Positions 1 through 64,000 of a stretch of 64,000 bases of DNA are shown here, piece by piece. Every line of letters begins with the position of its first letter. Position 1 is the stretch's first letter. This DNA is from Thermobaculum terrenum ATCC BAA-798. GTDB taxonomy: Bacteria; Chloroflexota; Chloroflexia; Thermobaculales; Thermobaculaceae. The notes under the pieces were generated by a model that was not told the origin of the DNA, ran no database searches, and saw nothing but the letters and a program-made list of their open reading frames with translations. Location: contig NC_013525.1 of NCBI RefSeq assembly GCF_000025005.1, positions 1,328,501 to 1,392,500 on the forward strand, read 5' to 3'. The position numbers and the translations under genes are program-made.

Positions 1-942
1 AATAAGAAATTACAGACCGTAACACTGGCACTCGATTGGACACCAAATACAAACCACACAGGCATATATGTGGCTTTGCAGAAGGGGTGGTACAGAGAAA
101 ACGGGATCAATCTCAAGATACTCCCTTACTCCGAAACAGATACTAATCAGTTAGTTTCTCAAGGGAAAGCAGATTTCGGTATCAGTTTCGAAGAAGGGGT
201 AGTAACTTCCAGAGCAGCAGGATTAGACGTTATATCTGTCGCTGCGATTATCCAACATAACACTTCTGCCTTAGTTACTTTGAAAGAATCTGGTATTAAC
301 AGGCCAAGAATGCTCGACGGTAAAAGATATGCGGGCTTTGGCTCTCCTTTTGAAAAGCCAGTTATATCAGAAGTAATAAAGTGTGATGGTGGAAAGGGAG
401 ATTTCAAGACGGTAACCACCAATGTGTTTGGATACGAGGCTCTAAAAGCTAAGAGAGCTGACTTCGTATGGATATTCATGGGATGGGAGGGCATTCAGGC
501 AAAGAGAGAAGGGCTTAAACTAAACGTATTCTACATTAAGGACTATTGTGTACCCGACTACTATACACCAGTTATAATTACCAGCCGAAAGTTCTTGGAC
601 AGATCTCACGACTTAGCTAAGAGATTCATGGAGGCTACGGCCAGAGGCTATGAATATGCTATAAAGCACCCTGATGATTCTGCAAAGATACTGATACAAG
701 CAGCACCCAAGGGTACGTTCCCAGACCCAGGACTGGTTGTAGAAAGTCAGAGATGGCTGAGTCCCAGATACAAAGCGGAAAAGAAGCATTGGGGTGTACA
801 GGATCTGAGAGTATGGACAAACTACCCACGCTTCATGTACAAAACGGGCAATCTACTAGGTCCTGACAATAAACCGCTCAAGCAAGAGCCTGACTACAAA
901 TCCTACTTCACGAACGAGCTGTTACCTTATGGTAATAGCTAG
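1..942 (+). CDS. ThiY/NMT1-type pyrimidine-precursor ABC substrate-binding protein (5' partial)
   Basis: The reading frame is open from the first base, so the true start and any signal peptide lie upstream of the window. The first residues contain DWTPNTNHTG followed by YVALQKGWY, the hallmark opening of the NMT1/THI5/ThiY family. These are periplasmic-binding-fold proteins that bind a thiamine pyrimidine (HMP) precursor such as formylaminopyrimidine, or use such a fold in its synthesis. The GxFGSP-like turn and the later aromatic-rich segments also fit the fold. A ThiE-like gene follows on the same strand, which supports a role in thiamine salvage. No permease or ATPase is visible; they could lie upstream. 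The family also includes taurine- and sulfonate-binding relatives, but the DWTPNTNHTG motif argues for the thiamine branch. Confidence 0.85.
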   Translation, partial: NKKLQTVTLALDWTPNTNHTGIYVALQKGWYRENGINLKILPYSETDTNQLVSQGKADFGISFEEGVVTSRAAGLDVISVAAIIQHNTSALVTLKESGINRPRMLDGKRYAGFGSPFEKPVISEVIKCDGGKGDFKTVTTNVFGYEALKAKRADFVWIFMGWEGIQAKREGLKLNVFYIKDYCVPDYYTPVIITSRKFLDRSHDLAKRFMEATARGYEYAIKHPDDSAKILIQAAPKGTFPDPGLVVESQRWLSPRYKAEKKHWGVQDLRVWTNYPRFMYKTGNLLGPDNKPLKQEPDYKSYFTNELLPYGNS

Positions 943-1090
943 GATCCTCAGATCTTGCTATAGCTAGGGTTTATATATAGCTTCGTTACTAGAGACTAGT
1001 TTTATGCTATATTGCTGGCAGCATTAGTGCTGTACTTAGTATAGTTTTTATTCCGCGCCAGGTGTTACTTGTTTACTGGAGGTGAAGTTA

Positions 1091-1744
1091 ATGCCTACCA
1101 AGGCACTAAATTTTAGCCTTTACGTGATAACAGACCCTGATCTATCAGGGGGCAGAATGCACACGGAGGTAGCAAAGCTCGCGTTAGAGGGTGGAGCTAA
1201 TGTTATCGAATTTAGAGACAAAAGAGCTACTGTTCGAAGGCAATATGAAGTCGCTAAACAGCTGAGGGAACTTACTAAGCAATATAACGCATACCTGATA
1301 ATAAATGACCGCCCAGATATAGCCATGGCTGTAGAAGCAGATGGAGTTCACCTGGGTCCAGAAGACTTGCCTATAGAGGTCGTAAGAAAGCTGGTAGGTG
1401 ATACCATGCTAATAGCAGCCAGTGCTTACGATCCCCAGGAAGCTCTAGAAGCCCAAGAAGCAGGTGCTGACTTTATAGTCGCTAGACCTTTATTCAGGAC
1501 AAGGTGGGCAATCGATAAGGGCCCATCTATGGGAATAGATGGCCTTCGACGGCTCACACAGACGGTAAATATTCCGGTTGTACCTGTCGGTGGTATAAGG
1601 GTGGATAACCTAAAGGATGTTATGTCTACTGGAGTCCTATGCCCTGGAGTTACAACGGCTATAGTAGGGGCAGATGACCCAAAGAGCGCTGCGCAAGAGA
1701 TAAGAAAACTTGTCGACTCTCTAAGAGTAGCTGCCTCTAGCTAG
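1091..1744 (+). CDS. thiE: Divergent thiamine-phosphate synthase (ThiE/TenI family)
   Basis: A 217-residue TIM-barrel protein of the ThiE/TenI family. ThiE joins HMP-PP and thiazole phosphate to give thiamine phosphate. Family signatures are LYVITD near the N-terminus, FRDK, INDR and ADGVHLGPEDLP, then PVVPVGGI. I chose the ATG at 1091 because GGAGGTGA at 1078-1085 is well spaced from it; a GTG at 1082 would overlap that site. Oddities: the usual GxS(T)xH stretch is replaced by AASAYD, and the usual VGPIF..TxTK segment reads VARPLFRTRWAIDKG. These regions contact the phosphates and thiazole, so substrate handling may differ. A TenI-like aminase or tautomerase, or a ThiE with altered specificity, are both possible. 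The gene lies downstream of a ThiY-type binding protein. Confidence 0.7.
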   Translation: MPTKALNFSLYVITDPDLSGGRMHTEVAKLALEGGANVIEFRDKRATVRRQYEVAKQLRELTKQYNAYLIINDRPDIAMAVEADGVHLGPEDLPIEVVRKLVGDTMLIAASAYDPQEALEAQEAGADFIVARPLFRTRWAIDKGPSMGIDGLRRLTQTVNIPVVPVGGIRVDNLKDVMSTGVLCPGVTTAIVGADDPKSAAQEIRKLVDSLRVAASS

Positions 1745-1757
1745 AGGCAGCTACTCT
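1724..1757. terminator. Perfect 34-bp palindrome at the thiE 3' end, probable terminator
   Basis: Two 17-base arms (1724-1740 and 1741-1757) are exact reverse complements with no spacer. The left arm is entirely within the last thiE codons and the stop codon is in the right arm. A T-rich run (TCTTTTTT) follows about a dozen bases later on the plus strand. The element separates convergent thiE and the aconitase gene. Rho-independent termination is inferred from position; the delayed T-run is not ideal. Confidence 0.65.
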
Positions 1758-1764
1758 ATGTGAC

Positions 1765-4509
1765 TTAATCTTTTTTGATCAAGGATCTTAGGACATACTG
1801 CAACACTCCCCCGTGCTTGTAGTATTCAAGCTCTTTCGGAGTATCAATTCGCGCCAGGGCCTCAAATTCCACTTGGGATCCATCTTCACGCACAGCTACA
1901 ACTGATACCTTGGATCTCGGTTTCTCTATATGTGTTATTCCAGATATATGATAGAGCTCTTTGCCACTCAATCCTAGGCTCTGGGCATTTTGTCCATTTA
2001 GGAACTGTAGAGGGAGCACACCCATGCCTATGAGGTTACTCCGGTGTATCCTCTCGAAGCTCTCTGCTATCACGGCCTTTACTCCAAGAAGATTCGGCCC
2101 CTTAGCTGCCCAATCCCGGGAGCTCCCAGTTCCATACTCTTTACCAGCTATTACTATCAAAGGCACACCTTCGTCCTTATATCTCATTGCGGCTTCGTAA
2201 ATGCTTGTTACTTCACCTGAAGGGATATGTATGGTCCAGTTACCTTCCCTGTCAGGGACCAACATGTTCCGCAGGCGTATGTTGCCAAATGTCCCCCTCA
2301 TCATTACCTCATGATTGCCTCTACGAGAGCCAAAGCTGTTGAACTGTACAGGAGGTACCCCCTTCTCCATTAGATATTGGCCTGCGGGACTATTTCTGGG
2401 AATAGATCCTGCTGGCGAAATATGGTCGGTAGTGACACTATCGCCAAGCAAGGCAAGGACCCTTGCTCCGTGTATATCCTGAAGAGGTTCCGGATCAATC
2501 GACATACCATCAAAGTATGGTGGCTCTTGAACATAAGTAGAATCAGGATCCCAACTATAAAGTTCTCCTTGAGGCACGGGAAGATTGCGCCAATGATCAT
2601 CTCCGGAGAACACGTTTGAGTAGATTTTCCGGAAAGAGTCTCCACTTACAGACTTTTCAAGTACTTCATTGAGCTCCTCTTGTGTAGGCCATATGTCATG
2701 CAGGAATACTGGTTGGCCGTTAGGATCGTAGGCTACAGGATCTTTGGTAAGGTCCAAATCGACAGTCCCGGCTAGAGCATAAACCACCACTAACGGAGGG
2801 GAAGCCAAATATGCTGCTCTAACTAACGGATTTATCCTGCCCTCAAAATTCCTGTTACCACTGAGAACCGCGGCTACTACCAGTTCATTCTCCTGAACCG
2901 CCTCGGCAACTGGTCCTAATATTGCACCACTATTGCCTATACAGGTTGTGCATCCATAACCAACTAGGTGAAAACGTAAAGCCTCAAGGAATGGAAGAAG
3001 CCCTGATCGCTCAAGATAATCAGTAACCACTTGAGAGCCAGGTGCAAGGCTTGTCTTTACCCAAGGTTTGCTAAGGAGCCCACGTTCTACAGCCTTCTTG
3101 GCCACTAGCCCTGCAGCGAGCATAACAGATGGGTTAGAAGTATTGGTGCAGCTGGTGATAGCAGCTATCACTACTGATCCATCTGAAACTTCACCATGCT
3201 GGCCGTCCAGCCTCACATCAACTACTCGCTTGGCTTCAAGTGTTGCAGTTCCCGAAGAAGTACTAACGGCACCACTAGGTTGCTCATTATGAGCACGTAT
3301 CAGGGAGCCAAAGGTATCATAGAAAGACCTCCTTACATCCTGAAGCGCCACTCTGTCCTGAGGTCTCCTTGGCCCGGCCATGCTTGGCTCGACAGTAGAT
3401 AGATCTAACTCTATCACATCGCTATAGATAGCCTCTGGTGAGTCGGAGTACCTGAATATCCCCTGAAGCTTGGCATAGTGTTCTACTAGATTAACCAGTT
3501 CATCAGACCTACCTGTCATCCTGAGATATCGAAGTGTCTCGTCGTCTATAGGCCAAATAGCGGCTGTAGCTCCATACTCGGGACACATATTCGATATCGT
3601 AGCTCTATCAGCAACGCTAAGCTTATCAAGGCCAGGGCCAAAGAACTCTACAAATTTATCTACTACGCCTCTTTGCCTGAGTATCTGGGTGATAGTCAAA
3701 ACCAGGTCGGTGGCTGTGGTACCACTTTTCATCTCGCCGATTATTTTGAAACCTATAACCTCGGGGCAGACTATATACATAGGTTGCCCCAGCTGTACTG
3801 CCTCGGCTTCAATACCACCTACGCCCCATCCAAGAACGCTAAGTCCATTAACCATGGTGGTATGAGAATCAGTCCCTACAAGGGTATCTGGATAAGCTAT
3901 CTGTTTGTTGCCATGCGTAGATACTTGCACCACTTTAGCAAGGTATTCAAGGTTAACCTGATGAACAATACCAGTACCGGGGGGAACAACCCTGAAATTA
4001 TCAAAAGCTTGTTGAGCCCATCTCAACAATGCATATCTTTCCCCGTTGCGCTGGTACTCTAGCTCAACGTTCTGATAGAAAGACATCCTAGTACCAAAGA
4101 AATCCACTTGTACAGAATGGTCTATGACAAGGTCAGTAGGTACCAAAGGATTGATCTTCTTAGGATCTTTACCCATACGCGCTGCAGCCGATCTCATAGC
4201 TGCAAGATCGACCACCACAGGTACTCCAGTAAAATCTTGTAGCAGTACCCTAGCAGGCATCCATGGAAATTCATATTTACCAGCATCTTGAGGGGACCAT
4301 CTTGCTAAGCGATCTATTTCGCTCTGGCTCTCCTGAGAGGAAGTACGTAAAAGATTTTCAAGAAATAGCTTTATGGTTAAGGGTAATTTATCTATTGATG
4401 TATACCCCTGAGATGCTAGCTTCTCTAGGCTATAGTACGAATAGGAAGCCCCGTCGGGCGTCGAAAAGCTATCTAAGGAGCCTAGACCGTCATTGCTTGC
4501 TCTTTCCAT
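1765..4509 (-). CDS. acnA: Aconitate hydratase A (AcnA/IRP1 type)
   Basis: A 914-residue aconitase, interconverting citrate and isocitrate in the TCA cycle with a 4Fe-4S cluster. GTDSHTTMVNGL and GWGVGGIEAEA are diagnostic. The cluster cysteines sit in SCTNTSNP and in GYGCTTCIGNSG. The C-terminal swivel domain carries GDSVTTDHISPAG, FNSFGSRRGNHEVM and GKEYGTGSSRDWAAKG. Length and domain order match AcnA rather than AcnB. The ATG start has GGAGGC 7 bases upstream. It stands alone: the upstream neighbour on the same strand (thiN) ends about 20 bases away but has an unrelated function. Confidence 0.97.
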   Translation of the reverse strand: MERASNDGLGSLDSFSTPDGASYSYYSLEKLASQGYTSIDKLPLTIKLFLENLLRTSSQESQSEIDRLARWSPQDAGKYEFPWMPARVLLQDFTGVPVVVDLAAMRSAAARMGKDPKKINPLVPTDLVIDHSVQVDFFGTRMSFYQNVELEYQRNGERYALLRWAQQAFDNFRVVPPGTGIVHQVNLEYLAKVVQVSTHGNKQIAYPDTLVGTDSHTTMVNGLSVLGWGVGGIEAEAVQLGQPMYIVCPEVIGFKIIGEMKSGTTATDLVLTITQILRQRGVVDKFVEFFGPGLDKLSVADRATISNMCPEYGATAAIWPIDDETLRYLRMTGRSDELVNLVEHYAKLQGIFRYSDSPEAIYSDVIELDLSTVEPSMAGPRRPQDRVALQDVRRSFYDTFGSLIRAHNEQPSGAVSTSSGTATLEAKRVVDVRLDGQHGEVSDGSVVIAAITSCTNTSNPSVMLAAGLVAKKAVERGLLSKPWVKTSLAPGSQVVTDYLERSGLLPFLEALRFHLVGYGCTTCIGNSGAILGPVAEAVQENELVVAAVLSGNRNFEGRINPLVRAAYLASPPLVVVYALAGTVDLDLTKDPVAYDPNGQPVFLHDIWPTQEELNEVLEKSVSGDSFRKIYSNVFSGDDHWRNLPVPQGELYSWDPDSTYVQEPPYFDGMSIDPEPLQDIHGARVLALLGDSVTTDHISPAGSIPRNSPAGQYLMEKGVPPVQFNSFGSRRGNHEVMMRGTFGNIRLRNMLVPDREGNWTIHIPSGEVTSIYEAAMRYKDEGVPLIVIAGKEYGTGSSRDWAAKGPNLLGVKAVIAESFERIHRSNLIGMGVLPLQFLNGQNAQSLGLSGKELYHISGITHIEKPRSKVSVVAVREDGSQVEFEALARIDTPKELEYYKHGGVLQYVLRSLIKKD

Positions 4510-4529
4510 AGCACTGCCTCCAAATGAGA

Positions 4530-5222
4530 TTAATCTAGCGACTTACACCCAAGCTCATTACGTATATATTCACTAGGATCCAGGCCGTTCTGGAAAATCC
4601 GAACTAGAAGTAGATCACCAGAAACAACAGAAACTGACACTATCTCTGAAGTAGCTACATTGCTGATTCCCAAAGCTGGCCCCCTAATCATGTTAGCATC
4701 TTGCAACCTGTAATAGAGTCCAGCAGTAGTTATGCCCTCAACCACATCCGACAGAGGCAATAAGGATATAACCTCTCCAGGGTGAGAGCGAATGCTTATA
4801 GACCCTTTAATAAGGCGCACTTCCTGAAACTCATTGAGCAATCTCAGGTCATAATTCCTAAACTTAGGAGAGGTCAATAGGAGAACATTGGCCAAAGTAT
4901 GGTCTATCCTATCTCCAAAAGGAGCTACGACCAATATGGTTGAACAGCCATTATCGACAGCTTGCTTTATGGCCAATTCAGTATCTGTATAATCCTTTTC
5001 GGTTGGGAATGTTATTAGGTCAACTGCAGCTTCTCGAGCATGGGCAAGCATCTCCGGAGAGATGGAGTCAAGATCACCAACCAATAGGTTGGGCTTGACT
5101 CCTGCTACCTGAAACAAATGATAACCCGAATCAACTGCTACAAGAAAATCCGCTTCCCTAAATAAGGGTGAGAATAGCTCTGGAGAGGAGATCTCGCCCC
5201 CGGATACAAGCACCGCTAGCAT
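4530..5222 (-). CDS. thiN: Thiamine pyrophosphokinase
   Basis: A 230-residue enzyme that transfers pyrophosphate from ATP to thiamine, giving the cofactor TPP directly. Family markers are VAVDSGYHLF, VGDLDSIS, TEKDYTDTELA (metal and ATP site), GDRIDHTLAN and, near the C-terminus, the GISNVATS turn that binds thiamine. The start codon lies 3 bases after the trxB stop and has no strong ribosome site, so translation is probably coupled to trxB. Together with the ThiY- and ThiE-like genes at the left edge, it gives this segment both precursor uptake and TPP formation. Confidence 0.92.
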   Translation of the reverse strand: MLAVLVSGGEISSPELFSPLFREADFLVAVDSGYHLFQVAGVKPNLLVGDLDSISPEMLAHAREAAVDLITFPTEKDYTDTELAIKQAVDNGCSTILVVAPFGDRIDHTLANVLLLTSPKFRNYDLRLLNEFQEVRLIKGSISIRSHPGEVISLLPLSDVVEGITTAGLYYRLQDANMIRGPALGISNVATSEIVSVSVVSGDLLLVRIFQNGLDPSEYIRNELGCKSLD

Positions 5223-5225
5223 TGG

Positions 5226-6203
5226 TCATTTTGGTAGCGAATAAATTTCATCACTTATGTCTACTTGCACGCCTTGAGATTCCAACCACCTTTCGGCGTC
5301 CATCGCAGCCTTGCATCCATCACCAGCAGCTGTCACAGCCTGACGGTACTTGTGATCGCGCACGTCTCCTGCTGCAAATACCCCATCTACGTTGGTAGCT
5401 GTACTCCATGAATCTTGGGCCTTTATGTAGCCTTTCTCATCCAGTTCTACCTGACCAACAAATATATCGGTGTTAGGTTTGTGTCCGATCGCTACGAAAA
5501 CACCATCAACGGGGATTTCTCTCAACTCTCCTGTAACGACGTTACGAACTTTTATAGCCTTGACATTTTGATCCCCTAGTATCTCTTCAACCACTGTGTT
5601 CCAGATGAAATCTATCTTGGGATTGGATTTAGCCCTTTCCTGCATTATTTTGCTAGCCCGTAGCTGATCCCTTCTATGTATGACGGTCACAGAGCTAGCG
5701 TATCGAGTCAGGAATAGTGCTTCCTCCATAGCTACGTCGCCACCACCAACTACCACCACCTTCTTGTCTCTGAAGAAAAAGCCATCACAAGTGGCGCATG
5801 CTGATACACCTCTTCCCATAAATTCCGACTCACCTGGAACACCCAAAAACTTGGCAGATGCTCCAGTGGCAATGATCACAGATAGAGCAGAGTATTCCTC
5901 TTCATCAGTCCAAACCTTAAACGGACGCGACGAGAAATCAACCTTGGTCACATCCACCGGTACTATTTCAGCCCCAAATCTTTCTGCCTGTTGCTGGAAT
6001 AGAGCCATTAGCTCAGGACCTTGAACACCATCAGGAAAGCCAGGATAGTTTTCTACATCGGTCGTTATCATCAGCTGGCCACCCATTTGGCTACCAGCGA
6101 GGACCAGAGGACTTAGGTTGGCTCTAGCAGCATAAATAGCAGCTGTATATCCAGCTGGACCAGAACCTATGATTATCACGCTTCTAGTATCAGTCTGAGC
6201 CAT
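5226..6203 (-). CDS. trxB: Thioredoxin reductase
   Basis: A 325-residue flavoprotein that reduces thioredoxin with NADPH. It shows the FAD site IIIGSGPAGYTAAIYAAR, the redox pair CATCDG, the NADPH-binding segment VVVVGGGDVAMEEA and the C-terminal FAD motif VFAAGDVRD. HRRDQLRAS provides the arginines expected for NADPH preference. An in-frame upstream ATG at 6246-6248 exists, but the ATG at 6203 has AGGAGA 7 bases upstream and starts exactly where the family begins (MAQTDTRSVIIIGSG), so I use it. It is first in a two-gene unit with thiN. Confidence 0.96.
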   Translation of the reverse strand: MAQTDTRSVIIIGSGPAGYTAAIYAARANLSPLVLAGSQMGGQLMITTDVENYPGFPDGVQGPELMALFQQQAERFGAEIVPVDVTKVDFSSRPFKVWTDEEEYSALSVIIATGASAKFLGVPGESEFMGRGVSACATCDGFFFRDKKVVVVGGGDVAMEEALFLTRYASSVTVIHRRDQLRASKIMQERAKSNPKIDFIWNTVVEEILGDQNVKAIKVRNVVTGELREIPVDGVFVAIGHKPNTDIFVGQVELDEKGYIKAQDSWSTATNVDGVFAAGDVRDHKYRQAVTAAGDGCKAAMDAERWLESQGVQVDISDEIYSLPK

Positions 6204-6392
6204 AAATGATCTCCTAGAGAATTGTGTTATCACTATGGACTGCAACAAAAGTCAGTGACCCAAGTATTCCATAACTATTTTCTCACATTTACAAAGCAAG
6301 TATATGTTATTGAAGAATTCCCGGCAGATGTATAAGAATAGACACAATATTGGAGATAGCTGCAACCCACTTTTTACAGGAGTAGGACCTAT

Positions 6393-7484
6393 ATGAACGA
6401 ATTGGATCAAAAGCTTGAAGCAATAAGACAGCTGCTAGAGAATAGCCAGCTCGATGCCTTGGTTCTAAGAAGAGTCAGCTCGTTCGCTTGGGCTACCTGC
6501 GGCGCATCAAGTTATGTAAATACAGCATCCGAGCTCGGTACAGCTACGATCGTGATCACCCAGGATAGCAAGTACCTGATTACCAATAGAATCGAGGCAC
6601 CGAGGCTTTCTAAAGAAGAGAAATTAGAGGAACAGGGATGGACGTTCATAGTGGATGATTGGTACAGTGAACAAACGTCTCTATCCAAGCTAATTGTTGG
6701 TAAAAGGGTTGGAGCCGACTTCTCAAGTAAAGATTTTGTGGATGTATCAATAGATATAGCTCGTCTGAGGTCCAGGCTTTTGCTTCCAGAGCAGGAGAGA
6801 TTTAGACAGCTAGGTAAGATCTGTGCTGAGGCGATGAATGCGGCCATCCACAAAATTACCCCTGGACAATCAGAGCATGAGATAGCTGCAATACTTGCAT
6901 ACGAGACCGAATCTAGAGGAGCTTGGCCAATAGTCGATCTAGTTGCAGTCGATGATAGAGTCTATGATTACAGGCATCCTCTACCTACCGACAAAAGACT
7001 TTCAAAATATGCCATGCTCGTCCTATGCGGCCGAAAGTGGGGGTTGGTATGTTCTATAACCCGCCTGATCCACTTTGGGAAGCTCCCAGAAGATTTAGCA
7101 ATAAAGCAGTCTGCTGTGGCTAACGTGGATGCTGCGCTAATACATCATACTCGGCCGAACACAAGGTTATCCGATGTGTTTACCCATGCAATACATGCCT
7201 ACAAGCAAAATGGTTTTGCTGATGAGTGGAAGCTGCATCACCAGGGCGGCATAGCAGGATACGAAAGTAGAGAGTTCTTTGGCACTCCCACATCACAAGA
7301 AATAGTGTATGAAGGACAAGCATATGCTTGGAACCCAAGCATCACTGGAGTAAAGTCTGAAGACACGATACTGGTCGGGGCAGATAACAACGAGGTGCTC
7401 ACGGACATAACCGATTGGCCTAAGATAGAAGTTGACATAGATGGTCATAAGATATACAGACCAGCGATCTTGGAAATTTCCTAA
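6393..7484 (+). CDS. M24 (creatinase/aminopeptidase P-fold) protein, probable non-metallo variant
   Basis: A 363-residue protein with the two-domain layout of Xaa-Pro peptidases: an N-terminal creatinase-like domain (about 1-130) and a C-terminal pita-bread domain. Recognisable pieces are LLENSQLDALVLRR, ITPGQSEHEIAAIL, HHQGGIAGYESREF and SEDTILV. Of the five metal ligands of active M24 peptidases (D, D, H, E, E), the two Asp positions appear replaced: the usual D.G....GY.SD.TR segment reads LCGRKWGLVCSITRLI. The first Glu (EPG) reads WNPS. The His and last Glu remain. By analogy with creatinase, which has this fold without metal, a different hydrolytic activity or a non-catalytic role is likely. 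It is convergent with the menaquinone operon, 14 bases apart. Confidence 0.75.
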   Translation: MNELDQKLEAIRQLLENSQLDALVLRRVSSFAWATCGASSYVNTASELGTATIVITQDSKYLITNRIEAPRLSKEEKLEEQGWTFIVDDWYSEQTSLSKLIVGKRVGADFSSKDFVDVSIDIARLRSRLLLPEQERFRQLGKICAEAMNAAIHKITPGQSEHEIAAILAYETESRGAWPIVDLVAVDDRVYDYRHPLPTDKRLSKYAMLVLCGRKWGLVCSITRLIHFGKLPEDLAIKQSAVANVDAALIHHTRPNTRLSDVFTHAIHAYKQNGFADEWKLHHQGGIAGYESREFFGTPTSQEIVYEGQAYAWNPSITGVKSEDTILVGADNNEVLTDITDWPKIEVDIDGHKIYRPAILEIS

Positions 7485-7498
7485 TCTGGGTGTTGATT

Positions 7499-8296
7499 CT
7501 AGGGATTAATCAATGAGATTAGCTGCAGGCTGAGTACATTGCTCTCAGCTTGCAGCATATGTGTACCATCCGGTACTTGTACCAGCTTGCAACATGGTAA
7601 AAGATCGCACAATTCTTTCGATACTCGGACTAGGACTTGATTAGACTGGCATCCAACGTACACCCAAGTAGGAACATGAAGGTTGACAAGATCATTTTGA
7701 TCTAGATCATAATCTGCTGCAAACTGTTCATACCAGAAACGACTCGCTTCCAGTAAAAGTTTGTTCCAAGTGGGCGAACTAGCTACATACTCCACAAAAT
7801 CCTTGCCTTGAAGCTTCTCTAGAAAAAGCCTGGCAGTCCAATCTTTACCCATATTAGGACCCAGTCTCTGTACCCTTCTGAGATTCTCTGACAGGTCTAT
7901 GACAGCTGGATCATTCCGAAGTATGCTAAGCGCTGGGGGTTCTATCAGATGGAGCGTCTCGACTTGGATCTCTCGTCTTAACGCAATTTCCAAAGCTACT
8001 AATGCACCATAAGAGTGACCTACCAAATGAATTCTGTCGATCCCTATGAGGTCTGCCACTTTGAGAATATCTAAGGCATCTCCCAAGATAGTGTAAGGTC
8101 TAGGTAATTTTGGACTTGACCCATGCCCTCTTCGGTCCACAACAATAAGCTTTGCGAAGGCTGCGAGCTCGCCTATCTGACGCTTCCAAGAAGCCCTCCC
8201 ATTGCTAAAACCACCATGAACAAATAATACTGTCTCCCCATCGCCATAGACGTAGTATTTTATAAGGGGTGATTTAGAAAAACTATTATTTCTCAC
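7499..8296 (-). CDS. Alpha/beta-hydrolase at the end of the menaquinone operon
   Basis: A 265-residue alpha/beta-hydrolase with the oxyanion segment LFVHGGFSNG, nucleophile elbow GHSYG and late His in PDGTHMLQ. The position where the family usually has the catalytic acid (G..D) reads VGCQSNQ, so the acid is either elsewhere or missing. The start overlaps the menE stop by 11 bases, so it is co-translated with the men genes. A complete MenH lies in the same operon, so this is a second hydrolase. No DHNA-CoA thioesterase is otherwise visible in the cluster, making that step a candidate function, but this is inference from position only. Confidence 0.8.
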   Translation of the reverse strand: MRNNSFSKSPLIKYYVYGDGETVLFVHGGFSNGRASWKRQIGELAAFAKLIVVDRRGHGSSPKLPRPYTILGDALDILKVADLIGIDRIHLVGHSYGALVALEIALRREIQVETLHLIEPPALSILRNDPAVIDLSENLRRVQRLGPNMGKDWTARLFLEKLQGKDFVEYVASSPTWNKLLLEASRFWYEQFAADYDLDQNDLVNLHVPTWVYVGCQSNQVLVRVSKELCDLLPCCKLVQVPDGTHMLQAESNVLSLQLISLINP

Positions 8297-9788
8297 TCAT
8301 CACCCTCTTGTGCATCTCACTCACCTGGCTCCTCAAGAGCTTGCCCGCTGCATTACGAGGCACTGACTCCACAAAAATCACCCTCTTAGGAGCTTTATAT
8401 GAAGCCAAACGAGACTTACAGTAGGATCTTACTTCCTCCTCAGTGAGGTTTGAACCAACTTTCAACTTAACGCTGGCTACAGGAATCTGACCCCATTCTT
8501 GGTCAGCAACAGCCGTAACACATGCATCATCTATTTCAGGATGGGACATAAGCACACTTTCAACTTCAACTGGAGATATATTCTCCCCACCAGATACTAT
8601 CAGATCATCTCTCCTATCGATCACATAGAGAAAGCCGTTATCGTCAATATATCCGTAATCCCCAGTTCTGAATTCTCCACTCTCCCTGGGTAAGATCCCC
8701 GCCTTTGGATCCCAGTAGCCGCTAAAGAGCATAGGAGCCTCAACCACTATCTCGCCCTCTTGGTTTGGACCCAGATAACCTCTATTCTCATCAAAAACCT
8801 TCAGAACCGCTGGCATTATAGGTCTTCCCGATGAGCTTGGCCTGGATCGTACCTCTGATGGAGGCATGGTCGCTATTTGAGAAGTAGTCTCGGTCATACC
8901 ATATGTTGGAGCCACAGGTAGTCCCATATTTAGCGCCTCTAACACAAGATCAGGTTGAATAGGACCTCCACCTAGGAGTACGCATCTCAAACGTGACTCG
9001 TACCGTACTCCATTTCGGCTATCTATCATCCGTCGGAGCATGGTGCTGACTACCGATAGCAAAGTAACATCGTGCTTCTCGATATCATAGTTGACCGATT
9101 CAGGATCGAACCCTTCATGAAGTAAAATTGAGCTCCCATAGATAACGCTGCGAATGATGATAGACATCCCTCCAACATGAAACAACGGCATACAGGCTAG
9201 CCAGATATCCTGAGGAGTAGCTCCTATGTTTAGAGCCGAGCCAACAGCGTTCCACCAGAAATTACCATAAGTCAGAACTATACCTTTGGGCTTACCAGTA
9301 GTGCCAGAGGTATGGATGATAGCTAAAGGATCGCTGGACTTGAAATAATCCCGGGAGCTAAAACTATGATCTGGGGATGAGTTCAACACCATTTCATCCA
9401 TCAAAACTATATCTGCACTATCACACAGAGCCATATTTGCCACTTTGCCCAGATTAGAACTATCAACAAGTAGTACTCTGGGCTTAATCGTATTGAGTTG
9501 GTAGGCAACTTCTTCTCGAGACAAGCGCGTATTTAAGGGAACCACAATGGCACTAATCTGCATGGCTGCATGCACAGCATATATAAAGTTAAGAGACGGC
9601 TTAGATAATATGGCTATTCTGTCATGAGGCCCTACTCCTTTTTTGGCCAAGATCGAAGCAAGAGCCACAACATTATGGTAAAGTTGTCGATAAGTAATGA
9701 CCTCATTCCCATACAACAGTGCCTTATGATTGGCATTAGTTTTAGATTGATATAGAAGCCAGTTAGGCAAAAGGAAGCTCTCAGACAT
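8286..9788 (-). CDS. menE: o-Succinylbenzoate--CoA ligase
   Basis: A 500-residue acyl-adenylate-forming enzyme that activates o-succinylbenzoate for ring closure by MenB. It contains the P-loop-like IIHTSGTTGKPKGI, the adenylate motif YGMTETTSQ, the hinge GEFRTGDYGYID.NG and DRRDDLIVSGGENI, and the C-terminal catalytic Lys in PRNAAGKLLR. General fatty-acid ligases share these motifs; the assignment to MenE rests on its place directly after menA in an operon with menF, D, H and B. Confidence 0.93.
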   Translation of the reverse strand: MSESFLLPNWLLYQSKTNANHKALLYGNEVITYRQLYHNVVALASILAKKGVGPHDRIAILSKPSLNFIYAVHAAMQISAIVVPLNTRLSREEVAYQLNTIKPRVLLVDSSNLGKVANMALCDSADIVLMDEMVLNSSPDHSFSSRDYFKSSDPLAIIHTSGTTGKPKGIVLTYGNFWWNAVGSALNIGATPQDIWLACMPLFHVGGMSIIIRSVIYGSSILLHEGFDPESVNYDIEKHDVTLLSVVSTMLRRMIDSRNGVRYESRLRCVLLGGGPIQPDLVLEALNMGLPVAPTYGMTETTSQIATMPPSEVRSRPSSSGRPIMPAVLKVFDENRGYLGPNQEGEIVVEAPMLFSGYWDPKAGILPRESGEFRTGDYGYIDDNGFLYVIDRRDDLIVSGGENISPVEVESVLMSHPEIDDACVTAVADQEWGQIPVASVKLKVGSNLTEEEVRSYCKSRLASYKAPKRVIFVESVPRNAAGKLLRSQVSEMHKRVMSEK

Positions 9789-9811
9789 AACGGCATTCCT
9801 CAGGAGAAAGG

Positions 9812-10717
9812 CTAAACTAGCAAAGTCACTGATAGGATCAACCCAAAAATCAGATGTAATCTACCTGTAGCTTTCAAAGCTGAATTTAATTCTGGCCCTT
9901 TAGAAGAGTACAGTACTGTCCGCGTGGACCTAATAGCCAGGGGCAAAGTGAAGAGAACCGCTGCAGACCAAATAGGCAAGATCCCTGAGATGACACCAAT
10001 GATCACGGTAAGATAAGCAACCAAGATAAGTACTAAGTATTCACTACGCGCAGCACGATCACCAATGATAACGGCAAGGGTTTTCTTGCCAGCAGCTTTG
10101 TCAGAATCGATATCGCGAACATTATTGACTACCAGTATGGCAGTAACTAGCGCAGCAACAGGTAAAGAAAGGAGTAAAACGAAGCCGTTTACAGACTCTG
10201 CATGTACGTAGTAGGTACCAATGACAGCCACTAGGCCAAAGAAAATGAACACAAATAAGTCACCTAGGCCTATGTAGCCGTATGGAATAGGACCTCCGGT
10301 ATAAGTAACAGCAGCTATGATAGCCGCTATACCTATAACAAGTATCGGCCACCCTGCAAGATAGATAAGATATAAGCCAAGCAAAGCTGCAATTAGGAAA
10401 CAAAGAGCAGCCGCCAGAAACATGGTTCGAGGAGTAACAAGGCCTAGCTGGAGAGGTCTTATGGGGCCTTTTCTGTTCGAGGTATCGGCACCGGAGAGAA
10501 AATCATAGTAATCGTTTATGAAGTTGGTACCTATCTGTATAAGTAAAGCCGCAAGGAGCGCAGCAACGAATCCCAGAGGTCGAAAGTGACCCTCTCGGAT
10601 GGCGGCTGCTGTACCCACCAACACTGGGACAACAGCCGCAGGTAAGGTCGGAAGTCTAGTAGCTAACAGCCAAGCCCTGAGCATGTTCATTTGATCGTAT
10701 GCGGGCCTGCCAGTCAT
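9812..10717 (-). CDS. menA: 1,4-Dihydroxy-2-naphthoate polyprenyltransferase
   Basis: A 301-residue integral membrane UbiA-family prenyltransferase that attaches the isoprenoid tail to DHNA. The first Asp-rich motif is NFINDYYDF and the second is NNVRDIDSDKAAGKKTLAV, with about eight or nine hydrophobic helices between and after. The opening WLLATRLPTLPAAVVPVL is typical of MenA. I start at the ATG at 10717, downstream of AGGAGG (10730-10735); the upstream TTG at 10741 would place that ribosome site inside the gene. It follows menB by fewer than 30 bases. Confidence 0.94.
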   Translation of the reverse strand: MTGRPAYDQMNMLRAWLLATRLPTLPAAVVPVLVGTAAAIREGHFRPLGFVAALLAALLIQIGTNFINDYYDFLSGADTSNRKGPIRPLQLGLVTPRTMFLAAALCFLIAALLGLYLIYLAGWPILVIGIAAIIAAVTYTGGPIPYGYIGLGDLFVFIFFGLVAVIGTYYVHAESVNGFVLLLSLPVAALVTAILVVNNVRDIDSDKAAGKKTLAVIIGDRAARSEYLVLILVAYLTVIIGVISGILPIWSAAVLFTLPLAIRSTRTVLYSSKGPELNSALKATGRLHLIFGLILSVTLLV

Positions 10718-10743
10718 GAGAAATAAAGACCTCCTAGTCAAGC

Positions 10744-11559
10744 TTAGGGTAACCTAGGAAACTTGGAGAAATCCGGCTTTCTCTTCTCTAGGAAAGCTCT
10801 ATATCCTTCCTTAGCCTCTTCTGTCATGTAGTAGAGCATCGTTGCATTGCCAGCGAGATCTTGGATACCTGCCAGACCATCTGTGTCGGCATTGAAGGCA
10901 GCCTTGAGGAACCTAAGAGCTATGGGACTCTTCTCAAGGAGTTCCTTGCACCACTTGATGGTCTCCTCTTCCAGTTGCTCAAGCGGTACAACCTTGTTTA
11001 CTAGACCCATCTCAAGGGCTTCTTGAGCAGTATATTGCCTACAGAGGTACCATATTTCTCTGGCCTTCTTGTGACCCACTACTCGGGCCATGTAGGTTGC
11101 ACCATAGCCTGCATCAAAGCTCCCTACCTTAGGACCAGTCTGGCCAAAGATAGCATTATCGGCAGCAATAGTAAGGTCGCAGATCAAGTGCAACACATGC
11201 CCTCCACCGATAGCATAACCAGCTACCATAGCTATAACTGGTTTGGGGAGATACTTTATCTGCTTTTGAAGATCTAGCACATTCAGCCTTGGGACGTTAT
11301 CTTCACCAACATAACCACCCTCACCCCTGTATCTCTGGTCACCTCCAGAGCAGAACGCTTTATCTCCTGCACCAGTTAGGATGGCAACACCTATCTCAGG
11401 ATCCTCACGTATATCGTTGAAGGCATCTATCATCTCTTTGACGGTTTCAGGCCGAAATGCATTCCTAACCTCAGGGCGATTGATAGTTACTTTTGCTATA
11501 CCCTCCGCTTTCTCATAGATTATGTCTTGATACTCTTTCGCCTTCTTCCACTGAACCAT
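10744..11559 (-). CDS. menB: 1,4-Dihydroxy-2-naphthoyl-CoA synthase
   Basis: A 271-residue crotonase-fold enzyme catalysing the Dieckmann-type ring closure of o-succinylbenzoyl-CoA. MenB signatures include the oxyanion segment [34 protein letters not shown] and the [14 protein letters not shown] stretch. The C-terminal [21 protein letters not shown] is typical of MenB and absent from most enoyl-CoA hydratases. It sits between menH and menA. Confidence 0.97.
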
Positions 11560-11581
11560 ATAACACTGCTCCTTTCAGTTT

Positions 11582-12415
11582 TTAGTTACGCTTACTAACA
11601 AGCCCATGATGCAATAAAAAATTAGAGACTATCAAAACGAATCTATCTGGATCCTCAAGATGTACACAATGACCACACCCCTCCACCTCCTCCAAGCTCG
11701 ACTTAGGCATAGAATGATGCATTCTACGCATCATCTCAACATATTTTTTATCCTCACACCCAGCAACCAATAATGTTGGGCAATCTATACTAGACAACTG
11801 ATTCCAGATAGGCAGATCCAATCCAGCGCTCAGACCTCGCAGGCTATTAGCTAGGCCTATAGGTCTATGTGAAAGTCTTTCGGCTCTAATCCGCAGCCTG
11901 ATATTTTCTGGTAACTTTTTTTGGGTATGAAATAGCGGGAGGCTCTCCCAATAGTCGACAAAAGATTTCACTCCCTCTCTTTCAATCATATCGGCCAATG
12001 ATTGATCACTACGTAATCTTTCTTGTCTGCTATCCTCGTCCTCTATCCCAGGAGATGTGCTCTCAAGGATCAAGGCAGTAACACGAGAAGTGTCCTGAAG
12101 AGCCAGACGCATGGCTATGCGTCCGCCCATGGAATATCCGAGCAAAATATACTTACTGACATTCAAAAGGTCCAACAACTCACATAAACATCGCACCGCA
12201 TAATCCATACTATATTTATCAACCTCTAAAGGGGCTTCAGACAAGCCATGTCCTACCAGATCAGGAGTTATTAGGGAAAAATGGTCTTGCAGGGGCTCAA
12301 TTATATGTTCCCATGTATGATGTGAGCCCGTGAAACCATGCAATAGAAGCATGGGGAAGCCACTACCATAAGTCTCGTAATATGTTTTTACTCCAGCAGT
12401 CAATGCTACAGGCAT
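11582..12415 (-). CDS. menH: 2-Succinyl-6-hydroxy-2,4-cyclohexadiene-1-carboxylate synthase
   Basis: A 277-residue alpha/beta-hydrolase that eliminates pyruvate from the MenD product. It has LLHGFTGSHHTWEHI, the nucleophile elbow GYSMGG, the acid in LLVAGCEDKKY and the His in EGCGHCVHLEDP, so the Ser-Asp-His triad is complete. The HGFTGS opening and the arginine-rich lid (ERLSHRPIGLANSLRG) match MenH. It starts 7 bases after menD, confirming the pathway assignment. Confidence 0.93.
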   Translation of the reverse strand: MPVALTAGVKTYYETYGSGFPMLLLHGFTGSHHTWEHIIEPLQDHFSLITPDLVGHGLSEAPLEVDKYSMDYAVRCLCELLDLLNVSKYILLGYSMGGRIAMRLALQDTSRVTALILESTSPGIEDEDSRQERLRSDQSLADMIEREGVKSFVDYWESLPLFHTQKKLPENIRLRIRAERLSHRPIGLANSLRGLSAGLDLPIWNQLSSIDCPTLLVAGCEDKKYVEMMRRMHHSMPKSSLEEVEGCGHCVHLEDPDRFVLIVSNFLLHHGLVSKRN

Positions 12416-12422
12416 GATTACT

Positions 12423-14186
12423 CTAAATTGGGTTCATAGATGCTATATACTTTTGTATTTCCTGGCGAATGTCAGCCCGAATCTTTCTATTTATATCGCG
12501 GTCGGTACGTATCTCAATTAAGTCCGGGCCTTCCAAATTTTGGCATTCTAATACCGCATCTCGGAACTCCTGCCAGCTACTGCAAGGATGGTATCTGACC
12601 CCCAAGGCTCCAGCAACGCGCCCTAATTCAAGATTATGAGGAGTCCCAAAAAGCAATTCAAAGAATTCTTCATGGTTTCTGTATGGTAGCAGCGAGAATA
12701 TGCCACCTCCATTGTTGTTGACCAGTATCACTTTTATGGGGATAGAATGTTTAACTGATATTGACAAAGCTATGGCGTCATGTGCAAAGGACAAGTCTCC
12801 TATCACAAGAAAAACAGGTTTACCTGATGATGCCGCTACTCCAGTGGCAGTGGACAAAACTCCATCTATACCGTTGGCACCCCTGTTAGCAAAGATATGA
12901 AATGCCTTGTCTGTAAATGGGAAGTAAGTTTCTAAGTCTCTGACTGGCATACTGTTACCGACAAATATTTGAGAGCCAGCCGGAAGAGCATCCGATAGTT
13001 CAAAGAAAATACGCCCTTCGAATAGAGCATTGTTGATTCCAAGTACGGTCTCTGCTAGTTTGCAGGAAACTAGACTGTCCAGCTCAGCCCACTTACTCAA
13101 CCAACCTACGTCTCGATTCAATCTATCAGGCAGGAACTGGAGAACTGAATCAACAAACTCTTTAGCACTCGATTGTATAACTATGTCCGCAGCCCAATCA
13201 GGATCATGCCATCGGCCAAAATTATCGAGCAAAATACTGAATTTGAGATCTAATTGTCTAAGATAACGGTTGAGATTCTTGGATGTAGGAGAAGCTCCAA
13301 TCCTCAGTACTACCTCTGGAGGTTCGGGTAAGTAGCGAGGATCTCCACCCAATAGCAGATCATAGCTAGAGATAAGTAAGCTTCTATCTACATTATGAAT
13401 ACCAAGATTAGAAACACGATCAGCTACTAGCAAATAGCCGAGCCTAGCCGAAAGCTCCAGGATGGAATCCAGATGGTCACTACCTCCAGAATAACCACAT
13501 ACTATCCAACCTCTCCTAGACTGCTGTAGCAAATCCGATATCTTACTCGCTGATGCTTTCGAGAGAGGAGAAGTCCCCTCAAGATCAGGCGTAAGGATAG
13601 AATGCATATCCTCGCAAGAATCATCTTTCCTATTTTCGATTTCCTCAGGTATAAGGGGTTCTCTGAAAGGAAAATTGAGGTGTACTACACCGGCAGGAAA
13701 AGATAGTGCAGTCTGATAAGCCCTTCTAGCCACAGCTTTCAGATATCTATCTACCTGAAAATCATCCGATGGGACAGGCAGATTTATATGCCACTTAGGA
13801 TAAATACCATACAACTTACTCTGATCGATAGTTTGTGGAGATCCAAAATCAACAAGCTCGGGTGGTCTGTCACAGGTAATGACTATCAACGGTGTAGCAG
13901 AATAACTAGCTTCTATAACAGCCGGATAGAAATTAGATGATGCCGTACCTGATGTACACAGGGCCACTACGGGTTTTCGGGAGTGCTTAGCTAACCCCAA
14001 AGCGAAGAACGCCGTAGAACGTTCATCGAAATGCACCCAGAGTCTACGACCTGTCTCAGCAAAAGCTATAGCCATAGGAGCGGATCGGGAGCCAGGACTT
14101 AAACACACATGCTCCACACCGCATCTAATCAACTCATCAGCTAGAGCTCTAGCTGCCAATAGGTTAATCTTTCCAATTTCACTCAT
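12423..14186 (-). CDS. menD: SEPHCHC synthase (menaquinone ThDP enzyme)
   Basis: A 587-residue thiamine-diphosphate enzyme that adds succinic semialdehyde, derived from 2-oxoglutarate, to isochorismate. Recognisable features are CLSPGSRSAPMAIAF, DERSTAFFALGLAK, CTSGTASSNFYPAVIEA, GNSMPVRDLETYF, FANRGANGIDGVLSTATG and the ThDP/Mg segment GDLSFAHDAIAL with VNNNGGGIFSLLP. Length is normal for MenD. It lies 8 bases after menF. Its ThDP need links it to thiN and thiE at the left of the window. Confidence 0.96.
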   Translation of the reverse strand: MSEIGKINLLAARALADELIRCGVEHVCLSPGSRSAPMAIAFAETGRRLWVHFDERSTAFFALGLAKHSRKPVVALCTSGTASSNFYPAVIEASYSATPLIVITCDRPPELVDFGSPQTIDQSKLYGIYPKWHINLPVPSDDFQVDRYLKAVARRAYQTALSFPAGVVHLNFPFREPLIPEEIENRKDDSCEDMHSILTPDLEGTSPLSKASASKISDLLQQSRRGWIVCGYSGGSDHLDSILELSARLGYLLVADRVSNLGIHNVDRSLLISSYDLLLGGDPRYLPEPPEVVLRIGASPTSKNLNRYLRQLDLKFSILLDNFGRWHDPDWAADIVIQSSAKEFVDSVLQFLPDRLNRDVGWLSKWAELDSLVSCKLAETVLGINNALFEGRIFFELSDALPAGSQIFVGNSMPVRDLETYFPFTDKAFHIFANRGANGIDGVLSTATGVAASSGKPVFLVIGDLSFAHDAIALSISVKHSIPIKVILVNNNGGGIFSLLPYRNHEEFFELLFGTPHNLELGRVAGALGVRYHPCSSWQEFRDAVLECQNLEGPDLIEIRTDRDINRKIRADIRQEIQKYIASMNPI

Positions 14187-14194
14187 AAGAGATC

Positions 14195-15592
14195 CTACTT
14201 GATGCCATATACCCCGAACGGCAGGGAGGAAAAGATAGGTCGCATCTTAGCCTCGGACTCCAGATACTCTGCCTGGGGATCAGAATCAGAGACCATTCCA
14301 CAACCAGCAAACACAACAACCAGCTTATCTCTTACTGCAGCACATCTGAGTGATACAGACAATGAACCGTTACCTTCAGCATCAATCCACCCCATGGTAC
14401 CGCTATAGAGCCCCCGTGGTTGAGGCTCTAAGGCAGAAATAAGATCTATAGAAGGATATCTAGGATAACCGGCCACAGCCGCGGTTGGATGAATATATGT
14501 CAAAGCATCTAGCAAATCACGTCCTGGCTGGAGATATGCCTTGATAGGAGTTTGCAAGTGCAAGATATTAGGTAAATTTGTAACTGTCAGATCTTCCACA
14601 CCTATATGAGTTGCTACTTCCTTTAAAGCTTCAACTATACTCTGCACTACGAGATTGTGCTCATGCATATCCTTGCTGCTACCAAGTAGCCTCTTTAAGG
14701 CTAAGCCCTTCTGAGCAACTGAATCTTTTGAGACCTCTAATGGTACTGATCCGGCAAGGGCCATAGTAGCTAGCTTCCCATCGTAAACTTCCGCAAGCAT
14801 CTCCGGCGATGACCCTACAAAGCAGAAACCATCCTTACTAAGAGCGTAGAGATAAAGGTTAGGATAGTCAGAATGCAAGTTCCTCAGGAAATCACCTAGA
14901 TTCAGCTGTTGGTCAAGAGCTAAGAAAGCCTTTCGGGAAAGGACTACCTTCTCTACTTCTCCAGATCTTATATGCCTCTTTATGGTGTTTATGGCAGCGC
15001 TCCACGTACTGATATCTAGATCAGTTCTATAGCCTAATACCTGAACATTCTCAGCTGCATCACTAGAAGACTTCTCGGGATGAACTGCTGTTAGCAAGTC
15101 TAATACCTTAGATATCTGAACCAATTCTTCTTTCCTCGATATGGCAACTTGCAAGTAGGAATTGTCATCTCGAGTGTATAAGCATACCGTCGGCAAAAAC
15201 ACAGTTAGACAAACTTCTCTGGCCCAGAAGGCTTGTGGATCATCAGCGCGATCAAAGCTCGAGTACAGTCCTAAGATGGGAGAAGAGCTATCTCCTATAT
15301 CAAAACAAGACAGAAGGTTTTGAATATCTTCTCGAACAATGGCTGGAGCCGCGAAATCTTCATATTCTATAGACCTCGCAACCCCAAACCCGAGCATGGA
15401 AAATCCTCTATCATCAGACCACAGATAACACTGACACTGGTTGTCGGCAGATAGCTCAGCAAATAGGGTAATGAGCATGTCTAGAGACAGGTGTGGGAGT
15501 TCATAGAACAGTATAGAGGGTGATTCAACATCTGATACCGTACGAGATATCTTCAAACTCAGATGCTTAAGATCAGCAACATCTATAGACAC
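14195..15592 (-). CDS. menF: Isochorismate synthase (menaquinone-specific)
   Basis: A 465-residue chorismate-utilising enzyme that converts chorismate to isochorismate, the first step of menaquinone synthesis. The catalytic C-terminal half has VEKVVLSRKAFL (with the Lys expected of isochorismate synthases), FVGSSPEMLAEV, IHPTAAVAGYPR and LYSGTMGWID with the Mg-binding Glu near ESEAKM. Start choice: a TTG at 15619 is in frame, but GGAG at 15601-15604 fits the GTG at 15592 with 8-base spacing. It heads the men operon and competes with trpE and the chorismate mutase for chorismate. Confidence 0.92.
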   Translation of the reverse strand: MSIDVADLKHLSLKISRTVSDVESPSILFYELPHLSLDMLITLFAELSADNQCQCYLWSDDRGFSMLGFGVARSIEYEDFAAPAIVREDIQNLLSCFDIGDSSSPILGLYSSFDRADDPQAFWAREVCLTVFLPTVCLYTRDDNSYLQVAISRKEELVQISKVLDLLTAVHPEKSSSDAAENVQVLGYRTDLDISTWSAAINTIKRHIRSGEVEKVVLSRKAFLALDQQLNLGDFLRNLHSDYPNLYLYALSKDGFCFVGSSPEMLAEVYDGKLATMALAGSVPLEVSKDSVAQKGLALKRLLGSSKDMHEHNLVVQSIVEALKEVATHIGVEDLTVTNLPNILHLQTPIKAYLQPGRDLLDALTYIHPTAAVAGYPRYPSIDLISALEPQPRGLYSGTMGWIDAEGNGSLSVSLRCAAVRDKLVVVFAGCGMVSDSDPQAEYLESEAKMRPIFSSLPFGVYGIK

Positions 15593-15648
15593 GATTACAA
15601 CTCCAAGCAGTATATCCAAGACAGTTTAGCGCAGCAGCAACTAAAGTA

Positions 15649-16713
15649 CTAGCCGCTAGGTGTCTCTAACTTTTCATTCTCCCTGTACAGGGTATCTGTC
15701 TCTTCTCGACGGAGCAAGGTATGCGAGAGTATCACCTGTATAGCAGAGGCAACAGGCACAGCCAACAACACTCCTATTATCCCCATCAGTGATCCACCCG
15801 CTAACACTACGAAGAGCACTGTAAGAGGACTTAGCCCAACAGACCTCTGCATGATCTTAGGAACAAGCAGGTGGTTTTCCATCTGCTGAATTATTACATA
15901 AAGTAAGACCACTAATATGGCCTGCTTAGGTGACTGCGACAGAGCTATTAGGACCGCTGGTATCGCTCCGACTATGGGGCCTACTATGGGTATAAGCTCT
16001 GATATACCAGCTATAAGAGCCAATATGGCGGCGTAATTAATACCCAGGATCGTCAAACCTATAAAAGAAGCAATTCCTACTATAAGCCCAAGCGTTATCT
16101 GCCCTCGTGCATAGGCTCCTATTTTAGCTTCTATCTCATCAATGATATGCCTTATCTCAGGCCTACTGCTTGGAGAAGCGAGGCCTACCCAGGTACTTTG
16201 CACTCCCCTTCTTTCAAGCAACCAGTAGAATGCCATCACCAATATAGCCACAAAAGCACCTAGACCACTAATGAAGCTCAGAGTTACGTTCAATATACCC
16301 GCAGCCAACCTAGGAGCAGAGGATATAAGCCTCCTATAATACTCCTGAAGATCGCCAGATAGATTCTCTACCGGTATATTGAACCTCTGCTGTAGTTCTA
16401 TGATCTGTCTTTCGACAGCCCGCACCATATCCGGGCCAGACTCAACTAGCGCCATTCCTTGCCTAACAGCAGTAGGAATTATCAAGGAAAGTATCCCAGC
16501 AAAAACTAGGATAATTCCTAGATAGACTATGGCTATGGAAATTCCTAGAGGCAATTTCCTATTTAGGAAGGCGACAGCAGGGGAAATCGCCGAGGCGAAT
16601 ATTATAGCTATCACGAACAGCACAATTATGTCAAGCAACCTTATAACCAGGTATGCCCCAGCTAAAGTTAAAAGAACTACTAGGGTGTTGATAAATACTT
16701 GCTTGGCACTCAT
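15649..16713 (-). CDS. AI-2E/PerM family permease
   Basis: A 354-residue polytopic membrane protein of the AI-2E transporter (PerM, UPF0118) family. The N-terminus has two or three hydrophobic segments, then a soluble helical stretch (about 70-140), then four or more membrane segments. Family markers include GSELIPIVGPIVGAIPAVLIAL-like text (residues about 240-262), QQMENHLLVPKIMQ and VGLSPLTVLFVVLAGGSLMGI. Members export autoinducer or small anions or act in Na/H antiport; substrate cannot be read from sequence. The ATG has GGAGGG upstream. It lies 56 bases before menF on the same strand and may share its transcript. Confidence 0.88.
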   Translation of the reverse strand: MSAKQVFINTLVVLLTLAGAYLVIRLLDIIVLFVIAIIFASAISPAVAFLNRKLPLGISIAIVYLGIILVFAGILSLIIPTAVRQGMALVESGPDMVRAVERQIIELQQRFNIPVENLSGDLQEYYRRLISSAPRLAAGILNVTLSFISGLGAFVAILVMAFYWLLERRGVQSTWVGLASPSSRPEIRHIIDEIEAKIGAYARGQITLGLIVGIASFIGLTILGINYAAILALIAGISELIPIVGPIVGAIPAVLIALSQSPKQAILVVLLYVIIQQMENHLLVPKIMQRSVGLSPLTVLFVVLAGGSLMGIIGVLLAVPVASAIQVILSHTLLRREETDTLYRENEKLETPSG

Positions 16714-16861
16714 GAACCCTCCAGGTTCCGAACATTAGATAATATTGTCCATCCTAATCATCTCTGTGTCAAAGTGTTCACTTCTAGAGTTAAGAGGCTA
16801 CTTGATGCTACAGTAGAAACACCAGCCTTAGGCGATTTCTTGTGAGGAGGAAGTTGTATAT

Positions 16862-17581
16862 ATGTCTGACCCTATTAGAGTCACAGTATGGAACGAATTT
16901 AGACACGAGAAGACTCACCCAAGAGTAAAGGAAATTTATCCAGATGGCATACATAACGTAATAGCTGGCTTCCTGAAACAACAAGGTTTTGAAGTCCGGA
17001 CAGCTACGCTGGATGAGCCAGATCACGGCCTTGATGACAGCAAGCTAGATTCAACCGACGTATTGATATGGTGGGGCCATATGGCACACCATGAAGTATC
17101 TGATCATATCGTTGATAAAGTCCAGCAAAGAGTACTAAATGGCATGGGACTTATAGTCCTCCATTCAGGTCATTTTTCTAAGATCTTCAGACGAATGATG
17201 GGCACCAGTTGTGATCTAAAGTGGCGCGACGACGATTACGAAAGAATCTGGGTCGTTTCACCAGGTCACCCCATTGTAGAAGGGGTAGATCAGTACTTTG
17301 AACTTCCAGAGGAGATGTATGGCGAACCATTCGATATACCTCAACCTGATGAGTTGGTGCTGATTAGCTGGTTTAGAGGGGGAGAGGTCTTTAGAAGCGG
17401 TTGCTGCTATACGAGAGGAGCTGGAAGGATCTTCTACTTCAGGCCTGGGCATGAGACCCTGCCCACATATCATAACGAGAACGTACAAAAGATAATCTCG
17501 AACGCAGTAAGGTGGGCTGCGCCTAGATTCACTCCTGTCAGAGTGTTCGGGAATACCCAACCGGTGGAAAAAAGAGCTTAG
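16862..17581 (+). CDS. ThuA-like domain protein
   Basis: A 239-residue protein of the ThuA (trehalose utilisation) family, a glutamine-amidotransferase-like fold. Recognisable are [13 protein letters not shown], the segment [27 protein letters not shown] and [17 protein letters not shown]. The nucleophilic Cys of true class I amidotransferases is absent; family members act on oxidised sugars, though biochemistry is sparse. GAGGAGG lies 11 bases before the ATG. The gene is flanked upstream by a divergent permease and downstream by a terminator, so it is probably monocistronic. Confidence 0.88.
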
Positions 17582-17608
17582 TCATCTATAATCGTAAAAA
17601 TCCCATCT

Positions 17609-17650
17609 GTTAGGCGTGGTACTAGAAGTGAGTACCACGCCTAACTTTTG
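17609..17650 (+). terminator. Rho-independent terminator after the ThuA gene
   Basis: A perfect 15-bp stem (17609-17623 with 17631-17645) closed by a 7-base loop and followed by TTTTG. The stem is mixed GC/AU. It starts about 28 bases after the ThuA stop codon. Confidence 0.85.
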
Positions 17651-17782
17651 TAACCTGTAAACAAAAAGGAAAATAATCGGTCAATCAATAGCGAACTCAT
17701 AACTACTAAGTAAGTTCTATGCTAAACTCCCCTTCTAAGAAGCAGGCGATGATATTTGAAATTTCCAGGAGTGCTTTATAAA

Positions 17783-19597
17783 GTGAACACAACATTTAGA
17801 ATATTCACTCTGATCACGATAATAAGTCTTATATCCGCATGTAGAATGCCTTTCCAGGGCAGTGGACAAGACTTGAGCACTCCAACACATCAACCAGCAA
17901 GGGCAACGCTAGAGATATCCAGCACACCAGCAAAAGCAGAAATAAAAGTCAACGGAAAAGATTCAGGTAGAACACCCAATACACTTCATCTCTCGCCAGG
18001 TACGTACAAGGTGACTGTTTCGCTCTCGGGCTACAAAGAATCTCAACAGGAAGTACAGTTGGGTGAGGGGGATAGAGTAAGCTTAGACATTAAGCTTATT
18101 GCCCTCAACGGCGCGCTTAATATCAACTCGAAACCAAACGGAGCATCGGTGCAGGTCGATAGCAAACAGGTTGGTGATACGCCAATTAGCAAGCTAAGTG
18201 TAACCCCGGGCAAACATAGCATAACAATTCGAAAGGATCACTATAAGGAATGTAAAAAGATAGTAGATGTATCGCCGGGGCAAACAATAGATGTTAGTTG
18301 TAACTTGGCTGCTGTAAAACCCATCTTGCTAATAGACGTCCCAAACAAGAATGTAGTCGTTTTTGTGGACAAACATAAGGTGGGATCAGGAGATCAAAAG
18401 CTCGAACTAGAAGTTGGTAAGCACACTATCTCTGCTAAGAGGGAAGGGTATTTCGAGGCAACTAAAGATATATCCCTTAGTCCTGGAGACATTAAAAAGA
18501 TAACCCTTAGCCTCAAACCTAAGCCAGGCACTATTGCTATTACTACTTCCCAAAAGGGGGTAAAGGTCTTTATAGACCGAAAATTTAGAGGATTTGCACC
18601 AATTACGATCAAGAACCTTGAGCCTGGAAACCATTGGGTAAGGCTTAACAAGCGTTACTACGAAACCTTCCGCAAGAAATACAAAGTAGCTCCTGGTAGC
18701 ACAATAAAAGTAAAAGCTACTCTCGAACAGATAGAATCCGCTCCACCTCCCCGTAGACCTCTAGCAGTCATGATAGAGAACCATCCGGATGCTAGACCAC
18801 AATCAGGTCTAGCATATGCAGATGTGGTACTGGAAGCACCTGCAGAATTTGGGATATCTAGATTCATAGCATTCTTTATCACAAGGGAGTCACCAGTAGT
18901 AGGTCCTGTGCGGAGCGCAAGGAAGTATTTCGTTCTTTGGGCCAAGGAGTTCAACCCGATATACATACATGCAGGTGGTGCTCCAGGTGCAGCAGGACTT
19001 GCGGATCAGATAGGACTGGTCAGAACAAACGCCCTTTGGGACGGTCGAGCTTTTTATAGAACTCAAGACAGAGTAGCCCCTCACAACTTGTATACCAGCA
19101 CATCAGCACTGCGTAGATATGAAAAGATGGTCGGTCGAAGTCTCAAAGGAGGTACTTGGGGAGGCTTGCTCTTCAAAGACCAAAGCATAAAGCAGCCGGG
19201 CAGAAGAGCTGAATACATAAATATACGCTTCAACGATTGGTACTATGTGGAATGGCGTTGGGACCCTAAAACCAACACTTATCTAAGATGGATGCAAGGT
19301 GAGCCCGCAATAGAGAGAATTACTGGTGAACAAATAAGGGCTTCAACTGTGATAGTAAGAGTACATCAGATACATCGCATACCTGGAGATGACAAAGCCA
19401 GAGAAGATGTACAAGTATTCGGGAGCGGTCCTGCTTACATCTTCCAAGATGGTACCGTCCAGAAGGCGACGTGGAAGAAGACTAGCACCAAGCAGCCAAC
19501 GATCTATCTTGATAAAGATGGAAAGCAAGTAAAAGTGAATAAAGGCGCCGTATGGATACAGGCTATCCCACAATACGGCAGTCTAGATTGGAGATAG
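17783..19597 (+). CDS. Lipoprotein with four PEGA repeats and a DUF3048 (YerB-like) domain
   Basis: About 604 residues. The N-terminal membrane segment ends in LISAC, a lipobox with Cys20, so it should be anchored outside the membrane. Four PEGA modules follow (roughly 41-105, 109-175, 178-245, 248-315), each with a P-G-x-H/Y core such as SPGTYKV, TPGKHSI, EVGKHTI and EPGNHWV. From about 325 comes a DUF3048 domain with PLAVMIENHPDARPQSGL, ADVVLEAPAEFGISRF and GPVRSARKYF. GTG at 17783 has AGGAG 11 bases upstream; a TTG at 17756 is an alternative that would lengthen the N-region. DUF3048 function is unknown; PEGA repeats occur on surface proteins. Expected location: cell surface. Confidence 0.85.
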   Translation: MNTTFRIFTLITIISLISACRMPFQGSGQDLSTPTHQPARATLEISSTPAKAEIKVNGKDSGRTPNTLHLSPGTYKVTVSLSGYKESQQEVQLGEGDRVSLDIKLIALNGALNINSKPNGASVQVDSKQVGDTPISKLSVTPGKHSITIRKDHYKECKKIVDVSPGQTIDVSCNLAAVKPILLIDVPNKNVVVFVDKHKVGSGDQKLELEVGKHTISAKREGYFEATKDISLSPGDIKKITLSLKPKPGTIAITTSQKGVKVFIDRKFRGFAPITIKNLEPGNHWVRLNKRYYETFRKKYKVAPGSTIKVKATLEQIESAPPPRRPLAVMIENHPDARPQSGLAYADVVLEAPAEFGISRFIAFFITRESPVVGPVRSARKYFVLWAKEFNPIYIHAGGAPGAAGLADQIGLVRTNALWDGRAFYRTQDRVAPHNLYTSTSALRRYEKMVGRSLKGGTWGGLLFKDQSIKQPGRRAEYINIRFNDWYYVEWRWDPKTNTYLRWMQGEPAIERITGEQIRASTVIVRVHQIHRIPGDDKAREDVQVFGSGPAYIFQDGTVQKATWKKTSTKQPTIYLDKDGKQVKVNKGAVWIQAIPQYGSLDWR

Positions 19598-19715
19598 ATT
19601 AGCAGGGCTAAATTATCTCCCTTGCCTGGCCGAAAGCTGCATGCTATCTTTATCCTGGCATCAATTGTGCTGCCGACAATCTGTGTGAAAATCAATATTT
19701 CCAGGGAGTAGGAAA

Positions 19716-20777
19716 ATGGCTCAAACCACAGCTACCAAGGTGCGCATGACCAGGGGCAAGTTCGAAGGTCTAAACAAAATTGCGGACGAGAAGGGAATAA
19801 TAGCTGCCGCAGCCATGGACCAGAGAGGTTCCCTCAAGAAGGCTCTTGCTAAAGCCAAGGGGGGCGATGTCTCCGACCAGGAGTTATCAGAGTTCAAAGC
19901 TCTAGTCTCCGAGATACTAACTCCTTATGCCTCGGCTATACTCCTTGATCCGGAATACGGTCTAGAAGCAGCAAAGAGAAGGGCAAGCGGCAAAGGATTG
20001 CTATTGGCGTACGAAAAGTCAGGATATGATACTACTACAAAAGGTAGGCTTCCGGACCTGCTTCCTGAATGGTCGGTACGTAGGTTAGTGGAAGCCGGGG
20101 CAGACGCTATAAAGATACTTATGTACTACGATCCGGACGACGATCCAAAGATCAATACCATTAAGCATGCATTCATAGAGAGGGTAGGTGCAGAATGCAG
20201 GGCTCTGGACGTGCCTTTCTTCCTAGAGCCCGTATGCTACAGTGACGAAATTGGTGATGAGAAGAGCTTCGAGTTCGCCAAGGTCAAGCCCTCGAAAGTA
20301 AAGAAGTATATGGCTGAATTCTCACAAGACAGGTACGGTGTGGACGTACTCAAAGTAGAAGTACCTGTCAATATGAAATATGTAGAAGGTGTGAAGGCTA
20401 ACACCACCGGCGAGGTTGCTTATACGCGGGAAGAGGCCATCGAGCACTTTAGAGAGGCTGCATCTCTCTCTAAAGTACCGTTCATATATCTGAGTGCTGG
20501 AGTCAGTGATGAGGTATTTAGAGAAACTCTAGCTCTAGCTAACGAGGCTGGCGTGCCTTACTCCGGAGTATTGTGCGGTAGAGCTACATGGCAGGACGGG
20601 ATACCAGCCTACGCCCAGGGCGGGGCAGATGCTCTGAGAAGCTGGTTGAGTGACCAAGGAGTAAAGAACATACAGGCCTTGAACGAGGTTATATATCAAG
20701 GTGCTCGTCCCTGGTGGGAGAGATATGGTGGACTGGACAACATAGAAGTTGTAGATCTACCTGAGACGTTTAGATAA
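19716..20777 (+). CDS. Tagatose-1,6-bisphosphate aldolase-like class I aldolase
   Basis: A 353-residue class I aldolase of the LacD family. Markers are AAAMDQRGSLKKAL, LLDPEYGLEAA, the segment DAIKILMYYDPD with its Schiff-base region Lys, FFLEPVCY, DVLKVEVPVNM and FIYLSAGVS. LacD enzymes cleave tagatose- and related hexose bisphosphates to DHAP and glyceraldehyde-3-phosphate; relatives act on sulfofructose phosphate. No lac or tag kinase is nearby, so the natural substrate is uncertain. An aldehyde dehydrogenase follows by 41 bases, suggesting that the aldehyde product is oxidised. Confidence 0.88.
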   Translation: MAQTTATKVRMTRGKFEGLNKIADEKGIIAAAAMDQRGSLKKALAKAKGGDVSDQELSEFKALVSEILTPYASAILLDPEYGLEAAKRRASGKGLLLAYEKSGYDTTTKGRLPDLLPEWSVRRLVEAGADAIKILMYYDPDDDPKINTIKHAFIERVGAECRALDVPFFLEPVCYSDEIGDEKSFEFAKVKPSKVKKYMAEFSQDRYGVDVLKVEVPVNMKYVEGVKANTTGEVAYTREEAIEHFREAASLSKVPFIYLSAGVSDEVFRETLALANEAGVPYSGVLCGRATWQDGIPAYAQGGADALRSWLSDQGVKNIQALNEVIYQGARPWWERYGGLDNIEVVDLPETFR

Positions 20778-20818
20778 GGCAAAAAGCTGTTCATAGACAG
20801 AAGCTACGGAGGTGGGAA

Positions 20819-22303
20819 ATGGCTACGCAACAGGTAGAAAAAAGGACCGAGTCAAAATACATAATGGGGGAATTCCCAATATACCTTGCCGGGAATTGGG
20901 TAACCACCTCCAGTCAGCTAGAAGTAACTTATCCATATGATGGCTCGGTGGTGGCTTATACCTATCAAGCCGGGAAGCAAGAGCTCGACAAGGCAATAAC
21001 TAAAGCACAGGAGGCTTTTTACCAGCTCTCTTCTATGCCGAGCTTCCAAAGAGCCAATATCTTACAACACGTCGCATCCCGCCTCCGTGAGAATAAAGAA
21101 GATATAGCACGCACCATTACACTAGAAGCTGGGAAACCGATAAAGGATTCGAGGGTGGAGGTAGATAGGGCGATTCTTACCTTCACCCTCGCTGCAGAAG
21201 AGGCCAAGAGGATTCACGGGGAAGTAGTACCCCTTGATCTATTACCCTCTGGCTCAAACAAGATGGGTATAGTGAGAAGATTCCCCATAGGACCTGTAGC
21301 TGCCATCTCACCTTTCAACTTCCCATTAAACTTGGCAGCTCATAAGGTAGCACCGGCTATCGCTGTAGGGAATCCCGTAGTTCTCAAGCCGCCTAGCAAG
21401 ACACCTATCACCTGGCTAAAGGTAGCTAGGTTCTTCGAGGAAACAGATCTGCCAGAAGGTGCACTTAGTGTGCTGCCTATGGATAGAAATACCGGAGATC
21501 TTCTTGTCTCGGATGAGAGGATAAAGCTCCTCACATTTACAGGCTCGGACGTGGTTGGTTGGGAGCTAAAAAAGAAGGCAGGTAAAAAGAACGTTATTCT
21601 AGAGCTTGGAGGCAACGCAGGCGTAGTGGTGGACAAGGACGCAGACATAGAGCATGCCTCTAGGAGACTAGCTTACGGATCTTTTGCATATGCAGGACAA
21701 ATCTGCATCAGCGTACAAAGGATATTCGTACATAAAGACATCTACGAAGATCTTAAAGCAGCACTAGTAGAGCAAACAGGCAAACTCAAGGTAGGCGATC
21801 CTCTTCAAGAAGACACCGACGTATCTCCTCTTATAGATAATAGAGCCTTGGATAGGGTAGAGAGCTGGGTACAAGAGGCCGTACAGAAAGGAGCTAAGGT
21901 CGTTACTGGCGGCAAGAGAGACGGCAACATATTTGAACCCACAATACTCGAGAACGTCCCTGAGGATGCTAGGGTTTGTTCCCAGGAAGCTTTCGCTCCT
22001 GTAGTAATCATCTCACCAGTAGAAAATTTTGAGGACGGGTTGAGAGCTATAAACAGATCCAGATTCGGCCTTCAGGCAGGTGTCTTCACCAATGATATAA
22101 GTAAAGCTACACTAGCTTTTAACGCACTAGAGGTTGGTGGAGTAGTCGTAAACGACGTACCTACTTTCAGAGTAGACAATATGCCTTATGGCGGTGTAAA
22201 AGACTCTGGATTGGGTCGAGAAGGCATACGCTATGCGATAGAGCATATGACAGAGTACAAGATCATGATACTTCCCTATGACAATAGGGACTTGGGAGCT
22301 TAG
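20819..22303 (+). CDS. NAD(P)-dependent aldehyde dehydrogenase
   Basis: A 494-residue aldehyde dehydrogenase. The general base Glu is in LELGGNAGVVV, the nucleophilic Cys in AYAGQICISVQR, the cofactor turn FTGSDVVGWELK, and the C-terminal PYGGVKDSGLGREG is typical. The sequence resembles the lactaldehyde, non-phosphorylating glyceraldehyde-3-phosphate and sulfolactaldehyde dehydrogenase branch. GGAGGTGGGAA precedes the ATG. Its pairing with the aldolase immediately upstream suggests oxidation of a three-carbon aldehyde released there; the exact substrate is not readable. Confidence 0.88.
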   Translation: MATQQVEKRTESKYIMGEFPIYLAGNWVTTSSQLEVTYPYDGSVVAYTYQAGKQELDKAITKAQEAFYQLSSMPSFQRANILQHVASRLRENKEDIARTITLEAGKPIKDSRVEVDRAILTFTLAAEEAKRIHGEVVPLDLLPSGSNKMGIVRRFPIGPVAAISPFNFPLNLAAHKVAPAIAVGNPVVLKPPSKTPITWLKVARFFEETDLPEGALSVLPMDRNTGDLLVSDERIKLLTFTGSDVVGWELKKKAGKKNVILELGGNAGVVVDKDADIEHASRRLAYGSFAYAGQICISVQRIFVHKDIYEDLKAALVEQTGKLKVGDPLQEDTDVSPLIDNRALDRVESWVQEAVQKGAKVVTGGKRDGNIFEPTILENVPEDARVCSQEAFAPVVIISPVENFEDGLRAINRSRFGLQAGVFTNDISKATLAFNALEVGGVVVNDVPTFRVDNMPYGGVKDSGLGREGIRYAIEHMTEYKIMILPYDNRDLGA

Positions 22304-22333
22304 CTCGTCTTTGGCTGCTTGTATGACTATATC

Positions 22334-23653
22334 CTAGCTCCAAAGACTCTTTATATGCTCAGGAAGTTCGTGTAAAGGTAACCTTTTTTGCTCGCCGCTC
22401 TGCATATCTCGCAGCGTAACCTCGTTGTTGGCTAGCTCATCAGGTCCAGCTATGATTACCCAAGGAATGCCGAGTCGCGATGCATAAGTTAGCTGCTTCC
22501 TAAGTGAACCAGGTTTACCAAGATATAGCTCCGTCTTTATCCCTTTTCTCCTCAGGTTAGCTGCTATCTGAATGGAGCTGGCAATACAACTGGTATCAAA
22601 CACGGTCACAAACACATCAGCTGACACCCGAGGTGGAGTCATTAGTCCTAATTCCTCAAGTACATCTATAATACGCTCTAGCCCCAAGCTTGTACCGACT
22701 GTGGGGATTTTCTTGCCCGCGAATATACCAACAAGCTCGTCATATCTGCCTCCCCCAGTTACAGATCCCACTTTGGGCTCATCAACTACCGTCTCGAAAA
22801 CGGCACCAGTATAGTAATCTAGACCTCGTGCCAGGGATGGTTGAATCAGATAGGAATTCATATTCACGTTATAGTTAGAAAGGAGGTTGAGTATAGACCT
22901 AAGTTCGTTGATTGCTTGTATGCCCTCAGGCTGGTCCTCAAGGAGTCGCTCAAGATGAGACAGCACTGTATCCGCATCTCCCTCGATGTTTATAAGAGCT
23001 ATAAGCCTATCGGAAGAGTCAGGAGACAAACCAAGTTGTATTAGCTCCTGTCTAACTCCATCGGCGCCTACCTTTGATAGCCTATCTATTGCTCTATATA
23101 CATGGACAGCCTGTTCGGGACTGGCACCAGCAACCCTGGCCATCGCAGAGAGTATCTTGCGGTGATTGATTAGAACTCGGTACTCTTTAAAACCTACTGC
23201 ACTTAGGCAATCAGAGATAATAGCCAGTATCTCAGCATCAGCAGCTGGTTCATCTGAGCCCACTATATCCACATCACACTGCCAAAACTCGCGATATCTT
23301 CCCTTCTGAGGTCTTTCTGCCCTCCACACTGGAGCAATATGATAGCGCTTGAAAGGCATAGGAAGATCTGGGTGCATCCCAACAACCCTAGCAAGCGGAA
23401 CAGTTAGATCATACCTCAGGCCGACCCTTCTACCTCCAGCATCCACGAACTTATACATGAGAGTCTCAGCTTCAGTACTACTCTTCCCCTCAAATGTCTC
23501 CGCATATTCAAGGGAAGGTGTTTCTAGGGGGAGGAAACCATACCTTTCAAAAATCTCCTCAAAGGTGCGTATAACGTATTTCCTTAGAGCCATGGACTCC
23601 GGCAGGAAATCTCTGAAACCTCTCAAGCGCTGGGGGTTTAGTCGATCCGACAA
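22334..23653 (-). CDS. hisS: Histidyl-tRNA synthetase
   Basis: A 439-residue class II aminoacyl-tRNA synthetase that charges tRNA-His. Motif 1 lies around LRKYVIRTFEEIFERYGF, motif 2 is RAERPQKGRYREFWQCD, the histidine motifs are LVNH-like and ARGLDYYTGAVFE, and motif 3 is GTSLGLERI. The C-terminal anticodon-binding domain starts near residue 335. The start is TTG, supported by GGGAGG five or six bases upstream and by the conserved opening RLRGFRDFLPE. Divergent from aroB. Confidence 0.96.
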   Translation of the reverse strand: MSDRLNPQRLRGFRDFLPESMALRKYVIRTFEEIFERYGFLPLETPSLEYAETFEGKSSTEAETLMYKFVDAGGRRVGLRYDLTVPLARVVGMHPDLPMPFKRYHIAPVWRAERPQKGRYREFWQCDVDIVGSDEPAADAEILAIISDCLSAVGFKEYRVLINHRKILSAMARVAGASPEQAVHVYRAIDRLSKVGADGVRQELIQLGLSPDSSDRLIALINIEGDADTVLSHLERLLEDQPEGIQAINELRSILNLLSNYNVNMNSYLIQPSLARGLDYYTGAVFETVVDEPKVGSVTGGGRYDELVGIFAGKKIPTVGTSLGLERIIDVLEELGLMTPPRVSADVFVTVFDTSCIASSIQIAANLRRKGIKTELYLGKPGSLRKQLTYASRLGIPWVIIAGPDELANNEVTLRDMQSGEQKRLPLHELPEHIKSLWS

Positions 23654-23687
23654 ATTGGCCTCCCAAAAGGTGAAATTTCAACTCTAT

Positions 23688-23705
23688 TTGCTATGCTATT
23701 AGCAA
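23688..23705. promoter_or_regulatory. Inverted repeat between hisS and aroB
   Basis: TTGCTA and TAGCAA arms flank a 6-base spacer in the 114-base region between the divergent hisS and aroB genes. A regulator-binding site is possible, but a 6-bp arm is near chance and no regulator is suggested. I could not define clear -35 and -10 boxes for either gene. Confidence 0.25.
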
Positions 23706-23767
23706 CAAAAACTTGGTGATGAAAAAGTATATCACGCAGGTAACCTAACGGATCAAAGTGGAGTCCC

Positions 23768-24853
23768 ATGCTTAGAGCTAGCGTCAAGACATTATCAGGC
23801 ATGCATCCTGTAATCGTTGGTAACGAAATATTGTCATGCCTTCCAGAAATACTAAGAGAATATGATGTCGGCAAAAGGATATTTGTAATAACTGATAAGA
23901 ATATCGCCGACCTGTACGAAGGTACTATAGCAAAAATCCTAACTAGTGCTGGTATAGAAACACACACCTGCGTAATTCCATCTGGGGAAGAATACAAGAA
24001 TCTCGAACAGGTTAGCTATCTATGGGATTGGCTAGCTGAAAATCGAGCTGAGAGAAAGGACACTATATTAGCACTTGGGGGTGGCGTTATAGGAGATCTA
24101 GCGGGCTGGGTAGCGGCTACATACCTCAGGGGTATGCATCTAGTTCAGGTACCTACCACTCTGTTAGCACAGGTGGACGCCAGCATAGGAGGGAAAACCG
24201 GCATAAATCACCCAAGAGCAAAGAACCTTATAGGTTCTTTCTACCCGCCCAAACTTACCTTCATAGATGTATCTCTTCTTATAAGCCTGCCTGAAAGGGA
24301 GCTTAGAAGCGGATGGGCAGAGGTCATCAAATATGCTATGATCTACGATTATTCTCTTTACAATTATATTGCAAATCATCTAGACGACTTGAAATCAAAA
24401 GACATACCAAAGATGCTGCCTGTGATTTCGCGGTGTGCGGAAATAAAGCTGGATATAGTGACGAAGGATCCTAAAGAGTCAGGGCTAAGGGCCATACTCA
24501 ACTATGGACACACATTGGGTCATGCTATAGAAGCTGCTACTGGCTACAGCAAATATCTTCATGGGGAAGCTGTGGCAATAGGGATGCAGGCAGCCGGGCT
24601 AATAGCCAAAGAGATGGGTTTGCTTGATGAGGAATCATTACAACTCCAGAATGAACTGATAGCTGAGTTCGGGCTTCCTAGATACGCCGAAGGTATTGAA
24701 GCTGCTAGCGTCAGAGAAGCTATAAAACTTGATAAGAAGATCGAGGGTGGCAAGAGTAGATGGATACTACTGAGAGCTATAGGTAAGGCTGAGATAAGAT
24801 CTGACGTCCCACTAGACATAGTGGAATTGGCTATGCGGGAGTACATACGGTGA
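23768..24853 (+). CDS. aroB: 3-Dehydroquinate synthase
   Basis: A 361-residue NAD- and metal-dependent enzyme that cyclises DAHP to 3-dehydroquinate, step two of the shikimate pathway. Markers are VITDKNIADLY, ALGGGVIGDLAGWVAATYLRG, VPTTLLAQVDASIGGKTGIN, LPERELRSGWAEVIKYA and the zinc ligands in NYGHTLGHAIEA and LHGEAVAIGM. The ATG has GTGGAG 4 to 5 bases upstream. It opens a six-gene plus-strand run and overlaps aroQ by 4 bases. Confidence 0.97.
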   Translation: MLRASVKTLSGMHPVIVGNEILSCLPEILREYDVGKRIFVITDKNIADLYEGTIAKILTSAGIETHTCVIPSGEEYKNLEQVSYLWDWLAENRAERKDTILALGGGVIGDLAGWVAATYLRGMHLVQVPTTLLAQVDASIGGKTGINHPRAKNLIGSFYPPKLTFIDVSLLISLPERELRSGWAEVIKYAMIYDYSLYNYIANHLDDLKSKDIPKMLPVISRCAEIKLDIVTKDPKESGLRAILNYGHTLGHAIEAATGYSKYLHGEAVAIGMQAAGLIAKEMGLLDEESLQLQNELIAEFGLPRYAEGIEAASVREAIKLDKKIEGGKSRWILLRAIGKAEIRSDVPLDIVELAMREYIR

Positions 24854-25287
24854 GAATATTGCTTATACATGGCCCCAATCTGAATATGCTTGGTCAAAGG
24901 CAGCCAGAGATATACGGCCGTGTTAGCATGAAAAAGATCAATGAGCTATGTCGCCAAAAGGCTGAAGAGCTAGGATGCGAACTGGTTATAATGCAGAGTA
25001 ATCATGAAGGCTTCATAATAGATTTCCTCCAGGAGAATTTCGGTAACTGTGACGGGATCATAATAAATCCTGGGGCTCTAACGCACTACGGACTAGCACT
25101 CAGGGATGCTTTAGAATCCATGAGGGTACCAATAGTCGAGGTACACTTATCAAACGTCTACGCGCGCGAGGAGTGGCGACACAAGTCGGTCATAGCACCT
25201 ATAGTCTTGGGCCAAATAACTGGATTTGGATATCGAGGATACACAGCAGCACTTCAACTTCTATATGATCACCTGTTAGATAGATAA
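24850..25287 (+). CDS. aroQ: 3-Dehydroquinate dehydratase, type II
   Basis: A 145-residue type II dehydroquinase making 3-dehydroshikimate. HGPNLNMLGQRQPEIYG holds the catalytic Tyr and flexible loop; QSNHEGFIIDFLQE, INPGALTHYGLALRDAL and EVHLSNVYAREEWRHKS complete the active site. The GTG start is embedded in the aroB stop (GTGA overlap), giving translational coupling. The length matches the dodecameric family. Confidence 0.97.
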   Translation: MRILLIHGPNLNMLGQRQPEIYGRVSMKKINELCRQKAEELGCELVIMQSNHEGFIIDFLQENFGNCDGIIINPGALTHYGLALRDALESMRVPIVEVHLSNVYAREEWRHKSVIAPIVLGQITGFGYRGYTAALQLLYDHLLDR

Positions 25288-25315
25288 TAAGTAAAACTTA
25301 TCTAGGAAAGTTCCA

Positions 25316-25609
25316 ATGGGAAAAGCAGGAAGCGAAATTGAACAGCTTAGGCAGGAGATAGATGAAATAGACAAAGCACTTGTCGAACTCCTAAACAAGC
25401 GCGCTAGTTTATCCCTGCGTATAGGAGAGCTCAAACGTAACGATTCGCAAAGTGCAGTATACGTCCCAGACAGGGAAATAGTGGTATACTCCAACATCAT
25501 TAGTGCTAATCGCGGTCCTCTGAGCGACTCAGCACTGAAATCTATCTACGATGTTATCATCGAGGAATCCAGAAGACTTCAGATGAGCCTTTATCACAGG
25601 AAACGATGA
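25316..25609 (+). CDS. Chorismate mutase (AroQ fold)
   Basis: A 97-residue all-helical chorismate mutase that converts chorismate to prephenate for Phe and Tyr. LRQEIDEIDKALVELLNKRASLSLRIGELK-type text spans residues about 9-38 and carries the Arg, Asp and Lys pattern of helix 1; VPDREIVVYSNI and SIYDVIIEESRRLQ give the other helices. It is a free-standing domain, not fused to prephenate dehydratase or DAHP synthase. It follows aroQ by 28 bases and overlaps the next gene by 4. Confidence 0.9.
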   Translation: MGKAGSEIEQLRQEIDEIDKALVELLNKRASLSLRIGELKRNDSQSAVYVPDREIVVYSNIISANRGPLSDSALKSIYDVIIEESRRLQMSLYHRKR

Positions 25610-26061
25610 AGCTCGAATCTTTGTTGGTAGTTCTGATAACAATAGCCATAATAGGTGCAATAGCCTATACCGATATACGCGTATCCATAAACTTCGCCAG
25701 GGATCCTAACTCAGGCAACAGGCTACGACAGCTATCATTCTACTGGCTTCCGGTTATCCAGATATCATGCTTCCTGCTCTTAGCAAGTGTACTGCTTATA
25801 AGTTACTCTACTGGGAACGGTGCCGAAGCCTTGAGAAGATGGGATGCATCCCTGCTTCTTCAATTGGCGATGCTACTGGCATTATTAGCACCAATAATTA
25901 CATCTATACAGGCCTTTACGCTGAGTGAGCGAGCACGAAGAAGAGGAGACGAAGTCTCGGCAGGTAAGCTGTCGTCGAAAGGTTTAGGCATGATAGTACT
26001 TGGCGTTATAGAGGCCATGCTAGTTATATTCCTGACTTTTGCCTTATTAAATCCAGCATAG
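25606..26061 (+). CDS. Unrecognised four-helix membrane protein in the aro operon
   Basis: A 151-residue protein I cannot assign to a family. Four hydrophobic segments are visible at about 5-22, 47-66, 84-104 and 128-148. A basic loop (SERARRRGDEV) lies between the third and fourth, so it is a small integral membrane protein. Its ATG overlaps the chorismate mutase stop as ATGA, so the two are translationally coupled, and an acylphosphatase follows 20 bases after. No catalytic motif stands out. Confidence 0.75.
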   Translation: MKLESLLVVLITIAIIGAIAYTDIRVSINFARDPNSGNRLRQLSFYWLPVIQISCFLLLASVLLISYSTGNGAEALRRWDASLLLQLAMLLALLAPIITSIQAFTLSERARRRGDEVSAGKLSSKGLGMIVLGVIEAMLVIFLTFALLNPA

Positions 26062-26081
26062 GCTAGGAAGAAGTAAAGCAT

Positions 26082-26369
26082 ATGGATTTGATCAGGGTAA
26101 GAGTCCTTGTGTCTGGCTTGGTACAAGGAGTTAACTACAGAGCTGAGTGCAAACGTAAGGCTACTCAACTAGGTCTATGTGGCTGGGTTAGAAATTTACC
26201 CGATGGCCGCGTGGAGGCTGTCTTCCAGGGGCCCAAGGAGAGAGTAGAAGAAATGCTGCGATGGTGTGAAATAGGACCTCGAATGGCAAGGGTTGAAAAG
26301 ATACAGGCCATGCAAGAAACTCTACAGCAAGACTGTAAATCTTTTGATATTGTTTATTATGTGAAATAG
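26082..26369 (+). CDS. acyP: Acylphosphatase
   Basis: A 95-residue acylphosphatase that hydrolyses carboxyl phosphates. The active-site loop is VSGLVQGVNYRAECKRKA, with the Arg, and the catalytic Asn is in GWVRNLPDGRVEAVFQGP. The length and ferredoxin-like pattern are standard. The usual GVGFR core reads GVNYR, a mild variation. It sits between the membrane protein and the MutS-like gene. Confidence 0.93.
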   Translation: MDLIRVRVLVSGLVQGVNYRAECKRKATQLGLCGWVRNLPDGRVEAVFQGPKERVEEMLRWCEIGPRMARVEKIQAMQETLQQDCKSFDIVYYVK

Positions 26370-26391
26370 TTTTACTTCTCCAAAGAGGATC

Positions 26392-28047
26392 ATGACAGAT
26401 ATAAAAAGATTCACTAGTTTACTTTGGCCTAAAGAAAAGAGCTCCGTACATATCTCAGATAGAGTCTACGAAGATCTCAATTTATCCCCCATTGTGCAGA
26501 AGCTAGACATTGACGCTCGGCATCGAGATGCAATCAGGCAGATCATACAAAATCTCCCAACAGATCTCGAAACTATAGCTTATCGACAGGAAATACTCGA
26601 AGATATATTGAATGATGAGCAGTTATTTAAGGAACTATTAGAGCTATTGCCGAAGATAATTGAGCTCAGGAGTCCGTCCGGTTACCATTGGCCCGGGGAT
26701 TCCCCACTAATCTCTGTGATCAATAGAATAAGCGAGCTTGATAGATATATTGAGTGTTTGGACCAACTATATAACGCCCTTGCACATGCGCCTTATGTTA
26801 AATCGAAAGGTTTGACATCACTCAGAGAAGATGTAGCCAGAGCTCATGATGACCCAACAATCGAACACCTACGAAAAGAGCTACCTAGTCTACACGAAGC
26901 CCTAAGTGAAACAAACAGCGTAACTATAGGTATCAATCTTGGACCCGACTTGCAGCCTGAATCTGCTGCTATCATCAGCTTTAATAACTATGTATTTAAG
27001 GGCAAGAAGACTCTGCTTGATAAACTCCTAACTACTAGTAGCGAAGACCAAAGATTTGGAATAGGTCAACTTCACAGATCAACTTCTGGAGGACTGCCAA
27101 GAGACGGCAAGCTTTATCAGGAGCTTCAAACACTATTAGAGAATGCTGTAAAACCCCTCTCGAAGGTTCTAGATACTTTCAAAAGAGTTAGCTCAGCCCC
27201 AATAGTAGCTCTGGAAAACGATATAGCGTTTTACCTAGGAGCCGTAAGACTGGTAAAACACCTGGAGAAAAGAGGGTTGAATTTCTGTAGACCCAGAATT
27301 TTACCGATGGGGCAAAAGTGCTTTTATGCAGAATCTCTCGTCAATTTATCGCTAGCTATTCAGATGGAGGCCAGGGATAAGATAGACGGCTCAGACTTCA
27401 GTAGATCAGTTGTAGCGAATGATGTACTTGTAGACGCGGAGTATCCGCTACTGATCGTAACAGGTCCAAATAGAGGGGGTAAAACAACGTTCTGCCGTGC
27501 TATCGGACAAGCACAAGTTCTGTTCCAAAGTGGTTTATTCGTGCCTGCGAAGGAAGCTAAGATAAGTCCGGTTGACAACATACTAACCCATTTTCCCGGC
27601 GCGGAGACATCGACAATTGGAGAAGGTAGACTGGATGACGAGATACGAAGGCTCAGAGAGCTGTTCGAGGAATCCACAGAGAATTCTCTCGTCTTATTGA
27701 ACGAACCTCTTACCAGTACATCAGAAAGGGAAGCTTTGGTTATAGCTAAGGATTTCGTCAAAGGATTGCAGCTAATGCGGGCCAGAGGTGTACTCATAAC
27801 ACATCTACACGATCTGGCTCTGTCGGTCAATGAGCTTAACATGCAATCTGAGTCAAAAATCAGAAACCTAGTGGCGGAAACCTCTCACAAAAATGGCAGA
27901 GTAGAGTCCACTTTCAAGATAAAGCCAGGAGAGCCAACTAGCACTTCTTTCGCATCAGAGATAGCTATCAAGCATGGATTGACCTACGAAGGTTTGCAAA
28001 GAATTCTAAAAGAAAAGAATCATAGGAGCTACATAGAAAAAAACTAA
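26392..28047 (+). CDS. Stand-alone MutS-like ATPase
   Basis: A 551-residue protein related to the lever/core and ATPase domains of MutS, without the mismatch-reading N-terminal domain. Residues 1-330 are helical; the ATPase region has Walker A GPNRGGKTTFCR, then the STIGEGRLDDEIRRL stretch, Walker B SLVLLNEPLTST and RGVLITHLHDLA. The Walker B Asp of MutS (LLDE) is Asn here while the catalytic Glu is kept. Canonical DNA mismatch repair is therefore unlikely; the partner and substrate are unknown. It is the last gene of the aroB run and is followed by a strong hairpin. Confidence 0.82.
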   Translation: MTDIKRFTSLLWPKEKSSVHISDRVYEDLNLSPIVQKLDIDARHRDAIRQIIQNLPTDLETIAYRQEILEDILNDEQLFKELLELLPKIIELRSPSGYHWPGDSPLISVINRISELDRYIECLDQLYNALAHAPYVKSKGLTSLREDVARAHDDPTIEHLRKELPSLHEALSETNSVTIGINLGPDLQPESAAIISFNNYVFKGKKTLLDKLLTTSSEDQRFGIGQLHRSTSGGLPRDGKLYQELQTLLENAVKPLSKVLDTFKRVSSAPIVALENDIAFYLGAVRLVKHLEKRGLNFCRPRILPMGQKCFYAESLVNLSLAIQMEARDKIDGSDFSRSVVANDVLVDAEYPLLIVTGPNRGGKTTFCRAIGQAQVLFQSGLFVPAKEAKISPVDNILTHFPGAETSTIGEGRLDDEIRRLRELFEESTENSLVLLNEPLTSTSEREALVIAKDFVKGLQLMRARGVLITHLHDLALSVNELNMQSESKIRNLVAETSHKNGRVESTFKIKPGEPTSTSFASEIAIKHGLTYEGLQRILKEKNHRSYIEKN

Positions 28048-28050
28048 GAA

Positions 28051-28088
28051 GGGTATAGAACTAGGTAAGATTACCTAGTTCTATACCC
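28051..28088. terminator. Bidirectional terminator between the MutS-like gene and aroF
   Basis: A perfect 18-bp inverted repeat (28051-28068 with 28071-28088) with a 2-base spacer. It lies immediately after the MutS-like stop and includes the aroF stop codon. It can end both convergent operons. There is no long T-run on either side, so assignment rests on stem length and location. Confidence 0.75.
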
Positions 28089-29118
28089 TCATAGGCTCGG
28101 CGGCGGATCTGCCGATAGCGCTGGCCACCCTCCTGACGCCTGCCATCAGCTCCTCAAAACCCTCAAACGTCACCTGCTGGGCGTTGTCGCTCATCGCACC
28201 CTCCGGATTGGGATGCACCTCCACCAACAACCCATCAGCTCCAGCCGCCACAGCCGCCAAACTCACAGGCACCACCAAACTAGCCCTCCCTGTCCCCTGA
28301 CTGGGATCCCCTATCACAGGCAGGTGCGATAACCCCTTCACCAACGCTATCGCCCCCACATCAAACACGTTCCTCGTGTAAGGATCAAACGACCTTATCC
28401 CCCTCTCACACAACACCACTCGCCTGTTGCCCTGCGCCATGATGTACTCCGCTGCCAACAACCACTCCTCTACCGTCGCACTCATCCCACGCTTCAAAAG
28501 CACTGGCATCTCCGTCCTCCCCACCGCCTCCAACAACGCATAGTTCTGCATGTTCCTCGTGCCTATCTGCAGCATGTCCGCATACTCCATCACCACCGGC
28601 AGCTCCTCCACACTCATCACCTCCGTCACCACCCCCAAACCCGTCTCCTCCCTCGCCCTGGCCAGTATCTCCAATCCCCTCACTCCCATCCCTCGAAAAC
28701 TGTACGGCGAGGTCCTGGGCTTGTAGGCCCCTCCCCTCAACAGCTTCCCTCCAGCAGCCTTCACCGCCCTGGCAGTCGCCAGCGTCTGCTCCTCGCTCTC
28801 CACACTGCATGGCCCTCCTATCACCACCACCTCCTCCCCTCCTATCCTCACCCCGTTGACCTCCACCACCGTGTCCTGCGGGTGAAACTCCCTGCTGGCC
28901 AGCTTGAAAGGCTTGCTGATCGGCACCAGGCTCTCCACCCCACTCATGCCCCCTAGCACTCCTGCTATCCGATGCACGTCCACCCCCTGCCCTATCACCC
29001 CTATCACCGTCCTCTCCATCCCTCGACTCACATGCGCACTCAATCCCTCCACCTCTATCCTCTCTATCACCCTCCCTATCTCCTCCTCACTCGCTCCAAC
29101 CTTCATCACCACGATCAC
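28081..29118 (-). CDS. aroF: DAHP synthase with N-terminal ferredoxin-like regulatory domain
   Basis: A 345-residue 3-deoxy-7-phosphoheptulonate synthase, the entry enzyme of the shikimate pathway. The first 65 residues form the ferredoxin-like domain of type I-beta enzymes (MIVVMKVGASEEEIGRVIER), which mediates feedback in related proteins. The barrel has VIGGPCSVESEEQ, GAYKPRTSPYSFRGMG, MLQIGTRNMQNYALL, VLLKRGMSA, LCERGIRSF and GDPSQGTGRASLV. The GTG start has GGAGG 6 bases upstream. It lies 32 bases after trpA and is probably the last gene of the trp operon. The DNA is markedly GC-richer and more strand-skewed than its neighbours (see findings). Confidence 0.95.
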   Translation of the reverse strand: MIVVMKVGASEEEIGRVIERIEVEGLSAHVSRGMERTVIGVIGQGVDVHRIAGVLGGMSGVESLVPISKPFKLASREFHPQDTVVEVNGVRIGGEEVVVIGGPCSVESEEQTLATARAVKAAGGKLLRGGAYKPRTSPYSFRGMGVRGLEILARAREETGLGVVTEVMSVEELPVVMEYADMLQIGTRNMQNYALLEAVGRTEMPVLLKRGMSATVEEWLLAAEYIMAQGNRRVVLCERGIRSFDPYTRNVFDVGAIALVKGLSHLPVIGDPSQGTGRASLVVPVSLAAVAAGADGLLVEVHPNPEGAMSDNAQQVTFEGFEELMAGVRRVASAIGRSAAEPMRV

Positions 29119-29150
29119 TTTATGCCTCCGTAAACAAGTTTTTGTAGAAA

Positions 29151-29990
29151 TTAGGCTGTGGACTTAATCTCGTTCACGTTCTCTTTGCTAAGAGATTCAA
29201 ATGTAGCAGCACGCATTTGGCCTAGATAAGCACGGAGGGAATCTAAGGCCTCCTGCCAGCTTGGAGAGTTCTCTATCATGCTGATGATAGCGCTGGCCAC
29301 TACAACCCCATCAGCAAATTGATGCAATTGTCTAATATGATCGGGCTTAGATATACCGAACCCCACAACAAGAGGTAGATCTGTTTGTCCTCTGACGGTT
29401 CTGAGGAAAGGCTCAAGATAATCAGGAAGGCTATCTCTAGCTCCAGTTACTCCAGTAAGAGATACACAATATAAGAAGGCATTAGCTGCCTGTGCAGCCA
29501 ATTTGATCCTGTCAACCGTGCTCGTGGGAGCAACCAAAAATACCAACCCCACTTCATATTCACTCGAGTAAGTGCTAACCTCTTCTGACTCCTCCGGCAG
29601 GAGATCCGGAATTATCACCGCTGATATTCCGCTATTAGATGCATCCTGGAAAAATCTTTGTACCCCATACCTGAGTATGGGATTGTAATAGCTCATCATC
29701 ACTATAGGAATACTTACTTCCCGTGCTATGTTCTCCGCAACTTCCAAACTAGATCTCAGTGTGGTACCATTAGCAAGCGCTCTATTAGATGCCCGCTGTA
29801 TAGTAGGGCCATCTGCCAGAGGATCCGAGAAAGGCACTCCTAGCTCTATAATGTCTGCACCGGTCTCAGCATACATCTTCGCTATCTCGACAGATGCAGG
29901 TTCGTCAGGAAAGCCAGACATTATATAGGGAATGAAAGCCAACCTGCCTTCATCTCTAGCTTTTTGGAAACTGTCAGCAACAGATATCAT
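29151..29990 (-). CDS. trpA: Tryptophan synthase alpha chain
   Basis: About 279 residues. It cleaves indole-3-glycerol phosphate to indole and GAP, passing indole to TrpB. Markers are FIPYIMSGFPD, IELGVPFSDPLADGPTIQRA (catalytic Glu and Asp), VIIPDLLPEES, VSLTGVTGARDSLPDY and VVGFGISKPDHI. The ATG at 29990 and a GTG at 29999 are both possible: AGGAGG lies 12 bases before the ATG but only 3 before the GTG. With the GTG, the gene overlaps trpB by 8 bases; either way translation is coupled. Confidence 0.95.
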   Translation of the reverse strand: MISVADSFQKARDEGRLAFIPYIMSGFPDEPASVEIAKMYAETGADIIELGVPFSDPLADGPTIQRASNRALANGTTLRSSLEVAENIAREVSIPIVMMSYYNPILRYGVQRFFQDASNSGISAVIIPDLLPEESEEVSTYSSEYEVGLVFLVAPTSTVDRIKLAAQAANAFLYCVSLTGVTGARDSLPDYLEPFLRTVRGQTDLPLVVGFGISKPDHIRQLHQFADGVVVASAIISMIENSPSWQEALDSLRAYLGQMRAATFESLSKENVNEIKSTA

Positions 29991-29991
29991 A

Positions 29992-31221
29992 TTAGGCACC
30001 TACCTCCTGAGCAGGACCAACTATGGTCCCGAGATCTTTATCCCCACGCCCGGAGAGATTGATGAGTATTAAGCTGTCAGTAGACATTTGAGGAGCTAAT
30101 CTAGCGGCGTAGGCAACAGCATGTGCAGACTCCAGAGCAGGGATAATACCTTCTGTACGAGAAAGAAGCTTGAATGCCTCAAGAGCCTCATCGTCATTGA
30201 CGCTGGTATACTCCGCGCGTCCTATATCCTTGAGATATGAGTGTTCTGGGCCAACCCCGGGGTAATCAAGGCCTGCACTAATACTATGCGTACCCATGAT
30301 TTGGCCGTTCTCATCTTGCAGTAGATACATGGCAGCCCCGTGAAGGACACCGTAGCTGCCTGCTACGAGGGTAGCAGCATGTTTACCAGAGCTTATACCC
30401 AGGCCGCCTGCCTCAACCCCAACGAGCTTTACATCTTTGTCCTCAATGAACGGATAGAATATGCCCATTGAGTTGCTTCCTCCCCCCACGCAGGCAACTA
30501 TAATATCTGGTAAACGTCCCACCTTAGATAGAAACTGCTCCCTTGACTCTTTTCCGATCACTGATTGAAAATCCCGCACTATCATAGGGTAAGGATGTGG
30601 TCCCACAACTGACCCTATAAGATAAAAGGTCTCTCTAACATTGGTAACCCAATCCCTTATCGCCTCGTTGATAGCATCCTTGAGAGTTCTGGTACCAGAT
30701 TCGACGGGCACCACAGTGGCACCCAAGAGCTCCATTCTATATACATTCAGTTTTTGCCTTTCAACATCCTCGGAACCCATATAGACCACGCAGTCTAGAC
30801 CCAACATGGCGCAGACGGTAGCAGTAGCCACACCATGTTGACCAGCTCCAGTTTCGGCTATTATCCTTCTCTTGCCCATCTTGCGAGCAAGTAGAGCCTG
30901 TCCCAGAGCGTTGTTTATCTTATGAGCACCTGTATGCGCTAGATCCTCCCTCTTGAGATATATTTGGGCACCACCCAGGATCTCAGACAGTCTTTTGGCA
31001 TGATATAAGGGAGTAGGCCTACCCACATAATCCTTCAGCAGCTGGTTAAGCTCTTGCTGGAATTCGGGATCATCTTTGATGGAAGCGTAAGCCTCTTCTA
31101 ACTCATCCAAAGCAGGCACCAAAGTCTCAGGAACGTACCTGCCCCCATACCTACCAAACTTACCTTTATTATCGGGATAGTGGCTACCTATAGCAGAAAA
31201 AGAACTTGTATTCTCAGTCAT
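29992..31221 (-). CDS. trpB: Tryptophan synthase beta chain
   Basis: A 409-residue PLP enzyme that condenses indole and serine to tryptophan. The cofactor Lys is in [16 protein letters not shown]; further markers are [45 protein letters not shown] and [12 protein letters not shown]. This is the TrpB1 form that pairs with TrpA. The start overlaps the trpF stop as ATGA. Confidence 0.97.
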
Positions 31222-31844
31222 ACTTCCACACCCTTTACAGCTTCTATAAAAGCTTTCATTTTGATAGGATCTTTGACGCCATCAGTCTCGATCCCACTAC
31301 TTACATCCACGGCCTTAGGGCGCACCATTCTTATAGCTTCCTGCACGTTAGCCGGACTTAAACCTCCTGCTAACATGACAGGATAGAAAGTCGATATCTC
31401 CCGGGCTATGGACCAGTCAAATACTCTCCCTGTACCTCCCATCTTGTCCTTAGAGTATGTATCCAGAAGGATCATCTCACATAAAGGTTTATAGATCTCA
31501 ACTCGAGATCTAGTGGTATAAGCATCTAGGACGTGAATAGCTTTGATCACTGGTTTCCGGATATAGGAAATGATCTCTGGTTTTTCATCCCCTGAAAGCT
31601 GTACTAAATCCAAACCTACGAGATCTGCAACTTCATTAAGCCTTTCTGGGGTTTCATTAACAAAAACCCCAACCAATTTGATATCACCTCTCAGTTGATC
31701 AGCTATACGCGCGGCATCTTCAGGACTTACGTATCTAATAGATTTCTCATAAAATACAAATCCTAAGTAGTCGACACCAAGCTGCGAAGCTAGACGTGCA
31801 TGTTCAAGCGTCTTGATGCCACAAAACTTAACCTCGACGCTCAC
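31218..31844 (-). CDS. trpF: Phosphoribosylanthranilate isomerase
   Basis: A 208-residue TIM-barrel enzyme performing the Amadori rearrangement in Trp synthesis. The catalytic Cys lies in [11 protein letters not shown] and the acid in [32 protein letters not shown] and [14 protein letters not shown] form the phosphate site. The GTG start overlaps the end of trpC by 17 bases and the stop overlaps trpB by 4. Confidence 0.95.
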
Positions 31845-32640
31845 CCCTCAGCTCCTCTATCTTCTTAGCAGGATCACCTGAGACAACAAGGGCTTCACCT
31901 ACCAACACAGCATCGGCTCCAGCTGCCTGTACGCTTTCCACGTCAGATCTACTAAAGATACCGCTTTCCGAGATCACTAGTACCTCTGAATCAGTACGAT
32001 CACGAATATATGGAGCCAATCGCTGAGTAACTTCAATCGTGGTATGGAAGCTTTCCAAGTCTCTGTTGTTTATGCCGATTAGACGAGCTCCTGACGCCAA
32101 CGCCAGGTCTACATCTTCTTCATCATGAACTTCTACAAGAGCATCCATACCAAGCTCAGAGGCAGCATTTATGAGACAGGCAAGTTTGTCTCCAGTCAGC
32201 GCCCTAACTATAAGCAGTATGGCGTCCGCGCCATTAGCCCTGCTCTCAACTACCTGGTACTCATCAAGAATAAAGTCCTTGCGCAACACCGGGATACCAA
32301 CCTGGGAGCTCACACTTTGAAGATCATCAAGCGATCCACCGAAGTATTTCTCATCAGTCAGTACACTTATAGCTGATGCTCGTGCATTCTGATAAACCCG
32401 AGCCATCCAGACAGGATCGAGAGTTGTGTTCAGATCTCCTTTCGATGGAGAGCGGCGCTTGACCTCCGCAATAACCCCCACTGTGTTTACCGTGCGCAGT
32501 GCTTTGTATAAGGACCGCGGTGGTCGGACTCGATCAAGCCTGCTTATGAGGACATGTTCAGGATTAATATTGCGCCTTTCCCTGATTTCCTCGAGCTTGT
32601 TATCAATGATCTCGCTTAGGAAATTCTTGCTCATAGTCAA
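31828..32640 (-). CDS. trpC: Indole-3-glycerol phosphate synthase
   Basis: A 270-residue TIM-barrel enzyme. Markers are VIAEVKRRSPSKGDL, SVLTDEKYFGGS, VLRKDFILDEYQV, GINNRDLESF and ISESGIFSRSDVE. A TTG at 32640 has GGAG 8 bases upstream; an ATG two codons later would be 14 bases away, so TTG is preferred. It overlaps trpF and lies 5 bases after trpS. Confidence 0.95.
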   Translation of the reverse strand: MTMSKNFLSEIIDNKLEEIRERRNINPEHVLISRLDRVRPPRSLYKALRTVNTVGVIAEVKRRSPSKGDLNTTLDPVWMARVYQNARASAISVLTDEKYFGGSLDDLQSVSSQVGIPVLRKDFILDEYQVVESRANGADAILLIVRALTGDKLACLINAASELGMDALVEVHDEEDVDLALASGARLIGINNRDLESFHTTIEVTQRLAPYIRDRTDSEVLVISESGIFSRSDVESVQAAGADAVLVGEALVVSGDPAKKIEELRGERRG

Positions 32641-32645
32641 CTGTA

Positions 32646-33692
32646 TTACTCCAAACCCACAGCTTTCTTGACAGCATTCAGAACTACTGCAGATGTCTCG
32701 CGTGCACGCTCAGCTCCCTGAGCCAGAACGTTCTCCAGATAAGATGGATCCTGTCTTATATCACGATACCTCTCCTGGAGAGGAGCCAGGTACTCAACCA
32801 ACCTTTCAGCAAGCTCCCGCTTAAGATCGGCATAACCCTTTCCTTCAAAGTGAGCCTCTATCTCCTCCTCGGATTGACCAGTGACAGCCTGATAAATAGT
32901 TAGAAGGTTATACAAACCTGGCCTTTCCGGGTCGAACTTTATATCTCTACCAGGGTCAGTCACTGCCCTAGCAATCTTCTTCCTGATATCATCTGGACTA
33001 TCCAAAAGCCTAATAGCATGGTATCTACTCTTCTCACTCTTGCTCATCTTCTTGGTAGGATCATCCAGTCCCATCACGCGAGCACCATACTTAGGTATGT
33101 ATGGTTCAGGTATGGCCAATGTATCACCAAACAGTCGATTGAACCTCTCAGCCAGATCCCGCGCAAGCTCAAGATGCTGCTTTTGATCCTCTCCTACGGG
33201 CACATAGAGAGGTACTGGGGGAACGTTTCCATATAGCAGGATATCTGCAGCCTGAAGCACAGGGTAATCAAAGAGCCCGACACTGGACCTCTCTCTATCA
33301 CCCTTCGATTTTTCTTTGAACTGAGTCATGCGTTCCAGCCACCCCATTGGTGCGATGCAGTTAAGTATCCAGCAAAGCTCAGTATGAGCTGGGACATGCG
33401 ACTGCACGAATATAGTCGATACCTTTGGATCCACTCCGCAGGCGATATATAGCGCTGCCACCTCTCTTGTCTTTTCGTAAAGCTCCTTAGGATCCTGAGG
33501 GGTGGTGATAGCATGCATATTGACTATGCAGAAGAAGGAGTCATGCTCGTACTGCATAGCAACCCAGTTCTTGATAGCGCCTATATAGTTGCCTATATGT
33601 AGGTCCCCGGTGGGCATGATTCCAGATAAAACCCGAGACTTGGGGGCCTGGGATAGATTGGCTGGAACCTTTTCAAGCTCAGAAACGCTCAA
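32646..33692 (-). CDS. trpS: Tryptophanyl-tRNA synthetase
   Basis: A 348-residue class I synthetase charging tRNA-Trp. The HIGH-type motif is PTGDLHIGNYIGA and the KMSKS motif is TKKMSKSEKSR; GEDQKQHLELARDLAERFN completes the Trp site. The start is TTG with AGGAGG 8 bases upstream. It lies inside the trp operon between trpD and trpC, so it should respond to the same T-box that senses uncharged tRNA-Trp. Confidence 0.96.
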   Translation of the reverse strand: MSVSELEKVPANLSQAPKSRVLSGIMPTGDLHIGNYIGAIKNWVAMQYEHDSFFCIVNMHAITTPQDPKELYEKTREVAALYIACGVDPKVSTIFVQSHVPAHTELCWILNCIAPMGWLERMTQFKEKSKGDRERSSVGLFDYPVLQAADILLYGNVPPVPLYVPVGEDQKQHLELARDLAERFNRLFGDTLAIPEPYIPKYGARVMGLDDPTKKMSKSEKSRYHAIRLLDSPDDIRKKIARAVTDPGRDIKFDPERPGLYNLLTIYQAVTGQSEEEIEAHFEGKGYADLKRELAERLVEYLAPLQERYRDIRQDPSYLENVLAQGAERARETSAVVLNAVKKAVGLE

Positions 33693-33713
33693 TGTAATGA
33701 CCTCCTAATCACC

Positions 33714-34754
33714 CTAATTTTCTTCAGCAAACCTATGAGTCGCACCTATGAAAGCGTCCAACTTCTCCATAGCAGCTCCTTCATCGATGACACGAGCCGC
33801 AATCTCCAAGCCCTCTTTCAGATTTTCAGCTACATCCGCCGCTACTAAGCCCGCAGCAGCGTTTATTAGAACTACATCTCTAGCTGGGCCTGAGGTACCA
33901 GTGAGAACTTTCCTAGTAATATCAGCATTAGTTTCTCTATCGCCTCCGCGTAAACTCTGAGTTGAAGAAGATCTAAATCCAAACTGCTCTGGACAGATCT
34001 CGTACCTGCTTATCTTCCCATCCTTAAGTTCGTATACCATGCTAGGACCAGATAGCGTTATCTCATCAAGGCCATCCTCTCCATGCACAACCAACGCATG
34101 TACGGAACCCAGCTCACGCAATGCCTCTATCATCTTCGATGCTAAGGCACTATCAGCTACCCCTAGCACTTGTCTTCTTGCTCCAGCAGGGTTAGTAAGA
34201 GGTCCCAGTATGTTGAATATAGTCCTTACTCTCATTTCCCTTCTTGGACCTGCTGCATACTTCATAGCTGGATGGAACAGAGGAGCAAACATAAAGCCCA
34301 TACCAGTATCCTCTATAACTCTCTCTACAGCAGTAGGGCCAAGGTCAATCCTCGCTCCTAAGGCTTCTAAAACATCGGCTGATCCACACCTGCTACTCAT
34401 AGCCCTATTACCATGCTTGGCAACCTTGGCACCAGCTGCAGCTATAACGAAAGCAGCAGTAGTACTTATATTGAAAGTGTCAGCCTTATCTCCACCAGTT
34501 CCACAGGTATCTACGACATCACCCTTGACATTTACCCTCAGAGCCTTACGACGCATCACCGAGGCAAAACCTGCTATCTCATCTATAGTTTCCCCCTTCA
34601 AGTGCAAACCCATCATTATGGCACCGAACTGAGCACCAGTAACTTGCCCCTCCATTATCAGGTCCATAACTGCCTCAGCCTGATCTCGAGTCAGAGATTT
34701 ACCTTGGCTAAGTAAGTGTATTGCCTCATAAATTACTGACACATCCCTTTCCAT
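33714..34754 (-). CDS. trpD: Anthranilate phosphoribosyltransferase
   Basis: A 346-residue enzyme that joins anthranilate to PRPP. The PRPP loop is VVDTCGTGGDKADTFNIST and further markers are KHGNRAMSSRCGSADVLEALG, MFAPLFHPAMK, RTIFNILGPLTNPAG and VHGEDGLDEI. It is a separate protein here, not fused to trpG. It follows trpG by 3 bases. Confidence 0.96.
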   Translation of the reverse strand: MERDVSVIYEAIHLLSQGKSLTRDQAEAVMDLIMEGQVTGAQFGAIMMGLHLKGETIDEIAGFASVMRRKALRVNVKGDVVDTCGTGGDKADTFNISTTAAFVIAAAGAKVAKHGNRAMSSRCGSADVLEALGARIDLGPTAVERVIEDTGMGFMFAPLFHPAMKYAAGPRREMRVRTIFNILGPLTNPAGARRQVLGVADSALASKMIEALRELGSVHALVVHGEDGLDEITLSGPSMVYELKDGKISRYEICPEQFGFRSSSTQSLRGGDRETNADITRKVLTGTSGPARDVVLINAAAGLVAADVAENLKEGLEIAARVIDEGAAMEKLDAFIGATHRFAEEN

Positions 34755-34757
34755 GAC

Positions 34758-35354
34758 CTAAGCTCCTATTAGCTGTAATGGCTCTTTGAGATCCACGTTA
34801 AGGAAGTTTGCAAGTATCTTGGATCCATATTCGGTCAACACACTCTCAGGGTGGAACTGTACTCCCTCGACAGGCATACTTCTATGTCTTAATCCCATAA
34901 TCAAGCCGTTAGAAGTTTGGGCAACGATCTCTAACTCATCACTGATGGACGATCTATCTACTACCAAAGAATGATAACGCACTGCCTCAAAGGGAGAAGG
35001 TATGTCTCTAAATACCCCTTTACCTGTGTGGTATATAAGGCTGGTCTTGCCATGTAGAAGCTCACCAGCATTCACTATCCTTCCACCGAAAACCTGGCCG
35101 ATACATTGCATACCCAGGCAAACCCCAAGTATTGGCAACTTGCCACCTAAACTCTTTATAACCTCGCATGATATACCTGCATCATCTGGAGTCCCCGGGC
35201 CTGGCGAGATAACGATACGATCAGGAGCCATGTTTTGGATATCACTTATAGTGATCTCATCATTTCTATAAACTAAGACCTCCTGCCCAAGCTGCGAAAG
35301 CATCTGATACAAGTTATATGTAAAGCTATCATAGTTATCTATTAACAGCAGCAT
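34758..35354 (-). CDS. trpG: Anthranilate synthase glutamine amidotransferase subunit
   Basis: A 198-residue class I amidotransferase that supplies ammonia to TrpE. MLLLIDNYDSFTYNLYQ opens the family; the nucleophilic Cys is in GVCLGMQCIGQVFGG, and the His-Glu pair is in VQFHPESVLTEYG. The ATG at 35354 has GGAG 7 bases upstream; in-frame starts further up would leave too little spacing or a non-family N-terminus. The start lies inside the last trpE codons. Confidence 0.94.
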   Translation of the reverse strand: MLLLIDNYDSFTYNLYQMLSQLGQEVLVYRNDEITISDIQNMAPDRIVISPGPGTPDDAGISCEVIKSLGGKLPILGVCLGMQCIGQVFGGRIVNAGELLHGKTSLIYHTGKGVFRDIPSPFEAVRYHSLVVDRSSISDELEIVAQTSNGLIMGLRHRSMPVEGVQFHPESVLTEYGSKILANFLNVDLKEPLQLIGA

Positions 35355-36837
35355 TAGCATTCTCCTTTGAGAAACTCTCAGCCATACCAATTGCTCTCAT
35401 CAAAGCCCTGGCCTTGTTTCGGGTCTCTTGGTACTCCCTAGCAGGCTCACTGTCAGCGACAATTCCAGCTCCTGCCTGGACATGCGCTAGCCCATCCTTC
35501 ATCAGGATAGTTCGTATAGTTATCGCCATATCCAGATTCCCACCATAGCCGAAGTAACCCAATGCGCCCGCATAAGGCCCTCTCTGCTCTCTTTCCAGAT
35601 CTGCTATGATCTCCATAGCTCTTATCTTGGGTGCGCCAGAAACAGTTCCCGCAGGGAAGCAAGCTCTAAGGGCTTCCCATGAAGGATAATCATCCCTTAA
35701 CCTACCAACCACGTGAGATACTAAATGCATCACGTGAGAATACCTCTCTACATCCATTAACTGGGTAACTCGGACTGTGCCAGGGATAGATACCCTGCCA
35801 ATATCATTTCTTCCCAAATCAACTAGCATGATATGCTCTGCTCTTTCCTTGGGATCGGCTCGCAACTCCTCCTCTAAGCGCTTATCTTCGTCTTCATCTT
35901 TACCCCTGGGTCTTGTACCCGCAATTGGATGCGTACTAACTTCACCATCCTGCACACGTACCAGCATCTCGGGGCTAGCACCTACCAATGAGATATCACC
36001 CATCTGAAGCAAGAACATATAAGGAGATGGATTAATAGCTCTAAGAGCTCTATACACATCCATAGGAGTAGCAATGGTTTGCCTTGTCCATCTTTGAGAT
36101 AGAACTACTTGGATGATGTCTCCTTGAGCTATGTAACGCTTAGCTTTCTCTACAGCATCACAAAATTCTTCAGGAGTCATATTCGATTGGATATCTAAGT
36201 CCTCAGAAGGGACTTCCGCATCAACCTGAGATAGGCGTTGAGGTAAAGAAAGTCTATCTATAAAGCTATCTATACGCTCAATAGCCCTCCCATAGGAGCC
36301 AGATAAATCCTCATCTACTAGGGTGTTACTAAGAACGATAGCTCTGTGCCTAAGCCTATCAAATATAAGAATGGTATCAACAAACATCAATATCGCATCG
36401 GGAACATCTATAGCCCTTTCTCGAGCCAGCGGCAATCTTTCCCATAGAGAGGCACATTCATAACCTATATACCCCACTGCCCCACCAAGAAACCTCGGCA
36501 GATTTCTCGGTTTGCCCACTATCGGCCTGGACAGTCTCTGGCTAACGAGATCCAGGGGATCATTTGTATCCAGAGGAATTAGATGCTCATCCTGCAAAAC
36601 TATAGAACCATCTCGCGAAAAGATAGCTATAGCCTGCGGATCAGAACCTAGAAAGCTATAACGGGCCATCCTTTCGCCACCCTCAACGCTTTCAAGCAAA
36701 AATCCGTAGTCAGAAGATAGCAACTTAGCATAAGCAGATAGAGGCGTTTCCAAATCCGCGAGGATCTCTTTATATATCGGAACTATTACTCCTGGCTTAG
36801 CTATCTTCTTGAAAGTTTCAAAGTCGGGTGCGTACAC
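35335..36837 (-). CDS. trpE: Anthranilate synthase component I
   Basis: A 500-residue enzyme converting chorismate and ammonia to anthranilate. The N-terminal FLLESVEGGE contains the LLES element that binds Trp in feedback-inhibited enzymes, so allosteric control is probable. The catalytic part shows DIIQVVLSQRW, GASPEMLVRVQDG, HPIAGTRPRG, LVDLGRNDIGRVS and FPAGTVSGAPKIRAME. GTG start with GGAG 8 bases upstream. First gene of the T-box-controlled trp operon. Confidence 0.97.
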   Translation of the reverse strand: MYAPDFETFKKIAKPGVIVPIYKEILADLETPLSAYAKLLSSDYGFLLESVEGGERMARYSFLGSDPQAIAIFSRDGSIVLQDEHLIPLDTNDPLDLVSQRLSRPIVGKPRNLPRFLGGAVGYIGYECASLWERLPLARERAIDVPDAILMFVDTILIFDRLRHRAIVLSNTLVDEDLSGSYGRAIERIDSFIDRLSLPQRLSQVDAEVPSEDLDIQSNMTPEEFCDAVEKAKRYIAQGDIIQVVLSQRWTRQTIATPMDVYRALRAINPSPYMFLLQMGDISLVGASPEMLVRVQDGEVSTHPIAGTRPRGKDEDEDKRLEEELRADPKERAEHIMLVDLGRNDIGRVSIPGTVRVTQLMDVERYSHVMHLVSHVVGRLRDDYPSWEALRACFPAGTVSGAPKIRAMEIIADLEREQRGPYAGALGYFGYGGNLDMAITIRTILMKDGLAHVQAGAGIVADSEPAREYQETRNKARALMRAIGMAESFSKENANAAVNR

Positions 36838-36864
36838 TGCCTATTCTCCTAACTAAGGCTGCTT

Positions 36865-36910
36865 AAAATTCAAAGCCCTCCGTCCCAGACAAGCTGGGGA
36901 CGGAGGGCTT
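36865..36910 (-). terminator. Intrinsic terminator of the trp T-box leader
   Basis: On the minus strand AGCCCTCCGTCCC pairs with GGGACGGAGGGCT across a short loop, followed by a T-rich TTTGAATTTT. The stem overlaps the 3' side of the T-box core, so the antiterminator and terminator exclude each other. Confidence 0.92.
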
Positions 36911-37140
36911 CCGCGGTGCCACCCCAATTAGGCCTAAGGCCTCACTCAGGAGGTACGGGAGACACAAGCTCCGATACCTCTCTCCTTGTAACGGCGGAGA
37001 CTCCGGCGAAGCCTACTTGCAGGAAGCTTTCGGTTCGCAGCTCCCAGGCCCATTCAGCATTCGCGCTGGCACCGGCTCACACCTAACCCGGCTCTCTGAG
37101 CCCCGCTTGAATGCCTACTATTCCTGTTCAAAGCCTTTCA
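36865..37140 (-). promoter_or_regulatory. T-box riboswitch, tryptophan-specific, upstream of trpE
   Basis: The T-box core GGGGTGGCACCGCGG lies at 36911-36925 on the minus strand. Stem I has the loop-E-like AGTA and GAA pair flanking a specifier loop, between CAGG/CCTG and GCATTC/GAATGC helices. The specifier triplet is UGG at 37050-37052, the Trp codon, followed by a purine. The antiterminator bulge reads UGGC, complementary to a tRNA ending in GCCA; bacterial tRNA-Trp normally has G at the discriminator position, so this matches. A terminator follows. Uncharged tRNA-Trp should stabilise the antiterminator and allow transcription of trpEGDSCFBA. The leader has no gene in it and explains the long non-coding stretch before trpE. 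Confidence 0.95.
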
Positions 37141-37159
37141 AAATATTTTCTTTGTGGAG

Positions 37160-37188
37160 AGTATACAACTTGACCAACGGATAATCAA
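37160..37188 (-). promoter_or_regulatory. Sigma70-type promoter of the trp operon
   Basis: On the minus strand TTGATT (37183-37188) and TATACT (37160-37165) are separated by 17 bases. The predicted start point falls about 10-20 bases before T-box stem I. No competing promoter is needed. Confidence 0.8.
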
Positions 37189-37221
37189 GACTAGCTATAG
37201 TAACAATGGTCAGACTTCAGT

Positions 37222-37758
37222 TTATCGAACATGATCATGCCAAACATTAGGTGGTAAAGAATCCGGGGCCTCACTAGGATCGAAGAACGCTCTCATTGTC
37301 CATTCAGGATGTTCGTACCCGCTGGCCCTGGCTTCCTGCATTACTCTGTCAGCCTGATTGATGGCCTCACGCGCATTGGGGCACACAGCTATCAATCTGA
37401 AGCGCTGAGCAGGTCGCATACGCACATATACAGCATAATATAATGGCTTTTCATACTCGACCCAGGGATGAGCTTCAAACACCCTGTCCCAAAGCACTTC
37501 TTCTATATACGGGGACAAAGCCTCCTGACGCCTTGCCATCTGAGGGCTTTCTTTGAAGCGTTTTATAGTCTCCAGTGAATCAAAGTAGCCTACACCCCAC
37601 ATCTCATTAGGATCATCGGTAGGCAGCAATACATAAACTGTAGGGCCTCCCGGTTCATTTGGAGAAACCGGCAGAGCATTGCCTGGATCATGCCATGCCT
37701 TTAGAAATTCCTTCATAAGACCTGGTTTTATACGACGTGCGGTGATCCAGACGTACAC
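37222..37758 (-). CDS. ABM-like (dimeric alpha/beta-barrel) hypothetical protein
   Basis: A 178-residue soluble protein. The opening MYVWITARRIKPGLMKEF and the central WGVGYFDSLETIKRFKES resemble antibiotic-biosynthesis-monooxygenase-type ferredoxin-like domains. The second half (YYAVYVRMRPAQRFRLIAV) may be a second such strand set. No haem or flavin motif is visible and the enzymatic role is unknown. GTG start with AGGAG 7 bases upstream. It follows pspA on the same strand by 33 bases and is followed by the trp promoter. Confidence 0.6.
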   Translation of the reverse strand: MYVWITARRIKPGLMKEFLKAWHDPGNALPVSPNEPGGPTVYVLLPTDDPNEMWGVGYFDSLETIKRFKESPQMARRQEALSPYIEEVLWDRVFEAHPWVEYEKPLYYAVYVRMRPAQRFRLIAVCPNAREAINQADRVMQEARASGYEHPEWTMRAFFDPSEAPDSLPPNVWHDHVR

Positions 37759-37791
37759 TTCTCATCTCCTAATATAAGGTATTGACAGAAA

Positions 37792-38508
37792 TCACTGTTC
37801 GGAAGATTCCTTCGAAGTACCTTCTGGCAGCGACTCCTGTGCAGAACCTGCAGTCAATTGTCTCTTCAGCTCCTGTAGCTGCGCTTCTATCTGACTGTCC
37901 CCTTCCAAGGCAGCGAACTGCTCATCTAGGGAGCTTGCCGATAGCTCGGCTTCAGCCTCAGCTCTAGCCTCCTCTAGCCTTATCCTCTCTTCCATACGTC
38001 CAAGCTCAGCAGCAGGATCCATCGTATTGAGCTGTGCACTTATGGTAGCGACCTTACGCTGAGTCTCAGCTCGCTTATGTCGGGCAATCAGGACTTCTCT
38101 GTTTCTTCTAGCGTCCTCATACTTGCTTTCTAGAGCCTGAAGCTCATTCTTCAACTTGTCAACTATCTTTCTCTGGGCATCTAGCTGCTGCTCATAGACA
38201 CTGGCATTTTCCAAATAGTCGTTATATCTGCGGAGCGCCTCTCTAGCCAGATCATCACGTCCCTTTTGAACTGCCAACTCTGCCTTCTGTCGCCACTCAT
38301 TAGCTAACGACCTGTTTCTTTCCAAATTAGCCTCTATGATCTTCTCCTGAGCTATCATTTCCGCAACCTGAGCTCTAGCTTCAGCGATGGCACTAGCCAT
38401 GTCGCGAATGATCTGATCTATCATAGCTTCAGGGTCTTCGGCCTTATCCAGCATGGCATTGATGTTAGCCCTAAGTATCGTACCTATACGCTCTATAATG
38501 CTTGCCAT
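37792..38508 (-). CDS. pspA: PspA/IM30 family protein
   Basis: A 238-residue, almost fully helical coiled-coil protein of the PspA/Vipp1 (ESCRT-III-like) family, which binds and protects stressed membranes. The opening MASIIERIGTILRANINAML and the segment DPEAMIDQIIRDM are characteristic, followed by long Glu/Arg/Ala heptads to about residue 220 and an acidic Ser/Glu-rich tail. The ATG at 38508 has AGGAGG 6 bases upstream; an ATG six codons earlier would include that site. The neighbouring DUF4178 and DUF2207 membrane genes fit an envelope-stress role. Confidence 0.93.
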   Translation of the reverse strand: MASIIERIGTILRANINAMLDKAEDPEAMIDQIIRDMASAIAEARAQVAEMIAQEKIIEANLERNRSLANEWRQKAELAVQKGRDDLAREALRRYNDYLENASVYEQQLDAQRKIVDKLKNELQALESKYEDARRNREVLIARHKRAETQRKVATISAQLNTMDPAAELGRMEERIRLEEARAEAEAELSASSLDEQFAALEGDSQIEAQLQELKRQLTAGSAQESLPEGTSKESSEQ

Positions 38509-38535
38509 CTTTCCCCTCCTTACCATCTCTCGATT

Positions 38536-39705
38536 CTATTCCTTTCTGTCTTCAGATCTTCTCTTCCAAACCGATATGTTTTCAGGACGCTCCCATCTTC
38601 CCGAGAATATTTTGTTCTCATCCTGCCAAGTCTCAACCCAGAGAAAGCCTTCACTCGAATCATATCTTCTGTATGTAACAATTAGCCCACCTCTCGATCC
38701 GCTAGCCCCGGTAACTTCAACAAGTGCCGTGCCATCGATCGCAGCCCGATAACTTTTACCCTCACTAGTAAAAGAGTCTCCCTCTGGTATGACTATGCCA
38801 GTGACCCTATGCATGATGCCTATACGGGTACCGCCGTCCGCGACATAAAGCCATGTGTCATCCTTAGAAGACAGCATATATGTCCACCAAATCTTATCTC
38901 TATCCCTCCATTCAAGCCTAGCGCTGATAAGATAGTCTTTTTCCTCGTAGGTAACCGCATCCCCCGGCGACAAACTAGTAAAGTCGGACAGATTGGTTGC
39001 CCCCACAGGAGCCACATCGCTCAGAAGCTCAGCTACAGTCGGTAAAGCTCTAGAGTGAGTGCCAGCAACAAGCGCATATCTTCGATTTATAGCGTCCTCA
39101 AGGTTATCAGTTATAGAGGCAAGCTCCGATATGGAGCTAGTACGAGAAGATTGATTGGATAAATCTCCAGTGAGCTTGGATACAGAATCTTCCAACTTTT
39201 CAACTAGACCTTGCAGGGCGCTATCCACGCTTTGCACAGCTATATCACTACCTGGTGAGCCAAGTAGTGATTCAGGGCTAGCTAATCGGTCGTACGCAGA
39301 CCTCTGTAACACTCGAGATGCACCTTCAAGCCTCACTGTGATGTCTTCCAGCATAAGGCAAGAGGTAGGATCTAAAGTGGATTCCTCCAATTGGAGAATT
39401 TTCTTGATTCTATCGCGTTGCAATTCTATGATCTCAGCTATCTGTGCTCTAGAAAGAGTTTCTACTTCCAAAGCCTTCTGCTTAGACACAATAAATTGCT
39501 CGCGCTCCTTCTCCTTGGATCCCTGCATAAAAAGATATGCGCCACCAAAGACCAGCGGAAGCGCCAAGATAACTACGACAGATAAGCCTAATATCTTCCC
39601 TCCTGTACTGCCGGCTGAGGTTAGAGTCCAGACAAGACAAAGGAAACCCAGAGCTATCCCAGCAGCAGCTATGAGAGCACCCCAAAACCTGCCCTGAGGG
39701 ATCAT
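38536..39705 (-). CDS. Membrane protein with C-terminal DUF4178 domain
   Basis: A 389-residue protein. Two hydrophobic segments at about 8-30 and 37-60 are followed by a long helical, charged region (65-220). From about 245, LSPGDAVTYEEKDYLI, the WWTYMLSS stretch and DTWLYVADGG mark a DUF4178 beta-sandwich-like domain. DUF4178 proteins are often encoded near PspA-like genes; their function is not established. The stop lies 27 bases before the pspA start, so they are co-transcribed. The helical region could contact the PspA coiled coil, which is inference. Confidence 0.8.
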   Translation of the reverse strand: MIPQGRFWGALIAAAGIALGFLCLVWTLTSAGSTGGKILGLSVVVILALPLVFGGAYLFMQGSKEKEREQFIVSKQKALEVETLSRAQIAEIIELQRDRIKKILQLEESTLDPTSCLMLEDITVRLEGASRVLQRSAYDRLASPESLLGSPGSDIAVQSVDSALQGLVEKLEDSVSKLTGDLSNQSSRTSSISELASITDNLEDAINRRYALVAGTHSRALPTVAELLSDVAPVGATNLSDFTSLSPGDAVTYEEKDYLISARLEWRDRDKIWWTYMLSSKDDTWLYVADGGTRIGIMHRVTGIVIPEGDSFTSEGKSYRAAIDGTALVEVTGASGSRGGLIVTYRRYDSSEGFLWVETWQDENKIFSGRWERPENISVWKRRSEDRKE

Positions 39706-39732
39706 CCTAGTTTCTCCAAAAAATCCTTGTCA

Positions 39733-41682
39733 CTAACTGAAACCAGCCCCGCCTCCTCCACTACCTCCTCCAAATCCGCCGGCACCACCGCCTCCCCAAT
39801 GTGAGCTGCCGAAAGCATCAGAAGCCATATCCAGTAAGTCCGCAAGTCCAGCGCTAGAACGGTCAAGTACACCACGACCGTCTCCCATATTAGTTAGACC
39901 TGTATTATCATGCAGACCTTCTCCTGAGTCAACACTTCCCGAAGAACCACCGTGATGTCCAGAGCCTGAGACACCGCCAAATGGAGGGAAGATTATTATA
40001 GGTCCTGGACCAGCCCAAGGAGAGCTACCATAACCACTACGATTTAATCCTTCCCATCCATAGCTGCCTCTATACCATGATGGAGCCGGTACACCAACAG
40101 ACGAAAACTTCTTGATCCACGAGTTACTAAGTCCAAAGACTGTTGCATAAGAAAGGTATTTTTCAAAGAGTTCACGCTGCTTTGCTAGGTTCTCAGTTAA
40201 CTCCATCCTGGCAAGATAGTTTCTAAAGGCTAGCCATTTCTTTGCCTCTATAGCTCCTTTTACAGTACGCACTGGCATGACCTCAGATAAGGCAACTAGA
40301 GCCATGCCCAAAACTGCAAGAATAACGAATGGTAGAGCTCCAAGAAACCAGGAGACATAAGTGTTAAACAAGATAGAAACTACTAGCGCTCCTAGAACCC
40401 CTAGAATAACCACAGTCCACCCAATGCGTCGGTAAGTCTTACGTACAGACTCAGGGTTAGCCTTGAACAGGCCAAGTTCAACAACTTCCTCGTAAAGGTT
40501 AGAAGTGAATACTTGCATGCTCGCGGTAAATACCTGCTTAGCTTCAGATAGATATATTTCCTTTCTATCTCCATTGTTGAAGAACATCCATAGAAGAGCG
40601 CGTTCGTGGGGAAATAGAGAAGAATCCTTTACATCTCCAAGCAAAGTTATTCTATAGTCTCTGTTACTGCCAAGCAGATCGTTTCTTTCCACAGGTTCGA
40701 GAGAAATAACACCCTTTTCCGCAAGCGATACGATGGTACTCACCACGTCCTCAGATCCTGCTTTCCCATCTATCAGGACACCTACCAGCGGAGCTGGAAG
40801 ATCACTAGGAGGCTCCTTCAACATACTTGGGCCAGGCCCCACATCAGGATCCTTACCTTTCGTATACCAAAGCAGGACTAAGAAGACAGTACCCAGCGAG
40901 GCCAATAAGACTGCTACGAACAAAGATATGAAGTTAGCTATCGGCCTTATGTTCTCAGCAATATAATCAGCCCTATCTGCAGCAGCCTGCCAGCTGGGTG
41001 GTGGACCCTCAACAATACCAGCGGGAAATTCAACCCTAACCTCAAATCCGTCATAAGCGGGAATATCGCGAACAGTAAACACAGCAGTGTTATCTGTAAA
41101 TCTAGATGTTCCCCCTAACCTCTCAGGATAAGAAGCCAATGTTACCTTGGAAGGATCTATGGGCTCAGGGAAAATTATTCGTACAGTGCTGCTTTGCACA
41201 GGGAAAGCCCGATCTGGAGGCACTGCTTGCCATCTTATTTGTCGAGAGTTGGGGTAAAGCCTTACCACACCAACAGCGGTGTAGTTTATTCTAAACGTGC
41301 GCACATCACCTGCACCGGCAGTATCAAAGCTCCAAGTTATGACAACATCATTTCCTCTATGGTCGGCATTAAAGCTTAGAGGAGTAGCCTGCCCCTGTGA
41401 GTCTAATTGTTCCACCGATACATCCTTGATCTCATCTATCCGATCTAGCGGTATCGTTCTGCTCCCGTTGCGCCATGTGCCGGATAAGAACTTAACTTGT
41501 TCTATCTCAGTCACTCTTACTTCATTAGATCTAGAGATACTAAGAGTAGAGTCGAATCTTTCCCAGACAAGGGACTTATCTTGAGCATGGGTAGAGGAAG
41601 ACAAGATAAAGGCGGGAAAGATGGCAATAACGAAAGTAAGCACCAGGAGAACGGAGACTCGAAGTAGGGTGTAGTTTCTCAT
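39733..41682 (-). CDS. DUF2207 family membrane protein with Gly/Ser-rich tail
   Basis: A 649-residue protein with an N-terminal signal segment (about 8-32) and an extracytoplasmic beta-rich DUF2207 domain (about 40-220; WERFDSTLSISRSNEVRVTE, IRWQAVPPDRAFPV). A transmembrane helix at about 252-272 precedes a cytoplasmic winged-helix-like region (PAPLVGVLIDGKAG), then two further helices near 420-465. The last 80 residues are low-complexity Gly/Ser and end GGGSGGGGAGFS. Function unknown; the family is often near stress and membrane genes. The start overlaps a 59-residue membrane microprotein by 4 bases. Confidence 0.85.
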   Translation of the reverse strand: MRNYTLLRVSVLLVLTFVIAIFPAFILSSSTHAQDKSLVWERFDSTLSISRSNEVRVTEIEQVKFLSGTWRNGSRTIPLDRIDEIKDVSVEQLDSQGQATPLSFNADHRGNDVVITWSFDTAGAGDVRTFRINYTAVGVVRLYPNSRQIRWQAVPPDRAFPVQSSTVRIIFPEPIDPSKVTLASYPERLGGTSRFTDNTAVFTVRDIPAYDGFEVRVEFPAGIVEGPPPSWQAAADRADYIAENIRPIANFISLFVAVLLASLGTVFLVLLWYTKGKDPDVGPGPSMLKEPPSDLPAPLVGVLIDGKAGSEDVVSTIVSLAEKGVISLEPVERNDLLGSNRDYRITLLGDVKDSSLFPHERALLWMFFNNGDRKEIYLSEAKQVFTASMQVFTSNLYEEVVELGLFKANPESVRKTYRRIGWTVVILGVLGALVVSILFNTYVSWFLGALPFVILAVLGMALVALSEVMPVRTVKGAIEAKKWLAFRNYLARMELTENLAKQRELFEKYLSYATVFGLSNSWIKKFSSVGVPAPSWYRGSYGWEGLNRSGYGSSPWAGPGPIIIFPPFGGVSGSGHHGGSSGSVDSGEGLHDNTGLTNMGDGRGVLDRSSAGLADLLDMASDAFGSSHWGGGGAGGFGGGSGGGGAGFS

Positions 41683-41858
41683 TTGTCTATCCTGTAAATT
41701 ACCCTAAGAGTAACTGATATAGCGCACACTAGGAGAAGCACAGCTGTACACTTGGCTATCAAGTTCTTCCTTTCCACAAGAGTTGCGAACAAAGGCCGAG
41801 CGAAATCTAACCTAACGGCTAACTTATACCATGTTGGTTGCTTACTGACAGTGTTCAT
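41679..41858 (-). CDS. 59-residue single-span membrane microprotein
   Basis: A short frame I read directly from the sequence. It begins MNTVSKQPTWYKLAVRLDF, has a basic stretch ERKNLIAK, one membrane helix (CTAVLLLVCAISVTLRVIY, about residues 37-55) and a charged end. Its TGA overlaps the ATG of the DUF2207 gene as ATGA, so translational coupling is expected. The ribosome site is weak (GGGG about 8 bases upstream), which lowers confidence. The codon use (AGG, ATA, TTA) fits its neighbours. No family recognised. A subunit or regulator of the DUF2207 protein is plausible but unproven. Confidence 0.55.
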   Translation of the reverse strand: MNTVSKQPTWYKLAVRLDFARPLFATLVERKNLIAKCTAVLLLVCAISVTLRVIYRIDK

Positions 41859-41912
41859 TATCTAAGCCCCAGCATCTCCCTAGGTAACAACTCAGAACAG
41901 CATAGAGAGGTT

Positions 41913-42644
41913 TCAACGACTTTCGTGTTCGCTAGGAGAACTAGCAAATACAATAGATGGTAGATTGATGTGGATACCCCTGGAATCTATACCTATGACG
42001 TTATTTAGATCGAGTTCGAACTCATTGTTTTGCGTACGTACCACAAATTTATTTTGGTATTTGGATTCAACAACACCTATATTTCTGGAATCCGAAGACC
42101 ATACTGGGCTGCCTATCTCTATCTGAGATGATCGAAATAGTCCTCCTCCGGATTCAAAATCCCACTCTATGGGATGTACGTTCTCCGCACCTATGGACTT
42201 CAATAAGGCTATCAACTGTTCAGATGGAACTGAAGAAGATTTAACGGTGATCAAGGATTCTCTGATCTCATCATAAGAACTACTTCTAGGCCTGCTGTAT
42301 ATAAAAGCCACTGCAGATAGCAGACCAAGTAAAGCAGCTCCAAGAAAGGTTCCAGAAATAACCGCCCCCCAAGCATGAGAGGCGGCAAAACGACCTATAC
42401 CATGAAGATCAAAGACTCCAAGAGACAGAATCCACCCTATCAAACCACCTAATATTGCACCACTTAATATTCCGGTGAATAGCTCCTCAGGTAGTCCCTC
42501 ACTATCCAGCGAGGTGGAAATAATCCGGGAAGATTGGTGGATTACGGCTATATCTGAGGGCTCTACGCCTATTTCCCTAAGCTTCTCGACAGCTCGAGTA
42601 CAATCTTCTTCTCTCAGAAATATTGCCAAAACGGCTTGAGACAT
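41913..42644 (-). CDS. YflT-like membrane protein with PRC-barrel-like C-terminus
   Basis: A 243-residue protein. The N-terminal 50 residues (VLAIFLREEDCTRAVEKLRE, then GVEPSDIAVIHQ) resemble the general-stress YflT/GsiB-like domain. Two Gly-rich hydrophobic segments at about 56-76 and 90-115 form a hairpin, and GAENVHPIEW is a typical end of that module. The last 75 residues (IGSPVWSSDSRNIGVVESKY) look like a PRC-barrel or DUF2171 sheet. Function unknown; the context suggests an envelope-stress protein. It follows the PRC-like gene by about 20 bases. Confidence 0.65.
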   Translation of the reverse strand: MSQAVLAIFLREEDCTRAVEKLREIGVEPSDIAVIHQSSRIISTSLDSEGLPEELFTGILSGAILGGLIGWILSLGVFDLHGIGRFAASHAWGAVISGTFLGAALLGLLSAVAFIYSRPRSSSYDEIRESLITVKSSSVPSEQLIALLKSIGAENVHPIEWDFESGGGLFRSSQIEIGSPVWSSDSRNIGVVESKYQNKFVVRTQNNEFELDLNNVIGIDSRGIHINLPSIVFASSPSEHESR

Positions 42645-42665
42645 AACAAATGCTCCAACATCGAG

Positions 42666-43025
42666 CTAAGACTCTTTCTTAGGGTTCAAAGCATTGGCTT
42701 CTAGATCCTTTTGAACTTCAGCTGGTTCATGCTTGGAGTCTGCCCAGTGGTAGAGATAGGTGGATACATAATCAGCTGGAACATCTCCCCAACCGGTCAG
42801 CAATTTCTTCTCAGCTTCTGAATTGAGCATAACACCATTAGAGCCTATATGCTCAACTGCTTCCACGGGAATAGGAACTGAATGCTCAGACAAGCGAAGC
42901 CAAGCTCGCCTCTTGTCAGGGGAGACTAATATCTCCTCAATGGTTCCAAGCAGCTGCGGACCATTGGAGGATAGCACGAGCATGCCAACCCTAATAGCAT
43001 CTAGTCTGGGTCTACTATGAGCCAC
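42666..43025 (-). CDS. PRC-barrel/DUF2171-like protein
   Basis: A 119-residue soluble protein. IRVGMLVLSSNGPQLLGTIEE and AWLRLSEHSVPIPVEAVEHI form the beta-rich PRC-barrel-like core, and GVMLNSEAEKKLLTGWGDVP ends it. It shares this fold with the C-terminal third of the next gene. First gene of the PspA cluster, divergent from a YtxH-like gene. Function unknown; such domains bind membranes, RNA or partner proteins. Confidence 0.65.
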   Translation of the reverse strand: MAHSRPRLDAIRVGMLVLSSNGPQLLGTIEEILVSPDKRRAWLRLSEHSVPIPVEAVEHIGSNGVMLNSEAEKKLLTGWGDVPADYVSTYLYHWADSKHEPAEVQKDLEANALNPKKES

Positions 43026-43055
43026 CTAAACCCTCCATAATCAGGATTTAAAACA

Positions 43056-43072
43056 GAAATATGGCATATTTC
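43056..43072. promoter_or_regulatory. Palindrome upstream of the PspA cluster
   Basis: GAAATAT and ATATTTC flank GGC, an exact 17-base palindrome about 30 bases before the PRC-like start, in the region shared with the divergent ytxH-like gene. This is a candidate operator, but no cognate regulator is visible nearby. An extended -10-like TGATACTAT lies upstream of it on the minus strand. Confidence 0.35.
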
Positions 43073-43194
43073 TTGCTTCTCTCTTACCGTGGCTAAGCCT
43101 CAGAAGTAATCTAAGATTGATAGTATCATAATTGCGGCGAGTTTACACAGGTTAGACCAAAGACCGAAAGAAGAGAAATCTTAAGGAGGAAAAA

Positions 43195-43506
43195 GTGAGC
43201 AAGCTAATAACTGCAATTAAGTGGTTTGTGTACGGATTGACCTTCGGTATACTATTTGCCCCGCGTAGCGGTAGGGAAACCAGGGCACAAATCGTACAGT
43301 GGCTTACCGGTTATGTTTCTGATGTTCTCGATGCAAGCAGCCAAACTATAGATAGAACAGCAAGGCGTACTCAGGAAGTAGTGGAACAGGCTCAACGAGC
43401 TACTGAAAGAGCAGGAGAAAAGGCTGAGTCAATGCAGTCATCAGCTAGCGAAAACATATCTAATGCGTCCGAACAGATAAGACATTCGGGGCCGGATACC
43501 CATTAG
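43195..43506 (+). CDS. YtxH-like stress protein
   Basis: A 103-residue protein. The N-terminal FVYGLTFGILFAPRSGRETRA is the YtxH signature: a short hydrophobic segment followed by a Gly-Arg motif. The remaining helix is Ala/Glu/Gln-rich (VVEQAQRATERAGEKAE) and ends in a Ser/Asn-rich tail. Homologues are general-stress membrane proteins of unknown biochemistry. GTG start with AAGGAGG five bases before. Divergent from the PspA cluster and followed by a hairpin. Confidence 0.85.
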   Translation: MSKLITAIKWFVYGLTFGILFAPRSGRETRAQIVQWLTGYVSDVLDASSQTIDRTARRTQEVVEQAQRATERAGEKAESMQSSASENISNASEQIRHSGPDTH

Positions 43507-43543
43507 AACACAAATTCAGTAACTAAAGAAGCTCTTGCTAGTG

Positions 43544-43581
43544 ATGCTGCTGGAGATTGATCTATTATTATCCAGCAGCAT
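43544..43581 (+). terminator. Hairpin after the YtxH gene
   Basis: An exact 11-bp stem ATGCTGCTGGA/TCCAGCAGCAT with a 16-base loop. It is not followed by a T-run, so termination is uncertain. It sits between the ytxH-like and rhomboid genes. Confidence 0.4.
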
Positions 43582-43615
43582 ATTCATATAATTCCAACCA
43601 TATTGTGGAGAAGAT

Positions 43616-44353
43616 ATGATCCCGATCTCTGATGTCAACTATAGAGCTAGGTTTCCGTTTGTTAACCTGACGCTAATTGCTATAAACATACTCGTTTACA
43701 TATATGAAGCCAGCTTAGGGGGAATTAACTTAACTGCAAACACCGCATCGATAGAGGCTTTCTTCACTAGGTGGGCAGTTATTCCAGTAGAGTACACCCT
43801 TGGAAGGGATATAGGTGCTCCATCACCACACCCTATATTCATCACCCTCTTTACCGCTATGTTCATGCATGCAGGTTTGCTTCATATAGGTGGCAACATG
43901 CTTTACCTATGGGTATTTGGAGATAACGTCGAAGCTAATATGGGACATGTAAAGTATCTTATCTTCTACCTTGCATGTGGCATAATAGCTGGCATTACAC
44001 ATATCCTTTTCAATAGACTATCACCAATCCCCAGTGTGGGAGCAAGCGGTGCTATAGCTGGTGTGCTTGCTGCCTATTTAGTACTGTTTCCACGAGCCAA
44101 TATAAGAACACTAGTAATATTTTTCTACTTCATCACTACCACCTATATACCAGCTCTGATACTTATAGGAATCTGGATACTGCTACAGGTATTCCAAGGT
44201 ATAGCTGATCTTGGCGCGCCCACAGCCCAGACAGGAGGAGTCGCCGTTTGGGCACACATAGGTGGATTCGTTGCTGGATTGATGTTGGTCTTCCTATTTC
44301 GAGGAAGAGAGGTCAAGGTAACGCCAAGAGGTTATTATGATCCAAGGTTATAA
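43616..44353 (+). CDS. Rhomboid family intramembrane serine protease
   Basis: A 245-residue polytopic protease. The active Ser is in SVGASGAIAGVLAAYL, the His in WAHIGGFVAGL, and the HxxxN motif in HIGGNMLYLWVFGDN. Six membrane segments are visible. Such enzymes cleave transmembrane helices. The ATG has GGAG 5 bases upstream. The stop abuts the coaBC stop with no spacer. Confidence 0.94.
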   Translation: MIPISDVNYRARFPFVNLTLIAINILVYIYEASLGGINLTANTASIEAFFTRWAVIPVEYTLGRDIGAPSPHPIFITLFTAMFMHAGLLHIGGNMLYLWVFGDNVEANMGHVKYLIFYLACGIIAGITHILFNRLSPIPSVGASGAIAGVLAAYLVLFPRANIRTLVIFFYFITTTYIPALILIGIWILLQVFQGIADLGAPTAQTGGVAVWAHIGGFVAGLMLVFLFRGREVKVTPRGYYDPRL

Positions 44354-45547
44354 CTACCTGGAAAGGAGATAATTCGCCAAGTAAGATATTATCTTCTGAG
44401 CTACATCCTCCTTAGGTAATTTAGGAAGTTCAAGGTAATCATTATCTTTAGAAATAATGACTACCTTTGCATATTCAGAGCCGATCGTCTCAACAGCATC
44501 GTTTGCGATAATAACATCCAAGTTCTTCTTAGTTAGTTTGGCCTTGGCGTTTTGTATTAAGTTCTCCGTCTCAGCTGCAAATCCAACCTTAGCAATTGGT
44601 ACCTCACTAATCGAAGCTAGTATATCTTGTGTTTCAACTAGTCTGACTACTAGGTCCTCGCCAGTCTTCTTCATCTTGGAAGGACTTATCTGCGCAGGTG
44701 CGTAGTCGGCAACTGCGGCAGCCATGATAAGCATGGCTGCATCGGAGACAGCAGAACTTACCGCTTCTAACATCTCAGCAGATGTCTCGACTCTTACTAC
44801 CTCTGCCCCCCAAGGCAATGATTCTTGCACTGAATTCGTGACAATAAGAGTTACATCAGCCCCCATATCGATCGCTGCTTGGGATAGAGCCAAACCCATC
44901 TTACCTGATGATCTGTTGCCTATATACCTGACTGGATCAAGAGGCTCTCTGGTACCACCAGCTGTAATTACCAGTTTTCTGCCCTGCAGAGGGCCTTTCC
45001 GACCTAGATGCCACCTAATAGCCCCCAAGATATCTTCTGGGTCAGGAAGTCTCCCATACCCGACATCACCTGAGGCCAGATCACCATAGCCCGGCTGCAT
45101 TACCGTCACACCACGCTCCACCAGCCTGTGAACGTGGGACTGAACGACGCTGCTCGTCCACATTTGATCGTTCATAGCAGGAATAACAATAAGAGGGGCA
45201 TTACAGGCGAGAGCAGTCAGACTAACAATATCTGATGCAAGCCCTAAGGCTATTTTCCCCATAGTGTTAGCAGTAGCAGGGGCGATCACCATCAGGTCGG
45301 CATTACGAGACAGTTCAACATGTATCTCGGGGTGGTCAGGAGATGCATCCCAAGCCGAGGTATATACTCGGTTCTTGCTCAATGCCTGAAAGGTGAGTGG
45401 AGTAACGAACCTCGTAGCAGATCGGGTCATTATCACATGCACATCCGCACCTAGCAAAGCAAGGTCACGCACCACTTGAACGACTTTATAAGCGGCGATA
45501 CTTCCACTAACACCGAATACTACCTTCTTGCCTTGAAATCTACTCAT
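44354..45547 (-). CDS. coaBC: Bifunctional phosphopantothenoylcysteine decarboxylase / phosphopantothenate-cysteine ligase
   Basis: About 397 residues: CoaC flavin domain (1-180) and CoaB ligase domain (185-395). CoaC markers: VVFGVSGSIAAYKVV, PATANTMGKIALGLASD, PAMNDQMW, VMQPGYGDLASGDVGYGRLP. CoaB markers: VITAGGTREPLDPVRYIGNRSSGKMG and MAAAVADYAP, then KKNLDVIIAND. The ATG at 45547 overlaps the end of coaX and has GGAAGAG upstream; in-frame codons upstream would extend the protein with non-family residues. Last gene of the CoA operon. Confidence 0.95.
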   Translation of the reverse strand: MSRFQGKKVVFGVSGSIAAYKVVQVVRDLALLGADVHVIMTRSATRFVTPLTFQALSKNRVYTSAWDASPDHPEIHVELSRNADLMVIAPATANTMGKIALGLASDIVSLTALACNAPLIVIPAMNDQMWTSSVVQSHVHRLVERGVTVMQPGYGDLASGDVGYGRLPDPEDILGAIRWHLGRKGPLQGRKLVITAGGTREPLDPVRYIGNRSSGKMGLALSQAAIDMGADVTLIVTNSVQESLPWGAEVVRVETSAEMLEAVSSAVSDAAMLIMAAAVADYAPAQISPSKMKKTGEDLVVRLVETQDILASISEVPIAKVGFAAETENLIQNAKAKLTKKNLDVIIANDAVETIGSEYAKVVIISKDNDYLELPKLPKEDVAQKIISYLANYLLSR

Positions 45548-46328
45548 GCAAAGACTCTTCCGGCTTGGGAGTGTTGAGGTAATACATGAACCTAATTCCA
45601 TCGATGGTGAGATCTGGGTCTATGTAATCAAAGATCTTAGTAGCTTGTGAGACAACACCCACAAGTCCACCAGTACCTATTACTTTACATGGTCCCACCT
45701 GCTCATGAATCGCTGCTACAAGGCCATTTACCATAGCTGCATAGCCCAGCACAATGCCTGATTGCATAGCCTCAACAGTATTCTTCCCAATAGGTTTAGG
45801 TGGCGGCACTAGCTCTACTTCGTGCAGCTTAGCAGTAAACCTTCTTAGAGCTTCAGCAGATATCACTATCCCTGGCGCTATAGCACCACCTATGTAATTT
45901 CCTTCTTTAGATATCACATCAAAGGTAGTTGCTGTGCCAAAATCAACAACAATTGCTGGTCCCCCGTATTTCTCTCTGGTAGCTAGGGCATTGACCACGC
46001 GATCAGCACCAACTTCCTTAGGGTTATCAGTAAGGATTTGGATACCCGTACGCACGCCGGGAGCTACCACAAAGGGATCTAAGTGAAAATGACAAACAGC
46101 CATATTTCTTAGTTCGGTAGTAACGCTTGGCACCACGCTGCTAATACCTATATGGTCAATGTGATCAGTAGTTAAATTTGCAAGATGAAGTAGTTCGCTT
46201 ATGACCGCTGCCCATTCATCTGCAGTACGCGTACTGCTAGTACTAATACGCCAACGAGCGATCCATCTAGAGTGGTCATGTACTCCTATGGCTACGTTCG
46301 TGTTGCCTACATCAATGGCCATGAACAT
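45540..46328 (-). CDS. coaX: Type III pantothenate kinase
   Basis: A 262-residue kinase phosphorylating pantothenate, first step of CoA synthesis from it. The ASKHA-type phosphate motifs are AIDVGNTNVAIG, VVDFGTATTFDVIS and GGAIAPGIVISAEAL, with VIGTGGLVGVV. Type III enzymes are not feedback-inhibited by CoA and need a monovalent cation. It lies 3 bases after panC and overlaps coaBC. Confidence 0.96.
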   Translation of the reverse strand: MFMAIDVGNTNVAIGVHDHSRWIARWRISTSSTRTADEWAAVISELLHLANLTTDHIDHIGISSVVPSVTTELRNMAVCHFHLDPFVVAPGVRTGIQILTDNPKEVGADRVVNALATREKYGGPAIVVDFGTATTFDVISKEGNYIGGAIAPGIVISAEALRRFTAKLHEVELVPPPKPIGKNTVEAMQSGIVLGYAAMVNGLVAAIHEQVGPCKVIGTGGLVGVVSQATKIFDYIDPDLTIDGIRFMYYLNTPKPEESLHE

Positions 46329-46331
46329 AAT

Positions 46332-47201
46332 TTACCGCCTATCGAGATCTATTACTTCTTCTTCAAACCCTAGAACTATATTATCTATCAATCGCGCCCG
46401 ACCTATATGTGCAGCAAGTGAAACTAAAGCCTTATTACCAGCTAAGGAATCAAGCTCTTCAAGTGTGTAAGGATCGGCAATACTGATGTACTCTAGGCGT
46501 ATCAAAGGCTGCTGTGATAGGAGTTCGCGAGCAGCATTCTTTAGATTGTCACAAGAAGTTTCGCCCGCCAGCCATCTATCCCTTACTAGCATCAAAGCTT
46601 GATACAAGGTAGGAGCGACTAATCTCTCTTCAGGCGTCAAGTATACATTTCTAGAGGACATAGCAAGGCCATCATCTTCCCGCACCGTAGGGCAAGGTAC
46701 CAACTTGACAGGGATATGAAGCTCTGTCACAACACGATGCAATACAACTATTTGCTGAGCATCTTTCTGCCCAAAGAAAGCCATATCTGGCCCTATTATG
46801 TTAAACAGCTTGCATACAATTGTGGCTACGCCCTTGAAGTGTCCAGGCCTCTTTGCTCCCTCAAGCTTATTAGCTATTGGTCCTGGGTCAACTATGACAT
46901 CCATTCCCAGTGGGTACATCTCTTGTACACTCGGGGAGAATACAGCATCAACGCCTTCCGAAGACAAGATACGAATATCTCTTTCTATATCCCGGGGATA
47001 ACTATCGTAGTCCTCGCTAGGACCGAACTGAGTTGGGTTAACAAAAATACTAACTATCGTATGATCACAAAGCTGTTTAGACTTTCTTATTAACGAAACA
47101 TGGCCTTGATGCAGATAACCCATAGTAGGGACAAAACCAACCGTGCCAGTGAGGCGTCTTCTAAAGGATCGAATGTCATCTACTGTTTCAAAGACTCTCA
47201 T
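46332..47201 (-). CDS. panC: Pantothenate synthetase
   Basis: A 289-residue enzyme joining pantoate and beta-alanine with ATP. Markers are GFVPTMGYLHQGHVSLIRKS, SIFVNPTQFGPSEDYDSYPRD (spanning residues about 51-71), GQKDAQQIVVLHRVV and DDGLAMSSRNVYLTPEER. The start overlaps the DUF2520 gene stop by 4 bases. Confidence 0.97.
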   Translation of the reverse strand: MRVFETVDDIRSFRRRLTGTVGFVPTMGYLHQGHVSLIRKSKQLCDHTIVSIFVNPTQFGPSEDYDSYPRDIERDIRILSSEGVDAVFSPSVQEMYPLGMDVIVDPGPIANKLEGAKRPGHFKGVATIVCKLFNIIGPDMAFFGQKDAQQIVVLHRVVTELHIPVKLVPCPTVREDDGLAMSSRNVYLTPEERLVAPTLYQALMLVRDRWLAGETSCDNLKNAARELLSQQPLIRLEYISIADPYTLEELDSLAGNKALVSLAAHIGRARLIDNIVLGFEEEVIDLDRR

Positions 47202-48085
47202 AATCCTAACAAACTATCAAGTTGATCTATAGGTATGTGTTTACCTTTGCCTTTTTTAATATGCTCCAAAAGTAATAGTCCAAGCGATTTGTAGGCCGTG
47301 AGCGCTTTGTATAGTTCAGCATTCTCCAAGTACTGCAAATGCTTATGTAGAGTTATAATGTCCCCTCTTGATAGTGGTCCTGTGATGGCATTCTCCAACC
47401 CCAGCTCCGATGCGTTCTGCAGAGCACCAACAGCGAGCGAGATAACTGCTCTATAAGCCTGATCTTGTGGTATGCCTGCCTTCTCAAGTAAGTATCTAGA
47501 TTCTAGCAATAAAGCAATCAGATAGTTAGAGGCCATGACAGCCGATATATGATATGGAACTCTACTCACATTACGGAGGTCAAAGAAATCGAGAGCTATG
47601 CTCCTGACAATATCGGATAGGAGTTGAAAGACAGGATCGGGAGCATCAATTCCCACAAAGGATTTAGATAACAACTTCCAGGAGTCTCTTGAGGCTAAGG
47701 TCTGGTAAGGATGAAATATACCGATCAATCCGCCAGATGCACGTACAGGTTCGAGAACATCAATGTCAAGGGTACCGCTAGTATGGACTATGCACTTACC
47801 TTCAAGAGAGCTTGGACATCTGGCTAATTGATAGGCAACTTGTTGTATAAACCTATCTGGAATACATATGAAAACGACATCCGCGCGTAGAAGAACATCG
47901 TAAGTAGTAAGGCACAAATTCGCTGACACGCTCTTACATAGGTCAACAGCCCTATTCCAAGATCGACTATAGATAGCACTAACTTGCCACCCGGATCTAT
48001 AAAGCGCCATGGCCAAGGCTGAGGCAGCTTTACCTGCCCCAATGAAGCCTATCCTTAGCTGTGAGTATTGCACCTCAAGAGTCAA
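47198..48085 (-). CDS. Rossmann-fold DUF2520 protein (candidate ketopantoate reductase)
   Basis: A 295-residue protein with an N-terminal NAD(P) Rossmann fold (IGFIGAGKAASALAMALYRSG) and a DUF2520 C-terminal helical domain (about 150-295). The dinucleotide motif is GxGxxA and a Ser-Arg-Ser turn (YSRSW) suggests NADPH. It is related to ketopantoate reductases and F420-dependent reductases. No panE is visible here, and this gene is co-translated with panC, so reduction of ketopantoate is the best guess but unproven. TTG at 48085 is weakly supported (AGGAAA close by); the true start could be a few codons later. Confidence 0.8.
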   Translation of the reverse strand: MTLEVQYSQLRIGFIGAGKAASALAMALYRSGWQVSAIYSRSWNRAVDLCKSVSANLCLTTYDVLLRADVVFICIPDRFIQQVAYQLARCPSSLEGKCIVHTSGTLDIDVLEPVRASGGLIGIFHPYQTLASRDSWKLLSKSFVGIDAPDPVFQLLSDIVRSIALDFFDLRNVSRVPYHISAVMASNYLIALLLESRYLLEKAGIPQDQAYRAVISLAVGALQNASELGLENAITGPLSRGDIITLHKHLQYLENAELYKALTAYKSLGLLLLEHIKKGKGKHIPIDQLDSLLGL

Positions 48086-48172
48086 TTTCCTGTGGATATT
48101 CTAGCTTAGAAGTTACCTAAGAATAGGGGTATCATGTAGGGAGAGCAACATAAATCGATGAAAGGGGAAAGC

Positions 48173-49444
48173 ATGTCAAGCAAGTGGAAGAGCTTTCTTA
48201 TAGGTGTTACCACCACGTTATTAGTCCTACTTATATTCTTTATGGGCATATTTACGGGCTATGTTTATTCAGAAAGAGGCGGCAGACTCACTAATATTGC
48301 GTCTTTATTTACAGACAATAAGCCGCAGGATCAGTCGACCGACCAAGTTTGGAAAGTACTCCAAGAAACCTATCAACTTATAAACCAGGAATACTATGGC
48401 AGACCCGTAGACAGCAAGAAGCTACTTTATGGAGCAGCCGAGGGAATGGTAGGCACCCTCGGTGATCCCTACAGCACCTTCTTACCACCACAACAGGCTG
48501 AGTATCTCCAACAAGAGATGAGCGGTAAATTCGAAGGGATCGGTGTTTACGTAGAATTCAATGGCAAGCAACCCGTGATTGTTGCACCAATTGACAACTC
48601 TCCGGCTGAAAAAGCTGGGCTACGAAGAGGAGATATCATCGTAGCAGTCAATGGTGAAGACGTTTCAAAGATGGATAGCAATGAAGTAATAAGCAAGATC
48701 AGAGGTCCTAAGGGAACACCAGTAACTCTTACGATCAAGAGAGGAGATAAGACTTTCGATGTGAAAATTTACAGAGCAGACATCAAAGTCCCACAAGTTA
48801 GCTATCAACTAGTAAATGGAAATATCGGTTACATTAGAGTAACTATATTCGGAGACAATACTACATCAGAGCTAGATAAGGCTATAAATCAAGCCAAAAA
48901 GGATAAGGTTAAAGGGGTAATATTGGACCTAAGAGATAACGGTGGTGGATGGGTACAAGCTGCTAGAGAAATGCTAGGCAGATTTCTCAACGGCGGGGTA
49001 GCTATGTATGAAGATACCACCAAGGGACCAGGCGGAGAACACCCGCTGGATGTCATCACTGGCAAAGTAAGTATGTATGATCTTCCTATGGTCGTACTTG
49101 TAAACAAGGGCACCGCAAGTGCTAGCGAGATAGTATCTGGAGCACTGCAAGCCAGGGGTAGAGCAGAACTCGTTGGAGAAAAAACATTTGGGAAAGGATC
49201 AGAGCAAAGGGTCCATACTATGGCGGATGGCTCGAGCGTGCATATTACTGTAGCCCACTGGCTTACACCCGATAAGAAAGATATAAACGGCAAAGGGTTA
49301 ACGCCGGATTATATAGTAAAAAGTACAGAACAAGATAACGGTACAAGTGGTCCTCAGTTCGAGAAAGCAATAGAAGTACTCAAGCAAAAGATAGCAAATC
49401 AGGGATTTAGGGTTCCTGATAGGGTTAGTGCCCTGGTGCCCTAA
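48173..49444 (+). CDS. S41 C-terminal processing peptidase
   Basis: About 423 residues with an N-terminal signal anchor (about 10-32), a PDZ domain (about 100-190; GVYVEFNGKQPVIV, GLRRGDIIVAVNG), and an S41 catalytic domain. The Ser is in NKGTASASEIVSGAL and the Lys in GEKTFGKGSEQ. Such proteases cut proteins at their C-termini outside the membrane. An ATG at 48158 is in frame, but GGGG lies 5 bases before the ATG at 48173. Divergent from the CoA operon. Confidence 0.92.
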   Translation: MSSKWKSFLIGVTTTLLVLLIFFMGIFTGYVYSERGGRLTNIASLFTDNKPQDQSTDQVWKVLQETYQLINQEYYGRPVDSKKLLYGAAEGMVGTLGDPYSTFLPPQQAEYLQQEMSGKFEGIGVYVEFNGKQPVIVAPIDNSPAEKAGLRRGDIIVAVNGEDVSKMDSNEVISKIRGPKGTPVTLTIKRGDKTFDVKIYRADIKVPQVSYQLVNGNIGYIRVTIFGDNTTSELDKAINQAKKDKVKGVILDLRDNGGGWVQAAREMLGRFLNGGVAMYEDTTKGPGGEHPLDVITGKVSMYDLPMVVLVNKGTASASEIVSGALQARGRAELVGEKTFGKGSEQRVHTMADGSSVHITVAHWLTPDKKDINGKGLTPDYIVKSTEQDNGTSGPQFEKAIEVLKQKIANQGFRVPDRVSALVP

Positions 49445-49488
49445 ACATCACTATAATAGGCAGTCAGAGAAAATCATCTGGAGGACCT

Positions 49489-50427
49489 ATGCAAGACATA
49501 GGGGAAGCTCTTCGGGATGCTAGGCTTTCCAAAGGACTAACGTACGAATATGTATCGCAAATTATAAAGATACGTCCCGAATTCCTCAAAGCTATGGAGG
49601 AAAACAGGTTTGATCTTCTGCCCGGGGCGTTCTATGCTAAGAACTTCCTGCGTCGATATGCGGACTTTCTTGGGCTGGATTCTGATGCATTAGTGGAGTC
49701 TTTCAACGAGCTAGAAGCTGCTCATGAACAACATATATCGGCAGCTGCAAATACCGTGAGCAAAGGCCATATTAGCCCAAGTTTTGGAGCTATAGCTGTA
49801 GCGCTTGTACTAATCGCCGCCATAGCTGTACTCGCATACGGGGTAGTAGTTAGTCCAAGGAACAAGCATGTTGCAGAAGTAATACCTACACCTAGTATAT
49901 TCCCAACTATTCCACCAACTACTCCCACTCCGACTGTATCAAGAATAGTCAACGTACCCACACCAACTCTCGTTAGTCAATCTAAGTCCACCCCTACTGT
50001 TCAGCCTAGCCCAACACCAACGTCAACGCCTAACAACAGTCAGAAAACAGCAGGAAATAATGAGGATAAAAGGCAGAGCGCTGATAACCAAAGAAGTACA
50101 GATAAAAGGAAAAATCAGCGTTCTCATAAGACACGCAAAGAATCGAAAAAAAAGGTCGCTGGAAACGTTATAGCGCATATTAAGACCCTAGCTATTGGCA
50201 ACGTGGTAGTTAGGGCAGATGGGGATGTAGTTTTCTCTGGAACAATGAAACCAGGCCAGGAGAAAGACTTCGGCGCATACAATCAGCTATATATATACTC
50301 TAATAATGCCCAAAATCTTCTAGTATCTGTGAATGGTTGCAGTGCCAAGACATTAGATCAGTATGGATGCCCAGGTTGTGTCATTGCCTATTACTACTTT
50401 CCAAGCAATTACTATAGATGCTCGTGA
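49489..50427 (+). CDS. RodZ-like helix-turn-helix membrane protein
   Basis: A 312-residue protein. An N-terminal HTH_25 domain (5-70; DIGEALRDARLSKGLTYEYV, FYAKNFLRRYADFLGLD) is followed by a transmembrane helix at about 97-121 and a Pro/Thr-rich linker (130-185). A Lys/Arg-rich region comes next, then a short C-terminal domain. RodZ links the MreB cytoskeleton to the membrane. The C-terminus differs from the usual DUF4115 domain: it is shorter and ends in a Cys-rich stretch (NGCSAKTLDQYGCPGCV). Overlaps pgsA by 10 bases. Confidence 0.8.
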   Translation: MQDIGEALRDARLSKGLTYEYVSQIIKIRPEFLKAMEENRFDLLPGAFYAKNFLRRYADFLGLDSDALVESFNELEAAHEQHISAAANTVSKGHISPSFGAIAVALVLIAAIAVLAYGVVVSPRNKHVAEVIPTPSIFPTIPPTTPTPTVSRIVNVPTPTLVSQSKSTPTVQPSPTPTSTPNNSQKTAGNNEDKRQSADNQRSTDKRKNQRSHKTRKESKKKVAGNVIAHIKTLAIGNVVVRADGDVVFSGTMKPGQEKDFGAYNQLYIYSNNAQNLLVSVNGCSAKTLDQYGCPGCVIAYYYFPSNYYRCS

Positions 50428-51017
50428 TAGGTCAGACAGTTCGATTAGCCGACGCCATCAGTATAGCGAGAATTCTAGCAGTTCCTATAATATTAGGATT
50501 TGTACTGTGGCATCCTCCTTCTCTCTTTGTTCCAGCGGCTGCCATATTCCTTATAGCAGCCATCTCTGATTTGCTGGATGGCTACGTTGCGCGCAGATCA
50601 GGCAAGGCTAGCACATTGGGTATATATCTCGACTTGGTGGCGGACAAGATACTGACCTCGTGTGTACTTTTAGTCTTTGTGGACTTGGGAATACTCCCTA
50701 CATGGCCGGCAGCCCTTATTATAACTAGAGAGTTTATAGTATCCGGACTGAGAACAGTGGCCGCGGCAGAGGGTTTGATAATACCTGCTGCAGCTTGGGG
50801 AAAACACAAGACACTCGTCACAAACGCTGCTATATTCATGCTTTTCCTAGCTTTCGCTGGAAGTGAACTACCTGCGAATATGTCTATCTCAAGTGTAACG
50901 CCAGTGCAGATATTTGCCTATTTCATAATGTATATAGCGGTTATTCTTACCATCACAAGCGGCCTAAGATATGTGTACAATGCCAGACACGTTCTCTTCC
51001 AAATGATGAAACACTAG
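50418..51017 (+). CDS. pgsA: CDP-diacylglycerol--glycerol-3-phosphate 3-phosphatidyltransferase
   Basis: A 199-residue integral membrane enzyme of phosphatidylglycerol synthesis. The CDP-alcohol phosphotransferase motif D-x2-D-G-x2-A-R-x8-G-x3-D-x3-D is exact in DLLDGYVARRSGKA and GIYLDLVAD. Several membrane helices follow. The start lies within the last codons of the RodZ-like gene. The rodZ-pgsA neighbourhood is common in bacteria. Confidence 0.94.
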   Translation: MLVIGQTVRLADAISIARILAVPIILGFVLWHPPSLFVPAAAIFLIAAISDLLDGYVARRSGKASTLGIYLDLVADKILTSCVLLVFVDLGILPTWPAALIITREFIVSGLRTVAAAEGLIIPAAAWGKHKTLVTNAAIFMLFLAFAGSELPANMSISSVTPVQIFAYFIMYIAVILTITSGLRYVYNARHVLFQMMKH

Positions 51018-51043
51018 ACTTATCGGTCACGTCATAAATAGAG

Positions 51044-51766
51044 ATGAGTATAGTAAGACTAAATACCGTAGCTTTCATCTGCTTGACCTTGCTCTGTATG
51101 GCTTGTGGCGTCAGCAAAACAGGATACAACGCCACACAGGAAACCAGTTGGAAAACGGCCCAGATCTCCCCGACAAACACGCCTGTCCCTGCTATAACCA
51201 CCGCAATTACACCAACGATACCAGTGGAGGCTACCCCTTCCGCTCAGCAGCTGGCAGTAGCTACAGCAGTCGATTATCTTAGTCGGAGACTTAACACAGA
51301 TCCAAGACTTATTAGAGTAATACAAGTTATTCCCAAGGAGTGGCCAGATACATCCTTAGGTTGTGCCGAAAAAGATAAGTCATATAATCAAGTCATGACT
51401 CCTGGCTATATAATCTTACTCAAATACGACAACCAAAGATTTGAAGTTCATACCGATAAGAACGGGAACGCAGTAATGTGCAGTAAAGATGAGAGCAAAA
51501 ACCCCAACGTGGGTGGTTCACCTATTGAAGAAAGAGCTATCATTGCTGCCAAGAGAGAGCTGGCTAGCAAGAAGGGTCTGCAGTTAGGTGAGATCGAATT
51601 AGTAAGTATTACATCTCGGAACTGGAGCGATAGCTCCCTCGGATGCCCAGAACCCGGAATGATGTATATGCAGGTAATAACGCCAGGATACGTAGTCAAG
51701 TTGAAGGCTAGGGACAATATATACGAGGTACATACCGACAGGAATGGAAGAGCTGTGTTGTGCTAG
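51044..51766 (+). CDS. Lipoprotein with two homologous Cys-containing modules
   Basis: A 240-residue exported protein. The N-terminal membrane segment ends in the lipobox LCMAC. A Pro/Thr linker (about 40-70) is followed by two modules (about 72-148 and 160-240). Each contains W.D.SLGC, a tyrosine, Q(V)M/ITPGY and EVHTD..G.AV.C, with matched cysteines. The repeat suggests internal duplication. I do not know the family name or function. The stop codon overlaps the yraN stop: both share CTAG. Confidence 0.75.
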   Translation: MSIVRLNTVAFICLTLLCMACGVSKTGYNATQETSWKTAQISPTNTPVPAITTAITPTIPVEATPSAQQLAVATAVDYLSRRLNTDPRLIRVIQVIPKEWPDTSLGCAEKDKSYNQVMTPGYIILLKYDNQRFEVHTDKNGNAVMCSKDESKNPNVGGSPIEERAIIAAKRELASKKGLQLGEIELVSITSRNWSDSSLGCPEPGMMYMQVITPGYVVKLKARDNIYEVHTDRNGRAVLC

Positions 51767-52140
51767 TCGTAGTCGCCGGGCATAATACAATTCTGTATAT
51801 GATTTGAGTCTATTACTCGCCCGCTACGAGAGATCGTAACAGTCACTGCATCAAACCTCACCGGCGGATCCTTCTCCCCGTCATAACATTCAAAAATCCA
51901 TATCTTAGCTAGGGTAAGTAACTGCCTGGCTTTATGCATATCTATAGATTCCTCAGGAGTACCCAAACTTAGGCTGGAACGGGTCTTGACCTCGACAAAT
52001 ACGATTTCATCTTTGTCCTGGAAGATAATATCTATCTCGCCTTGTCGGCATCGCCAATTTCGCGCAATAAGTTTATATCCCTTTGATAACAAGAAATTAC
52101 AGGCATAATCCTCCCCAATACGCCCAAGAGATTTACTCAT
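51763..52140 (-). CDS. yraN: YraN/UPF0102 nuclease-fold protein
   Basis: A 125-residue protein with SLGRIGEDYACNFLLSKGYK and the restriction-endonuclease-like signature QGEIDIIFQDKDEIVFVEVKTRSS (split here: GEIDII and FVEVKTRS). The D-ExK arrangement is intact. Biological role is unclear, possibly Holliday junction or DNA processing. The ATG at 52140 is used; a GTG at 52149 lies three codons upstream. It overlaps rnhB by 8 bases. Confidence 0.9.
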   Translation of the reverse strand: MSKSLGRIGEDYACNFLLSKGYKLIARNWRCRQGEIDIIFQDKDEIVFVEVKTRSSLSLGTPEESIDMHKARQLLTLAKIWIFECYDGEKDPPVRFDAVTVTISRSGRVIDSNHIQNCIMPGDYD

Positions 52141-52792
52141 GTTGTGCACCTAGCACAGTGCTTATGGGAGCGAATGAGCGCCTATGTTGAGGGGTAACAC
52201 CATAGATAGCTATCTCAGCCTGATGCTCGCGTGTGCCATAACCCTTATGCTTATGAAAGCTGAAACCTGGGACGTATTCTGTAAGATCTGCCATGTATCG
52301 ATCTCTCAAAACCTTAGCTACCACAGAAGCAGCAGCTATAGATAAACAGAGAGCATCACCATCAACTATCGCTACCTGATTAATAGAACAAGCCCTAATC
52401 TTGAACGCATCAATCAAAAGTACATCTGGTAAATCGGCATCTCGTAAGGCGCGTAGCCAAGCCAGCTCAGTAGCCCTAGATATACCCAAAGTATCGATCT
52501 CATCAGGAGTACTTGCGCCAATGCCGATATATAATGCCGATGCTTTTATGGCTTCGTAAGCTAACTCCCTTCTGTTAGGTGATAGCACTTTAGAGTCCCT
52601 AACGACCTCAGCAAGGGACTCTAAAGTGCTGAGGTCAGGAGGAAGTACCACTACAGCCCCAAATACTGGCCCAGCCCAGGCACCTCGACCGGCCTCATCT
52701 AGACCAGCCACGTAAGCATAACCCTGGCGCCACAGAGTAGGCTCGAATGGGTGAAATCCCTTTTCCTCTATAGGGGCTATTGAAGCGCACAT
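52133..52792 (-). CDS. rnhB: Ribonuclease HII
   Basis: A 219-residue RNase HII that removes RNA, including single ribonucleotides, from RNA-DNA hybrids. GLDEAGRGAWAGPVFGAVVVL holds the first two acids (Asp, Glu), SKVLSPNRREL follows, LLIDAFKI holds the third and SIAAASVVAKVLRDRYM the fourth region. The segment DLSTLESLAEVV, just before the conserved RDSKVLS, overlaps the inverted repeats described separately. rplS-rnhB-yraN is a common gene order; it follows rplS by 10 bases. Confidence 0.94.
   Translation of the reverse strand: MCASIAPIEEKGFHPFEPTLWRQGYAYVAGLDEAGRGAWAGPVFGAVVVLPPDLSTLESLAEVVRDSKVLSPNRRELAYEAIKASALYIGIGASTPDEIDTLGISRATELAWLRALRDADLPDVLLIDAFKIRACSINQVAIVDGDALCLSIAAASVVAKVLRDRYMADLTEYVPGFSFHKHKGYGTREHQAEIAIYGVTPQHRRSFAPISTVLGAQHE
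52584..52636. repeat. Two overlapping, mutually exclusive inverted repeats inside rnhB
   Basis: Repeat one: exact 17-base arms at 52584-52600 and 52614-52630 with a 13-base loop. Repeat two: exact 10-base arms at 52604-52613 and 52627-52636. The right arms share 4 bases, so both stems cannot form at once. On the coding strand the first arm encodes STLESL, and its reverse complement encodes the conserved RDSKVL. The left half looks like an inverted copy of the right. Terminator and operator are unlikely mid-gene; see findings. Confidence 0.9.
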
Positions 52793-52802
52793 AGCACTTA
52801 CT

Positions 52803-53159
52803 CTACTGAGTGCGCTTCTCCTTTAATCTAGCAGCCTTACCACGAAGATTTCTTAGATAATAGATCTTAGCGCGACGCACCTTAGCGCGCCTTACAACCT
52901 CAATTTTGTCGATGCGCGGCGAGTGCAACAGAAAGTTGCGCTCGACCCCAATTCCATGGGAAGCGATCCTTCTTACGGTAAAGTTTTCAGCTATACCACT
53001 ACCTCTGCGTCGAAGCACTACGCCTTCGAACACCTGAATTCTCTCACGGTTACCTTCCACAACTCGAGCATGGACGCGCACAGTATCACCAGGACCGAAG
53101 TCCGGTATATCAGATCTTAGTTGCTGTTGAGCAACAGAAGCTAGAACCTCTTGGGACAT
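52803..53159 (-). CDS. rplS: 50S ribosomal protein L19
   Basis: A 118-residue ribosomal protein at the 30S-50S interface. [33 protein letters not shown] and the basic C-terminus [20 protein letters not shown] are diagnostic. The ATG at 53159 has GGAG about 10 bases upstream; a GTG at 53168 would be only one base away from it. The usual trmD partner is absent upstream. Confidence 0.97.
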
Positions 53160-53245
53160 CGAAATCACACTCCTAGTATTAAGAATGTTTTAGCCAACTT
53201 TTGTGTGAAGATAAGAGTTTTTACACGAAAAGAACGCCAACAGGC

Positions 53246-53275
53246 ATTTTACTGATTTACAACAGCCGGTGTCAA
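53246..53275 (-). promoter_or_regulatory. Sigma70-type promoter for rplS-rnhB-yraN
   Basis: On the minus strand TTGACA (53270-53275, perfect consensus) and TAAAAT (53246-53251) are separated by 18 bases. The predicted transcript has an 80-base leader before rplS. Confidence 0.8.
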
Positions 53276-53321
53276 AGTGTTCTCGTACGCCATGCTAATC
53301 AATAAATCCCCTGCGCAGATA

Positions 53322-53350
53322 TTGACAACCCCTCCTAACTAGACTATAAA
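53322..53350 (+). promoter_or_regulatory. Sigma70-type promoter for the gene at 53384
   Basis: TTGACA (53322-53327) and TATAAA (53345-53350) are separated by exactly 17 bases, followed by the coding start 33 bases later. Confidence 0.8.
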
Positions 53351-53383
53351 TTGCTAGAAAGGCGGTTATTTCGGGGGACGAAG

Positions 53384-53833
53384 ATGCATAAGTACGAGAA
53401 GGAAATAGAGGAAATAATAGCACGACTTGAATCCAAAGAATCCCCAAGACGCACAACCTCCAAGACTTATAGGGATATCCCCCCGGTGCTGCCGCGCCGT
53501 AGAATGTCTTTTTCAGCAATCATGAATAAGGTAGCAGGTAGGCTTGGTTCAGGCTTAAGGGATAGCGAACTGCTGATATCAGGCGTGCTACTAATCTTTA
53601 TATCGTCTACACTACTCTCAGGGCTTGGTGTTATCCAGGATTGGATAGCCGTGATCGGTGCAATCCTCTTCTTACTACCAAGCGTTTTCGGTGCTCTAAG
53701 GTGGAGACCTCAAGATAGACCTGAGAAGCTATGGCGAGGCAGGCCTGTGGATGATAGCAGTCCTTGGGATAACATGATAGACAGGTTTAATGGCTCGTCT
53801 AGGGATTTTAGAGACAGGTTTAAGAGGCGCTAG
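53384..53833 (+). CDS. Unrecognised membrane protein with two central helices
   Basis: A 149-residue protein. A charged N-terminal stretch (MHKYEKEIEEIIARLES) and a proline-rich link (RDIPPVLPRRRM) precede two hydrophobic segments at about 70-88 and 93-112. The tail is polar and rich in Asp, Ser and Arg. The ATG at 53384 has a GGGGGA ribosome site close by; a TTG 11 codons earlier is less likely. No family recognised. Its own strong promoter is visible. Confidence 0.75.
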   Translation: MHKYEKEIEEIIARLESKESPRRTTSKTYRDIPPVLPRRRMSFSAIMNKVAGRLGSGLRDSELLISGVLLIFISSTLLSGLGVIQDWIAVIGAILFLLPSVFGALRWRPQDRPEKLWRGRPVDDSSPWDNMIDRFNGSSRDFRDRFKRR

Positions 53834-53838
53834 TTTTT

Positions 53839-54651
53839 TTATCCTAGATACTTTCCGTATATCTTGTAACCACCTCTGCATAATTTGAAACCGAATGACG
53901 AATATAGTTTGAAAGACCTTTCGTTAGTTTCTTGAGTGCTTAGCTGCGCATACTTAGCTCCCATGACATGTAGCTGCCTAAGAGCCCAGGATAGTAGTTG
54001 CGCCCCATATCCCCTACCTTGAAAGTTTGGCCTAACAGCTAACCTATCTATATGCCCCCAATCGTCATAGAGAGTCAGACTTACATAGCCAATAGGTTCT
54101 TCAGATTTGTAGGCCACCCACGCATGAACTCCAGGGGAATCAAGATATTCTTCAAATTCCCTCCGGGAGTTCCGCCAGAGCCATGGAAAAGAGTCCCAAT
54201 CTATTGCTATTAGTTCAGCTATCCCCCTTTTGAGCACTGATTGTATTTCCAATTCCACACTTAACTCAGGCCCAGGTATATGAGTGTTCCTCAGCACCAA
54301 TACTGTTTCCAAGCAAGAAACCTTGACGGTATGATAGAAGTGAGCAGCTGATTTGTATTCGGTAGGGTCTACAATAATTGCTCCAGCAGTGTTGATTATG
54401 GATTCCATAAGAGATGTCCACAAAGCTGGCCTATATCTGTCGCCCCTGGATTCTAATATCTCAACTATGTCATCTCTGTTCCTCCATGGACCTGCTATAA
54501 GATACGCATTCGTACCAGGCACATACCATGACATACCTGGGTATTTAGCAACATGTTGCACTAAATCTTCCCGGGAAAGAAGACTGGTCCATGGAAGCCT
54601 CAGATTAGAGGCCCTTTGTGGATCAAGTGGAACCGGTAACGCAAACTGCAT
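53839..54651 (-). CDS. GNAT-family N-acetyltransferase
   Basis: A 270-residue protein. The C-terminal acetyltransferase domain (about 135-265) has RPNFQGRGYGAQLLSWALRQ as the acetyl-CoA site and ETNERSFKLYSSFGFK as the terminal motif. The N-terminal half is a degenerate GNAT-like or unrelated domain. Substrate unknown. Convergent with the preceding membrane gene, 5 bases apart. Confidence 0.85.
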   Translation of the reverse strand: MQFALPVPLDPQRASNLRLPWTSLLSREDLVQHVAKYPGMSWYVPGTNAYLIAGPWRNRDDIVEILESRGDRYRPALWTSLMESIINTAGAIIVDPTEYKSAAHFYHTVKVSCLETVLVLRNTHIPGPELSVELEIQSVLKRGIAELIAIDWDSFPWLWRNSRREFEEYLDSPGVHAWVAYKSEEPIGYVSLTLYDDWGHIDRLAVRPNFQGRGYGAQLLSWALRQLHVMGAKYAQLSTQETNERSFKLYSSFGFKLCRGGYKIYGKYLG

Positions 54652-54784
54652 TCCCTAGAGTTACCTGCTTTCAGTGACTACTGTGTTATTTTACTCCCTG
54701 GATAGATGAAGTATAAACAAATGAGATATATGCTACAGCATTGGAAGTATAAACTGAATAGTGTTTGCTAGAATTCTTCGTATC

Positions 54785-54803
54785 GATCTGTGAACGACAG
54801 ATC
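54785..54803 (+). repeat. Hairpin in the leader of the DUF951 gene
   Basis: GATCTGT and ACAGATC arms around a 5-base loop, 18 bases before the start codon. An extended -10-like TGCTAGAAT lies upstream at about 54766. A 7-bp arm is not remarkable by chance. Confidence 0.35.
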
Positions 54804-54821
54804 TTAGTAAGGGATAACACC

Positions 54822-55034
54822 ATGCCTAAACCCATAGACTTCGAGATAGGAGACATACTTGAGTTAAGGAAGCCACACCCGTGCGGTGGCCATACTTGGA
54901 CTGTTATAAGACTAGGGGCCGATATAGGTATAAGGTGTCACGAATGTGGTCGAAAGGTGCTGATGCCTAGAAGCGAGCTGGAAAAGCGAGTAAAGAAGAG
55001 GATCCCAGCCCCCTCAGTTGAGGAAACCACGTGA
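54822..55034 (+). CDS. DUF951 family zinc-finger-like protein
   Basis: A 70-residue protein of the DUF951 family. HPCGG and CHECGRKVLM supply the CxxC-type metal ligands; FEIGDILELRKPHP and MPRSELEKRVKKRI are typical. The family is small and cytoplasmic and its role is not established. The ATG at 54822 begins at the family start; longer in-frame starts add non-family residues. The stop overlaps the next GTG start. Confidence 0.88.
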   Translation: MPKPIDFEIGDILELRKPHPCGGHTWTVIRLGADIGIRCHECGRKVLMPRSELEKRVKKRIPAPSVEETT

Positions 55035-56383
55035 GTAATATATCCACATCGCTGAGAAGGCCAGAAATAGAGCAAAGCATACTTAATCCTGTTTTCCTTA
55101 CGCTGTGGGCCATGCAGGCTCTTACTCAGACCTCTCAAAACGTAATCAACTTCGCCCTGCTAATTCTGGCACAAACCATAACTGGGTCAACAGCTCACGT
55201 AAGCTTCATAATACTATCCTTCAGCTTACCAGCTGTCATCTTCAGTAGCGTAGCTGGCGTCCTGGTTGACCATTGGAACAAGCGTGCGGTGATGGCAGCC
55301 AGCAATATAATAAGAGCATTTGCTGTAGCAAGTTACATATTCGTCAACGACAGCTCGGATATGCCTAGAGTGTACTTAGCCAGCTTTGTGTTGGCCTCTG
55401 CAGCTCAATTCTTTGCCCCTGCAGAGGGAGCTGTTATACCGAGGATAGTAGGAAAGCGAGCATTAATAACTGCAAACTCGTTATATAACTTGACTTTCAT
55501 GGCTTCTCAATTCCTAGGATTTACCATAATAGGGTGGTTGCTCATACGCTTCATGGGGCTTAGGAACGTATTCATACTCATAGCCGTTCTGTACGCTATT
55601 GCAGCAATAGTAATCGCAACTCTGCCCATTCCCGACATTCGGGCAAGGACAGACGAAGGAATCAGTCTGGAAAAGATATGGCAGGATCTAAGAGAAGGCT
55701 GGCACTTTATTATTGAAAGGCGATCCTTAGCGATCACCATTATACACTTGTCTATCGCCAACTCCAGCTACTTGATGCTAGGTACATTAGGACCCTCGTT
55801 TGTAACAAACATACTGCATATAAGATCAGAAGATTTAGGGTTACTACTTGCACCTGCAGGACTCTTCACTTTATTGGGAATAATATTGGTCAATAAGTTG
55901 GCTAAACCTAGCAACAGGCATGAGATGATACACTTTGGACTAATGGGTGTGGGAGTTAGTGTGGTAGGACTAGCGATCACTACTCCCATCACGAATCTCA
56001 TAGCGGAGAACGCGTCAGTTATTACACCTTCTTGGTTAACGACTTTTATTGCAGTATTACTAAGTATGTTGTTTGGATTCTCGGCAGCTTTTGTGGCCAT
56101 ACCTGCGCAGACAGTACTTCAGGAAAAGTCACACGATTACAACAGAGCTCGAGTCCTGTCGACATTCTACACAGTCTCTAATGCGGCATCCTTTTTCCCT
56201 ATATTGCTTGCAGGTAGCATAGCAGACCATATAGGTATACTACAGACGATGACTATAATTGGCCTATTTATAGTTACCGTTGGAGCCAGTAGTCAATACC
56301 TATTCTTACAGAACAATAGGAACTGGGATAAAACAAGGATAGGTATCACGGAGACATTTCCCCGGAAGGGCTCAAAAGCTTAA
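55031..56383 (+). CDS. Major facilitator superfamily transporter (MFS_3-like)
   Basis: A 450-residue, 12-helix transporter of the EntS/MFS_3 branch, typical of drug and metabolite exporters. The loop after helix 2 reads GVLVDHWNKRAVM, matching G-x-L-x-D-R-x-G-R-x-like signatures; QFFAPAEGAVIPRIV lies in the fourth to fifth helix region. GTG start overlapping the DUF951 stop as GTGA. Substrate unknown. Confidence 0.9.
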   Translation: MSNISTSLRRPEIEQSILNPVFLTLWAMQALTQTSQNVINFALLILAQTITGSTAHVSFIILSFSLPAVIFSSVAGVLVDHWNKRAVMAASNIIRAFAVASYIFVNDSSDMPRVYLASFVLASAAQFFAPAEGAVIPRIVGKRALITANSLYNLTFMASQFLGFTIIGWLLIRFMGLRNVFILIAVLYAIAAIVIATLPIPDIRARTDEGISLEKIWQDLREGWHFIIERRSLAITIIHLSIANSSYLMLGTLGPSFVTNILHIRSEDLGLLLAPAGLFTLLGIILVNKLAKPSNRHEMIHFGLMGVGVSVVGLAITTPITNLIAENASVITPSWLTTFIAVLLSMLFGFSAAFVAIPAQTVLQEKSHDYNRARVLSTFYTVSNAASFFPILLAGSIADHIGILQTMTIIGLFIVTVGASSQYLFLQNNRNWDKTRIGITETFPRKGSKA

Positions 56384-56394
56384 CAGAAAAAACT

Positions 56395-57180
56395 CTACTT
56401 AAGATTATCTTTGCTGTAGCTACTATCTGCAGGATTGGAATCCCTGTGCAAGAACTCTCTAAGAAGGTCAACAGGTACTGGGAATATCAATGTAGAATTT
56501 TGGTCAGCCGCTATCTCGGTCAAAGTCTGCAGGTAACGTAACTGTAAACTTATAGGTTCTTGCGCCATTATAGCTGCGGCATCCTTTAGTCTCTGCGAAG
56601 ATTCGTACTCGCCTTCAGCATGTATGATCTTAGCTCTCTTTTCACGTTCAGCTTCGGCCTGGCGAGCCATAGCACGCTGCATACCTTCCGGCAGCTCGAC
56701 ATCCTTTACCTCTACTATACTTACCTTGACTCCCCAAGGCTCAGTCTGCTCATCAATTATCTTCTGCAAAGTATCATTAATCTTCTCTCGATGTGCTAAA
56801 AGCTCGTCTAACTCGGATTGTCCCAGGACACTTCTAAGTGTAGTCTGTGCGATTTGGAACGTAGATTTTATGTAATCTACAACATTAATGACCGCCATCT
56901 TAGGATCAAACACCCGGAAGTAGACTACCGCATTGACTCTTACTGAGACATTATCCCGAGTTATCACTTCCTGAGCGGGAACATCCATAGTAACCACACG
57001 TAGATCTACCCTCACCATGCGCTCGATGAGAGGAATGAGAGGGATCAGCCCAGGGCCTCTTACACCGGCAAATCTTCCCAGCCTGAAGATGACTCCGCGT
57101 TCATACTCCTGAGTCACCCGTAAAGAAGCACGTACCAATAACGCTAGAACTATTATCAGAACTGTAATCACATATAGCAT
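56395..57180 (-). CDS. Slipin / stomatin-like SPFH protein
   Basis: A 261-residue protein with one N-terminal membrane helix (1-20), then an SPFH (PHB) domain: [37 protein letters not shown] and [20 protein letters not shown]. These scaffold proteins form membrane microdomains and are often paired with NfeD proteases; no NfeD is nearby. Follows uvrB by 15 bases. Confidence 0.93.
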
Positions 57181-57195
57181 AGAACTGCTCCTCGA

Positions 57196-59172
57196 TTACA
57201 TAGCTATCTTGCGAAGCTCAGCTATCTGATCACGCAAGATAGCTGCTTTCTCAAACTCTAACGCCTTGGCAGCCTGTTTCATCTGAGATTCCAGATCCTT
57301 TATCATCCTGAATATCTCATCCTTGGACAGATTCACAGCACCGTCCGCTCGATATTGCTCCTTAGACTCAGCGATAGCCTTGACTCTCTCAGTAATATCA
57401 CGCACTTCCTTGACAATGCTCGCGGGCACTATGTTGTGCTTGAGGTTATATTCCATCTGGATAGCCCGCCTACGATTCGTCTCATCTATAGCTTTTTGCA
57501 TAGATTCCGTGATGGTATCTGCGTACATGATAACCTTGCCCTCAACATGACGAGCAGCTCTACCGATCATCTGTATAAGCGACCTCTCGGAACGCAAAAA
57601 GCCTTCCTTATCAGCGTCTAGAATAGCTACTAAGGAGACTTCCGGCAGATCCAGTCCTTCCCTCAAAAGGTTTATGCCCACTATTACATCATAGACTCCA
57701 AGGCGTAGATCGCGAAGTATCTCAACACGCTCCAAAGTATCTATCTCGTGATGGATATAGCGGTTCTTGATACCCATTTCGCTCAGGTAATCAGACAGTT
57801 CTTCGGCCATACGCTTGTTGAGCGTAGTTATGATCACCCTCTGCCCCTTGGATACCCTCTCGTGCACCTCCTCCAGGAGGTCGTCTATCTGACCTTCCGT
57901 AGGACGAACGCTGATCTCCGGATCAAGCAGACCGGTAGGCCTGATGATCTGGTGGACTATCTGTTCTGAGTGTTCCTCTTCCCATGGGCCAGGGGTGGCT
58001 GAAACGTAAATAGCATTGACTATATGAGACTGGAATTCATCGAAAGTTAATGGACGATTATCCAGGGCTGAAGGCAGCCTAAATCCATACTGAACGAGCA
58101 CCTCTTTCCGCGACCGGTCGCCTGCATACATGCCCCTGATCTGAGGCAGCGTAATATGAGACTCATCAACTATAAGCAGGAAATCGTCAGGGAAATAGTC
58201 AAGCAACGTTATGGGGGGCTCCCCAGGTTTACGTCCCGACAGGTGCCTGGAATAGTTCTCGACACCTGAACAGTAACCAGCTTCAGAGAGCATCTCAAGG
58301 TCATATAAGGTCCTCTGCTTGAGCCTTTCAGCTTCAACTATCTTACCTTGCTCGATAAACCAGTTATAGCGTTCCTCGAGCTCTTCTCTAATAGCCTTGA
58401 TAGCCTCTTGGAGTCTCTCTTGAGAGGTCACAAAATGCTTTCGTGGATATATATCCGCCTTGGTGCGCTCAATAAGCACCTCGCCAGTAAGAGGATCTAT
58501 CTCGGTAATTCTATCTATCTCGTCTCCAAAGAATTCAATCCTTAGCGCAACCTCATCATAAGCAGGCTGTATCTCAAGAGTATCGCCTCTAACTCTAAAC
58601 GTACCTCTCGACAAAGATTGATCATTACGCTCATATTGAGCCTCTACAAGACGACGGATGACCTTACTGAGCCGCACAGTATCGCCACGTTTGAGGGATA
58701 TAACAAACTTGCTGTATTCTTCAGGAGATCCAAGTCCGTATATACAGGACACACTGGCAACGATTATGACATCTCGCCTTTCTAAAAGAGCCATTGTAGC
58801 GGCATGACGCAGCTTGTCTATCTCATCATTTATCTCAGTGTCTTTTTCTATGTAAGTATCGGTCTGCGGGATGTAGGCCTCAGGTTGATAATAATCGTAA
58901 TAGCTAACGAAGTACTCTACAGCATTGTTGGGGAAAAATTCTTTGAACTCAGCATATAGCTGTGCTGCCAGGGTTTTGTTATGAGCTATAACAAGAGTTG
59001 GACGCTGAAGCCTTTCTATAACGTTAGCGACTGTAAAAGTCTTGCCGGTTCCTGTTGCCCCAAGCAACGTTTGATGCCTCATCCCGGCTCTAACGCCTTC
59101 CACCAAGGCTTCTATAGCCTTGGGCTGATCACCTACAGGCCGAAGGTCAGATATTATCTTGAACTCACCCAT
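57196..59172 (-). CDS. uvrB: UvrABC excinuclease subunit B
   Basis: A 658-residue nucleotide-excision-repair helicase. Walker [18 protein letters not shown], the beta-hairpin [20 protein letters not shown] region, [49 protein letters not shown] and the C-terminal UVR domain ([20 protein letters not shown]) that binds UvrC are all present. Length is normal. No clear LexA box was found upstream. Confidence 0.98.
57202..57244. repeat. Inverted repeat at the uvrB 3' end
   Basis: Exact 12-base arms (57202-57213 and 57233-57244) with a 19-base loop, covering the last codons of uvrB. There is no T-run in the direction of uvrB transcription. By rough count, a 12-base perfect pair at this spacing should occur by chance about once per 10 such windows or fewer. 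Confidence 0.6.
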
Positions 59173-59210
59173 AACTCCAACCCAATCACACCATTATGTA
59201 AGTCAAGTTC

Positions 59211-59216
59211 ATTATA
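59211..59216 (-). promoter_or_regulatory. Candidate -10 box for uvrB
   Basis: TATAAT on the minus strand, 39 bases before the uvrB ATG. I see no good -35 hexamer at 16-18 bases, so this is only a candidate. Confidence 0.35.
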
Positions 59217-59271
59217 TCTGACACTGAATATATAAACGAACTGAAGATCTAACCTCCAGCGATAAAGAAGA

Positions 59272-59310
59272 AGTCCCTGGTACCTTTTATCAGTCAAAGT
59301 ACCAGGGACT
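59272..59310 (-). terminator. Rho-independent terminator of yceI
   Basis: A perfect 12-bp stem (59272-59283 with 59299-59310), followed on the minus strand by the pyrimidine-rich TCTTCTTTAT. It lies about 25 bases beyond the yceI stop and before uvrB, separating the two minus-strand transcripts. Confidence 0.75.
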
Positions 59311-59335
59311 CACAATTTGATCCAAAAAGCAGTTT

Positions 59336-59890
59336 TTATTCTGATTTCACGGCAGCAATATGCAAGGTAATCTTGACCTTATCGCTTACAACTGCTTGAC
59401 CACTTTCAAGCAAGGCATTCCAACGAAGCCCATAATCCTTGCGATTGATTTCCGTTTCAGCGCTAAAGGCTGCTCTCTGCTTGCCATATGCATCGATTAG
59501 CTGCCCCTCAAATGTAGTATGCAACACTACCGGCAGAGTTACGTCCCGGATAGTAAGGTTACCATGCACATCGGCTGTGTTCTCGCTTGTCCGTTCAATC
59601 TTAGTGCTTGAGAACGATATATAAGGAAAACTCTCAGTGTTGAAGAAATCATCCGAACGCAGATGTTCATCGCGCTTACTGTCACCTGTGTCTATGCTGC
59701 TAGCTTCTATCTTCGCTTCTACCTGCGAGTTCTCTGGCTGATCCTCATCAGCATGGATGATTCCCTCAAATCTACGAAAGTAACCTTTGACCGTAGATAC
59801 CACCATATGACGCACAGAGAACTCTATAACCGAGTGTGCGGAATCGATCACCCAAGCGGTACGAACCTTTGCACCGGTTTCTATTAACAT
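59336..59890 (-). CDS. yceI: YceI family lipid-binding beta-barrel protein
   Basis: A 184-residue protein starting TAWVIDSAHSVIEFSVRHM, the characteristic YceI beginning; FRRFEGIIHADEDQPENS and the C-terminal NRKDYGLRWNALLESG are typical. The fold is a lipocalin-like barrel binding a polyisoprenoid. No signal peptide is visible, so it is likely cytoplasmic. Divergent from an HxlR regulator. Confidence 0.93.
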   Translation of the reverse strand: MLIETGAKVRTAWVIDSAHSVIEFSVRHMVVSTVKGYFRRFEGIIHADEDQPENSQVEAKIEASSIDTGDSKRDEHLRSDDFFNTESFPYISFSSTKIERTSENTADVHGNLTIRDVTLPVVLHTTFEGQLIDAYGKQRAAFSAETEINRKDYGLRWNALLESGQAVVSDKVKITLHIAAVKSE

Positions 59891-59940
59891 GCTTCCCCCT
59901 TATAAGTAACTTATTTTTGATAATCAATTTTATCTGTCCA

Positions 59941-59976
59941 TGTAAACCGTTGTCAAGGAGGCACATAATGTTTACA
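59941..59976. promoter_or_regulatory. Inverted TGTAAAC/GTTTACA repeat between yceI and hxlR
   Basis: TGTAAAC (59941-59947) and GTTTACA (59970-59976) are exact inverse copies, 22 bases apart, in the 97-base divergent region. This is a candidate binding site for the HxlR-type regulator encoded next to it. A ribosome-binding site AAGGAGG lies between the arms. Confidence 0.5.
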
Positions 59977-60051
59977 ATTGTATTAGGATGGAGGATCACA
60001 GAATCAAACACGATGTATTCTGTCCGTACTACCAGAAGACGATCGAATTGA
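59968..60051 (+). CDS. Possible 27-residue leader peptide overlapping hxlR
   Basis: ATG at 59968 has the strongest ribosome site in the region (AAGGAGG, 6-base spacing). Its frame runs 27 codons, ending inside hxlR in a different frame (begins MFTIVLGWRITES). The start of hxlR at 59988 has no comparable site. Either this is a short translated leader, possibly coupled to hxlR, or the true hxlR start has shifted. Low confidence as a protein. Confidence 0.3.
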   Translation: MFTIVLGWRITESNTMYSVRTTRRRSN

Positions 60052-60350
60052 TCGGACGCAGGTGGACTGGAGCCATCATAAGAGCACTGCTCTCCGGGGT
60101 GAACAGGTTCTCAGATCTGCGAGAGTCTATACCTGACCTTAGCGATCGCATGCTTTCCGAGCGCTTGAAAGAGTTGGAGGAGGAAGGCATAGTAGAGCGC
60201 CACGTCTATCCGGAGACGCCGGTACGGATAGAGTATAAGCTGACACCCAAGGGAGAAGACCTGGCGGAGATAGTGGAAGCAGTATCAAGGTGGGCCCACG
60301 AATGGTTAGCCCCACATGAGTCCACGGATGAAGTTAGGACCGTTTCATAA
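59988..60350 (+). CDS. HxlR family winged-helix transcriptional regulator
   Basis: A 120-residue regulator. The conserved DVFCPYYQKTIELIGRRW, with the sensing Cys, and RFSDLRESIPDLSDRMLSERL (DNA-binding region) are typical. LKELEEEGIVERHVYPETP forms the wing. Divergent from yceI; likely a regulator of yceI, itself or both, sensing aldehyde or redox stress, by family analogy only. Its ATG has a weak ribosome site. Confidence 0.92.
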   Translation: MEDHRIKHDVFCPYYQKTIELIGRRWTGAIIRALLSGVNRFSDLRESIPDLSDRMLSERLKELEEEGIVERHVYPETPVRIEYKLTPKGEDLAEIVEAVSRWAHEWLAPHESTDEVRTVS

Positions 60351-60441
60351 CCTCGGCATTGGGTGTTAAAGCGATAAACACAACAGCCCATACAAGCTGT
60401 AGGTGCTTTCTTGTCTCCAATTTAGGCAGTTCTAAAGAAGC

Positions 60442-62313
60442 CTAGCTACCCGTTGCTGCTATAGAGGTATCCTTAGGGGCGTGTAAGAATTGTTCCCTGT
60501 AAAGCTTTGCGTATAGTCCCTCGGCAGCAAGTAACTCGGAATGTGTACCTCTTTCTACAATCCTGCCTCTGTCTATAACAAGTATCTGGTCAGCGGACAA
60601 AATAGTGGATAGGCGATGAGCTATAGCTATTGTTGTCCTACCTTGCATTAAAGTAGCTAGGGCTCGCTGGACAAGTCGCTCTGAACGAGTATCAAGCGCA
60701 CTAGTAGCTTCATCTAGTATAAGTATGCGAGGATTCTTGAGGACTATTCTTGCTATAGCTATACGCTGCTTCTCACCCCCCGAAAACCGATAGCCCCTTT
60801 CTCCCACGATGGTATCAAAACCTTCAGGCAGCTCAGTTATACGGTCATAGATATTAGCAGCTTTTGTAGCGGCTATAAGCTCTTCCTCGGTAGCATCTGG
60901 CTTAGCAAATAGGAGGTTTTCGCGCACAGATGCATGAAACAAATATGTCTCCTGAGATACCATGCCTATTATCTGGGGAAGACTCGCCAATCTTATGTCA
61001 CGTACATCAATGCCATCTATAAGCACTCTGCCCTTAGTAACATCATACAAGCGAGCTATCAGATAGGCTATGGTGGTTTTACCAGCCCCGGTTGGACCTA
61101 CCAAGGCCACGAGAGAACCTGGCGGGGCATCAAAGTTGATGTCATATAGATTCATAGGCCGTCCTGTGCGGCTGTAGCTGAAGTATACATGGTCGAAGGT
61201 TATCCTGCCTTTTACGTCGTGTGGGTCAAGCTCAATAGCATTTGGCCTATCGGTAATCTCTACTGGAAGATCTAGGTATTCAAATATGCGATCAAACAAA
61301 GCTAACGCTGCTTGAATCTGAACCTGCACGGTCAGGAGCTGTCCCAGGGGGAAGAAAAGCCTACTTTGTAGAGTTGTGAAAGCTACTATCCCTCCAACCG
61401 TTATCGGAGGCACCTGGTCAGGAGGAGTATGTATGATCGTTCTACCTGCAAAGTAGTAGACCAGTGCAGGGGTTATAGAGAAGAACGTAGAGGTAATCAT
61501 GAAGAACCATCTACCAACCATTTGCTGGCGTAGCTGAAGATCAGCAAGGCGCTGATTCTCGCGTGAGAACCTATCGATAGACTCACGCTGCCTGCCAAAG
61601 GTCTTGGTCAGCAAAACGCCAGACACAGATAGAGACTCCTCAATTAGAGCGCTAATATCAGCAAGGCTCTTCTGAGTGTTCTTAGCAAGCTCTCGCCTGA
61701 TACTACCGACTTTGTAAGTCAGGTATAGGAATAGAGGTAACAATGCCAGAGAAAGCAAAGTTAGCTGCCAGGAGAGCAGAAACATTGCAGTAATTGTAGA
61801 TACAACAGTAGTTATATTAGATACTATGCTCGAAGCGGTGTTAGTAATGACGTCCTGTATTCCGTTGACATCGTTACCTAGCCTTGATTGTATTTCTCCA
61901 GTTTTGGTCTCGGAGAAGAACCTCAAAGACATCCTCTGCATGTGCCTGTACAGCTCGTTCCTAAGATCGCGCATTACCCTTTGGCCTATCAAATTGTTGA
62001 GGTATGTCTGCCATACACCGATAAGACCATTCACCACGGGAATAACGATCATTAGGACCGCATACAAGATGAGTTTATCCATGTCTCGCTTGAGTATGGC
62101 ATCATCAACTATCAGCTTGAGAAGATAGGGGTTAGCCAAGCCGACTACGGAGATAATAAGTATCGCTATAAGCACTAGCAGCACATGTAGCTTGTACGGA
62201 GCAAAGAACTTGACGACCCGCCTAGCGGTGCCAGCCCTTACAGGCTTCTCAGGTTTCTCAGCCATAAGTGCTCTTCGAAATCCACCCCCGCCACCTCCTG
62301 CCCCCCTAAGCAT
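60442..62313 (-). CDS. ABC transporter, fused permease/ATPase (exporter type)
   Basis: A 623-residue half-transporter. Six membrane helices (about 55-325) are followed by an ATPase with Walker A GPTGAGKTTIAYL, signature FSGGEKQRIAIAR and Walker B ILILDEATSALDTRSER. Of the MsbA/multidrug exporter type; it must dimerise. The ATG at 62313 has AGGAGG 7 bases upstream; a GTG at 62343 is in frame but includes the site. The first residues are a Gly-rich LRGAGGGGGGFRRAL. It overlaps the MFS gene upstream by 8 bases. Confidence 0.92.
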   Translation of the reverse strand: MLRGAGGGGGGFRRALMAEKPEKPVRAGTARRVVKFFAPYKLHVLLVLIAILIISVVGLANPYLLKLIVDDAILKRDMDKLILYAVLMIVIPVVNGLIGVWQTYLNNLIGQRVMRDLRNELYRHMQRMSLRFFSETKTGEIQSRLGNDVNGIQDVITNTASSIVSNITTVVSTITAMFLLSWQLTLLSLALLPLFLYLTYKVGSIRRELAKNTQKSLADISALIEESLSVSGVLLTKTFGRQRESIDRFSRENQRLADLQLRQQMVGRWFFMITSTFFSITPALVYYFAGRTIIHTPPDQVPPITVGGIVAFTTLQSRLFFPLGQLLTVQVQIQAALALFDRIFEYLDLPVEITDRPNAIELDPHDVKGRITFDHVYFSYSRTGRPMNLYDINFDAPPGSLVALVGPTGAGKTTIAYLIARLYDVTKGRVLIDGIDVRDIRLASLPQIIGMVSQETYLFHASVRENLLFAKPDATEEELIAATKAANIYDRITELPEGFDTIVGERGYRFSGGEKQRIAIARIVLKNPRILILDEATSALDTRSERLVQRALATLMQGRTTIAIAHRLSTILSADQILVIDRGRIVERGTHSELLAAEGLYAKLYREQFLHAPKDTSIAATGS

Positions 62314-63601
62314 CCAACGACCTCCTATCGCTACTGCTACCACCTACACCAACAAGGCTCTCAGCTTTGCGCTCTGCATTCCTCTGCAGGCGTATGTAAA
62401 CAAACAAGATGGCTACCAACGTACCAGCCAGACAGATAATTGCCATGAGCTGTAAAGTAAGAGATACACCGATCAAAGCTGAAAGGGATCCCACTATTAC
62501 ACCACCAAAAGGCGTACTACCGGCAAAGACAAGAAAATACAGGCTCATGATCCTGCCACGCAGATGGTCAGGCGCCAGCAGCTGGAGCCTGGTGTTGGCA
62601 TTGGAGCTGAAGGTTACACTGGCGAAACCCAGGATAAATAGCCCTAGAAGTGTTAGTGGGTACAGCCTAGATACCCCTACTAACAATAAGGAAAAGCTGA
62701 ATATTAGTGCACCCGCGAGCATAACTCCTACTCTAGCCTTACCAGCATAGGCCACAGCTAATGCAGCTAGCACAGAACCCACGCCCATGGCAGATGTCAG
62801 TATACCTAACACTTCGGGCCCGGCCCCTAGTATGTACTTATCTATAAGAGGAAGCATGACGGTGAAGTTGTAACCAAATATACCCAAGCATGCCATCAGC
62901 AATAACACAAGCAATATGTCTGAGTGACTGAAGGCATATTTGATTCCTTCGGCAACTTGAGTAAGCACACGTCCTCTCGGTGAACGTGCTACAGCGACAA
63001 ATTCGTCAGTACGCATAATAAGAAGACCCAATATGACAGCGAGAAAGCTAAGAGCATTAGCAGCAAAAGCCCCACCGGTACCTAGCCATCCTATCATTAG
63101 GCCCCCTATGCTAGGACCGATTATCCTAGCGGAGTTGAAGAGCATGCTGTTAAGGGCTACAGCATTAGCAAGTTTATCTGGTCCTACAAGCTCCACTACA
63201 AATGCTTGTCTTGTGGGATTGTCAATAGAATTGATTACCCCTAAGCAAAATGCCAATACATAGACATGCCATAGTTGAACATGATGCGATATCACAAGGA
63301 TTGCCAAAATGCCGGCTTGGATAGCAGCTGAAGATTGGGTTATGATTAGGACCCTATGTTTTGGTAATCTGTCGGCAAGTACCCCTCCAAAAAGAGCCAT
63401 GACGGTAATGGGCAAGAACTGCAACATCGTTACGAAACCTAAAGCACTTGGTGAATTAGTAAGCTGAAGAACCAGCCATGATTGAGCTATGGTCTGCATC
63501 CAAGTGCCGGACAGTGATATAAGCTGCCCAAGCCAAAATACTCTATAGTTATAGACAGACAGCGCGCTAAATGTCCGCCTTATACTAGCGCTCAGGCTCA
63601 A
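62306..63601 (-). CDS. Major facilitator superfamily transporter (EntS-like)
   Basis: A 431-residue transporter of the MFS_3/EntS group. FSALSVYNYRVFWLGQLISL opens it, GGVLADRLPKHRVLIITQS is the loop signature, and SIDNPTRQAFVVELVG and ATRL-type ends follow. TTG at 63601 has GGAGG 6 bases upstream and overlaps the MarR stop by 17 bases. Part of a MarR-MFS-ABC operon. Confidence 0.9.
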   Translation of the reverse strand: MSLSASIRRTFSALSVYNYRVFWLGQLISLSGTWMQTIAQSWLVLQLTNSPSALGFVTMLQFLPITVMALFGGVLADRLPKHRVLIITQSSAAIQAGILAILVISHHVQLWHVYVLAFCLGVINSIDNPTRQAFVVELVGPDKLANAVALNSMLFNSARIIGPSIGGLMIGWLGTGGAFAANALSFLAVILGLLIMRTDEFVAVARSPRGRVLTQVAEGIKYAFSHSDILLVLLLMACLGIFGYNFTVMLPLIDKYILGAGPEVLGILTSAMGVGSVLAALAVAYAGKARVGVMLAGALIFSFSLLLVGVSRLYPLTLLGLFILGFASVTFSSNANTRLQLLAPDHLRGRIMSLYFLVFAGSTPFGGVIVGSLSALIGVSLTLQLMAIICLAGTLVAILFVYIRLQRNAERKAESLVGVGGSSSDRRSLDA

Positions 63602-64000
63602 CAGACACCTCCAATGGGTTTGACGGTGGGGGAAGTGTTTCAGCAGCACTACCAAGCTTCTCTAGAGCCTGAGTGACCTCTTCAAGATCATCACCTAATG
63701 CACTAGCTATATTTGCCAGATACTCCCTGTTGATCTGTCGGATATCACCCACAACGGATTCTCCTTCGGGTGTCAACCTAAGGGGTATCACTCTGCGGTC
63801 ATCAGGAGCTTGCAGCCTTTCAACTAATCCAGCTCTGACAAGCTTATCCACCAAACCGCTAACAGTAGATACAGTTACTCCTAACTGCTGGGATATAAAG
63901 TTAGTTGTAGCCCCTGGATGCCTTCTCAATATAAACAACACCCTGAGTTGGGGGAGTGTCAACCCTTTGTCTTCCCATAACCTTAGCCTAAGCGCATCTA
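63585..64000 (-). CDS. MarR family transcriptional regulator (5' partial)
   Basis: The reading frame stays open to the right window edge: upstream codons read ALRLRLWEDKGLTLPQLRVL, so the TTG seen at 63962 is not the start. The winged helix is in LPQLRVLFILRRHPGATT, TVSTVSGLVDKLVRAGLVER and the wing APDDRRVIPLRLTPEGE. The C-terminal tail is Pro/Glu-rich. A likely local repressor of the efflux genes downstream, with which it overlaps. Confidence 0.9.
   Translation of the reverse strand, partial: DALRLRLWEDKGLTLPQLRVLFILRRHPGATTNFISQQLGVTVSTVSGLVDKLVRAGLVERLQAPDDRRVIPLRLTPEGESVVGDIRQINREYLANIASALGDDLEEVTQALEKLGSAAETLPPPSNPLEVSVEPER

Follow-up and report, generated by a model that had tools for sequence, protein, structure and literature searches.

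Two overlapping perfect inverted repeats in the rnhB gene of Thermobaculum terrenum: a probable scar of replication template switching

Mutation by template switching has been studied mostly in yeast, in humans and in laboratory reporters. The closest described process is quasipalindrome correction (the Ripley model), and the homogenisation of short repeat arms by template switching has been documented in protein-coding genes of yeast (PMC8604942). The inverted repeats of Thermobaculum terrenum rnhB resemble the cases described there in several respects: they are short, lie close together within coding sequence, are in frame and perfected, and coincide with clustered changes that leave the length unaltered relative to relatives. 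They differ from the cases in PMC8604942 in that we infer the earlier state, and in that two repeats overlap. Transcription attenuators with alternative stems offer a second comparison, since rnhB likewise carries two mutually exclusive stems with common bases. However, the rnhB element has no terminator stem with a U-tract, lies inside a translated open reading frame (ORF), and is not conserved. A third comparison is with the excess of short inverted repeats across whole genomes, which we also find in the coding sequences of four members of this class; the rnhB hairpin differs from this general excess as a long extreme (17 bp). For E. coli ORFs, a 2008 study, as related in PMC6060812, found fewer short inverted repeats than expected.

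The window, which is the whole 64,000-nt stretch of DNA that was analysed, contains the rnhB locus of chromosome 1 of T. terrenum, a hot-soil bacterium. The rnhB product carries both the DEAGRG and the DSKxLS motifs and has the features of an RNase_HII domain protein, and its closest solved structure is T. maritima RNase HII (2etj). Read on the forward strand, the longer repeat consists of AGCACTTTAGAGTCCCT (52584-52600) and AGGGACTCTAAAGTGCT (52614-52630), pairing at 17/17 positions across a spacer of 13 nt, and the shorter one of GACCTCAGCA (52604-52613) and TGCTGAGGTC (52627-52636), pairing at 10/10 positions across a spacer that is also 13 nt. The initial annotation had placed a 17-base and an overlapping 10-base perfect repeat here, and both its coordinates and its letters are exact; translation confirms the arm peptides that it gave, STLESL and RDSKVL. 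On the coding strand the order is GACCTC-AGCACTTTAGAGTCCCT-TGCTGAGGTC-GTT-AGGGACTCTAAAGTGCT, translated as DLSTLESLAEVVRDSKVL. The arms at 52614-52630 and 52627-52636 overlap by four bases, and the arm at 52604-52613 is nested within the spacer of the longer repeat, so that the two stems exclude one another, as had also been proposed. The codons in the hairpin include the rare TTA (7% of Leu codons in this host), and the exact double-hairpin structure occurs only once in the T. terrenum genome.

Table 1. Features of the rnhB region, in window coordinates, and of a palindromic repeat family located elsewhere in the genome (C1 and C2 coordinates).
Feature	Position	Strand	Description
rplS	52803..53168	-	ribosomal protein L19, upstream of rnhB; Pfam Ribosomal_L19 E=1.8e-48
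rnhB	52133..52792	-	ribonuclease HII, 219 aa, intact ORF; Pfam RNase_HII PF01351 E=5.8e-29
yraN	51763..52149	-	UPF0102, downstream, overlaps the end of rnhB; Pfam UPF0102 E=1.3e-28
Inverted repeat 1, coding-strand 5' arm	52614..52630	-	AGCACTTTAGAGTCCCT; encodes S-T-L-E-S-L, variable loop
Inverted repeat 1, coding-strand 3' arm	52584..52600	-	AGGGACTCTAAAGTGCT; encodes R-D-S-K-V-L, conserved DSKxL motif
Inverted repeat 2, coding-strand 5' arm	52627..52636	-	GACCTCAGCA; encodes D-L-S; overlaps the 5' arm of repeat 1 by AGCA
Inverted repeat 2, coding-strand 3' arm	52604..52613	-	TGCTGAGGTC; encodes A-E-V; within the spacer of repeat 1
23-nt run	52614..52636	-	GACCTCAGCACTTTAGAGTCCCT; complementary throughout to TGCTGAGGTC then AGGGACTCTAAAGTGCT, joined at the common TGCT
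Palindromic repeat family, clustered	C1 578958-583131 and 1918601-1926481; C2 13029, 1054183, 1064549		T. terrenum genome (G000)

Background frequencies were taken from 60 stretches of 20 kb together with the 64-kb window, a sample of 1.1 Mb of predicted coding sequence (CDS) in 1,025 ORFs, in which perfect stems with loops of 3-30 were compared with a coding null of synonymous codon shuffles. The sample holds 28 stems of at least 12 bp, where 3.05 are expected from the shuffles, and 20 rounds of shuffling the 1.1 Mb gave 0.05 stems of at least 15 bp and zero of at least 16. The 17-bp stem of rnhB is the longest perfect hairpin in the sampled CDS; stems of 18-19 bp in stop-to-stop frames (L086 and L078) lie outside start-to-stop ORFs and were excluded from the coding count. 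Some short background ORFs may be spurious (e.g. L076:649-1041), and the ratios were therefore calculated again for ORFs of at least 150 aa. The result was unchanged, with observed to shuffled ratios for stems of at least 12 bp of 8.4 in T. terrenum and 15, 18 and 10 in three relatives of the class. Random DNA is the wrong null for coding DNA. Hairpins of at least 12 bp within genes exceed expectation 8- to 18-fold in this genome and its relatives.

The initial annotation took the loop-side arm for a de novo insertion in a variable loop, copied in reverse complement from the RDSKVL segment, and suggested an alignment of rnhB genes as a check. The family comprises seven genomes, with rnhB matches in five others (G001, G002, G003, G005 and G006); the nearest homologue has 52% protein identity, and a scan of contigs from the genomes gave 25 further rnhB loci, none of them closer. 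In favour of an insertion, the length of this loop does vary in the wider family, falling short by 7 residues in T. maritima and by 4 in one other family of the class (L008, L009 and L011). Against it, the DEAGRG-to-DSK spacing (36) is identical and ungapped in every homologue from the family and in at least 12 other members of the class, and the T. terrenum loop length is the commonest in the class. The loop peptides of the same-family relatives (SLEDLLGCVDDSK, SLEYLLGCVDDSK, HLAELAGCVRDSK and ALRELLGCVHDSK) are similar to that of T. terrenum (TLESLAEVVRDSK), whose LE and next L align with SLEDL or SLEYL. The identical spacing and the shared LE and L indicate that the STLESL segment is the usual loop of the homologues, turned palindromic in place. 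With no residues on the T. terrenum branch beyond those of close homologues, we reject the insertion, to which we would grant only a very small chance, while template switching, the process invoked for it, stands as the best explanation. None of about 50 rnhB homologues has the hairpin, or any perfect stem of more than 7 bp in the corresponding segment, showing that it is lineage-specific; complementarity in the same register among same-family relatives is 2-8 of 17 positions, in a comparison where the nearest rnhB is just 52% identical. An artefact of sequencing or assembly, such as a chimeric inverted read, was also considered, as inverted repeats can come from fold-back artefacts. The T. 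terrenum YNP1 genome, however, is finished as two chromosomes (2,026,947 and 1,074,634) from Sanger and 454 data with Illumina polishing, at an error rate of less than 1 in 100,000 (PMC3035366), which makes assembly error unlikely. The rnhB ORF is moreover intact with the loop length of its family, and an artefact is scarcely credible.

The initial annotation also raised an attenuator-like effect on rnhB and yraN; more broadly, a functional RNA switch would have the exclusive mRNA stems attenuate these two genes or pace their expression. The mutual exclusion fits such a switch, as do the strength of the 17-bp RNA stem (-30.4 kcal/mol at 37 C) and a fold z-score of -5.1. At 67 C, the growth optimum of T. 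terrenum (PMC3035366), the stem is predicted at -15.2 kcal/mol, and repeat 2 alone at -7.5 kcal/mol (-15.5 at 37 C). Neither stem, on the other hand, is followed by a U-tract, the downstream coding-strand letters being ATCACCTAACAG. The element lies more than 150 nt inside the translated rnhB ORF, some 50 homologues do without either hairpin, and many comparable intragenic hairpins occur in unrelated genes of the same genome. An attenuator is rejected on the lack of a U-tract and of conservation at orthologous loci; a regulatory role of the stems, which also lack a regulatory context, is possible but unsupported, and improbable. Somewhat less improbable, though still unlikely, is that protein selection and the choice of codons produced the repeats by coincidence, with no templated event. 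The amino acids do help pairing, L-E-S and D-S-K being intrinsically writable as complementary DNA, and LE is found in some same-family relatives; resampling the codons of rnhB gave a stem of at least 15 bp in 4 of 6000 cases, the peptide making such a stem easier than in random DNA. Against coincidence, the exact probabilities given the RNase HII peptide and host codon usage are 4.4e-5 for the 17-mer, 1.4e-4 for the 10-mer and 2.2e-8 for both, so that the palindrome is a feature at the DNA level and does not simply follow from the amino acids; the excess of such stems across the genome also indicates a non-random source. The earlier chance estimate (below 0.0001) was thus right in pointing away from chance, but its random-DNA null overstated the surprise, given the excess of coding hairpins in this and related genomes. 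Similar peptides over unrelated DNA in relatives, named at the outset as a sign of selection on the protein, are partly what we find, although the pairing at synonymous sites still needs a cause at the DNA level.

We therefore consider it likely that the rnhB hairpins are a mutational scar, left when an imperfect inverted repeat was perfected in place by replication template switching, i.e. quasipalindrome correction. We infer the replication mechanism, the seed, the copying direction and the number of events alike, and presume a quasipalindrome in an ancestral rnhB, for which stepwise substitution or selection for the hairpin are the alternatives. An imperfect inverted repeat would already have linked the variable loop (L-E-x-L) to the codons of the conserved R-D-S-K, with a seed of about 8 bp provided by the complementarity of L-E-S and D-S-K codons (TTNGARTC versus GAYTCNAAR). 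Snap-back copying by DNA polymerase could then have extended the seed to 17 bp in frame. The overlapping 10-bp repeat may derive from a second copying step, or from the same nascent strand jumping at the common TGCT. In the latter case the nascent strand would copy TGCTGAGGTC, slip at TGCT and continue on AGGGACTCTAAAGTGCT, leaving the 23-nt GACCTCAGCACTTTAGAGTCCCT. The loop would tolerate the new residues, so that the change could persist with no function needed.

The 23-nt run at 52614-52636 is probably the copied product, judging from the sequence. The loop side is favoured because the opposite copying direction predicts a single unbroken complement, which the sequence does not show, or else calls for an extra, unexplained break. 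This polarity agrees with the view of the initial annotation that the loop-side arm is the copy, and a copy of two downstream segments joined at TGCT would account for the whole run. Two separate copying events are possible. A single serial template switch, which jumped at the 4-nt TGCT microhomology and rewrote 23 nt (8 codons) with frame, length and function preserved, is a tentative suggestion that we think rather unlikely; if true, it would be a natural bacterial case of a multi-residue protein change by fold-back copying in a housekeeping gene. Inversion of the spacer by the same process was considered and rejected: the inverted spacer would read T-T-S-A, which is less like the A-G-C-V of relatives than is the present A-E-V-V, and the present orientation therefore looks ancestral.

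Two further housekeeping genes of T. terrenum carry perfect hairpins that none of the six same-family homologue loci compared for each gene possesses, the peptide alignments being ungapped: a 14-bp hairpin in dnaE (L110:7119-7155) and a 13-bp hairpin in fumC (L103:7980-8015). The fumC hairpin peptide, VEQGLAICTALAP, is identical at four of the six homologue loci, so the hairpin differs from those four at synonymous sites only. The dnaE and fumC pattern is that expected of in-place homogenisation of the arms. Most likely, the rnhB hairpin is a passive scar, at the far end of a mutational pattern that is common. It illustrates a known process well but offers little novelty, and is a clear, quantifiable instance of template-switch mutation in bacterial coding sequence. 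Long perfect intragenic hairpins are about 10 times over-represented in several genomes of the class, and lineage-specific in the cases checked. A strong intragenic hairpin thus need not be regulatory, nor clustered residue changes adaptive.

Some minor observations were made along the way. The rnhB gene of G005 was matched as two overlapping pieces in different frames (L056 and L057), which points to a frameshift or to an error of assembly. An Rfam SSU rRNA search of the T. terrenum genome gave no match, against two rRNA operons described for it (PMC3035366), probably because of masking or a limitation of the search tool. A 9-bp perfect inverted repeat, GAAGCGCAC / GTGCGCTTC, with a spacer of 19 nt (window 52782-52818), spans the end of rplS and the start codon of rnhB; it could affect translational coupling, though chance alone should yield a 9-bp match in 64,000 nt. 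A strong hairpin, AAAACCAACAACAGAAGTTCCTATGTTGTTGGTTTT, occurs in two successive copies about 57 bp apart (L076:827-922). The palindromic repeat family of Table 1, CCCGATTTCCCG - 13 nt - CGGGAAATCGGG, has 15 exact copies, three of them at 331-bp spacing.
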